Below, piece by piece: positions 1-35,806 of a stretch of DNA of 35,806 bases. The position numbers and the translations under genes are program-made. Where the stretch lies: positions 1-35,806 of the forward strand of contig JAGHUI010000009.1 of assembly GCA_018064885.1 (NCBI GenBank), written 5' to 3'. How positions within the stretch are numbered: the first letter of the stretch is position 1; each line of letters begins with the position of its first letter. The DNA comes from Candidatus Minthosoma equi. Lineage in GTDB: Bacteria > Bacteroidota > Bacteroidia > Bacteroidales > Bacteroidaceae. The notes beneath the pieces are model-generated. The model did no database searches and was not told where the DNA came from. It saw nothing but the letters and a program-made list of their open reading frames with translations.

Positions 1-156
1 GTAGCGTGTCTGCTCCTCGGTCAGCTTTGAGCCTTCGATTCGGTTGGAATTGTAGGCGAGCTGCACCTGAGTCTTATGGTAGAGTCCTCCCTTGCGATGT
101 GACTGCTGCTCATCGATGAGGAACGATGTGAGTTTGTTTATTTCTTGCTTGCTCAT
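1..156 (-). CDS. Fic family protein, 5' part only (runs off the left edge)
   Basis: The first 52 codons are visible, from an ATG at 156 (complement) to the window edge. Near residues 35-47 the protein reads LAYNSNRIEGSKLT. The YNSN-x-IEG-x-LT signature is typical of the N-terminal segment before the core of Fic/DOC proteins, many of which transfer AMP or another nucleotide group onto target proteins. The catalytic HxFx(D/E)GNGR motif would lie outside the window, so activity cannot be judged. A good Bacteroidetes promoter lies 33 bases upstream of the start (189-220). The family call rests on this one signature; a Fic-domain regulator with a C-terminal winged helix is equally possible. Confidence 0.72.
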   Translation of the reverse strand, partial: MSKQEINKLTSFLIDEQQSHRKGGLYHKTQVQLAYNSNRIEGSKLTEEQTRY

Positions 157-188
157 GTACGTGTTGGCGCATTGCGTATTTTAACGTA

Positions 189-220
189 CAAAGATACAAA
201 AAATTTTGAACACGTGCAAA
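189..220 (-). promoter_or_regulatory. Promoter for the Fic gene
   Basis: On the minus strand a TTTG (-33, at 217-220) is followed after 20 bases by TATCTTTG (-7, at 189-196). This matches the Bacteroidetes TTTG / TAnnTTTG consensus and spacing. Confidence 0.7.
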
Positions 221-287
221 TAATGCTTGCTTTTTAACGAAAAACAACAAAAAATCTATGACACATTGTCTTGATGCTTTCGGACAG

Positions 288-430
288 AAAATTATCAGTT
301 ATCAGTTTATCAGTTTTTTGAAACGACAAGAAGAAATAGTTATTTATATTATATATAATATAAATAAAGCTTTAAAATCGTATTATCAATCTCAAAAAAA
401 TAATTGATAAAACTGATAACTGATAATTTT
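288..430. repeat. Nested inverted repeat around a 28-bp perfect palindrome
   Basis: The 21 bases at 288-308 are the exact reverse complement of 410-430. Each arm is built from the short tandem unit TTATCAG. Between the arms, 340-367 is a perfect 28-bp A/T palindrome centred near 353, close to the midpoint of the outer arms. The stretch is very AT-rich and holds no credible ORF. It could extrude as a cruciform or fold as a long RNA hairpin. The rest of the gene-free region 157-675 holds the Fic promoter, a possible -7 box at 506-513 and short TAATTCC-like repeats at about 635-668. Confidence 0.8.
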
Positions 431-505
431 TCGAGGGGTTGAAAAAAAATTGCAGAAAAATGAAAAATTTTTGCTCATTTTCTTTAGACCGCAACGAAAT
501 GTTCG

Positions 506-513
506 TACCTTTG
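506..513 (+). promoter_or_regulatory. Possible -7 box for the DUF5675 / smalltalk / HU cassette
   Basis: TACCTTTG fits the TAnnTTTG consensus. The -33 element is weak (TTTA at 483-486). The implied leader to the first gene at 676 would be about 155 bases. Confidence 0.4.
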
Positions 514-675
514 CATCGTGAAAGAAAAAGCGGAGCAACAGCAGATGAAGAGCCGCCGCGCCCGACTCCGAACGCTCGGCAATTCCGCTTCCACGCTGTC
601 GGAAACTCCGAATCTCAGAACTCTTAACCTTAACTCCTAATTCCACATTCCTAATTCCTAATTCCCAATCCCCCT

Positions 676-1140
676 ATGACTCTCACACTCACTCGCAAAT
701 ACACATCTTACAACACCACCCTCTCCGACCTCGTCATCACGGACAGCGATGGCAACGAGATCTTCCGCTGCGAGGCGCTGGAACTCGGCTACCACCCTCA
801 CTCGCTCGACCAGTATGTGCCTGAGAAGAAGCTTCGCCCGAAAGGCACATCGGGCAAGTGCCTTCCCACTGGTCGCTACCTGCTGAAGACTGCTTTCGCT
901 CCGTTCAACCCCTCATGCCTCAAGGTGCATCATGCGCCGACGCACAACGGCACACTCATCTACGGCGACGCTACGACCAAGCGCAAGGTCAATGCGGTAC
1001 TCATCGGACGCACTTCCCATGATGGCCAGTGGGAGGTGGAGAAGGTGAGGGATGAGTTCAATGAGGTGGTGATGAGGAATTACTTTGAGGAGTGGGAGAT
1101 GGTGGTGGAAAACGAAAACGAAAACGAAAACGAAAACTAA
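676..1140 (+). CDS. DUF5675-like protein with a repeat-encoded Asn-Glu tail
   Basis: A 154-residue soluble protein without signal peptide or membrane segment. I recognise it only loosely as DUF5675-like: a conserved central CLPTGRYLLK segment (about residues 62-71), then a GTLIYGDA segment and VLIG. Such proteins occur in phage-like and accessory regions of Bacteroidales; no function is assigned. The last 10 residues (NENENENENEN-like tail) come directly from an AAAACG hexamer repeat at 1109-1137, so the natural C-terminus may once have been shorter. It is the first of three co-directional genes with the smalltalk microprotein (29 bases on) and the HU-related gene. In related loci an amidase often takes this place, so a cell-wall or lysis role is possible but unproven. 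Confidence 0.5.
   Translation: MTLTLTRKYTSYNTTLSDLVITDSDGNEIFRCEALELGYHPHSLDQYVPEKKLRPKGTSGKCLPTGRYLLKTAFAPFNPSCLKVHHAPTHNGTLIYGDATTKRKVNAVLIGRTSHDGQWEVEKVRDEFNEVVMRNYFEEWEMVVENENENENEN
1109..1137 (+). repeat. AAAACG hexamer repeat (4.8 units) at the end of the DUF5675-like gene
   Basis: Four full AAAACG units and a partial fifth run up to the stop codon. A change of one unit keeps the frame and adds or removes two residues. The same hexamer, on the other strand, recurs at 5451-5486. Confidence 0.85.
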
Positions 1141-1169
1141 AACCTTTGACCAAAAACATACAAAACGCT

Positions 1170-1271
1170 ATGAAGAAAGACTGGAAAATTTGGCTGCAAG
1201 TGGTGCTTACTATCCTTACAGCTATCGCGTCAGCACTCGGCATCACATCATGTGCTATGAGAATGATGTGA
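1170..1271 (+). CDS. Smalltalk family microprotein (33 residues)
   Basis: A 34-codon ORF from ATG at 1170 to TGA at 1271. It starts MKKDWKIWLQVVLTIL, followed by a hydrophobic helix and a Cys (ITSCAMRMM). This is the pattern of the Bacteroidales smalltalk family: MKK, then Trp-Lys, one membrane-spanning segment and a short tail, about 30 residues in all. The ITSC stretch resembles a lipobox, so lipidation at Cys28 is possible. It sits between the DUF5675-like gene and the HU-related gene; smalltalk genes are commonly found beside HU-related and amidase genes. Function is unknown; membrane insertion is inferred from composition. Confidence 0.75.
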   Translation: MKKDWKIWLQVVLTILTAIASALGITSCAMRMM

Positions 1272-1274
1272 TTG

Positions 1275-1346
1275 ACCTTGACGTTGACTCTAACCTTGAC
1301 GTTGACTCTAACCTTGACCTTAACTCTAACCTTGACCTTAACTCTA
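1275..1346 (+). repeat. 18-bp tandem repeat, four units, between smalltalk and HU genes
   Basis: Four consecutive 18-base units start at 1275, 1293, 1311 and 1329. Units 1 and 2 are ACCTTGACGTTGACTCTA; units 3 and 4 carry CCTTA in place of CGTTG. The pairwise identity points to duplication of a two-unit block or recent slippage. It is followed by AACTATT/AACTTTT-type repeats up to the HU start. The overlapping open frame (Asp-Leu-Asn repeats) is a by-product, not a gene. Confidence 0.85.
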
Positions 1347-1402
1347 ACTTACTACTTTTCCAACTCAACTATTAACTATTAACTTTTAACTTATCTATTA
1401 CT

Positions 1403-1801
1403 ATGCCTATTAAGTACAGAAAAAGCAAGATTGTCCTTGGCTACCAGGAAGGTAAGCCAACAGTATTCAAGGCCCAGCAGATCAGCTACGGCACACTTGG
1501 CCTTGACAAGCTCGTAGCAGAAATTGCACACGCTGAGGGCGTGAACGAGACACAGACGCTCTCTGTCATCACTGCGCTCGTGAACCGTATCGCTCACTAC
1601 GTTGAGCTTGGCTACGGAGTGCGTGTGGGCGACCTCGGCAGCTTCAAGCTCCAGATGAACGCTAAGTGCACCAAGACGAAGGAGGAGGCGACTGCCGATA
1701 CCATCAAGCGCTTCCGCGTGAACTTCCGTCCGGGCAAGAAGCTTCAGGATGTGACTAAGACTGTCACCGTGAGCGACTATGAAACACTTGATGCGGAGTA
1801 G
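1403..1801 (+). CDS. HU-related DNA-binding protein
   Basis: A 132-residue basic protein of the Bacteroidetes HU-related (histone-like) family. The N-terminal 20 residues are an extension (MPIKYRKSKI). The HU fold follows: helices with LVAEIAHAEGVNETQTLSVITALVNRI at about 36-58, then the strand segment VRVGDLGSFKLQ at about 68-79, matching the HU G-x-x-F-P region. A C-terminal basic stretch has KRFRVNFRPGKKL. It is longer than classic HU (about 90 residues) because of the end extensions, as is usual for this subfamily. It probably bends or coats DNA. A terminator lies directly after the stop. Confidence 0.85.
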   Translation: MPIKYRKSKIVLGYQEGKPTVFKAQQISYGTLGLDKLVAEIAHAEGVNETQTLSVITALVNRIAHYVELGYGVRVGDLGSFKLQMNAKCTKTKEEATADTIKRFRVNFRPGKKLQDVTKTVTVSDYETLDAE

Positions 1802-1814
1802 TTACCAACAGATT

Positions 1815-1857
1815 AAGCCTCAATGGTTCCGTTATGGTTCCGTTGGGGCTTTGTTTT
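1815..1857 (+). terminator. Terminator after the HU-related gene
   Basis: Stem AAGCCTCAA (1815-1823) pairs with TTGGGGCTT (1843-1851) with one mismatch, followed by a T-rich tract. The loop contains a direct repeat of GGTTCCG. It overlaps the 3' end of the convergent gene at 1832. Confidence 0.65.
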
Positions 1858-2602
1858 CGAGAATGTCGTCCAATACGGGTGCTATTCTGTAGATAAGGTT
1901 TTGATACCCTGCTGGAGGATTGAGGATGATGCGCTCTGAGGAATTTTTCATGTTGATTGTCAGCATCAAATCGTCTGGGATGGTTCGAGTGAAGGTGGTT
2001 ATGTCCTGAGGTGCTGATGCTGCTCCGAGAATGGCGCCTACAGTGCCTCCGATGATGCTGCCAGCTACGGCTCTGCCCATGGCTCCTGCAAAGTTGCGTT
2101 CTATGTGGGTGTATTCCTCCACATGTCCATTGTGCAGGTTCTTCACATCTACCGACTCAATCTGACGCGTGTCTATGAGCTTGACGACAAACGCTTTCTT
2201 TTTGGACATTGTGTCTAGATCTATCTCATCGAGAAAGTGCATGCAGCGAACATAAAGAAGGTGCTGCTCTTTGTAGTATTCGAACGAGGCATTATAGACG
2301 GATTCCTTGTATCTGTAGCTGTCTTCCGAGAACTCCTCGTAAGTAGAACCATCGTTTATTTCTTCGAGCGTTGGGAAATAGTCTTTGCAAGCGCCATACT
2401 GGCTCATCCTCTTCTTTCGCTCTTCCACGACTTTGTCTATCTCTTCCGACTCAATGCGCTGCCTTTCAAGCACTCTTTTTTCTCTCTCTTTCTCACTTTT
2501 GGGTGTGAAGAGGTCGGACATGAAATAGCCGAACATCAGGATCAATGGTCCTAATATCACAATTATTCCAATGACAATCAGTATATCCCAAAGAATATCC
2601 AT
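1832..2602 (-). CDS. Hypothetical membrane-anchored protein with a glycine-zipper segment
   Basis: A 256-residue protein if translation starts at the ATG at 2602 (MDILWDILIVIG). An upstream in-frame start at 2659 is less likely because the -7 box at 2640-2647 falls inside it. Residues 1-27 form one transmembrane helix. A highly charged, probably coiled-coil stretch follows (about 30-65). The C-terminal half has GAMGRAVAGSIIGGTVGAI (about residues 175-193), a glycine-zipper-like stretch that could insert in or pack against a membrane. I recognise no family and assign no function. Its last codons form part of the HU terminator hairpin. Confidence 0.6.
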   Translation of the reverse strand: MDILWDILIVIGIIVILGPLILMFGYFMSDLFTPKSEKEREKRVLERQRIESEEIDKVVEERKKRMSQYGACKDYFPTLEEINDGSTYEEFSEDSYRYKESVYNASFEYYKEQHLLYVRCMHFLDEIDLDTMSKKKAFVVKLIDTRQIESVDVKNLHNGHVEEYTHIERNFAGAMGRAVAGSIIGGTVGAILGAASAPQDITTFTRTIPDDLMLTINMKNSSERIILNPPAGYQNLIYRIAPVLDDILENKAPTEP

Positions 2603-2639
2603 GATTTGAGTTGTTAAGCTGGTGTATGTAATTATTTCA

Positions 2640-2647
2640 CAAAGATA
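2640..2647 (-). promoter_or_regulatory. -7 box for the membrane-anchored protein gene
   Basis: Minus-strand TATCTTTG. The best upstream TTG (2671-2673) is 23 bases away, slightly long for this promoter type. Confidence 0.5.
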
Positions 2648-2698
2648 CGAAATTTTCATTTTCGTTTTTGCAATAATGTGATTATTTTTGTGAAAAAC

Positions 2699-2729
2699 TT
2701 GACAAGGGGTGTTAGATTTCGTAACTTTG
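2699..2729 (+). promoter_or_regulatory. luxS promoter
   Basis: TTG (2699-2701), a 20-base spacer, then TAACTTTG (2722-2729). Transcription would begin around 2736, which rules out the GTG at 2709 as the luxS start and leaves a leader of about 50 bases. Confidence 0.75.
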
Positions 2730-2786
2730 CACTTGAAAACAATTCACAATCATTTCAAAAACAACGCATATCAATACACTCTATCT

Positions 2787-3302
2787 ATGGATCTCATTCC
2801 TTCTTTCCAAGTTGACCACACCAATCTTCATCCGGGCATTTACATCTCACGCCGCGACACAGTGGGCGGCGAGTCGGTGACAACTTACGACATCCGCATG
2901 ACTTCGCCTAATCAGGAGCCAGCTCTTGCGCCTTCTGCCATCCACACCATTGAGCATATTGTTGCCACTTACCTGCGCAATGATGAGGAATGGAAGGATC
3001 GCATAATCTATTGGGGACCTATGGGATGTCTCACAGGAAACTATCTCATCATGAAGGGCGAGTGGTCGTGCGAGGAGGTTCGTCAGCTGATGATCCGCGC
3101 TTTCCAGTATGTCGTTGACTATGATACTGAGGTGCCTGGCACTACGCCTGCAACCTGCGGCAACTACCTGTTGCACGATCTGCCTATGGCGAAGTGGGAA
3201 TCTGCCAGATACGTTGACCGTCTGAAAAACAATTTCTGCTCTGAGTACAACGGCTACGAGCGTCCGCAGGATGCCACAGGCCTCGTCTTCCACGATGCTT
3301 AG
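2787..3302 (+). CDS. luxS: S-ribosylhomocysteine lyase LuxS
   Basis: A 171-residue enzyme that splits S-ribosylhomocysteine into homocysteine and DPD, the precursor of autoinducer-2, as part of the activated methyl cycle. Visible landmarks: the metal-binding HTIEH motif (His53, Glu56, His57), GPMGC with Cys81 in the place of the catalytic cysteine, and TCGNYLLHDL with Cys124 as third metal ligand. The substrate-side segment SRRDTVGGESVTTYDIRM is also typical. The start at 2787 (MDLIPSF) matches the family N-terminus; the longer GTG-initiated frame would include the promoter. It appears monocistronic. Downstream is a structured repeat (3351-3472) rather than a simple terminator. Confidence 0.95.
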   Translation: MDLIPSFQVDHTNLHPGIYISRRDTVGGESVTTYDIRMTSPNQEPALAPSAIHTIEHIVATYLRNDEEWKDRIIYWGPMGCLTGNYLIMKGEWSCEEVRQLMIRAFQYVVDYDTEVPGTTPATCGNYLLHDLPMAKWESARYVDRLKNNFCSEYNGYERPQDATGLVFHDA

Positions 3303-3350
3303 CCTTTGGGACGTCAGACGCTCAAAAAAAAGACAAGATCAAAACACTTA

Positions 3351-3472
3351 CATTTTCATCTTTATTCAGGTCTTGACTCGTCAAGTCCTGGCATCTACGA
3401 GCACCAATTTTCCTTGCAAATCCAGAAGGACTTGCAGATAAAATTGATACTCATAGATGCTGGATGAAAATG
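3351..3472. repeat. Structured multi-hairpin element, copy 1
   Basis: A closed arrangement of three helices. The outer stem is CATTTTCATC (3351-3360) with GATGAAAATG (3463-3472), perfect over 10 pairs. A short hairpin lies at 3368-3389 (CTTGA-CTCG-TCAAG flanked by AGG and CCT with one T/T mismatch). A long hairpin pairs 3392-3423 with 3428-3459 at 25 of 32 positions. Five of the seven mismatches would be G-U pairs in a minus-strand RNA, but only one in a plus-strand RNA. The same architecture with different sequence recurs in inverted orientation at 4076-4205. The rest of 3303-3574 holds no gene. Confidence 0.75.
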
Positions 3473-3574
3473 CAAGACAAAATATGCTGAAGCAAAAAAT
3501 GTGCTGCGCATAAAAAACAAAGCTCTTACTACCCCATCCTACCCATACATGGAGAACAGAGCATGGCGGTGAAA

Positions 3575-4024
3575 TCAGAACGCTGTGATTGTATTGTCTG
3601 AACGATCGTAATAGAATTTGTGAATGACAACTTTCGGATAGGCGTGAAAATTGACTAACATACCAATAGGAAATCCCGTTCCAAGCATATACGAGAACAA
3701 TTGCTGGTATTCTTTAGACGAGAGATTCTCTATTGCCTTACATTCTATTATCACATTTCCTCTTTCACGAGGAATCATCAAATCCATCTTCAAATAAGAA
3801 TCCATGACATGCCCTCTGAAGACAGGATGGTGCTGGTATTCTTTGATGCCCTTTATTCCTGATTGCTCTAATGCTATCATCAAAGCCTCCTGATACAAGA
3901 ATTCTGGCATCCCTTGTGGGAGTTCATTATGAACATCTTGAATAACGCCAATAATGTCATAAACATATTTCTGAAGCTGAATCTTCAAACTTGGATCAAA
4001 AATTTCTTTCTGCTTGATTAACAT
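3575..4024 (-). CDS. GxxExxY family protein (PD-(D/E)XK nuclease-like)
   Basis: A 149-residue protein of the GxxExxY family. The name motif is present as GMPEFLY (about residues 38-44). The core resembles a PD-(D/E)XK nuclease: an acidic residue in YLKMDLMI (about 76-83), then VIIECKAIE (about 91-99) supplying the E-x-K pair, then a helix with EYQQLFSYM. Nuclease activity is inferred from the fold family, not shown; cellular role unknown. No signal peptide. The gene is flanked on both sides by inverted copies of the same structured element (3351-3472 and 4076-4205), suggesting the unit may move or be processed as a whole. No clear promoter box was found upstream; CTCGCTTTG near 4047-4055 is a poor match. 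Confidence 0.85.
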   Translation of the reverse strand: MLIKQKEIFDPSLKIQLQKYVYDIIGVIQDVHNELPQGMPEFLYQEALMIALEQSGIKGIKEYQHHPVFRGHVMDSYLKMDLMIPRERGNVIIECKAIENLSSKEYQQLFSYMLGTGFPIGMLVNFHAYPKVVIHKFYYDRSDNTITAF

Positions 4025-4075
4025 ATTGACATTTAATTTTTTATCGCAAAGCGAGATTTTTAGATCGTATTTTGT

Positions 4076-4205
4076 CTTTTATGGGTTCCAGGATGTTTAT
4101 GATGATTAAAATATCTGAAAGGCACGAAGGACTTGCAAGGATTTTAAGCATCAGAAACATCCAAGGAATTGACATCGTCAATACCTTAACAGGAACCAAT
4201 AAAAG
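4076..4205. repeat. Structured multi-hairpin element, copy 2 (inverted relative to copy 1)
   Basis: The outer stem pairs 4076-4089 with 4192-4205 (13 of 14). A long hairpin pairs 4091-4112 with 4141-4162 (20 of 22). A short hairpin pairs 4163-4173 with 4177-4187 (10 of 11: ATTGAC-ATC-GTCAAT flanked by AAGG and CCTT). Read on the minus strand, its order (short then long hairpin) and several motifs match copy 1: GGT-x-TTGAC, GTCAA or TCAA, CCTTGCAA-R-TCC, CAGATA and CTGG. Stem sequences differ between copies while pairing is kept. The small open frame across it (4072-4257) is not credible as a gene. Confidence 0.75.
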
Positions 4206-4246
4206 ATATTTTGATCCTACCTATAAAAACATGGCAGGCATCAATT

Positions 4247-5443
4247 TCAGCCTTTGACAGCTTTCTCCAGACGCTGGAGGGCTTCGGTGATTGTGGCGCG
4301 CGGACAGCCGACATTGAGGCGCATGAAGCCTTCGCCCTGCTCACCGAACATGAAGCCAGGATTGACAGCAATGCCGGCTTTCTCGATGAAGAGCTTGAGA
4401 AGGTCGTCGTGGGAAAGACCAAGCTCACGACAGTCGAGCCACACAAGATAGCTTGCCTGAGGACGGATAGGACGTATCTGAGGAAGGTGCTCTGCACAAT
4501 AGTCAATGAGGTAATCAATGTTGCCCTCAAGATATTCAAGCATCTCCTTGCGCCATGGCTCACCCTGCGAGAGAGCTGCAACGGTGGCTACAGGAGCAAA
4601 CATGTGAGCCTCACAGAACTCGTTTGCCTCCATCCAGCTGAAGAAAGACTCACGCAACTCCGGGTTTGGCACGATAACCCATGAAGACACGACACCAGCC
4701 ATGTTGAACGTCTTGGAAGGTGCGGAGAACGTGATGCTCACCTCTGCTGCTTCTGGACATACGGTAGCAAAAGGAATGTGCTTGTTGCCATAGAGAGCGA
4801 GGTCGCAATGGATTTCATCGCTGACAACGATAAGGTTGTGCTCCTTGGCAAAGACAGCAAGGCGCTGAAAAGTTTCCTTATCCCAAGTGACACCTACAGG
4901 GTTGTGAGGGTTGGCAAGCACAAGCAGGCGGCATTTGTCATCGCATTTACGCTCAAGGTCATCAAAGTCCATGAGGTAAGGAAGCTGGGAAGGATCCTTG
5001 GCATAAGCATCAAGATTTTCGATGAGAGGATTCCAAACAACCTCGTAGTTATTGCCCTTAGGCGTGTTGAAGAACGGATGATACACAGGAGGCTGAACAA
5101 TAACCTTATCGCCTGGCTTGAGGAATTTGTTGATGACCATAGCAAGTCCTCTGACGACACCTGGAACGTATGTTATCCATTCACGCTGCACTTCCCACTG
5201 GTGATGATCCTTGATCCATCCGAGAACTGTAGGCCACCACTCGTCGGGATCGCAAGTGTAGCCGAGCACAGGACTTTGCTCCACCTGATTGATGATTGCT
5301 TCCTTAATGAAAGATGGTGTCTCCCAATCCATGTCTGCCACCCACATGGCGAGGAGATCTGGATTGCCGAAAATACGGTCGAGGCGATCCCACTTGAAGG
5401 AATGAGTGCCACGGCGGTTTATTACTTTTGAAAAATCGTACAT
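4247..5443 (-). CDS. PatB/MalY-type PLP-dependent C-S lyase (aminotransferase fold I)
   Basis: A 398-residue fold-type I PLP enzyme close to PatB/MalY putative C-S lyases, which release sulfur compounds from cystathionine, cysteine or related substrates by beta-elimination. Motifs: MWVADMDWETP (33-43) typical of the MalY group, NPHNPVG (178-184), SDEIHCDL (208-215) with the PLP-ring Asp, and SAPSKTFNMAG with the Schiff-base Lys244. C-terminal RLNVGCPR carries the carboxylate-binding Arg. Length is normal. It lies 40 bases after the Pif1-like gene on the same strand, probably one transcript; the gap is nearly filled by an AAAACG-type repeat that forms its untranslated leader. Exact substrate cannot be told from sequence. 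Confidence 0.88.
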   Translation of the reverse strand: MYDFSKVINRRGTHSFKWDRLDRIFGNPDLLAMWVADMDWETPSFIKEAIINQVEQSPVLGYTCDPDEWWPTVLGWIKDHHQWEVQREWITYVPGVVRGLAMVINKFLKPGDKVIVQPPVYHPFFNTPKGNNYEVVWNPLIENLDAYAKDPSQLPYLMDFDDLERKCDDKCRLLVLANPHNPVGVTWDKETFQRLAVFAKEHNLIVVSDEIHCDLALYGNKHIPFATVCPEAAEVSITFSAPSKTFNMAGVVSSWVIVPNPELRESFFSWMEANEFCEAHMFAPVATVAALSQGEPWRKEMLEYLEGNIDYLIDYCAEHLPQIRPIRPQASYLVWLDCRELGLSHDDLLKLFIEKAGIAVNPGFMFGEQGEGFMRLNVGCPRATITEALQRLEKAVKG

Positions 5444-5450
5444 AGTTATA

Positions 5451-5486
5451 GTTTTCGTTTTCGTTTTAGTTTTCGTTTTCGTTTTA
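5451..5486. repeat. Two 18-bp units made of the AAAACG hexamer, between helicase and C-S lyase genes
   Basis: Two identical units GTTTTCGTTTTCGTTTTA (5451-5468 and 5469-5486). On the minus strand they read TAAAACGAAAACGAAAAC. The repeat covers the helicase stop codon and ends a few bases before the C-S lyase start, so unit changes would alter the ribosome-loading region of that gene. Confidence 0.85.
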
Positions 5487-7760
5487 GTTTGTTAATACAA
5501 GCTTTATTTCAGCATAGGTGTAGTCATCTGGCAGGAGAGCTTTGACCTCGCTGATGGTGCATGCCTTGTTGCCAAACGAGCGAGCCACACCTCGGATGAT
5601 GTTCTGGTGCTGGGTGCTGACAAGTTCGTTGAGGTTTACCTCTCCCTTTTCAATATAAGTGGCAAGATGACCGGCTATGGTACCTTCTGTGAGTGAGCGC
5701 TGCTTGGCAATCTCTGCAATGGTATTGCCTTCACGGAAGAGACGATAGCTTTCAGCTCTGGTGTCAACCTTTGGTTTCTTTTCCTTTGCCTCCTTTTCTT
5801 CCTTTTTCTTTTTCTTGGATGCAGCATCTGAAATGCTCACGCCCTCCTCGCTCACTTTTACTTCATCGAGCGATGCAAGGGCTTTGGCGTTGAGATAGCC
5901 ACGAACGGAGAAGCCTGTGGAGAGCAAGCGTGAGAACACTCCTGTCTTCATCTTATAGGATAGCGTGAAGGCATCGAGAGCATTGTTATACTGATTCTTC
6001 ACCTGCTTATTGTTGATGACCAGTTTTGTGGATGCCATGACAGGATCCAAAAGCTCGTGAAGCTTCTTCTGGAAATAGCCCATAGCAGCCATGAGACGCT
6101 CGTTGAGTTTCTCGTCCTTGGCGAAGTTGCCCTGCGACTGCGCCATGAGCTGCTGGTACTGATTGCCGAACTTGAGAGCAACGGTTATGATGTCGGCATC
6201 GAGCTTCGCATAGCTATCCTTCATAATAGAAAGGAAGTCGGGATAGGATGCTGCCAAGTGCTCTCCGACCACACGAACCATGTAGCCAAGATCGCTCTTG
6301 AGCGTACGGAAATCGAACATCTCGTTGAGGAGATGAAAATAATATTCGTACTTCATCTGCGGCAGCTTGTCTTCCGTCTGCTGCGCTTCTGCCAGCTCTT
6401 TATCTATATAGGCATTGACAGAGGCATCGGTGATGACTGAGCGCAAGGCAAGAGGACGAGAAAGAACCATGCCCTGAAGGGTGCGGCAGCGGCTGAGAGC
6501 CACATACACCTGTCCGTGGGTGAAGGAGTCGTTGATGTCGAGCACAGCATGGTCGAAGGTAAGTCCTTGGCTCTTATGAACCGTGATTGCCCATGCCAGG
6601 CGCAGAGGATACTGGGTGAAGGTGCCTTCAACCTCCTCGCGAATATCGCCTGTCTTGTCGTCGATGACATACTTCGTGTTTTCCCATACTACTTTCGATA
6701 CGAGGATGGTTTTGCCATCTTCCTTGCAGAACACGCGGATGAGCATGTTCTCGCCATCATTGTCCCACTCCACTCCCTGAACAACGCCGATCTTGCCGTT
6801 GTAGTATTCCTTGGCTGCAGAAGGATCGTTCTTGATGAACATGACCTGCGCGCCTGTCTTGAGAAGCAGAGCCTCATCGGCAGGATAGCTCGTCTCGGGG
6901 AAGTTGCGATGCACCTCGGCATGGAAGGTCATCGGCTCGGCATGGAGCGAGTGCAACATCTTGTCGTTGTACTCCTGCGCCATGCGATTGTGAGTGGTGA
7001 GGCGAATCCAATCCTCGCCAACAGGAGGGACAAAGTCCTTCACATAGCGTGAATTGAGTGCCTGTATGACGGAATCGTCTATGTTGTTGGTGCGAATCTT
7101 TGCGAGGACATTGATGAAATCGGCATCCTGCTGACGATAGATATGCTGAAGCTCCACCGTAACGTACTCAATCTGCTCAAGCGCATGGCTGCCAAAGAAA
7201 TAAGGCGTGGTGTAGTATGGCGAGAGCAATGACCATTCCCTTTCCTGAGCCACAGGAGCAAGCTGCTGAAGGTCGCCAATGAGAAGGAGCTGCACACCGC
7301 CAAAGGGTTTGCTATGATCGCGATATTTGCGCAATTCTGTATCTATAGCATCAAGAACATCGCAGCGCACCATGGAGATCTCGTCGATGACAAGAAGGTC
7401 GAGGGTGCGGATAAGGTTCTTCTTCTCCTTGCTCACTTTATAGTACGACTTGCGTTCACCCTGCTGTCCTGGAATGTTTGGCCCGAAAGGCAACTGGAAG
7501 AAGGAGTGGATGGTTTGTCCCTGAGCATTGATGGCAGCAACGCCTGTAGGGGCAAGCACCACCATTCGCTTAGGCGTTATCTCTCTAAGCTTGCGCAGGA
7601 AGGTTGTCTTGCCTGTACCAGCTTTGCCTGTGAGGAACACAGACATGTTGGTGCTGGCGATGAACTGCCAGGCAAGATTCATCTCGCGGTTATGCTGTCG
7701 GACGTCTTCTTCAACACTGGAGGCAAACACATCTTCTGATGCAGAATCTATATAACTCAT
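5484..7760 (-). CDS. Pif1-like DNA helicase with C-terminal HTH domain
   Basis: A 758-residue SF1B-type helicase. Walker A is GKAGTGKTT (about residues 45-53). LVIDEISM (about 123-130) is Walker B. GVQLLLIGDLQQLAPV is motif III. RLAWAITVHKSQGLTFD and VYVALSRCR are the late helicase motifs typical of Pif1/RecD2-like proteins. A Lys/Glu-rich linker (about 655-670) leads to a C-terminal helix-turn-helix (SYRLFREGNTIAEIAKQR...), as also seen at the end of some RecQ helicases. Likely role: unwinding difficult DNA structures during replication or repair. The TTG at 7787 is rejected as start because it lies within the -7 box; ATG at 7760 gives MSYIDSAS. It probably leads an operon with the C-S lyase. 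Confidence 0.9.
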   Translation of the reverse strand: MSYIDSASEDVFASSVEEDVRQHNREMNLAWQFIASTNMSVFLTGKAGTGKTTFLRKLREITPKRMVVLAPTGVAAINAQGQTIHSFFQLPFGPNIPGQQGERKSYYKVSKEKKNLIRTLDLLVIDEISMVRCDVLDAIDTELRKYRDHSKPFGGVQLLLIGDLQQLAPVAQEREWSLLSPYYTTPYFFGSHALEQIEYVTVELQHIYRQQDADFINVLAKIRTNNIDDSVIQALNSRYVKDFVPPVGEDWIRLTTHNRMAQEYNDKMLHSLHAEPMTFHAEVHRNFPETSYPADEALLLKTGAQVMFIKNDPSAAKEYYNGKIGVVQGVEWDNDGENMLIRVFCKEDGKTILVSKVVWENTKYVIDDKTGDIREEVEGTFTQYPLRLAWAITVHKSQGLTFDHAVLDINDSFTHGQVYVALSRCRTLQGMVLSRPLALRSVITDASVNAYIDKELAEAQQTEDKLPQMKYEYYFHLLNEMFDFRTLKSDLGYMVRVVGEHLAASYPDFLSIMKDSYAKLDADIITVALKFGNQYQQLMAQSQGNFAKDEKLNERLMAAMGYFQKKLHELLDPVMASTKLVINNKQVKNQYNNALDAFTLSYKMKTGVFSRLLSTGFSVRGYLNAKALASLDEVKVSEEGVSISDAASKKKKKEEKEAKEKKPKVDTRAESYRLFREGNTIAEIAKQRSLTEGTIAGHLATYIEKGEVNLNELVSTQHQNIIRGVARSFGNKACTISEVKALLPDDYTYAEIKLVLTN

Positions 7761-7784
7761 TATAAAATGTTTTTTTTCTTTTGG

Positions 7785-7792
7785 CAAAGGTA
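7785..7792 (-). promoter_or_regulatory. -7 box of the helicase / C-S lyase operon
   Basis: Minus-strand TACCTTTG, 24 bases upstream of the ATG at 7760. The nearest TTG (7809-7811) is only 16 bases upstream of the box. Confidence 0.5.
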
Positions 7793-7836
7793 AAAAAAAA
7801 TGTTAACACAATAAACCTTCTGCAATAACTTTTATC

Positions 7837-7844
7837 TAACTTTG
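7837..7844 (+). promoter_or_regulatory. -7 box of the carbohydrate-binding protein gene
   Basis: TAACTTTG, 25 bases before the ATG at 7870. No convincing -33 element. It is divergent from the helicase promoter, 44 bases away. Confidence 0.5.
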
Positions 7845-7869
7845 CAAACGATTTACACCTATAAACATT

Positions 7870-9504
7870 ATGAGAAAGAATTTTTTTACATTTTTCGTAC
7901 TCACTACCCTATGCTGCAACGCTTGCACCGTAGATGACATCGTTGTGACGTACAACGGAAAATCCGCTTCTGTTGAGAAGAACAGCGAAGACAGCGTGGA
8001 TGTGAAGGTCGATGGCTCGCACGTCATCATCGACAGCAAATACAAGGCAAAGGAACTTAAGGTGCGCCTTACTGGCAAGAGCGAAGACGGCACACTAAAA
8101 CTCGAAACGAATGGCAAAGCTCGCGTGGAGCTTGACGAAATAAGCCTCACCAGCAATGAAGGTGCGCCTCTGTGGTTGAAGAACAAGAAACGTGTGGAGG
8201 TCGTGGCATGCGACGGCAAGGAAAACACGCTCACAATAACTGCCTGCAAGGATACTGCAAACAACAAGGCGGCTGTAATCTGGGCAAAGGACAAGGTGCA
8301 TTTCTCGGGCAAGGGAACTCTGAATGCCAATGCCACAGGCGACGGCTGCAAGGGCATAAACGCTAAGGACGACATAAAGATTTCGGAACTCACCCTGAAT
8401 GTCGTTGCCATAGGCAATAACCTTGGCGTGGATAATAGAGGCTTTGGAGGTTTCGGAGGATTTGGAGGCCCTGGCGGATTCAACTTTGATGAGCTTCCTG
8501 ACTCTGTGAAGCAGCAGATGGAGGAGATGCGCAAGCACTTCGAGGAGATGATGAAGAATGGCGATTTTCCACAGATGGGAGGTCCTGGCGGATTCCCTGG
8601 TTCTCCAGATGGAGGATTTGGAGGTCCTGGCGGATTTGGAGGCTTTGGAGGTCCTGGCGGATTTGGAGGCTTTGGAGGTTTCGGAGGCGGTGCTTCTGGC
8701 GACCCAGACAGAGGAGATTTCCCTGGCGGCAAGCAGAAATACATCGGTTCGACAAAAGCAATAAAGTCTGCAGGTCAGGTGATCATCAATTCAGGCAAGG
8801 TGTTTGCCAAGTCAACAGCTGCTGGCGGCGAAGGCATTGAGGGCAAGAAGGGCGTCATCATCAATGGCGGCGAGGTGACTGTAGATGCCGTTGACGATGC
8901 CATCAATGCCAATGACCGCATATTCTTCAATGGCGGCAAGGTCGTTGCAGAAAGCCGCAACAATGATGCCGTTGATGCTAACTATGGCGATGGCATGATG
9001 GGATTCGGCCCTCCTCCATTCATGATGGGCGGATTCGGCAACAGCAATGAGAACAAGGCAAACGACAAGAAGAAGGAGGATCCTACACCAGCCATCGTCA
9101 TCAATGGCGGCGAGATTTACCCTTGGAGCCACACTGGTTCGCCAGAGGAAGGTCTTGATTGCGACTTCTACCCTATCGAGATTTCTGGCGGCACAGTATT
9201 CTCCATCGGCGGCGGCATGGGCGAGATGCCTTCCGTACCATCAGAAAAGACAGCTAAGCAGCCAACTATCCTGCTTCTCAACATGACAATCGTTAAGAAC
9301 GAGACAATAAACATTTATGAGTCGGATGAGAATGGCAAGGCTAAGGGCAAGCCTTTCAAAACCATCAAGGCACCTTTCACTTTCAACAACAGCGCAAGCC
9401 TTGTGTCATGTGCAGAATTCAAGAAAGGCAAGACTTACACCGTAGAGACAAAGGATTACAAAAAGACATTCACATTGAAAGAGAACTTCACGACTGTAAG
9501 GTGA
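7870..9504 (+). CDS. Secreted carbohydrate-binding beta-helix protein (Cthe_2159-like)
   Basis: A 544-residue exported protein. Residues 1-18 form a signal peptide (MRKNFFTFFVLTTLCCNA) followed by a Cys, though the lipobox is not canonical. The body repeats short strand motifs such as VIINGGEV, IFFNGGKV and IVINGGEI plus GxGIxxK and DAINA, typical of the carbohydrate-binding domain-containing family related to Clostridium thermocellum Cthe_2159, a pectin-binding beta-helix. A Gly/Phe/Pro-rich region (about residues 190-280) with GFGG and GPGG repeats interrupts the helix and holds a charged helix (PDSVKQQMEEMRKHFEEMM). Likely role: binding polysaccharide at the cell surface. A shared bidirectional terminator follows directly. 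Confidence 0.8.
   Translation: MRKNFFTFFVLTTLCCNACTVDDIVVTYNGKSASVEKNSEDSVDVKVDGSHVIIDSKYKAKELKVRLTGKSEDGTLKLETNGKARVELDEISLTSNEGAPLWLKNKKRVEVVACDGKENTLTITACKDTANNKAAVIWAKDKVHFSGKGTLNANATGDGCKGINAKDDIKISELTLNVVAIGNNLGVDNRGFGGFGGFGGPGGFNFDELPDSVKQQMEEMRKHFEEMMKNGDFPQMGGPGGFPGSPDGGFGGPGGFGGFGGPGGFGGFGGFGGGASGDPDRGDFPGGKQKYIGSTKAIKSAGQVIINSGKVFAKSTAAGGEGIEGKKGVIINGGEVTVDAVDDAINANDRIFFNGGKVVAESRNNDAVDANYGDGMMGFGPPPFMMGGFGNSNENKANDKKKEDPTPAIVINGGEIYPWSHTGSPEEGLDCDFYPIEISGGTVFSIGGGMGEMPSVPSEKTAKQPTILLLNMTIVKNETINIYESDENGKAKGKPFKTIKAPFTFNNSASLVSCAEFKKGKTYTVETKDYKKTFTLKENFTTVR
8436..8700 (+). repeat. Gly/Phe/Pro-rich coding repeats
   Basis: Repeats of GGATTTGGAGG and GGTCCTGGCGG encode GFGG/GPGG runs within the carbohydrate-binding protein, in two blocks separated by a charged helical segment. 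A long Pro-rich open frame on the other strand is only the shadow of this run. Confidence 0.8.
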
Positions 9505-9505
9505 G

Positions 9506-9541
9506 AAAAAGAGAGAAGAGCAGCTGCCCTTCTCTCTTTTT
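9506..9541. terminator. Bidirectional terminator between convergent genes
   Basis: A 13-bp perfect stem: AAAAAGAGAGAAG (9506-9518) with CTTCTCTCTTTTT (9529-9541), loop of 10. A and T tracts at the two sides allow it to work in both directions, for the gene ending at 9504 and the one ending at 9565. Confidence 0.88.
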
Positions 9542-9564
9542 GCTATCATTATAATGTTCACTTT

Positions 9565-10857
9565 TTATCTCTCGTAGTCGTCAAGCTTCTTCAAGTAGTA
9601 CTTGCGGAGATCTTCCCATTTGTAGTATGGATACTGATCTGTAGGAATTGGAAGAGTTGCTTCCTTCTCGTTGAGGAGTGCCTTCACGAGGATGTCACCA
9701 TTACCCTTGTTAGGACGATAGAAGATCCACTGGATGTTGCATCCCATAGGGAAGATGCGGTAGTTTACCCAAGAATCCTCAAGATGGTCGAGGTCGTTAA
9801 CCTTGCGGCCGCATGAGTCGAGCTCCATGAGACAAGCGAGAGGCATTACGCACACTTCATGGCCGAAACGAAGTGCGGCACCATTAGTGTATGTCTTGCT
9901 TGCCATGACGGTGTCGGTTGTCTCAATCATGTTGCGGAGAAGGTTTGCCTGAGAGAATGGCATGATGCCCTTTGACTGAGGAGCAGGGCCGTAGCCGAGG
10001 TACCACTCGATGTTCACAATCTTCCAAAGGTCATAGCATTCCTCTGTCGTGAAGAGGTTCCACATGTCCTCGCCATTGCCGTGGCTCTGCATATTGTTGA
10101 CAACATAGAAGAGATTGCGCATGAAGCTCTTTGGACGGAAATCCTCGTTGTTCCAATATGACTCGTCTGTGAAGAGGCTCTTGCAGAGACGCTCTGGATG
10201 AGTGTATTTGCGCTTGTATTCATCCAAGATACTCCATCGATTGCCGCCAGCATCGTTCAGGCGACGGCTCCAACCTGCATTGAGATACCACTGGAAGGCT
10301 TCGCTAACGTCGTTGTGCATCTTGATTTTAGGATTGAAGGCGGTGATTTCCTCACACTCTGCTGTCATGGAGAGAATGCAGCGTAGAACGACTGTGCTTC
10401 GCGCATCGACTTCTGCCTTATTGCCTGCAAAAACTTCTGGGAAATGTTCTGTCATGCGCTTGCCAATGCCGTGGTGCTGAATCTCACCAATGTCTGTGAG
10501 ATCGCCAAGACGTCCTTTGGTGCAAGGATAGAAGCGCTCAAGCTTTGTCAATGCTTCCTGACCGAGAGGAGTGAGTATTCCCTTTGCCTTAGCATCGCGG
10601 AGAGCGTTTATGTTGCGCATATAGTCATTATCACTAAGCAACCAGCGGCTTCCATGACGACCGTAATGGCTGATGTAGAATGGCTGATAGCCCTTAGGAG
10701 CCTTTGTCAGTTCCTTTGTTGGAGCCTGATAAGCCATGTGGTTGCTGGCGCTCTTGAGGATGTCGGCGTAGATTTCTTCCTTTGCCGTCTGTGCAGACGC
10801 AGTAAGAATGGATGCACCGAGGAGTGCAAAAGATAATAGACTTTTTTTAATTAGCAT
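9565..10857 (-). CDS. Secreted histidine-type phosphatase
   Basis: A 430-residue exported enzyme of the histidine acid phosphatase clade 2 (phytase / multiple inositol polyphosphate phosphatase type). The signal peptide covers about residues 1-22 (cleavage after TASAQ). The catalytic motif is HYGRHGSRW with Arg67 and His68; the phospho-histidine would form on His68. A later RFGHEV supplies the HE (in place of HD) proton-donor pair. Substrates may be inositol phosphates or other phosphate esters in the periplasm or outside the cell; the sequence does not say which. It follows the esterase gene by 31 bases on the same strand, likely one operon. Confidence 0.85.
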   Translation of the reverse strand: MLIKKSLLSFALLGASILTASAQTAKEEIYADILKSASNHMAYQAPTKELTKAPKGYQPFYISHYGRHGSRWLLSDNDYMRNINALRDAKAKGILTPLGQEALTKLERFYPCTKGRLGDLTDIGEIQHHGIGKRMTEHFPEVFAGNKAEVDARSTVVLRCILSMTAECEEITAFNPKIKMHNDVSEAFQWYLNAGWSRRLNDAGGNRWSILDEYKRKYTHPERLCKSLFTDESYWNNEDFRPKSFMRNLFYVVNNMQSHGNGEDMWNLFTTEECYDLWKIVNIEWYLGYGPAPQSKGIMPFSQANLLRNMIETTDTVMASKTYTNGAALRFGHEVCVMPLACLMELDSCGRKVNDLDHLEDSWVNYRIFPMGCNIQWIFYRPNKGNGDILVKALLNEKEATLPIPTDQYPYYKWEDLRKYYLKKLDDYER

Positions 10858-10888
10858 AAATGATTGTTATTTTTAAAGTTTTTCATTG

Positions 10889-11692
10889 TTATTCGTAAGC
10901 TGCATTGAGGTTGGCATTTCTGCCAAGATCCTTGTATGCGTTGTTGAGAAGCTCGTTCGTGATTTCGAAGTCGCGGTTGATCTCACGTCCCTCATCCTTG
11001 AGAGAATGGGAGAACATCCAGTCGTATGTCTGGTAGCAATAGAAAAGACGTGCTGGACGACCGTGATCAACACCTGGCATGCGAGTGTAAATTAGACGAT
11101 CTGTAGGACCTGCTTTCTTCATAGCCTCAACGACTTTGTCGCTTGCAGACACTGGCACTGCCCTGTCTGCTGTGCCATGGACAATCCACATAGGCATCTT
11201 ATTAAGACCGCTGACATCCTTGACTGTGGCACCGCCGCACATAGCCATGCCAGCTGCAATACGATCGGGATAAGTGGCGCAGACATCAAGCGTTCCATAA
11301 CCTCCAAGACTCATGCCATAAACATAAATGCGGTCGCTGTCAACATTCCAGTTCTTCTCTGCCCATTCTATGAGATTCATAACCTTTGCTGGCTGCCATG
11401 AGCCACCTGGATTCTGAGGTGCGATGATGTAGCAGTCGATGGCTCTTCCGTGCTTGAGGGCATCCATCGGGCCATATTTCTTTACTCTTTCGAGGTTGTT
11501 TCCGCAAAGGCTGGCTCCGTGAAGGAACACGAGCAATGGACGATGAACGCCATCACCTTCATCTTCTTCAGGACGGTAGAACCAGAAGTTATAACCGTTC
11601 TGAACGGCATTGTAGTATGCCTTGCAATTTGTCTGTGCGCTGGCTGTGATGCTGATAACAAGCATCATCACTGTAAGTATGTATTTAACCAT
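10889..11692 (-). CDS. Secreted alpha/beta-hydrolase esterase
   Basis: A 267-residue exported serine hydrolase. A signal peptide covers about residues 1-20 (SITASAQ). The oxyanion-hole segment is LVFLHGASLCG. The nucleophile is in GMSLGG (Ser128), with acid Asp176 in HGTADRAVP and base His210 in GVDHG. This order fits the polyhydroxybutyrate depolymerase / feruloyl esterase-like branch of the prolyl oligopeptidase superfamily. Possible role: removing acyl groups from glycans outside the cell. First gene of a two-gene operon with the histidine phosphatase; a -7 box lies 50 bases upstream. Confidence 0.83.
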   Translation of the reverse strand: MVKYILTVMMLVISITASAQTNCKAYYNAVQNGYNFWFYRPEEDEGDGVHRPLLVFLHGASLCGNNLERVKKYGPMDALKHGRAIDCYIIAPQNPGGSWQPAKVMNLIEWAEKNWNVDSDRIYVYGMSLGGYGTLDVCATYPDRIAAGMAMCGGATVKDVSGLNKMPMWIVHGTADRAVPVSASDKVVEAMKKAGPTDRLIYTRMPGVDHGRPARLFYCYQTYDWMFSHSLKDEGREINRDFEITNELLNNAYKDLGRNANLNAAYE

Positions 11693-11742
11693 AAGTATGT
11701 GTTCAAATCAAATTTTACAATTCGTAAATAGCGTATTTTATG

Positions 11743-11750
11743 CAAAGATA
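11743..11750 (-). promoter_or_regulatory. -7 box of the esterase / phosphatase operon
   Basis: Minus-strand TATCTTTG. No clear -33 element. Divergent from the CapA-like gene's box at 11796. Confidence 0.5.
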
Positions 11751-11795
11751 GAGAAAATGTTGAAGATTCGGGGATGAAATGTGAATAAAATATCT

Positions 11796-11803
11796 TAATT
11801 TTG
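11796..11803 (+). promoter_or_regulatory. -7 box of the capA-like / tex operon
   Basis: TAATTTTG, 37 bases upstream of the ATG at 11841; -33 not evident. Confidence 0.5.
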
Positions 11804-11840
11804 CAAATTATAAGAATTCACTACACATATTTATTATATA

Positions 11841-12977
11841 ATGATTCTAAAAACAGCTCTTTCCGTTGCAGCTATACTTGCTGCCACAACATGCTCTTCT
11901 TCTGTTGAGCAGTCACAGAATAACAACGAAGAAACCAACGACACATCTGCTTCTGCAACTGCCGTTGAGACAGAAAGCAATGACAAGGCTTTACCAGAAA
12001 GCGTGTCGCTTGCATTTGTGGGCGACGTAATGATGGGTACGAACTTTCCTTCAGAGGCTTTCGTCACTCGCGACAGAGGTGCATCGCTCTTCAAGGATTG
12101 CAAAGACATACTGAAGGGTGCCGATGTTGCAATTGCCAATCTTGAGGGAACTTGCTACTACGGCACAGACGGTCAGACAACAAAGAACCTTAATTCGCCA
12201 AACACATACATCTTCCGCATGCCGGGCGACCACATGCAGCATCTTGTTGACTGCGGCATTGATGCTGTGGGATGCGCGAACAATCATAGCAACGACTTTG
12301 GAATGACTGGACGCAAGAACACAATCAAAACGCTTGACGAGGCAGGCATAAAGCATTCTGGCATTGAGGGGCTTACTGAGGCTGCTGTATTTGAGCGCAA
12401 TGGCGTGAAGTATGCCTACATCGCTTTTGCTGCTTCATGCAAGGGTACTCTTGACTTGAACAAGGAGGATGAGGTGAAGCGCTTGCTGAAGAAGTATCGT
12501 CCGCAATGCGACGTGCTTGTTATTTCGTTCCATGGAGGTGCTGAGGGTTCAAAGGCTCAGCATGTGAACCGCAGATACGAGACATTCCTCGGGGAGAACC
12601 GCGGTGATGTTTACCGCTTTGCCCATCTCTGCATTGACAATGGTGCAGACATCGTGATTGGTCATGGCCCTCATGTGCCTCGTGCTGTTGAGCTCTACAA
12701 GGATCATTTCATTGCATATTCTCTTGGCAACTTCTGCACTCCATACAAGGTGAACCTTGCAGGCGTGAGCGGTCAGGCAGCATTGCTCACAATACAGATG
12801 AATCCTAAGGACGGAACATTCAAGGGTGGCAAGATACATTCTTTCCTCCAAACACAGGGTGTAGGCCCAAGAAGCGATGCTAACAATTCTGTTGCCAAGA
12901 CTATTCGCAACCTCTCTCAGCAGGACATTCCAGAATCGCCTCTCAAGATCAGCGACAATGGAGAGATGAGCAAATAA
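11841..12977 (+). CDS. CapA family lipoprotein (poly-gamma-glutamate capsule type, metallophosphatase fold)
   Basis: A 378-residue exported protein. Residues 1-17 are a signal segment ending ILAATTC, probably a lipidation Cys at 18, followed by a Ser/Asn/Glu-rich linker (about 19-52). The CapA (PGA_cap) domain then shows FVGDVMMG (about 58-65), NLEGT, GCANNHSNDFG, SFHGG, GHGPHVPR and AYSLGNF. The Asp/His/Asn set is the metal site of calcineurin-like phosphoesterases. CapA proteins are linked to poly-gamma-glutamate export, but many Bacteroidales copies are solitary like this one, with no capB/capC nearby, so a capsule role is unproven. tex starts 23 bases downstream, suggesting a shared transcript. 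Confidence 0.85.
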   Translation: MILKTALSVAAILAATTCSSSVEQSQNNNEETNDTSASATAVETESNDKALPESVSLAFVGDVMMGTNFPSEAFVTRDRGASLFKDCKDILKGADVAIANLEGTCYYGTDGQTTKNLNSPNTYIFRMPGDHMQHLVDCGIDAVGCANNHSNDFGMTGRKNTIKTLDEAGIKHSGIEGLTEAAVFERNGVKYAYIAFAASCKGTLDLNKEDEVKRLLKKYRPQCDVLVISFHGGAEGSKAQHVNRRYETFLGENRGDVYRFAHLCIDNGADIVIGHGPHVPRAVELYKDHFIAYSLGNFCTPYKVNLAGVSGQAALLTIQMNPKDGTFKGGKIHSFLQTQGVGPRSDANNSVAKTIRNLSQQDIPESPLKISDNGEMSK

Positions 12978-13000
12978 TTAATTACTCCGCAATCAAACAA

Positions 13001-15169
13001 ATGAATACTATACTATCAAAACTAATTTCAAAGGCAACCAGCATAAGCGAGAAGCAGGTGGCAAACACCATTGAGCTGCTTGAGGAGGGTTGCACAATTC
13101 CTTTCATTAGCCGATACAGAAAGGAGGTCACTGGTTCTCTCGATGAGGTTCAGGTGGCAAGCATCAGCGATAACCTTGACAAACTCAAGGAACTGGAGAA
13201 GAGAAAGGAAACGATAGTGAAGACTATCGAGGAACAAGGCAAGATGACTCCTGAACTGAAGACGAGAATCGACAACTGCTGGGACAGCACAGAGCTGGAG
13301 GACATCTATCTGCCATATAAACCCAAAAGGAAAACGCGTGCTGAGGTGGCAAGGCAGAAAGGTCTTGAGCCTTTGGCAACATTCCTCATGCTTCAGAACC
13401 CTAATGCTGACATAGACAAAAAGGTCAAGGAGTTCATCAGCAAGGAAAAGGGAGTGGAGAATGCAGAGGATGCCATTCAAGGTGCTCAGGATATCATTGC
13501 AGAGCAGATAAGCGAAAACGAGGAGGCAAGAAACATTGTCCGCTTCGATTTCAAGAAGGGGGCTATAATAACATCCACAAAGGTCAAGTCAAAAGCCAAG
13601 ACTCCAGAGGAGCAGCAGGAATGGGAAGACAAGGCAAGCAAGTATCGCGACTACTTTGATTTCTCTGAGAAGCTTGCAAAGTGCGCCTCTCATCGTCTTC
13701 TTGCCATGCGCCGTGGTGAAGCAGAAGGATTCCTTCGCATCAGCATCAGCGGTGATGACGAAAAGTGCCTTGACCGCCTTGACCGTCAGTTCCTTCGCAA
13801 TTCGAGCAAGAGCGCAGAACTCGTATGGGATGCCATTGAGGATGGTTTCAAACGACTCATAAAGCCAAGCATTGAGACAGAATTTGCTAACATTTCAAAA
13901 GAGATTGCCGATAAAGAGGCTATTCGCATCTTTGTCAAGAATCTGGAGCAGCTGCTCATGTCTGCCCCACTCGGACAGAAGCGTGTGCTTGCTCTCGACC
14001 CTGGCTTCCGCACAGGATGCAAGCTCGTTTGCCTTGATGCAGAGGGAAATCTTCTTCACAATGAAGCTATTTATCCTCATCCACCTAAGAACGAGAAAGC
14101 TCAGGCAGCAAGCAAGATATGGACACTCGTTAAGCAGTACAAGACAGAGGCGATTTCTATTGGCAATGGCACCGCTAGCCGTGAGACAGAAGAGTTTGTG
14201 CGCGGCCTTGGGCTTCCAAGCAACATACAGATTTTCGTTGTAAGCGAGGATGGTGCATCTATCTATTCTGCGTCGAAAGTGGCACGAGAGGAGTTCCCTG
14301 ACTATGACGTGACGGTTCGCGGTGCTGTCAGCATCGGACGCCGCCTCATGGATCCGCTTGCAGAACTTGTTAAGATCGATCCAAACTCCATCGGTGTAGG
14401 ACAGTATCAAAAAGATGTTGACCAGAAGGAGCTGAAGCATTCGCTTGACCAAACAGTTGAGATGTGCGTGAACAAGGTTGGCGTGAACGTAAACACAGCT
14501 TCAAAGCATCTGCTTACATACATTTCAGGATTAGGCCCTGCCATTGCTCAGAACATCGTTGCCTACCGTGCCGCAAACGGTGCATTCCGTTCAAGGAAGG
14601 AGTTGCTGAAAGTGCCAAAGCTCGGTCCTAAGGCATTTGAGCAAGCAGCCGGATTCCTTCGCGTCAGCGGTGGCAAGGAACCACTAGACAATAGCGCTGT
14701 TCACCCAGAGAGCTACCCTATAGTTGAGAAGATGGCTAAAGACCAGAAATGCTCTGTTGCTGAGCTCATGGCAGACAAGGAACTGCGCAGCAAGATTGAC
14801 ATAAACAAATATGTAACAGATAAGGTTGGCCTCCCTACTCTACAGGACATCATGCAGGAACTGGACAAACCTGGCAGAGATCCTCGTGAGCAGCTCACCG
14901 TGTTTGAATTCTCCAAAGATGTCAAGGAACTTGAGGATGTTCAGGTGGGAATGACCTTGCCTGGCATCATCACAAACATAACTAACTTCGGATGCTTTGT
15001 CGATGTTGGCGTTCACACAAAAGGACTTGTTCATATCAGCGAACTTGCCGACCATTTCGTTAAAGATCCATCCGAAGAAGTGCAGCTGCATCAGCATGTA
15101 AGGGTGAAGGTGATTGATGTGGATGTGAAGCGTCAGAGAATGGCTCTCACAATGAAAGGGCTCAACTAA
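13001..15169 (+). CDS. tex: Tex family RNA-binding transcription accessory protein
   Basis: A 722-residue Tex protein of normal length. The N-terminal Tex-specific helical domain contains GCTIPFISRYRKEVTG (about 30-45) and LEDIYLPYKPKRKTR. A YqgF/RNase-H-like domain begins at about 326 (VLALDPGFRTG). The helix-hairpin-helix pair lies at about 505-560 (ISGLGPAIAQNIVAYR, LKVPKLGPKAFEQ). The S1 RNA-binding domain is at about 645-720 (GIITNITNFGCFVDVGV). Tex binds nucleic acid and interacts with the transcription machinery in other bacteria. It follows the CapA-like gene by 23 bases and ends before a strong terminator. Confidence 0.95.
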   Translation: MNTILSKLISKATSISEKQVANTIELLEEGCTIPFISRYRKEVTGSLDEVQVASISDNLDKLKELEKRKETIVKTIEEQGKMTPELKTRIDNCWDSTELEDIYLPYKPKRKTRAEVARQKGLEPLATFLMLQNPNADIDKKVKEFISKEKGVENAEDAIQGAQDIIAEQISENEEARNIVRFDFKKGAIITSTKVKSKAKTPEEQQEWEDKASKYRDYFDFSEKLAKCASHRLLAMRRGEAEGFLRISISGDDEKCLDRLDRQFLRNSSKSAELVWDAIEDGFKRLIKPSIETEFANISKEIADKEAIRIFVKNLEQLLMSAPLGQKRVLALDPGFRTGCKLVCLDAEGNLLHNEAIYPHPPKNEKAQAASKIWTLVKQYKTEAISIGNGTASRETEEFVRGLGLPSNIQIFVVSEDGASIYSASKVAREEFPDYDVTVRGAVSIGRRLMDPLAELVKIDPNSIGVGQYQKDVDQKELKHSLDQTVEMCVNKVGVNVNTASKHLLTYISGLGPAIAQNIVAYRAANGAFRSRKELLKVPKLGPKAFEQAAGFLRVSGGKEPLDNSAVHPESYPIVEKMAKDQKCSVAELMADKELRSKIDINKYVTDKVGLPTLQDIMQELDKPGRDPREQLTVFEFSKDVKELEDVQVGMTLPGIITNITNFGCFVDVGVHTKGLVHISELADHFVKDPSEEVQLHQHVRVKVIDVDVKRQRMALTMKGLN

Positions 15170-15236
15170 GCCTATAGATGATTCTGTCATTACTATCCGT
15201 TTAGCATTACTTAATTTTCTTTCGATTTTATATAAT

Positions 15237-15272
15237 AGTTGTGTTGTAATACCTCTGCAACACAACTTTTTT
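15237..15272 (+). terminator. Terminator after tex
   Basis: A perfect 10-bp stem AGTTGTGTTG (15237-15246) with CAACACAACT (15258-15267), followed by a run of T. The rest of the gap 15170-15514 holds the rho promoter box and leader. Confidence 0.88.
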
Positions 15273-15325
15273 ATGTTCTTTACTAAAAAAACAAGCAAAA
15301 TTTTTCTTGTATTCTTCTTTTTTAC

Positions 15326-15333
15326 TAACTTTG
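15326..15333 (+). promoter_or_regulatory. -7 box of rho
   Basis: TAACTTTG. The nearest TTG (15307-15309) is 16 bases upstream, shorter than usual. The implied transcript has a leader of about 175 bases. Confidence 0.55.
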
Positions 15334-15346
15334 CAAAGCTTTTTGA

Positions 15347-15381
15347 GACAAGAATGCTATTCCGACGGTAGGAATGATGTC
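15347..15381 (+). promoter_or_regulatory. Hairpin at the 5' end of the rho leader
   Basis: ATTCC (15359-15363) pairs with GGAAT (15371-15375) around GACGGTA, and GACA (15347-15350) pairs with TGTC (15378-15381). It would sit at the very start of the rho mRNA. Role unknown; stabilisation or rho autocontrol are guesses. Confidence 0.35.
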
Positions 15382-15514
15382 CCAAGAAGAAATCTCACAG
15401 TAAAAACATTTTTTCAAAATTTCCAATCAAAGAAACTTTCCTCACATGAAGAATAGGGAAAGATTCGGGATTTAGGATAATTATATCTTCTGACTTACAT
15501 TACATATTTAATAT

Positions 15515-17572
15515 ATGAATACAAAAGACCAACTTATGGCAATGGAGATGGACGAGCTTTTCAGCATCGCTGAAGAGCACGGAATCAAGAATGCCAAGAA
15601 AATGGAAAAACAGGATCTTGTACTTACTATCATAGATGAGCAAGCTATCCAATCTGCCGCAAAAGCTTCGGAAAAGCCTACACGCAAGAGAGTTAGCGTG
15701 AAGAAGGTGGATCGTGTTTATACTGCCACGAAGGATAAAGCAAAGAAGATTGACAAGAACATGACAGTCACAAAGGATGAGTCTCTCTTCGCTGACCTCT
15801 CTAAAGAAGAACAGCAGATGCTCGCGATTCCTGAAGAACAAGCGGAGACACCTGCTGAGGTAAATGCTGCTGAGGCTCCTGCTCCTAAGAAGCGTGGCAG
15901 AAAGCCAAAGGCTGTTGCTGAAGAAAATGCAAATGCAGCACAGCAAAGCGAAACAGAGGCAAAGGCTGAAACTGATGCTGAAAACATAAAAGCAGAGAAC
16001 GAAGAAAAAGCTGAAGATGAAGCTCCTGCACCAAAGAAGCGTGGCAGAAAGCCAAAGGCTCAAGAACAAGCAGAACTTCCTTTTGAAACTGAAGATGAGG
16101 TTCCAGAAGCAAGAAATGATGCTTCAGACATAAATGATTTTGTTGTTCCTGAGGAATCTTATGTTCCTTCTGAGGGCGAACAGCATCAGGAAATTATCCT
16201 TAATGCCATGCCTGCTAGCAGCGATAATTCTGACTCTGACTTTATCATTCTTGAGGATATTCCTAAGGCAGAGGTATTTACTCCTATAGATTTCTTTGCC
16301 AATAAGTTCGAAAACAACACACACAACGAACCAGAGTATGATGATGAGCCTCAGTATGACGAACCTCCTTACGAAGAACCTGAATATGACAACTTCAGCG
16401 AAGACTATAAGATGCAGTCACGCAAGGAAAAGCCTGTAAAGGAAAAGCCTTACGAATTTGATGACATCGTTCGCGTATCTGGAGTGCTCGAAACTATAGA
16501 CAACTATGGATTCCTCCGCAGCAGCGACTACAATTACCTCCCTTCACCTGATGACGTTTATGTTGACCTCAAGATGATCAAGCATTACGGTTTGAAGACT
16601 GGCGACGTAGTTGACGGATTCGTTCGTCCTCCAAAGGATGGAGAGAAGTTCTTCCCACTCACAAGCGTGGAGAAAATCAATGGCTGCGATCCTACAAAAG
16701 TGCGAGACAGAGTAGGATTTGAGTTCCTCACACCACTCTTCCCTGATGAGAAATTCCGTCTTTGCAAGGGCTATGATGACAGCATGTCTTCACGTGTTGT
16801 TGACCTCTTCTCTCCTATCGGTAAAGGTCAGCGTGCTCTCATTGTGGCACAACCAAAAACAGGTAAGACTCTCCTCATGAAGGATATTGCCAACAGTATT
16901 GCTGCTAACCACCCAGAAGCTTACCTCATGATGCTCCTTGTGGATGAGCGTCCAGAGGAAGTTACCGACATGGCTCGCACCGTAAATGCTGAGGTTATCG
17001 CTTCTACATTCGATGCGCCAGCAGAAAACCATGTGAAGGTTGCAGGTATAGTTCTTGAGAAAGCTAAGAGAATGGTGGAATGCGGACATGACGTTGTTAT
17101 CTTCCTTGACTCTATCACTCGTCTTGCTCGTGCCTACAACACAGTATCTCCTGCATCTGGCAAAGTTCTTTCTGGTGGTGTTGATGCAAATGCACTCCAT
17201 AAGCCAAAGCGCTTCTTCGGTGCTGCTCGTAACATTGAGAATGGCGGCTCACTTACAATCATTGCTACAGCCCTCATTGATACAGGTTCTAAGATGGATG
17301 AAGTGATCTTTGAGGAGTTCAAGGGTACAGGCAACATGGAACTTCAACTTGACCGCTCACTTGCCAACAAGCGCATCTTCCCTGCTGTCAACCTCACAGC
17401 ATCTTCTACTCGCCGTGACGATTTGCTTCAGGATCAGACAACTCTCAACCGCATGTGGGTTCTTCGCAACCATCTTGCTGACATGACTTCAAACGAAGCA
17501 ATGGACTTCCTCCTTCGCCAGATGAAGACAACGAAGAACAACGAAGAACTGCTGCTTTCTATGAACGGATAA
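15515..17572 (+). CDS. rho: Transcription termination factor Rho with long disordered insert
   Basis: A 685-residue Rho, much longer than the roughly 420-residue E. coli protein. The N-terminal SAP-like Rho domain is at about 1-48. A disordered insert spans about 55-310, rich in Glu/Ala/Pro, with two [10 protein letters not shown]-hook-like motifs (about 124-131 and 174-181) and a Tyr/Glu/Pro stretch. The RNA-binding cold-shock fold is at about 312-390 (DNYGFLRSS). The ATPase has PKTGKT (about 447-452) as Walker A and [15 protein letters not shown] (about 527-541) as Walker B with the arginine-containing region after it. Bacteroides Rho is known to undergo phase separation through such an insert. 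Monocistronic, with its own promoter and terminator. Confidence 0.97.
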
Positions 17573-17596
17573 TAATTTTCAAATATGAAATAACGG

Positions 17597-17650
17597 AAAT
17601 GGCCGTACGGTGTTATCATTTAACTGCCGTGCGACCATTTTCTATTTTTC
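17597..17650 (+). terminator. Terminator after rho
   Basis: AAATGGCCGTACGG (17597-17610) pairs with CCGTGCGACCATTT (17627-17640) with one mismatch and one possible wobble, followed by a T-rich tract. It overlaps the last codons of the convergent gene. Confidence 0.75.
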
Positions 17651-18809
17651 TCCATCGTCTCTTCAATTGGAAATAGGATTCGTCAACTCCCTTATCTACA
17701 AATTCGTCATAAAAGAAATTCATAAAACCTAAGCGCTTCTTTGCTCTTTTGCATACAAGATCCAAAATGAAGCTATAACTAAATGCTCTTTGAATTATTT
17801 CAGCCTTTCGTATTATCGACTTCATAGGTAAAAGCGCCTTTTCGTACATTGCCGTCCCATCACCTGACTTTGTGATTATCATTGATATTGCCTTGGCTGC
17901 TTCACTTCCACTTGCAATAGCATAGCATATACCTTCGCCTGTGAGAGGATCGACAAGACCAGCCGCATCTCCTACAAAGAAAACATGATTGCGCCATACG
18001 GATTTCTTCAACATAGAACGCATAGGAAGCATACAACCGCGTATCTCATAGCTATCCATGTTCCGGACACCAAGCAGCTGCATGAACTTGCGCAACTCAG
18101 CCTTCATGTTATAATTTTTATCATGAGGCTTGCCAAGACCTATAGATACCGTATTTCCCTTAGGGAACACCCATGAATAGAAACAAGGAACAATTCCAAA
18201 ATAGATACCTACGGTATCTTCCACGTCAATATCTTCAACTTTAATGTCGAGCTCAACTATTGCTGCACATTTATTCTTTGACTTGAAATGACTGTCATGC
18301 CTTCTAAGGAGTCTTTCAACATGACTTGAAGCACCATCTGCAGCAACAAGATATTCGTATTTGATTTGTTTTCCAGAGACGAATGTAGCAATCTTTTCCT
18401 TAAAATCAATTGTGCTTAATGCATCTCCATCAAATGTTTTGCAACCAAGAGATGCCGCATGCCTGAAAAGGAAATAATCCATTTTTGGACGATCAAGAAG
18501 CTCCATAGGTTCCTTTGGATTGCATGAAACCTTCTTTTCAAGTTTCTGATAAATAGTAAAACTATGGAGAACGCTAACTCTTGATTCGCTTAATAAAGAT
18601 CCATAACAATCATCACCAAGCAAATCTCTAAGCGCTTTTTTTGTTTTCAGAGTCATCATACCACCACAAAGCTTCACACGAGGAAAGCGTGCCTTTTCTG
18701 CCAACACACAATCAATGCCAAGCTTTCTCAGTTTGATAGCACAAGAAGATCCTGCTGGCCCTCCACCAATAATTAGAACCTTTGTTGATGTTATGCTGTC
18801 CGACATCAT
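17616..18809 (-). CDS. FAD-dependent geranylgeranyl reductase family oxidoreductase
   Basis: About 397 residues from ATG at 18809 (a second ATG follows at 18806). The N-terminal dinucleotide-binding motif is VLIIGGGPAGSSCAIKLRK. An FAD-contacting motif GDAAGLVDPLTGEGICYAI occurs late in the protein. PRVKLCGGMM is the family's Cys-Gly-Gly segment. The family reduces double bonds of isoprenoid chains, for example in lipids or quinones, but many members have unknown substrates. The GTG at 18830 would overlap the upstream gene; the ATG at 18809 leaves 4 bases after the DUF4369 stop, so the two genes are co-transcribed and probably translationally coupled. Confidence 0.82.
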   Translation of the reverse strand: MMSDSITSTKVLIIGGGPAGSSCAIKLRKLGIDCVLAEKARFPRVKLCGGMMTLKTKKALRDLLGDDCYGSLLSESRVSVLHSFTIYQKLEKKVSCNPKEPMELLDRPKMDYFLFRHAASLGCKTFDGDALSTIDFKEKIATFVSGKQIKYEYLVAADGASSHVERLLRRHDSHFKSKNKCAAIVELDIKVEDIDVEDTVGIYFGIVPCFYSWVFPKGNTVSIGLGKPHDKNYNMKAELRKFMQLLGVRNMDSYEIRGCMLPMRSMLKKSVWRNHVFFVGDAAGLVDPLTGEGICYAIASGSEAAKAISMIITKSGDGTAMYEKALLPMKSIIRKAEIIQRAFSYSFILDLVCKRAKKRLGFMNFFYDEFVDKGVDESYFQLKRRWRKIENGRTAVK

Positions 18810-18813
18810 CTTT

Positions 18814-19524
18814 TTATCTGTTTCCCACACTATTACACAATTCCATGTATCTTACAACCTCTTTATTGTTCCTAAACGACTCTGGCGCACGTCCGTAGAT
18901 TTCATCTATCTGCGGAGTAGTTGTAGCATACCCAAAGAGGTTATAAGCATTGTTGCAAAGAACAAGGAAATATGTAACTCCAAGCACATTATCATAGTTA
19001 GAAGTAATAAAATCCGTCTCAAGTTTATCCACGGCAGTACGGATCTCTGCTTCCTCCTCACCAAGCTGGCGTAAACGAACATCTTCAGGAACGCCTCCCA
19101 GTATCATCTTCTCTTCCTTGCGTGGCAACTCATTCAACAAGTACATCAGTGAATCTCGTTCTGTCATGAACAAATAGAATTTATCGTTCAATGGAGTACC
19201 TTCCACCTTCATAGCATTGTTAAGTGCAGAAACCTTGATTTCACCCTGTTCAAGAATGATAGGAATATTGTCGCCGCTATTGCCGAAGAACATCCTTACA
19301 CACATCACTGAATCTACAGGGCCATTCATTGAGAACTTGCCATGAAGAACCTTGCATGAATCCACAGCTTTTGTATTGCTGTCATCTAAAGAACGAAGGT
19401 AAATCATATCACCATCATAAACAGATTGGATAGATGTACCTGTGATGGTATAGTTTTCAGCACAAGAGACAAAGAGCATTGTTATTAACCCACAAAATGC
19501 TGCTATATTAAGATTATACTTCAT
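18814..19524 (-). CDS. DUF4369 domain lipoprotein
   Basis: A 236-residue predicted lipoprotein. Signal segment with lipobox LFVSC, lipidated Cys at about 21. Residues 25-100 match the DUF4369 beta domain often found at the N-terminus of Bacteroidetes thioredoxin-like lipoproteins (YTITGTS, GDMIYLRSLDD, SCKVLHGKFSMNG). Here the thioredoxin domain is absent; instead an all-helical C-terminal region follows. No catalytic Cys pair is seen. Function unknown. It heads a two-gene operon with the FAD oxidoreductase, which starts 4 bases after its stop. Confidence 0.78.
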   Translation of the reverse strand: MKYNLNIAAFCGLITMLFVSCAENYTITGTSIQSVYDGDMIYLRSLDDSNTKAVDSCKVLHGKFSMNGPVDSVMCVRMFFGNSGDNIPIILEQGEIKVSALNNAMKVEGTPLNDKFYLFMTERDSLMYLLNELPRKEEKMILGGVPEDVRLRQLGEEEAEIRTAVDKLETDFITSNYDNVLGVTYFLVLCNNAYNLFGYATTTPQIDEIYGRAPESFRNNKEVVRYMELCNSVGNR

Positions 19525-19580
19525 TTACTATGTTGCTTTATCTTACTATTGGTTTTTCTAAACTGTTTATAGATTAGATG

Positions 19581-19610
19581 CAAAAGTACGATTACAAATC
19601 CACATGACAA
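19581..19610 (-). promoter_or_regulatory. Promoter for the DUF4369 / oxidoreductase operon
   Basis: Minus strand TTG (19608-19610), 19-base spacer, TACTTTTG (19581-19588). Confidence 0.65.
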
Positions 19611-19673
19611 AATATTTAGTCTCCGATAAAGCAACCATTAAACTTTCTTAACTATTTTCAAGCAACCAAGCAC

Positions 19674-19705
19674 AAAAAAGGTTTCCCGAAAACCGAGAAA
19701 CCTTT
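19674..19705 (-). terminator. Terminator of the tRNA-Val transcript
   Basis: On the minus strand AAAGGTTTC (19697-19705) pairs with GAAACCTTT (19677-19685) around an 11-base loop, followed by a T tract. Confidence 0.85.
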
Positions 19706-19728
19706 CATCATTGAAATATTATAAGGTG

Positions 19729-19803
19729 TGGGCGTTGACGGATTCGAACCGCCGACCCTCTGCTTGTAAGGCAGATGCTCTGAACCAGCTGAGCTAAACG
19801 CCC
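19729..19803 (-). tRNA. tRNA-Val (anticodon UAC)
   Basis: A 75-base cloverleaf on the minus strand. Acceptor stem GGGCGTT pairs with AACGCCC, with A as discriminator. The D-arm has AGCTCAGCTGGTTCAGAGC. Anticodon stem CTGCC with loop CTTACAA gives anticodon TAC (Val). The T-arm has GGTTCGAATCC. CCA is not encoded. It has its own promoter and terminator and lies downstream of asnS. Confidence 0.96.
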
Positions 19804-19807
19804 TTTT

Positions 19808-19860
19808 GTCAAATGCTCTGCAAAGTTACGGATAAATCCTGAACCAGCAAAGCATTTGAC
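19808..19860. repeat. 10-bp inverted repeat bracketing the tRNA promoter
   Basis: GTCAAATGCT (19808-19817) and AGCATTTGAC (19851-19860) are exact reverse complements, 33 bases apart. The -7 box lies between them and the -33 TTTG touches the right arm. It could act as the 3' hairpin of the asnS transcript or as an operator. Confidence 0.6.
19821..19851 (-). promoter_or_regulatory. tRNA-Val promoter
   Basis: Minus strand TTTG (19848-19851), 19-base spacer, TAACTTTG (19821-19828), 17 bases before the tRNA 5' end. Confidence 0.75.
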
Positions 19861-19903
19861 ATTTTTATTTTACCTATACTGATTATTTAACGGCAAATAG
19901 CCA

Positions 19904-21325
19904 TTAGAATTCAGCTGTCTTTGGTGTACGTGGGAATGGAATAACATCACGGATGTTCTGCATACCTGTAACGAAGAGGATAAGGCGCTCGAAGCCAAGG
20001 CCAAAACCGCCATGAGGACAAGAACCGAACTTACGAGTGTCAAGATACCACCACATGTCCTTCATAGGGATGCCACGACCTTCAATCTCACCAATGAGCT
20101 TGTCGTAGTTCTCCTCACGGACAGAACCGCCGATAATCTCACCAATCTGTGGGAAGAGAACGTCAGTACCCTGAACTGTCTCCTCCATCTCCTGGCCGTT
20201 ATAGATAGGCTTCTCTGCATCAATCTTCATGTAGAATGCCTTGATCTTCTTAGGGTAGTTAGTCATGATTACAGGCTTCTTGAAATATTCCTCAACAAGG
20301 AAACGCTCATGCTCGCTGGCAAGGTCATCACCCCACTCGCATGGGAACTCAAACTTCTTGCCATCCTTGATTGCCTGCTGAAGAATCTCAATACCCTTAG
20401 TATAAGGAAGACGAACGAATTCCTCCTTCAAAACACCTTCGAGGCGCTCGATGAGACCTTTGTCAATCATCTTATTGAGGAACTCAAGATCGTCCTTACA
20501 ATTGTCAAGTGCCCACTTCACACAATACTTGATGAAATCTTCCTCAAGATTCATGAGGTCTTCAAGATCAATAAAGCAAACCTCTGGCTCCACCATCCAG
20601 AACTCAGCCAAGTGACGTGGAGTGTTTGAGTTCTCTGCACGGAATGTAGGACCGAAAGTATAAATCTGACCAAGAGCTGTAGCACCGAGCTCACCTTCAA
20701 GCTGACCAGACACTGTGAGTGAAGTCTGCTTACCGAAGAAATCGTCATCATAGATGATGCTGCCATTCTCGTCCTTCTTCAAATCGTAAAGATTCTTTGT
20801 TGTAACCTGGAACATCTGACCAGCACCCTCACAGTCAGAAGCTGTGATGAGAGGAGTGTGGAAATAGAAGTATCCATGTTCGTGGAAATAAGTGTGGATA
20901 GCCATCGCCATATTATGACGGATACGCATCACTGCACCGAAAGTGTTTGTACGGAGACGCATGTGAGCGTGCTGACGCATATACTCGAAAGACTGTCCCT
21001 TCTTCTGCATTGGGTAATCATTGCCACAACCGCCGAAGAGTTCAATCTCTTTTGCCAGAATCTCAGATGCCTGCCCCTGTGCTGGGCTCTCAACGAGAAT
21101 ACCTTTCACGCTGATACAAGAACCTGTTGTAATCTGCTTGAGAACATCATCACTTGCCACGCCAGCATCAACAACCACCTGAATGTTTTTGATTGTTGAG
21201 CCATCGTTGAGCTGAATGAAATCAACAGCCTTGCTGGAACGGTGAGTGCGCACCCACCCCATCACAGTGATTTCTGAATTGTAATTAGTTGAAGCAATAG
21301 CATCAACAATTTTTGTTCTTTTCAT
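19904..21325 (-). CDS. asnS: Asparaginyl-tRNA synthetase
   Basis: A 473-residue class IIb synthetase that charges tRNA-Asn. The N-terminal OB-fold anticodon-binding domain contains [22 protein letters not shown] in two conserved blocks. Class II motif 2 is [21 protein letters not shown] and motif 3 is [15 protein letters not shown] near the C-terminus. The NTPRHLAEF form separates it from aspartyl enzymes. It is last in a minus-strand run purB - rluB-like - asnS, 29 bases after the pseudouridine synthase. The full set of motifs makes the call secure. Confidence 0.97.
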
Positions 21326-21354
21326 CTCTTATTAATACTTATGTTTGTGTGTTA

Positions 21355-22716
21355 TTAATCTGGATTATTCAGATTCATGTGGAGGAATGCAACTTCCTGC
21401 TCTGTGAGGAAGCGCCAGTCACCACGCTTGAGTCCTTTCTTTGTCAAACCTGCAAACATCACACGGTCAAGCTTGCAAACCTTGTAGCCAAGGCTTTCGA
21501 AAATACGACGGACGATACGGTTCTTACCAGAGTGAATCTCAATGCCAACCTGCTTGCGGTCAGTATCACTTGCATAGCTGATAGCATCTGCCTTGATGTC
21601 GCCATCCTCAAGAGTGATACCTTCTGCAATCTGCTTCATGTCAGCAGCTGTGCAGTTCTTGTCAAGGTGAACATGATAGATCTTCTTCTTCAAGAACTTA
21701 GGGTGAGTAAGCTTAGAAGCGAGGTCACCATCGTTAGTGAAAAGAAGCACACCTGTTGTGTTACGGTCAAGACGACCAACTGGATAGATACGCTCGCGGC
21801 AGCAGTTCTTAACAAGATCCATAACTGTTTTGCGCTGCTGTGGATCGTCTGAAGTTGTAACGTAATCCTTTGGTTTGTTGAGGATAACGTAAACCTTCTT
21901 TTCTATTGATACAAGCTGATCGTGGAAGTGTACCTCATCTGTACGCTGAACCTTTGAACCGAGTTCAGTCACAATCTGACCATTTACTGTAACAACACCT
22001 GCTTGGATGAACTGATCGGCCTCACGACGAGAGCAAACACCAGCATTTGCAAGGAACTTGTTAAGACGGATTGGAGCATTTGGATCTTCGAGATATTCCT
22101 TGTACTCAATCTGCTTCTTCATGCTATACTTAGCATTTGGATTGTAGTCAGCTGTACGAGGACGCTGCTGGTAACCGCCACGACCACCCTGCTGATAGCC
22201 GCCACGTTGCTGGTAACCACCTTGCTGACGAGGCTGATAACCACCTCTGTGCTGATAACCACCCTGCTGTTCAAAACCTTCATCGCCATTGTTCTGGCGA
22301 GGCTGATAGCCACCACGCTGCTGATAACCGCCCTGCTGGTAACCACCACGCTGCTGATAGCCGCCGCGCTGCTGGTAACCACCTTGCTGACGAGGCTGAT
22401 AACCGCCCTGACGACCACCGCCATTATATGAAGAGCGCTGCTGATAACCGCCCTGACGACCACCCTCATCAGAAGAAGGTGTGCCAAAACCTGCTGGACG
22501 GAAACCACGCTCGTTCTGTGATCCATTTGAACTGTAAGCTACACGCTCGTTACGATTGAAACGAGGGCGCTGTGGACGGTCGCCACGACCTGCTGGGCGA
22601 CTGCCATAATTGTTTTCACGGTTGTAAGATGGACGATAACCCTCACGGTCACCACCATTGTCAGATGATTTTTCTGATGCAGAAGCATTGCCCTGCCATT
22701 CTTCAATTTCAGACAT
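21355..22716 (-). CDS. RluB/RsuA-type pseudouridine synthase with Gly/Gln/Tyr/Arg-rich N-terminus
   Basis: A 453-residue protein. The catalytic half (about 216-450) is an RsuA/RluB-family enzyme that isomerises uridine in rRNA. It has an S4 RNA-binding domain (RLNKFLANAGVCSRREAD), then VILNKPKDYVTT, catalytic Asp in GRLDRNTTG and KNRIVRRIF. The N-terminal ~200 residues are disordered, with RGDRPQRPRFNRNER followed by many GGYQQR / GGYQPRQ repeats (about 92-189). Such Arg/Gly/Tyr-rich tails bind RNA and can favour condensate formation. An extended low-complexity tail on this enzyme is common in Bacteroidetes, but repeat number probably varies between strains. Likely co-transcribed with purB (75 bases upstream) and asnS. 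Confidence 0.9.
   Translation of the reverse strand: MSEIEEWQGNASASEKSSDNGGDREGYRPSYNRENNYGSRPAGRGDRPQRPRFNRNERVAYSSNGSQNERGFRPAGFGTPSSDEGGRQGGYQQRSSYNGGGRQGGYQPRQQGGYQQRGGYQQRGGYQQGGYQQRGGYQPRQNNGDEGFEQQGGYQHRGGYQPRQQGGYQQRGGYQQGGRGGYQQRPRTADYNPNAKYSMKKQIEYKEYLEDPNAPIRLNKFLANAGVCSRREADQFIQAGVVTVNGQIVTELGSKVQRTDEVHFHDQLVSIEKKVYVILNKPKDYVTTSDDPQQRKTVMDLVKNCCRERIYPVGRLDRNTTGVLLFTNDGDLASKLTHPKFLKKKIYHVHLDKNCTAADMKQIAEGITLEDGDIKADAISYASDTDRKQVGIEIHSGKNRIVRRIFESLGYKVCKLDRVMFAGLTKKGLKRGDWRFLTEQEVAFLHMNLNNPD
22150..22440 (-). repeat. Degenerate in-frame tandem repeats encoding GGYQQR units
   Basis: Repeated blocks of GCTGATAACCGCC or GCTGGTAACCACC type (plus-strand view) encode GGYQQR, GGYQPRQ and GGYQQG. 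The spacing is irregular, so this is a coding repeat, not CRISPR. All visible units keep the frame. Confidence 0.85.
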
Positions 22717-22791
22717 AATAATTAATTGATAATAATTTGTTTTTGTTAATCCTAAAAAGAGAGAATTACTTAAAATATATTTTTTGAAATA

Positions 22792-24138
22792 TTACATACC
22801 TGTATAAGAATGAGGAGTGATTGCACGAAGTTCAGCCTTCACGCTGTCTGAAACCTCAAGACCATCAATGAATGTGCTGATGCTCTCAGCTGTGATGGCA
22901 GAATTTGTACGAGTGAGTGCCTTAAGTGCCTCGTATGGATGTGGATAAGCCTCACGGCGAAGGATTGTCTGAATGCCCTCTGCACATACTGCCCAGCAAT
23001 TGTCAAGGTCACGGTTGATAGCAGCCTCATTGAGAAGAAGCTTGCGAAGACCTTTCAATGTTGACTGGATAGAAATTACCATGTGACCCATTGGCACGCC
23101 AACGTTGCGAAGCACAGTTGAGTCAGTAAGGTCACGCTGCAAACGGCTTACAGGAAGCTTCTGAGAGAGGAATGCAAGAATAGCGTTAGCCATACCAAGG
23201 TTTCCCTCAGAGTTTTCAAAGTCGATTGGATTGACTTTGTGAGGCATTGCAGAAGAACCAACCTCACCTGCCTTGATCTTCTGCTTGAAGTACTCCATAG
23301 AAACATACATCCAGAAGTCACGGTCAAGGTCGATGATAATAGTGTTGATGCGCTTCATAGCATCGAACACACCTCCAAGGTTGTCGTAATTGCTGATCTG
23401 AGTTGTCCACTGCTCACGCTCAATGCCGAGATTCTTAGAAAGGAAATTATTTGCAAACTCCTGCCAATTGTATTCAGGGAAAGCAATGTGATGAGCATTG
23501 AAATTACCTGTTGCACCACCGAACTTACCAGAAATCTTGCAAGCCTTGAGCTGATTCAACTGCTCTGTGAGGCGATATACATAAACCATAACCTCTTTGC
23601 CCAAACGAGTTGGAGATGCTGGCTGGCCATGAGTCTTTGCAAGCATAGCCACATCTTTCCACTCATCAGCATATTCCTGCAACTGAGCAATAAGTTCCTC
23701 AACCTGTGGAATGAACACATCCTTGAGTGCGTCGCGGATAGACATTGGCACACTCGTATTGTTGATATCCTGAGAAGTCAATCCAAAATGAATAAACTCC
23801 TTGTATTCGTCGAAATTACCGATTTTGTCGAGTTCCTCTTTAATGAAATACTCAACAGCCTTTACATCGTGGTTCGTAACCTTCTCAATATCCTTCACTC
23901 TCTGAGCATTCTCTTCTGTGAAGTTCTGGTAGATGGCACGAAGCTTAGGGAAGAGTGAATTATCAAAACCCTTCAACTGAGGAAGAGGCAACTCACATAA
24001 TGCGATGAAATACTCGATTTCAACGCTCACTCGATACTTAATAAGTGCGTACTCTGAAAAATAAGCAGCAAGAGAATTTGTCTTGCCATGATATCGGCCG
24101 TCAATAGGGGAAACAGCCGTAAGTGCATTAAGTTCCAT
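22792..24138 (-). CDS. purB: Adenylosuccinate lyase
   Basis: A 448-residue enzyme of the fumarase/aspartase superfamily. It acts twice in purine synthesis, releasing fumarate from SAICAR and from adenylosuccinate. Motifs: LTAVSPIDGRYHGKT at the N-terminus, FIHFGLTSQDINN with the catalytic-loop TSQD, KTHGQPASPTRLGKE, and signature SSAMPHKVNPIDFENSEGN. The PID-GRY start and length match the E. coli-type purB branch. First of the likely purB - rluB-like - asnS operon; a -7 box lies about 70 bases upstream. Confidence 0.97.
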   Translation of the reverse strand: MELNALTAVSPIDGRYHGKTNSLAAYFSEYALIKYRVSVEIEYFIALCELPLPQLKGFDNSLFPKLRAIYQNFTEENAQRVKDIEKVTNHDVKAVEYFIKEELDKIGNFDEYKEFIHFGLTSQDINNTSVPMSIRDALKDVFIPQVEELIAQLQEYADEWKDVAMLAKTHGQPASPTRLGKEVMVYVYRLTEQLNQLKACKISGKFGGATGNFNAHHIAFPEYNWQEFANNFLSKNLGIEREQWTTQISNYDNLGGVFDAMKRINTIIIDLDRDFWMYVSMEYFKQKIKAGEVGSSAMPHKVNPIDFENSEGNLGMANAILAFLSQKLPVSRLQRDLTDSTVLRNVGVPMGHMVISIQSTLKGLRKLLLNEAAINRDLDNCWAVCAEGIQTILRREAYPHPYEALKALTRTNSAITAESISTFIDGLEVSDSVKAELRAITPHSYTGM

Positions 24139-24208
24139 TTCTATTATTCTGAAAAAACTGTTTTATACTCTAATCTAATTCGAAGCGTCACCAAGACGCA
24201 AGCGTGTG

Positions 24209-24216
24209 CAAAGTTA
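24209..24216 (-). promoter_or_regulatory. -7 box of purB
   Basis: Minus-strand TAACTTTG; no clear -33 at the usual distance. Confidence 0.5.
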
Positions 24217-24284
24217 TACATTTATTTATATTGTAAGAAATTTTCGGTCATTAGATTTGTCAAATGTCGTGAAATTACACATTT

Positions 24285-24680
24285 TTAACCTTTATCCACT
24301 GAAGAAATGCGAAATGCGGTGTACACTTCTATCACTACAAAGATTACGAACAATATCAGCCAAGAAGACTTGTCCACATACATTCCGTAGTAAAATCCCT
24401 GTGGAACAAACATCATTGCAGCAGCCAAAATCAAAGCAATGATTCCAAAAACCCTCTGATGATACAATCTACGCAAAGTCAACTCTTTCGGATCACGCTC
24501 GCTATATTTAAGGTAGAAAGGCTCCTGCAGAAACCTACCCAGCAGAAGCATCACCGCAGCCACAGCCATCCAGCCTTGTGCAACAGTCCTCAAATCAGGC
24601 AAAATCCAGATTGCAGCAGCAATAACCACTTGCAGCAAACCAGCACTCTCCACGTATCCCAAGATCTTCTCTTTATTCAT
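24285..24680 (-). CDS. Small polytopic membrane protein, function unknown
   Basis: About 131 residues from ATG at 24680. Four hydrophobic helices are visible at roughly 12-30, 36-50, 76-93 and 102-122, joined by a basic loop (SERDPKELTLRRLYHQR). The start overlaps the end of the FtsB-like gene by 8 bases, so translation is probably coupled. I do not recognise a named family. The tight link to a division gene suggests an envelope role, an inference only. Confidence 0.7.
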   Translation of the reverse strand: MNKEKILGYVESAGLLQVVIAAAIWILPDLRTVAQGWMAVAAVMLLLGRFLQEPFYLKYSERDPKELTLRRLYHQRVFGIIALILAAAMMFVPQGFYYGMYVDKSSWLILFVIFVVIEVYTAFRISSVDKG

Positions 24681-24969
24681 CTTCTTCAATTATAAAGATA
24701 TCCTCATCCTCAGCCTTCATATAGTATCTCTCACGCGCCACAGCCTTCACAGCATCCACATCATTCTTCAGAGCCTCAAGCTGCTGTTTGTCGCTGTTGA
24801 ACTTGCGGTTATAGTTCTCAATCTCAGCTTTCAGACGCGCAATGTCCTGCTGTTGAGAAATGCGGTTAATCAGACAACTGTCACCAACAAACGTAATAAC
24901 ACCAGCAAAGATTGCCAGTGCAACAAAATATCTAACTTTGAAAAGAACCTTTCTTACAGGATGCTTCAT
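24673..24969 (-). CDS. Septum formation initiator (FtsB/DivIC-like)
   Basis: A 98-residue bitopic protein. A short basic N-terminus (MKHPVRKVLFKVR) is followed by one transmembrane helix (about 14-31) and a coiled coil (about 35-75, ISQQQDIARLKAEIENYN). It ends in the family's RERYYMKAEDEDIFIIEE segment, matching the conserved ARE-x-Y-x-x-x-x-E-x-I-Y/F motif. FtsB/DivIC proteins bridge early and late divisome proteins. The TTG six bases upstream is rejected in favour of ATG at 24969. Good promoter upstream (25036-25067). Confidence 0.88.
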   Translation of the reverse strand: MKHPVRKVLFKVRYFVALAIFAGVITFVGDSCLINRISQQQDIARLKAEIENYNRKFNSDKQQLEALKNDVDAVKAVARERYYMKAEDEDIFIIEEDE

Positions 24970-25035
24970 GTCCAATTAACTGTTAATTTCTCACTATATT
25001 GACAAATACATTCAGCCATTATGCCAAACTGCTTG

Positions 25036-25067
25036 CAAAGATAGATTAAAAAACATTAAACGGCAAA
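25036..25067 (-). promoter_or_regulatory. Promoter for the FtsB-like / membrane protein operon
   Basis: Minus strand TTTG (25064-25067), 20-base spacer, TATCTTTG (25036-25043). Confidence 0.75.
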
Positions 25068-25085
25068 TTAAAATCAAAGAATTTA

Positions 25086-25116
25086 TTGTTCAATTCATTT
25101 ATGGTAACTAATTTTG
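25086..25116 (+). promoter_or_regulatory. Promoter for the DUF4923 gene
   Basis: TTG (25086-25088), 20-base spacer, TAATTTTG (25109-25116); leader about 70 bases. Confidence 0.7.
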
Positions 25117-25191
25117 TACGCATTTTGCTAAAAATATAAATAAAAAATCAAAAGAACTGAAGCAAAAACTAAAACTATAAAACTCACAAAT

Positions 25192-25869
25192 ATGAAAAAG
25201 AACATTATCAAGATTGCTCTCATAGCAATGGCAGCAATCACAATGCCTTCAGCAATGAACGCACAGAACAAGGTCGGCGTCAGCGATCTTCTCAACAAAG
25301 CAAAGACTGTAGTAAAGGATGCCCAGACACAGGGCACAGCAACAAACCAAGCTGTAAACACAGCAAAGGATGTGCTCGGCGATCTTCTAGGAACAAAGCC
25401 TGTTACAGAAGCAAGCATCGTTGGCACTTGGAAATACACTCAGCCTTGCGTTGCTTTCGACGGAGAAAACACCCTTTCTAACATCGGCGGCAAGGTGGCA
25501 TCTTCCGGAATTGAGACAAAACTTGCCAATGCCCTCTCTAAGGCAGGCATCACACCAGGCAAAATGACTATTGCTTTCAAGAGCGACAAGACATTCTCTG
25601 CAACCGTTGGCAAGAAGACAACAACAGGAACATACGCCCTCAACGGCAACAATATCACTCTCACATTTAAGAACTCAAAAAAGCCTATCACAGCAAACGT
25701 AAAGAACTCCGCAGGCGTTCTCCAAATTGCCATGAACACAGACAAGCTTCTCAACATTGTCCAGAACGTATCTGCCAACGCATCCGGTTATTCACAGCAG
25801 ATGGCAACCGTATCTGCACTCCTCAACAAGTACAAGGGAATGTATCTCGGTTTGAAGTTCCAGAAGTAA
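25192..25869 (+). CDS. DUF4923 family secreted protein
   Basis: A 225-residue exported protein. The signal peptide covers about 1-24 (ITMPSAMNAQ). A helical segment follows (VSDLLNKAKTVVKDAQ). The conserved DUF4923 beta domain starts at about 75 (SIVGTWKYTQPCVAFDGEN), a lipocalin-like strand pattern with FKSDKTFSATVGKKTTTGTY split over two strands. A C-terminal helix and final strand (MYLGLKFQK) end like an outer-membrane or periplasmic barrel. Function unknown; widespread in Bacteroidales. Monocistronic with its own promoter and strong terminator. Confidence 0.85.
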   Translation: MKKNIIKIALIAMAAITMPSAMNAQNKVGVSDLLNKAKTVVKDAQTQGTATNQAVNTAKDVLGDLLGTKPVTEASIVGTWKYTQPCVAFDGENTLSNIGGKVASSGIETKLANALSKAGITPGKMTIAFKSDKTFSATVGKKTTTGTYALNGNNITLTFKNSKKPITANVKNSAGVLQIAMNTDKLLNIVQNVSANASGYSQQMATVSALLNKYKGMYLGLKFQK

Positions 25870-25897
25870 ACAAAAACAACTCATATATTAACATATA

Positions 25898-25942
25898 AAC
25901 ATGAAGCAGTTAAGCATCCTCGCCTAACTGCTTCATGTTTTT
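25898..25942 (+). terminator. Terminator after the DUF4923 gene
   Basis: AACATGAAGCAGTTA (25898-25912) pairs perfectly with TAACTGCTTCATGTT (25925-25939), followed by T residues. Confidence 0.9.
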
Positions 25943-25958
25943 CTTTCAAGAACAATCA

Positions 25959-27248
25959 TCACTTTATAGTCACCTTGACAGGATTAGTAATGTTTTCTTT
26001 CCAATCTTTCATGTAGTCAAACCACTCTTTTGATGTGTGATAGCTGTCAGTTTCTTCTTTAGCACAACAGAAAGTGAGCCAATAGTGGAACTCTCGATCT
26101 ACTGGCTGAATGGCATAAATGTAGTTAATGTCATCTTCCTTTTGGTCACGAATGTATTGCTTTGGCACATAGACAGCCATGCCTATTGCTTCTGGCCCCC
26201 AGAGCTGCTTCTTGCCCATGTCTGGATAGTCGCATCCCCATGAAGCTGCGACACCATCTGGAGTGATGTAGCCAGCAGGTGTGTGTCCAAGGCGAACAGA
26301 ATCATCTGCAGTAACGCCAACCTTCTGAACACCAGTACAGAACTGATTATATGCATGGTTTGGTTGTTCACTGAATTGTACATCAACCTTGACATCGCGG
26401 TGACCTGCACAAAGTGTGTAGCGCTGACGCACATCATAACGCCCAGCAGGCTTGCCTGGCACATCAGAAGGATTGAGCATGCCAAGGTCATAGACCTCCA
26501 CAACCGTGCGCAGAGGTCCTGTAGTAACAATATGCTCACCACGAGTGTCAACTACATCGCCTGTCCAATTCTCTGGCTCACCATCACGGAAACGCTTGAA
26601 CGATCCGCAACCAATGGCTTTACCTGCCCAGAGGACATCTGTGCCATAGCCTTCTGCAAGTTGTTCTGCAGTTGTGTAGAACTGAGTTGTTGCTATCTCA
26701 AGCTGTTTCTTTTTCTTGCCATAGAGATCTATGTTCTGGCGCTCGTCAAAGTAGATGCGATAGCCCACATACTCAGATTCTATGGTGATTCCGTGCATGT
26801 AGATATCGTTGTAGATATTCGTCTTGCCCGGAGCCTCAACACGACTCACATCAGGATGCAAATCTTTCTTGTCACGAATCTGCAACGCTGTGTAAATGCG
26901 CGGTACGACAGCTGCAACATCCTGCTGCTGAGGGACTTCATCCGTTAGAGTCACGGTAAATGTTTTCTTCTCTTTGGCACGAATGTCTGTTAGAAAGAAA
27001 AGTTCATCCTTGCAATAATCGCCATCCATGTCGTCAAGCTGTACAGGAACCAGCTTTCCATTATCTTTAACAGCAGCATGGGCAACCTGAAAATTGAGTG
27101 CAGGCACATCCTTCAACTGAATGGTCACAGGCTCGTCCTTGCGATCAATCTTGCTATCGTTATGTATGTTAATTTGTACCGTGAGGCTTTCTGCAGACAT
27201 GCCGAGGAAAGCCATTGCGCAGAGGGCGCTTACGAAAATTCTTTTCAT
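25959..27248 (-). CDS. DUF4861 family secreted protein
   Basis: A 429-residue exported protein with a signal peptide at about 1-19 (FLGMSAES). The body fits DUF4861, a beta-sandwich family found in polysaccharide-use loci of Bacteroidetes. Recognisable stretches are VQLDDMDGDYCKDELFFL, ESEYVGYRIYFDERQNIDLYGK, GCGSFKRF and GPEAIGMAVYVPK. It may bind or process uronic-acid- or rhamnose-type glycans, but no activity can be read here. It is divergent from the broken GH43 gene, 170 bases away; the pair looks like a remnant of a glycan-use locus without SusC/SusD in the window. Confidence 0.82.
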   Translation of the reverse strand: MKRIFVSALCAMAFLGMSAESLTVQINIHNDSKIDRKDEPVTIQLKDVPALNFQVAHAAVKDNGKLVPVQLDDMDGDYCKDELFFLTDIRAKEKKTFTVTLTDEVPQQQDVAAVVPRIYTALQIRDKKDLHPDVSRVEAPGKTNIYNDIYMHGITIESEYVGYRIYFDERQNIDLYGKKKKQLEIATTQFYTTAEQLAEGYGTDVLWAGKAIGCGSFKRFRDGEPENWTGDVVDTRGEHIVTTGPLRTVVEVYDLGMLNPSDVPGKPAGRYDVRQRYTLCAGHRDVKVDVQFSEQPNHAYNQFCTGVQKVGVTADDSVRLGHTPAGYITPDGVAASWGCDYPDMGKKQLWGPEAIGMAVYVPKQYIRDQKEDDINYIYAIQPVDREFHYWLTFCCAKEETDSYHTSKEWFDYMKDWKENITNPVKVTIK

Positions 27249-27278
27249 TGTCCAGTTAGTAAGTAATTGATTTCGCTA

Positions 27279-27286
27279 CAAATTTA
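27279..27286 (-). promoter_or_regulatory. Possible -7 box of the DUF4861 gene
   Basis: Minus-strand TAAATTTG; no clear -33 element. Confidence 0.35.
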
Positions 27287-27337
27287 CAAAGAAAAAAGAC
27301 ACATATTTCCTTTTTCACTTATTTTCTATCATAATAA

Positions 27338-27368
27338 TTGCAAAACAAGGAAAATTAGTGTACTTTTG
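27338..27368 (+). promoter_or_regulatory. Promoter of the GH43 pseudogene
   Basis: TTG (27338-27340), 20-base spacer, TACTTTTG (27361-27368). The promoter seems intact although the gene is broken. Confidence 0.7.
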
Positions 27369-27418
27369 TCTGCAAAAAACATTTTTACTAAGCTATAACA
27401 TTACAAAACGAAAAACTT

Positions 27419-28383
27419 ATGAAGAGATTTTTTCTGACTTTTGCAATCCTTTGCATGACGCTTGCTGGTTTTGCAAAGAAAAATCAATGGACAACAATTA
27501 CTAACGGTACGCTATGGTACGACACCGAAGGCAAAGTGGTGCAGGCTTCCTATTGGTAGGCGACACATGGTACATGATTGGCGAGGATCGCGGCAATTCT
27601 TGGCATCCCGATGTGAACATGTATTCATCAAAGGACTTGCAGCATTGGAAGTTCGAGGCTAAGATAATCGAGAATGGAGTGACTCACCCAGGATTGGGCA
27701 AAGACAGATTCATTGAGCGTCCTAAACTTCTTTATAACAAGAAGACAAAGCAGTACGTTGTCTGGTGCCATTGGGAGGGCAAAAACTATGGTGCAAGCGA
27801 GGCTGGTATCTTCTATGCAGACAACATCACCGGCCCTTACAAGTTCCACAAAGGCGAGCGCCCGCTGAACGTGAAGAGCCGTGACTGCAACGTGTTTGTT
27901 GATGATGACGGCACTGCATATTTCATCTCAACTATCGACGAGAACCAGCATCTTGGATTCTTCACATTGTCAGACGATTACCTTGAGGCAAAGGACTGCA
28001 AATGGCTGTTCAAGGGCATGCGCAGAGAAGCACCTGCAATAGTGAAGGTAGATGGCGTTTACTACATGCTTTCTTCGGCTTGCACAGGTTGGGATCCAAA
28101 CCAATGCATGCTCTCCTACTCTACCAATATGCTTGACGGATGGAGCAAACTCGAACCTATTGGCGACCGCATCGCCTACGACACTCAAGCAGCTTCAATC
28201 CTCACAATCAAAGGCACAAAGCAGACAACTTATCTCTACGTTGGCGACCGCTGGATGGATCCAGATCTGCCTCAGTCAAAGACAATCATCTTCCCTCTCG
28301 TGTTCAAGGATGGAAAGTGCGAGATTGTACCTTTGGATAAGTTTGAGATTAACTACAAGACAGGAGAATGGAGAGAACTGTAA
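27419..28383 (+). pseudogene. GH43-family glycoside hydrolase, frameshifted near the N-terminus
   Basis: Translation from ATG at 27419 gives a signal peptide and the start of a GH43 protein (...ITNGTLWYDTEGKVVQA), then hits TAG at 27557-27559. The rest continues in another frame from about 27538 (GAGFLLVGDTWYMIGEDRG) to 28383. The galactan-type GH43 landmarks are present: FIERPKLLYNKKTKQYVVW with the conserved Glu, DCNVFVDDDGTAYFI, and SSACTGWDPN. Related enzymes read ...(I/V)xAHG(A/G)G at the break. The nine bases GGTGCAGGC (27538-27546) encode VQA in one frame and GAG in the other, as expected if 13 bases were lost between two copies of this 9-mer. It would have been about 320 residues, secreted. 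Sequencing error cannot be excluded. Confidence 0.82.
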
Positions 28384-28411
28384 AAAGTTAAGAGTTAACG
28401 AAAGAATACAG

Positions 28412-28449
28412 AAAAGCGCTGCCGAACAAGTTGTACGGTAGCGCTTTTT
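28412..28449. terminator. Bidirectional terminator between GH43 and cysK
   Basis: AAAAGCGCTGCCG (28412-28424) pairs with CGGTAGCGCTTTT (28436-28448) with one G-T wobble position; A and T tracts lie on both sides. Confidence 0.85.
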
Positions 28450-28474
28450 GTATTATTTATACTGTTGCCACAAA

Positions 28475-29404
28475 TCACTCATCAAGCAATGCTGTGGAGA
28501 GGTAGCGTTCGCCTGTATCTGGGAGAAGCACAACAATATTCTTGCCAGCAAACTCAGGACGCTGTGCTACGACTGATGCTGCATAAGCGGCTGCTCCAGA
28601 AGAGATTCCCACAAACACACCTTCCTCTTTAGCAAGAGAGCGAGCTGTTGCGAAAGCATCTTCATTGGCTACAGGAAGAATCTCGTCAATAACTTCACGG
28701 TTGAAGTTCTTTGGCACAAAACCTGCACCGATACCCTGAATCTTATGAGCGCCTGATGGATTGCCTGAAAGAACTGCGCTTGTAGCTGGCTCAACAGCAA
28801 CAACATACACGTTTGGATTGTGTGCCTTGAGTGCCTTGGCTGTACCGCTGACAGTACCGCCTGTACCAACGCCTGCCACGAACACATCGACCTTACCGTC
28901 TGAATCCTGCCAAATCTCATTACCAGTAGTTTCCTCATGAATCTTTGGGTTTGCTGCATTCTCAAACTGCTGAAGAATGACTGCACCTGGTGTGTTGTCG
29001 CGAAGCTCTTCTGCCTTGGCAATAGCACCCTTCATGCCTGCGCTGCCTGGTGTGAGCACGATTTCTGTTCCGTACGCCTGAGCAAGCTTGCGGCGCTCAA
29101 TGCTCATGGTTTCAGGCATTGTAAGTATCACCTTATAGCCGCGTACTGCCCCAACGAGCGAAAGGCCTACACCTGTGTTTCCGCTGGTTGGCTCAATGAT
29201 TGTGCCACCTGGCTTGAGGATGCCATTCTTCTCTGCATCAAGAATCATAGACAGAGCAATACGGTCTTTCACGCTGCCACCTGGATTAAAATACTCTACC
29301 TTTGCAATGATATTTGCATTGATGTTTCTCTTTGACGCAAATGTGCTGAGCTGCACAAGCGGAGTGTGACCGATAAGGTCTGTAATCTTACTGTAGATTG
29401 CCAT
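28475..29404 (-). CDS. cysK: Cysteine synthase A (O-acetylserine sulfhydrylase)
   Basis: A 309-residue fold-type II PLP enzyme that makes cysteine from O-acetylserine and sulfide. The PLP lysine is Lys46 in PGGSVKDR. The substrate loop TSGNTG is at about 73-78. The phosphate-binding glycine loop is GVGTGGTVSG. The C-terminal SSGAA binds the pyridine nitrogen. The N-terminus LIGHTPLVQL is typical of CysK. Monocistronic, with a good promoter and shared terminator. A cystathionine beta-synthase is unlikely given the short length and lack of a CBS domain. Confidence 0.95.
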   Translation of the reverse strand: MAIYSKITDLIGHTPLVQLSTFASKRNINANIIAKVEYFNPGGSVKDRIALSMILDAEKNGILKPGGTIIEPTSGNTGVGLSLVGAVRGYKVILTMPETMSIERRKLAQAYGTEIVLTPGSAGMKGAIAKAEELRDNTPGAVILQQFENAANPKIHEETTGNEIWQDSDGKVDVFVAGVGTGGTVSGTAKALKAHNPNVYVVAVEPATSAVLSGNPSGAHKIQGIGAGFVPKNFNREVIDEILPVANEDAFATARSLAKEEGVFVGISSGAAAYAASVVAQRPEFAGKNIVVLLPDTGERYLSTALLDE

Positions 29405-29451
29405 AGTTATATAAGTTATTAGTGTTAATGCTTTTGTTTTGTTTGACGCTG

Positions 29452-29484
29452 CAAAGTTACGACTATTTCTCTATTCATTCCAAA
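29452..29484 (-). promoter_or_regulatory. cysK promoter
   Basis: Minus strand TTTG (29481-29484), 21-base spacer, TAACTTTG (29452-29459). Confidence 0.72.
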
Positions 29485-29590
29485 CGAAACGCAAAATAAA
29501 GAAAAACTTACTGCTACATGCCACTTTACAGTAGATATATTCTACACCAGCATTACATTCAACACTTTTGGCAGAATTTTGTTCTTATGC

Positions 29591-30484
29591 CTATTTCACC
29601 TCGCCAAAGTAGTGTGTATCGGCAAGTTTGAGGAGGTACTGACCGTACTGATTCTTGATCATTGGCTGGGCAAGTTCACGAAGCTTTTCTGTGCTGATCC
29701 AACCCTGCTTGTAGGCAATTCCTTCAAGACATCCGATCTTCAAGCCTGTGCGCTTTTCCAGAACTTCAATGAATGTTGAAGCCTCTGAAAGTGAGTCATG
29801 CGTGCCAGTGTCAAGCCAAGCAAAGCCACGGCCAAGTAGCTGAACCTTAAGATTACTCTCATCAAGGAACGCCTGGTTGACAGTTGTGATTTCCAGCTCA
29901 CCACGTGGAGAAGGCTTTATGTTCTTAGCAATCTCGACAACCTTATTTGGATAGAAATAAAGACCAACAACAGCAAAGTTGCTCTTTGGCTCCTTTGGCT
30001 TTTCCTCAATAGAAAGGCAGTTACCCTCACTATCAAACTCAGCAACGCCATAACGCTCTGGATCGCTCACCCAATATCCGAATACGCTCGCCTTGCCCTG
30101 AGCAGCATTGGCAACGCACTCCTTAAGCATGCCTGAGAATCCGCGACCGTGGAAAATGTTGTCGCCGAGAACGAGACAAACATCATCATTGCCCACAAAC
30201 TTCTCACCGATGATGAACGCCTGAGCAAGTCCATCAGGAGAAGGCTGTTCAGCATATTCAAAATGCACACCGTAATCGCTGCCATCACCAAGCAGACGCT
30301 TGAAGCCTGGCAAATCATAAGGAGTGGAAATGATGAGGATTTCACGAATACCAGCAAGCATAAGCACGCTGATTGGGTAGTAAACCATTGGTTTGTCGAA
30401 AATTGGAATGAGCTGCTTGCTCACACCCTTTGTGATTGGGTAGAGACGAGTGCCGCTACCACCTGCTAAAACTATTCCTTTCAT
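29591..30484 (-). CDS. rfbA: Glucose-1-phosphate thymidylyltransferase
   Basis: A 297-residue nucleotidyltransferase that makes dTDP-glucose, the first step to dTDP-rhamnose. The N-terminal nucleotide-binding stretch is [19 protein letters not shown], followed by the sugar-phosphate segment [26 protein letters not shown] and the C-terminal [11 protein letters not shown] are also typical of RmlA. Length is standard. The other rml genes are not in the window to the left, and the next gene to the right is unrelated, so it is a solitary copy with its own promoter. Confidence 0.96.
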
Positions 30485-30544
30485 ATTATTAGCTGTTAAA
30501 GATAATTGTCAAATTGTTTAACGTAATTATCATTACCGAATTTG

Positions 30545-30576
30545 CAAAGGTAAGACAATTTAACATACCTTGCAAA
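30545..30576 (-). promoter_or_regulatory. rfbA: rfbA promoter
   Basis: Minus strand TTTG (30573-30576), 20-base spacer, TACCTTTG (30545-30552); leader about 55 bases. Confidence 0.75.
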
Positions 30577-30624
30577 CTTTCCATTTAATAATACAAAAAA
30601 ACATCAATATAATTCCCTTTTTTC

Positions 30625-30655
30625 TTGCTTTTATCAAATAAAAGTAGTATCTTTG
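30625..30655 (+). promoter_or_regulatory. Promoter of the orphan RNA
   Basis: TTG (30625-30627), exactly 20 bases, TATCTTTG (30648-30655). It points right into a stretch without an annotated gene on that strand until 31621. Confidence 0.7.
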
Positions 30656-30661
30656 TATAGC

Positions 30662-30809
30662 TAAGTAAGGGCATAAGCCTATCCTTGTACTTCACTTCAC
30701 ATATTTTATATATAAGGATATGCATTTTCATTAAGGGAGGAATGGGTTGAGATTCGGCAATCAAGATTATAGCAGCGGCGCTGGGGAGACCAGCGTCGCT
30801 TACTTTTTG
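30662..30809 (+). ncRNA. Candidate small non-coding RNA, about 150 nt
   Basis: A full transcription unit lies in the gap between rfbA and the VWA gene: a consensus promoter (30625-30655), about 110 bases of body, and a strong intrinsic terminator (30774-30809). No ATG-started ORF longer than four codons exists in it; a TTG-started 31-codon frame runs through the terminator and is not convincing. Possible folding: AAGTAAGG near 30664 with CCTTGTACTT near 30689, or instead TATCCTT with AAGGATA (ending near 30722), two exclusive pairings of the same CCTT; then TTGAGATT-CGGC-AATCAA. The start site is inferred as about 7 bases after the -7 box. Not recognised as 6S, SRP RNA, tmRNA or RNase P RNA. 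Confidence 0.6.
30774..30809 (+). terminator. Terminator of the orphan RNA
   Basis: AGCGGCGCTGG (30774-30784) pairs with CCAGCGTCGCT (30790-30800) at 10 of 11 positions around GGAGA, followed by TACTTTTT. The T tract is only on the plus side, so it serves the plus-strand RNA rather than the convergent VWA gene. Confidence 0.85.
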
Positions 30810-30818
30810 TATATTCTA

Positions 30819-31466
30819 TTAAGATTCTTCGTCAAAGTATGAGCCTGTTGGCATTGCGCAGTCGCAGCATACCATCATGTTGTAGCGCTCACGGCTTTTG
30901 CGCTCCTTGGCAAACATTCTGGCGGTTGACTCTTTGTCTTCGGTGAAAGCAAGGTGGTTGTCAATTGCCATTGATCCTGCCATACCTTCTACATCGAGGT
31001 TGTCTGTGCCGATGAGGGTGAATGTCCAGCCTTGCTTCTTGAGTTTCTCGATGAGTGTCTTGACCATCTTGAGATTGTATTCCTCTGAGCAGTTCTCTTC
31101 ACCATCGGTGATGATGGTCACAAGGACATTGTCGTCTGCCTCTGTCTGCGCATTCATCTTGGCTATTCCCTTGCCGATAGCATCGTAGAGAGGGGTTGCT
31201 GCGCATGGGTTGTACTGCTTCATTGTCAATGGAGAAGCTTCATCGGCGTTGATGTTGTCGTAATGAAGCTTGAAGTGATTGCTGTCGAATGTGATCAGGG
31301 TGATTCTCTGCTCCATGTCTGGATGTGCCTTCTGCATCTTCTGACAAGTGGTGATTGTCTCGTTGATGCCTGCGAGTGCTTCTCTGTGGATAACGCTCAT
31401 GCTACCTGATTCATCTACGATTACGAGGTTATATACTCTCTTTGCTGTGTTGTTCTGAGTTTCCAT
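30819..31466 (-). CDS. VWA-domain protein with intact MIDAS
   Basis: A 215-residue cytoplasmic protein consisting of one von Willebrand A domain. The metal site is complete: DESGSM (Asp18, Ser20, Ser22), Thr91 in AATPLYDAIG, and Asp121 in IITDGEENCS. A helical C-terminus carries MVCCDCAMPTG, a Cys-rich patch that might bind metal. No signal peptide or membrane segment. ATG at 31466 gives METQNNTAKR; the longer frame from 31538 starts with low-complexity leader sequence and is rejected. It resembles TerY-like VWA proteins in size. It is divergent from the sigma/macro fusion gene (154 bases between starts), suggesting a shared regulatory unit. Function unknown. Confidence 0.82.
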   Translation of the reverse strand: METQNNTAKRVYNLVIVDESGSMSVIHREALAGINETITTCQKMQKAHPDMEQRITLITFDSNHFKLHYDNINADEASPLTMKQYNPCAATPLYDAIGKGIAKMNAQTEADDNVLVTIITDGEENCSEEYNLKMVKTLIEKLKKQGWTFTLIGTDNLDVEGMAGSMAIDNHLAFTEDKESTARMFAKERKSRERYNMMVCCDCAMPTGSYFDEES

Positions 31467-31566
31467 AATTTTCTTGTTTTTTAGATGTTGAACATTGTTT
31501 TGTAAGACGTCTTTATACATTAAGAAGATAAAAAACATAAAAAATTAAGCAGATGATTGAAAAAAG

Positions 31567-31598
31567 TTGATTTTTTTCGTTGAAAAGCATTACCTTTG
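31567..31598 (+). promoter_or_regulatory. Promoter of the sigma/macro fusion gene
   Basis: TTG (31567-31569), 21-base spacer, TACCTTTG (31591-31598), 22 bases before the ATG. It rules out the upstream frame extension as coding. Confidence 0.72.
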
Positions 31599-31620
31599 TG
31601 GCGTTGCAAAACGGTTAAAT

Positions 31621-32703
31621 ATGAAATATACAGATAATTACATAATAGACGGCTTCCGTTCTTTCGACCCCGAAATAACCAAAGAATATTTCTATGGCTA
31701 CTGTCGTCGCGCGTACAATATCTATGATCATAAGTACCAGCTGCGAAACAAAACAGGACTGGACTTCTACTCGCTGGCTCATGAGTATTACATCCATCTG
31801 CTGAAACATGACTTCAAGCCGCTTTTGGACAAGCCAAAGGACATGAGGCTTTCTTCCTGGATGACTCAGGGGTTCCACTTTGTTGTTCTTGATGCTCTCA
31901 AGGCTTACAACAAGGAGTTTGAGCATCAGGCAGACGAAGCTGCTGACGTGGTGCTGGAATATGTGCGCTCTACCGACAAAGAAGAGGGCATGCTGTTCCA
32001 TGTAGCAGAGGCTGTGGCAACGTTCTATCATGACCGCATAATGCCAGAGATTGCTCACATGATATTCTATGCCGGATTCAAGCAGAAAGAGGTGGCAGAA
32101 CGGTTGGGCATGACTCCTGCAGCAATCAATCAAAGATACAAGAAGATGATGGAAGAGGTGGTTACTCCTTTCATTATAGAAAACTACGGAAAGGGCTTGT
32201 ACACAGGAAAGATGGCTGTCTGCAAGGATATGGCAGAACCATGCTCAGCTTCTTCTTATGCTCCAATGGACGGAATGCTCTTCGAATGTACAATATCAAA
32301 AGAATCAACATCTATGGACAAGAAACGTATCACACCTTATTTTATTTCTACTCTCAAGCCGAACGAGATATTTGTTTTCGGTTCAAATCTTCAGGGCATT
32401 CACGCAGGCGGCGCAGCACGCATGGCACGCACAAACTTCGGTGCCGTCATGGGCAATGGTGTCGGAATGCAGGGACAATCGTATGCCATTCCAACCATGC
32501 AAGGCGGCGTTGAAACGATCAAGCCGTACGTGGATGATTTCATCGCATTCGCCTCTCAGCATCCAGAGCTCAACTTCCTCGTGACTCCTATAGGCTGCGG
32601 TATTGCAGGCTTTGAACCAGAGGACATCGCTCCCCTATTAGCAGCAGCAAAGAATGTTGAAAACATATCATTGCCTGAGAATTTCTGGGATGTGATAGAA
32701 TAA
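31621..32703 (+). CDS. Sigma-70-like factor fused to a macro-like (A1S_2505-type) domain
   Basis: A 360-residue two-part protein. Residues about 1-190 look like a Bacteroidetes sigma-70-family factor: a region-2-like segment (DFYSLAHEYYIHLLKHDFKP, then SSWMTQGFHFVVLDALKAYNKE) and a region-4-like helix-turn-helix (GFKQKEVAERLGMTPAAINQRYKK). A linker (about 191-231) follows. Residues 232-360 match a macro-domain-like phage/accessory protein family: NEIFVFGSNLQGIHAGGAA, GVGMQGQSYAIPT and FLVTPIGCGIAGF, consistent with binding ADP-ribose or a related ligand. An internal ATG at 32314 begins exactly where the stand-alone macro protein would start, so a separate product from internal initiation is possible. 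Divergent from the VWA gene. Confidence 0.72.
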   Translation: MKYTDNYIIDGFRSFDPEITKEYFYGYCRRAYNIYDHKYQLRNKTGLDFYSLAHEYYIHLLKHDFKPLLDKPKDMRLSSWMTQGFHFVVLDALKAYNKEFEHQADEAADVVLEYVRSTDKEEGMLFHVAEAVATFYHDRIMPEIAHMIFYAGFKQKEVAERLGMTPAAINQRYKKMMEEVVTPFIIENYGKGLYTGKMAVCKDMAEPCSASSYAPMDGMLFECTISKESTSMDKKRITPYFISTLKPNEIFVFGSNLQGIHAGGAARMARTNFGAVMGNGVGMQGQSYAIPTMQGGVETIKPYVDDFIAFASQHPELNFLVTPIGCGIAGFEPEDIAPLLAAAKNVENISLPENFWDVIE

Positions 32704-32731
32704 AAGATTTGCATCTAAACACCCAAAACAA

Positions 32732-32761
32732 GCGGCAGCTAATCTCACGATCAGCTGCCGC
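32732..32761. terminator. Hairpin between the fusion gene and amt (probable terminator)
   Basis: A perfect 9-bp stem GCGGCAGCT (32732-32740) with AGCTGCCGC (32753-32761). T tracts are weak on both sides, so efficiency is uncertain. Confidence 0.55.
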
Positions 32762-32820
32762 CACTTTCAACAATAATAATATGCGTAGCGTGTATAATGC
32801 TAATGCAAATTTACCTATGA

Positions 32821-34095
32821 TTATGCGTTGTAGCAAGACTCTCCATGTTCGTAAACATCGAGACCTTCTTCCTCAATGCGCTTCTCTACTCGGAGACCTA
32901 TTGTCTTCTTCATAACAACGAAGACTATCATACCTACCACAAATGCAAATGCTGCTACTGTGAATGCGCCAAGCGCCTCGACGCCTACACGGCCAATCCA
33001 TGTATCAGAACCACAATCAACACCACCGATAGCTGGGTTGCAGAATGCACCGCAAAGAATTGTACCGAGAAGACCGCCTACGCCGTGTACAGAAACTGCA
33101 CCAACAGGATCGTCAATCTTGCAAACCTTATCAATGAAGCTTACGCTGATACACATAACAATACTTACAACAAGACCGATAACGGCTGCTGCCCAGATGT
33201 CAACGCAGTCGCAACCTGCTGTAATACCTACAAGACCTGCAAGCACACCGTTGCAAACCATTGAGAGTGAAGGCTTGCCATCAACAATCCAAGTATAAGC
33301 GAGTGCAGCAATACCACCTACGGCTGCTGCCATGTTAGTAGTAACGAACACATGTGAAGCGCTTACTGCATTGTCATAACCTGTGATTGCGACAGTAGAA
33401 CATGGGTTGAATCCGAACCATCCTACCCAGAGACAGAATACGCCAAGAGCGCAGAGTGCAAGGTTGTGACCTGGAATAGCTCGGCTTTGACCATCCTTGC
33501 CATACTTGCCTACACGAGGACCAAGAACGATTGCGCCAGCAAGAGCAAGAGCACCACCGCAAAGGTGAACAACTGTAGAACCAGCAAAGTCGTGGAAACC
33601 AAGCTCAGAGAGCCATCCACCACCCCATGACCAGTGACCTTCGATAGGATAGATGAAGAGGCTGATGAGAACAGAGTAAATGAGATAGCGAGAGAACTTT
33701 GTGCGCTCTGCCATTGAACCAGAAACGATTGTAGCAGTTGTTGCGCAGAATACTGTCTGGAAGATGAATGTACACTCAGCAGGAATGTTGCTGTCCTCGC
33801 CAATGTAGAAAAGACCATCCCAACCGCAGATGCCAAGATCTGCACCATACATGATAGAGAAACCAATAACCCAGAAGATTACGGAACCGAACATGAAGTC
33901 GCAGAAGTTCTTCATAAGGATGTTGGCAGTATTCTTGGAGCGTGTCATGCCAGCTTCAACAAGCGCGAAACCAGGTTGCATCCAGAAGACGAGCATTGCA
34001 CCGAGCAATACCCAAAGAGTGTCAAGACCATTCACGTGGTCAACTGCTGACTCGACTACAGCTGCAGCCTCAGCAGGAAGAATATCGTATAGCAT
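32821..34095 (-). CDS. amt: Ammonium transporter Amt
   Basis: A 424-residue polytopic inner-membrane channel for ammonium/ammonia with about 11 helices. The N-terminal signature GFALVEAGMTRSKNTANIL is present. The two pore histidines lie in STVVHLCGG and SVHGVGG. The Amt motif with FNPCS and a C-terminal cytoplasmic tail (GLRVEKRIEEEGLDVYEHGE) matches the tail that contacts P-II proteins. It is last in the minus-strand run porin - P-II - amt, 65 bases after P-II. The gap is rich in ACACAAAC-type sequence. Confidence 0.95.
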   Translation of the reverse strand: MLYDILPAEAAAVVESAVDHVNGLDTLWVLLGAMLVFWMQPGFALVEAGMTRSKNTANILMKNFCDFMFGSVIFWVIGFSIMYGADLGICGWDGLFYIGEDSNIPAECTFIFQTVFCATTATIVSGSMAERTKFSRYLIYSVLISLFIYPIEGHWSWGGGWLSELGFHDFAGSTVVHLCGGALALAGAIVLGPRVGKYGKDGQSRAIPGHNLALCALGVFCLWVGWFGFNPCSTVAITGYDNAVSASHVFVTTNMAAAVGGIAALAYTWIVDGKPSLSMVCNGVLAGLVGITAGCDCVDIWAAAVIGLVVSIVMCISVSFIDKVCKIDDPVGAVSVHGVGGLLGTILCGAFCNPAIGGVDCGSDTWIGRVGVEALGAFTVAAFAFVVGMIVFVVMKKTIGLRVEKRIEEEGLDVYEHGESCYNA

Positions 34096-34160
34096 ATTTG
34101 TGTCGTGTTTTGTGTGTTTGTAATAAGTTCAAGCAACTTAGAGATCTGTCTGTGTTTGTG

Positions 34161-34508
34161 TTATTTCTTGTCTCTAAGCACTGTGTCACCATGCTCACCA
34201 GTACGGATGGAGTAGCAGTCAATGACCTCGCTGACGAAGATTCGTCCATCGCCCACCTGACCAGTATTGGCAGCCTGAAGCAGAACCTTTATTGTATTGT
34301 CAACCAACATATCACGAAGAACGATTGTGATGTGCATACGTTCAATCATGTCGGTGCTGTAAACGACACCACGGTAGATTCTCTCTTGACGGCTTTGACC
34401 GATACCATGACACTCATGATACTCGAACCAGTCAATGTCTGAGGCGAGCAATGCTTCCTTCACATCCTCAAACTTCGTCTTGCGAATGATTGCTTCAATC
34501 TTTTTCAT
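34161..34508 (-). CDS. P-II family nitrogen regulatory protein
   Basis: A 115-residue P-II protein that senses ATP/ADP and 2-oxoglutarate and gates Amt. Start at 34508 (MKKIEAIIRKTKFEDVKEAL); the longer frame is untranslated leader with ACACAAAC repeats. Motifs: T-loop HGIGQSRQERIYRGVVYSTD with Tyr50 near the Tyr51 uridylylation position, and the C-terminal nucleotide-binding TGQVGDGRIFV and RTGEHGD. The T-loop lacks the EYMVDFLPK-like sequence of GlnB/GlnK, so its mode of Amt docking or modification may differ. Located directly upstream of amt, the usual glnK position. Confidence 0.9.
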   Translation of the reverse strand: MKKIEAIIRKTKFEDVKEALLASDIDWFEYHECHGIGQSRQERIYRGVVYSTDMIERMHITIVLRDMLVDNTIKVLLQAANTGQVGDGRIFVSEVIDCYSIRTGEHGDTVLRDKK

Positions 34509-34555
34509 ATTATGTGTGTGTTTGTGAGTTTTTGTGTTTGTGAGTTTTTTCGATA

Positions 34556-34599
34556 TCGAAATATCGATACCTTGACGATTCAATTTATCGATATTTCGA
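34556..34599. repeat. 14-bp inverted repeat upstream of the P-II gene
   Basis: TCGAAATATCGATA (34556-34569) is the exact reverse complement of 34586-34599, with a 16-base spacer. CGATATCG-like half-palindromes overlap the left arm. It lies between the porin stop and the P-II start. There is no T tract on the minus strand, so an operator or mRNA processing hairpin fits better than a terminator. Confidence 0.75.
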
Positions 34600-34613
34600 A
34601 TCCTATAGAGCTA

Positions 34614-35357
34614 TCAGATTCCGAGTGAGAAACCTGCTACGAAGTATGCCTTCTGAGTTGAAGGATTTGCGATTACCTGTCCGAATACAGGAAGTGAGAA
34701 CGAATCAGTTATCTTGATTTCCTTTGATGCCTTGAGGTTCATGTTTACAACGGCAAATCCGTTTGCGTCAGCATAGAATCCCTTTGAATCGAATGGCACC
34801 GCACCTACTGTTGCTGCCCAATCCAAACCGCCAAGCTTGAAAGGAGCTGTGAACTCAAAATATGATGCCCAGATATGCTTCAAATCACCGTCCTTGTCAA
34901 CGTAGCGATCAGGAGTACCGCTGATGTTTGTGAACCATTGGAAAGCCACAGGACCGAAATCATAACCGATGTTAGCTTCGAGAACATGCTCACCACCCTC
35001 TTTGAAATAGAAATAGCGTGGGTCGCTGCCGTCACAAATGCAGAAATAATCTGTCAAGCCGACATTAAAACCACCTGTGCTGTAAGCAAGAGTGAGGTCT
35101 AACTCCTGAGTTGAGAAATCAGCATTGCTATTGTTCATCAAACCGTAGCTGCCCCAAGCCGTGAGAGAGAGTCCCTTGTAAGAAACACCAAGAGTAGGCT
35201 GAACAGCGGCATTAGCACCACTCATGTCCTGACCACGCCAGATGTATTTTGAAACGATGTCAGCACCAACTGTTGCTTCTACTGTGTCCTGAGCTACTGC
35301 CATTGTTGGCAATGCCATTGTTGCGATCATAGCAACTACCTTTACCAATCTTTTCAT
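34614..35357 (-). CDS. TorF-like outer-membrane porin
   Basis: A 247-residue outer-membrane beta-barrel protein. The signal peptide covers about 1-23 (TMALPTMAVAQ). The first strands VGADIVSKYIWRGQDMSGANAAVQPTL (in short: SKYIWRG) are the hallmark of the Gcw_chp / TorF-type putative porin family. The barrel continues with alternating strands and ends in FVAGFSLGI, a typical outer-membrane C-terminus. The family often sits beside amt and P-II genes, so it may help nitrogen compounds cross the outer membrane; this is inferred from context. It heads the three-gene minus-strand run and has a consensus promoter. Confidence 0.82.
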   Translation of the reverse strand: MKRLVKVVAMIATMALPTMAVAQDTVEATVGADIVSKYIWRGQDMSGANAAVQPTLGVSYKGLSLTAWGSYGLMNNSNADFSTQELDLTLAYSTGGFNVGLTDYFCICDGSDPRYFYFKEGGEHVLEANIGYDFGPVAFQWFTNISGTPDRYVDKDGDLKHIWASYFEFTAPFKLGGLDWAATVGAVPFDSKGFYADANGFAVVNMNLKASKEIKITDSFSLPVFGQVIANPSTQKAYFVAGFSLGI

Positions 35358-35484
35358 AATCCTTGTCTTTTAAATTAATAATGTGTCGTGTTAATTTTGT
35401 GTTTGTGTTGTGTCTATTTTGTGTCAGCGTTGTCATATTGCTATTTTTTTCAGCAAATATGCGTCATTTTGTTGTTTGACGATG

Positions 35485-35517
35485 CAAAGTTACATAACAT
35501 TTTGCAAACAAAACAAA
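35485..35517 (-). promoter_or_regulatory. Promoter of the porin / P-II / amt operon
   Basis: Minus strand TTTG (35514-35517), 21-base spacer, TAACTTTG (35485-35492); leader about 120 bases, rich in ACACAA-type sequence. Confidence 0.72.
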
Positions 35518-35610
35518 CATTCTACTAACTTTTTGCACAAAATAACACAAATTCCTTCGCTTTTCATACAAAAAGATACTAAAATCTGCATTTTGGTTTC
35601 TTTTTGCTAA

Positions 35611-35648
35611 AAAACAAACATGCTAAGCACCTTTCGGCACTTAGCATG
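35611..35648 (-). terminator. Terminator for a minus-strand transcript entering from the right
   Basis: CATGCTAAG (35619-35627) pairs with CTTAGCATG (35640-35648). On the minus strand the stem is followed by GTTTGTTTTTT. The remaining gap 35518-35806 holds no credible ORF; a second small GCCC/GGGC hairpin lies near 35701-35712. Confidence 0.7.
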
Positions 35649-35806
35649 ATATCAAAGGTTTCGTTACTTTTTGTAGTTCTACTGGATTTTGTATAAAAGT
35701 GCCCTATCGGGCCAATTGAAAAAACAAAAAAATCAACCATAAAAAACATAAAAAAACAGTTCAATTATTGTTTTTTCTTGTTTTTGTTCTGTTTCTTCAA
35801 TGTTTT

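Follow-up and report, generated by a model that had tools for sequence, protein, structure and literature searches.

A GxxExxY nuclease-like gene between inverted elements able to fold in Candidatus Minthosoma equi: a recurrent element system of Bacteroidales, most probably REP-like and acting at the DNA level

The closest described counterparts of the locus discussed here are the REP and REPIN sequences with their TnpA-REP (RAYT) enzymes, i.e., the REPtron, in which an enzyme gene lies within inverted palindromic elements, non-coding copies are dispersed, and the hairpins are proposed to work in single-stranded DNA. The GxxExxY system resembles it in these respects, but differs in its enzyme, a PD-(D/E)XK nuclease and not a HUH/Y1 protein, in the size of its composite elements, 113-141 nt against the 20-40 bp that PMC3733652 gives for REPs, and in the GT[AG]G foot, which was not seen on inspection of the two elements studied here, e1 and e2. 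The REPs of TnpA-REP subclass 2.6 are also said to lack this foot. Held against the REPtron, the locus does have flanking elements, and copies are found elsewhere in the genome of a relative (G136), while a DNA search of the genome that contains the locus returned no further copy of e1 or e2.

Insertion sequences and their MITEs are a second counterpart, because in the clade of simple units described below terminal inverted repeats likewise surround one gene and gene-less short copies share these ends; unlike insertion sequences, the unit has no DDE transposase, no target duplication was recognised for it, and the ends of two units (L328 and L329) bear covarying hairpins. A third is PINSR, a 188-bp, highly amplified, non-coding intergenic repeat of Prevotella intermedia according to PMC4755523: it is likewise a dispersed repeat of a Prevotella species for which no mobiliser is known, and it is set apart by description alone, as it is reported to be without terminal inverted repeats. 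Searches of the open-access literature on GxxExxY/PF13366, REP, RAYT, MITE, palindromic repeats and endonucleases combined with REPs turned up no description of the present arrangement, and for the family TIGR04256 GxxExxY/PF13366 itself the accessible portions of that literature yielded no function, flanking element or mobility.

The window, the whole stretch of DNA analysed, comprises 35,806 nucleotides of Candidatus Minthosoma equi (contig JAGHUI010000009.1). Its features are as follows.

2709-3302, plus strand: luxS, on one side of the convergent gap that houses the GxxExxY gene
3323-3346, minus strand: outer T-rich stretch past e1, diverged from the box consensus (sequence)
3347-3476, outward strand minus: e1, the downstream composite element (RNA and DNA folding)
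3347-3360, minus strand: 3' arm of the e1 outer stem (folding)
3367-3390, minus strand: e1 short hairpin with an A.A mismatch (DNA fold)
3391-3460, minus strand: e1 long hairpin (DNA fold)
3463-3476, minus strand: 5' arm of the 14-bp e1 outer stem, pairing with 3347-3360 (folding)
3493-3518, minus strand: inner T-rich stretch and small hairpin in the gap between gene and e1 (sequence; comparable stretches in relatives)
3575-4024, minus strand: GxxExxY/PDDEXK_3 gene, 149 aa (profile matches, alignment, AlphaFold model)
4037-4061, plus strand: inner T-rich stretch and small hairpin in the gap between gene and e2 (sequence; comparable stretches in relatives)
4073-4208, outward strand plus: e2, the upstream composite element, with corrected borders (DNA fold)
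4075-4089, plus strand: 5' arm of the e2 outer stem, pairing with 4192-4206 (DNA fold)
4091-4162, plus strand: e2 long hairpin (DNA fold; homologous copy L012 with paired changes)
4163-4187, plus strand: e2 short hairpin (DNA fold)
4192-4206, plus strand: 3' arm of the e2 outer stem (DNA fold)
4247-5443, minus strand: aminotransferase gene, on the other side of the convergent gap

The initial annotation had described two multi-hairpin elements flanking this gene, and both are present. When positions 3343-3480 are folded as RNA, e1 has z-scores of -11.9 on the minus and -8.5 on the plus strand, with none of 200 shuffles as good; as DNA its energy is -36.1 kcal/mol (minus) against -29.6 (plus), and the statement that its mismatches become G-U pairs on the minus strand was confirmed by folding. 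The DNA fold of e2 reaches z-scores of -9.8 (plus) and -9.2 (minus) in its optimal register, which pairs 4075-4089 with 4192-4206; the outer stem formerly assigned to it, 4104-4116 with 4204-4216, is a competing register, and on borders 4100-4220 the element folds poorly (-2.9 plus, -1.7 minus). Read outward from the gene, both elements present a stem, a long hairpin, a short hairpin and a stem, and are therefore inverted around it, as had been proposed. They measure 130-136 nt and share 53% identity, so that likeness in plan exceeds likeness in letters. A structural descriptor, employed in place of a covariance model, matched e1, e2 and one site within an ORF on the plus strand of the window (three shuffles gave 1, 1 and 0 matches), and over 400 kb of the same genome it matched 13 times in ORFs and once outside. 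This lone match (L087:14547-14784) is a GC-rich tandem array of 238 nt, able to adopt a composite fold, and lies directly upstream of another GxxExxY gene (C50). The pattern CCTTGCAARTCC had two further matches in the genome (L004 and L005) that carry no such element and were judged to be chance.

Between e1 and e2, a single ORF of at least 80 aa is wholly contained, the PF13366 gene, with neither a Y1/HUH nor a DDE transposase. Its product is a member of PF13366 (E 1e-24, 87.6 bits against a cut-off of 22) and of TIGR04256 GxxExxY (E 2.2e-24, 86.1 bits against a curated cut-off of 35). D81, E94 and K96 are invariant across an 8-row alignment, and the window's protein has the predicted PD-(D/E)XK fold together with its acidic residue and E-x-K motif. 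Its AlphaFold model (pLDDT 92) resembles, among the matches listed, Cas4, restriction enzymes, resolvases, viral endonucleases and others with middling Z, 4ic1 being the only structure above 8. The likeness to Cas4 and RecB-type nucleases and to Hjc resolvases is one of predicted fold, as a profile search of the sequences of solved structures gave nothing significant (best E 0.47). Seven neighbouring proteins of the window were scanned with profiles; one had no match and none was a reverse transcriptase, as a retron would have beside its msr-msd RNA. No plasmid match was found, no relative was confirmed in viral contigs, PHROGs gave no match to the protein, and PADLOC gave marginal matches only (best 0.0016 among 8 members).

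The arrangement recurs. Relatives of GxxExxY were sought in 201, 393 and 399 genomes and occur, at E 1e-10, in 48 of the 201 genomes of the family; flanks were read for 124 distinct loci, and among the 95 of these that were listed, composites are mostly 114-137 nt long and stand ~30-320 nt from the gene. The closest relatives found, L041 (74% protein identity) and L042/L043 (66%), have the same element plan in other sequence, directly downstream of the gene. When the search for further copies near GxxExxY genes was run, it found composites at 16 of the 53 loci placed on a tree, often unrelated in sequence and alike in plan; the tree was rooted at midpoint, and the scoring was done partly by inspection, with L208 and L046 added in this way, L134 and L216 retained though imperfect, and two non-coding matches unlike the others (L069, L072) excluded from counts. 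All 16 fall within two clades of one superclade, which has 36 rows and a support of 100/99, and the composite label requires 5 changes on the tree versus 14 for shuffled labels, three loci inside these clades (L045, L062, L176) being without an element. The third clade of the superclade consists of simple units, with inverted repeats of 32-71 nt at 16 of 17 loci; the repeats inspected by eye terminate in a small GC hairpin.

An inverted sequence is common to the upstream and downstream flanks at 35 of 52 GxxExxY loci (5/7 and 5/11 in the composite clades, 16/17 in the simple clade and 9/17 in the outgroup; L046, whose flank is too short, was omitted), against 6/220 and 4/220 random ORF controls, where the six include one GxxExxY gene. 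Mismatched outgroup flank pairs also match in 10 of 120 cases, so AT-rich flanks contribute some noise, and in the same test the window's own gene has no inverted flank sequence. Unfiltered local folding around GxxExxY loci produced too many chance junctions for use. The elements found downstream of the gene in G136 (L099:7931-8066, L100:8273-8402) have a homologue upstream of it in G129 (L101:8154-8284), so that elements seem to swap sides. Elsewhere in the window's genome, a 194-aa ORF with no Pfam match (L085:3318-3899) has 56-nt inverted repeats on both sides.

Many copies are dispersed. Many composite-II loci have a T-rich box close to GTTTTTNNNGTTTTTG next to the palindrome and on its strand; at others, and in the window, this box is diverged. 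A 17-nt version of this box, allowing one mismatch at most, was scanned in ten genomes with GxxExxY with the reversed pattern as control, giving 68 versus 1 in G136, 17 versus 1 in G032 and 14 versus 6 in the window's genome; G129 has no excess (10 versus 11). In 1.148 Mb of G136 (~48% of ~2.4 Mb) there are 74 boxes against 9 reversed, and at 27 boxes a palindrome of 113-141 nt ends there, against 18 of 740 random positions, where lengths are scattered. The 793 kb scanned for both contain 24 box-linked composites and two GxxExxY genes, so that most copies are not beside such a gene. The dispersed elements of the window's genome are members of the simple family, not the composite one. A same-genus search with one simple short copy found matches in 16 of 45 genomes: at least 19 in the window's genome (G000), 18 in G002, 19 in G018, 23 in G020 and 10 in G025, where a match is not the same as a copy: two of those in G000 mark the two ends of a GxxExxY unit there, and six of those in G025 lie at a tandem unit.

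The suggestion that the unit is mobile fared well in part. In the window's genome, a simple GxxExxY unit splits argG from argC with a gap of 586 bp, and no target duplication was recognised there by eye; among 30 loci fetched, 26 have both genes, and none of the 25 other junctions holds GxxExxY (16 gaps of -1 to 6 bp, nine of 43-286 bp). No empty site, which the initial annotation had proposed to look for in related strains, was found for the window's own unit, as none of the other 29 loci retrieved showed a luxS-aminotransferase junction. L042 and L043 share a locus and the upstream element is in L042 only; the difference is bounded by direct TTTTTG repeats, so slippage loss fits as well as gain. 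Near argC in G025 (L330:1-900) the unit occurs twice in tandem, and the GxxExxY gene of the first copy has an internal deletion, plausibly a step toward a gene-less copy. One composite unit occurs twice in G129 (L101:7142-8580 and L102:267-1687) with a nearly identical core, within a longer repeat of 94.5% identity; as this repeat extends ~300 bp past the elements on each side, the pair was not taken as proof of movement. Dispersed copies in a relative, the occupied site against intact junctions, and the presence or absence in L042/L043 support mobile-type behaviour, while no target duplication was recognised for any GxxExxY unit.

Target duplications were read by eye elsewhere, of 8 bp (AATTATTT, AAAGATTT, AAAATTTT; CTATCAAT) and of 8-9 bp (AATTAAATA), only in short copies that have an additional outer repeat; in other copies none was recognised. 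These copies (L327, L321, L318, L284 and L309) point to a conventional transposase for themselves, and speak for an explanation in which a Bacteroidetes Y1/HUH enzyme (TnpA-REP subclass 2.6) has the elements as its atypical REPs, or a DDE transposase moves them in trans, with GxxExxY as a passenger. The outer repeat is, however, a different one, not seen at the GxxExxY units printed, and a passenger leaves the inverted flanks of GxxExxY genes unexplained. A strict Y1/HUH motif scan, run with no positive control, found none in the same ~48% of G136 or in the other loci examined, and a relaxed one, likewise with no positive control, returned 9 ORFs that look chance-like by eye. We regard this explanation as unlikely, though with more weight than those that follow. 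In G018, at least 14 equal-scoring chimeric short elements (L321, L318, L327 and others) have a foreign repeat, TTCGAACTGTATGGTTG, outside and simple GxxExxY-type ends inside, with 8-bp target duplications read in three.

Our preferred reading, to which we give somewhat less than even chances, is a REP-like system built on the PD-(D/E)XK nuclease GxxExxY acting on single-stranded DNA elements, and the strand on which the elements fold bears on it. A set of 27 non-redundant elements was reduced from 43 (16 GxxExxY flanks and 27 G136 boxes; L069, L072, L134, L099, L100 and L052 of the GxxExxY list were omitted), and loops and G-U pairs were counted from an RNA energy model. The outward strand contains 75 G-U pairs, against 37 for the inward one, and is the more stable of the two in 23 of 27 elements; with DNA parameters it is again the better one for e1 and e2. 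Among 73 outward-strand hairpin loops are 13 GNA triloops (0.7% in shuffles, none inward), 10 cGNNAg loops (1.2% in shuffles, 1 inward) and 11 gCNNGc loops (0.3% in shuffles, 9 inward, this motif being the same on both strands). GNA triloops are stable in DNA. The title of Nakano et al. 2002, as cited in PMC2984261, lists four tetraloop motifs with this stability, cGNNAg and gCNNGc among them. The working form would be the single-stranded DNA of the outward strand, and a separate outward transcript may exist.

The initial annotation had pointed, for e1, to G-U pairs in a minus-strand RNA; an RNA reading is no longer favoured, since the bias points outward on both sides of the gene and the loops match DNA-stable motifs. 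In the RNA explanation more generally, the elements would be a structured UTR or a separate small RNA that would guide or restrain GxxExxY or be processed by it, and this explanation gains from the G-U pairs of e1, whose best fold is on the gene-sense strand, and from G(CUUG)C and GNRA loops, which also stabilise RNA. It has to contend with the upstream elements, which read outward in the antisense direction to the gene: these (n = 12) show a loop bias of 12 versus 0 and a more stable outward strand in 10, much as the downstream ones do (n = 15; 12 versus 1, and 13), in a comparison that omitted L069, L072, the upstream element of L134, and L216, and included seven elements added by best stem. 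A role in the gene's own transcript thus cannot explain the bias. Moreover, 6 of the 10 cGNNAg loops are not GNRA, the box-linked composites far outnumber the GxxExxY genes in the 793 kb of G136 scanned for both, and Rfam at gathering threshold found only a tRNA in the window and no family over the elements; a relaxed search gave a best E of 0.011, far under the threshold of the family concerned. We consider an RNA role improbable.

The claim that the structure is kept by compensatory change was upheld within small families, in which covariation was counted because a MAFFT alignment of all families was misaligned. Both sides changed together in 13 of 47 pairs in the family of L099 downstream, L100 downstream and L101 upstream (9 broken cells of 140), in 12 of 49 in that of L209 upstream, L209 downstream and L211 downstream (9 of 144), and in 7 of 49 between the two elements of L013 (0 of 98), whereas families B, C and D of G136, 92-96% identical with one changed pair each, are nearly uninformative. 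L012, a homologue of e2 from another genome of the genus (75% identity over ~129 nt, E 2.9e-15), differs on both sides of 3 of 28 pairs, the long hairpin having TGATG/CATCA replaced by TGTCG/CGACA; its contig (L094, 4.8 kb and partly N) yielded no GxxExxY gene. The two ends of the simple unit L329 also differ by paired changes, CGCACC-CAA-GGTGCG versus CGCGCC-TAA-GGCGCG. Template switching during replication turns imperfect palindromes perfect, and functionless, self-correcting palindromes could mimic covariation in this way, with direct repeats beside a palindrome favouring slippage, as at L042/L043; this would not account for a three- or four-part plan that recurs at 113-141 nt, for GNA and cGNNAg loops confined to one strand or for the placement around GxxExxY genes, and we give it very little credence. 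Least probable of all are outward-facing transcription terminators or insulators, which a long stem followed by a T-run does recall, since the 5' neighbour gene is codirectional with the element in only 5 of 16 placeable G136 copies (of the 27, ten others lie at the edge of a stretch and one within an ORF) and T-boxes stand on both sides of many stems.

The elements around a clade of GxxExxY genes thus form a real and recurrent system under selection for shape, most probably DNA-level and REP-like. Its recurrence, and the scattered copies in one relative, suggest a repeat system not described before and centred on a nuclease; GxxExxY as the cognate nuclease of the elements is a good hypothesis rather than a result. 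In the REP-like reading, a composite element would fold on one strand, the T-rich strand that reads outward from the gene, whenever this is single, e.g., during replication; GxxExxY, a small Cas4-like nuclease by predicted fold, would recognise the branched hairpins and cut them at or near the adjoining T-rich boxes, and cutting would keep copies moving, exchanging or being replaced. Two copies would serve the gene as its own inverted ends, with solo copies spreading elsewhere. Several observations sit awkwardly with this reading: the G129 box count and the missing target duplications of units; the window itself, where e1 and e2 have neither a further copy nor shared inverted flank sequence and their loops fall outside the DNA-stable classes; the element-free loci in the composite clades; and the numerous short-copy matches of G002 (74% complete) and G020 (86%), which are not among the GxxExxY-positive genomes of the 201- and 399-genome searches, though they may not have been in those samples.

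A stronger version, possible and more doubtful, makes this stand-alone PD-(D/E)XK nuclease the sole enzyme of mobile or self-renewing branched single-stranded DNA elements; the enzyme would read three- and four-way folded ends and not sequence, and would be the source of the gene-less dispersed copies; ends read by shape would be free to change letters while keeping that shape. The results tie a large GxxExxY clade, recurrent in Bacteroidales, to structured ends in which shape is kept and sequence is free, and so provide a concrete candidate substrate. Should GxxExxY act on these ends, REP-like repeats would have arisen around an enzyme unrelated to HUH transposases, and recognition of single-stranded DNA shape would be a way to disperse repeats; were it also the sole enzyme, HUH and DDE enzymes would be joined by a third means of running REP- or MITE-like repeats.

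Two minor observations concern the surroundings of the elements. An HU-type gene lies at 1403-1801 of the window, near its GxxExxY unit, and an ORF that is HU-like by eye lies at L012:2000-2257, near the solo homologue of e2. At the far end of the window, a short simple-family copy (35678-35806) runs off the contig, and several other contigs of the same genome likewise end in such copies, which may explain some of the assembly breaks.
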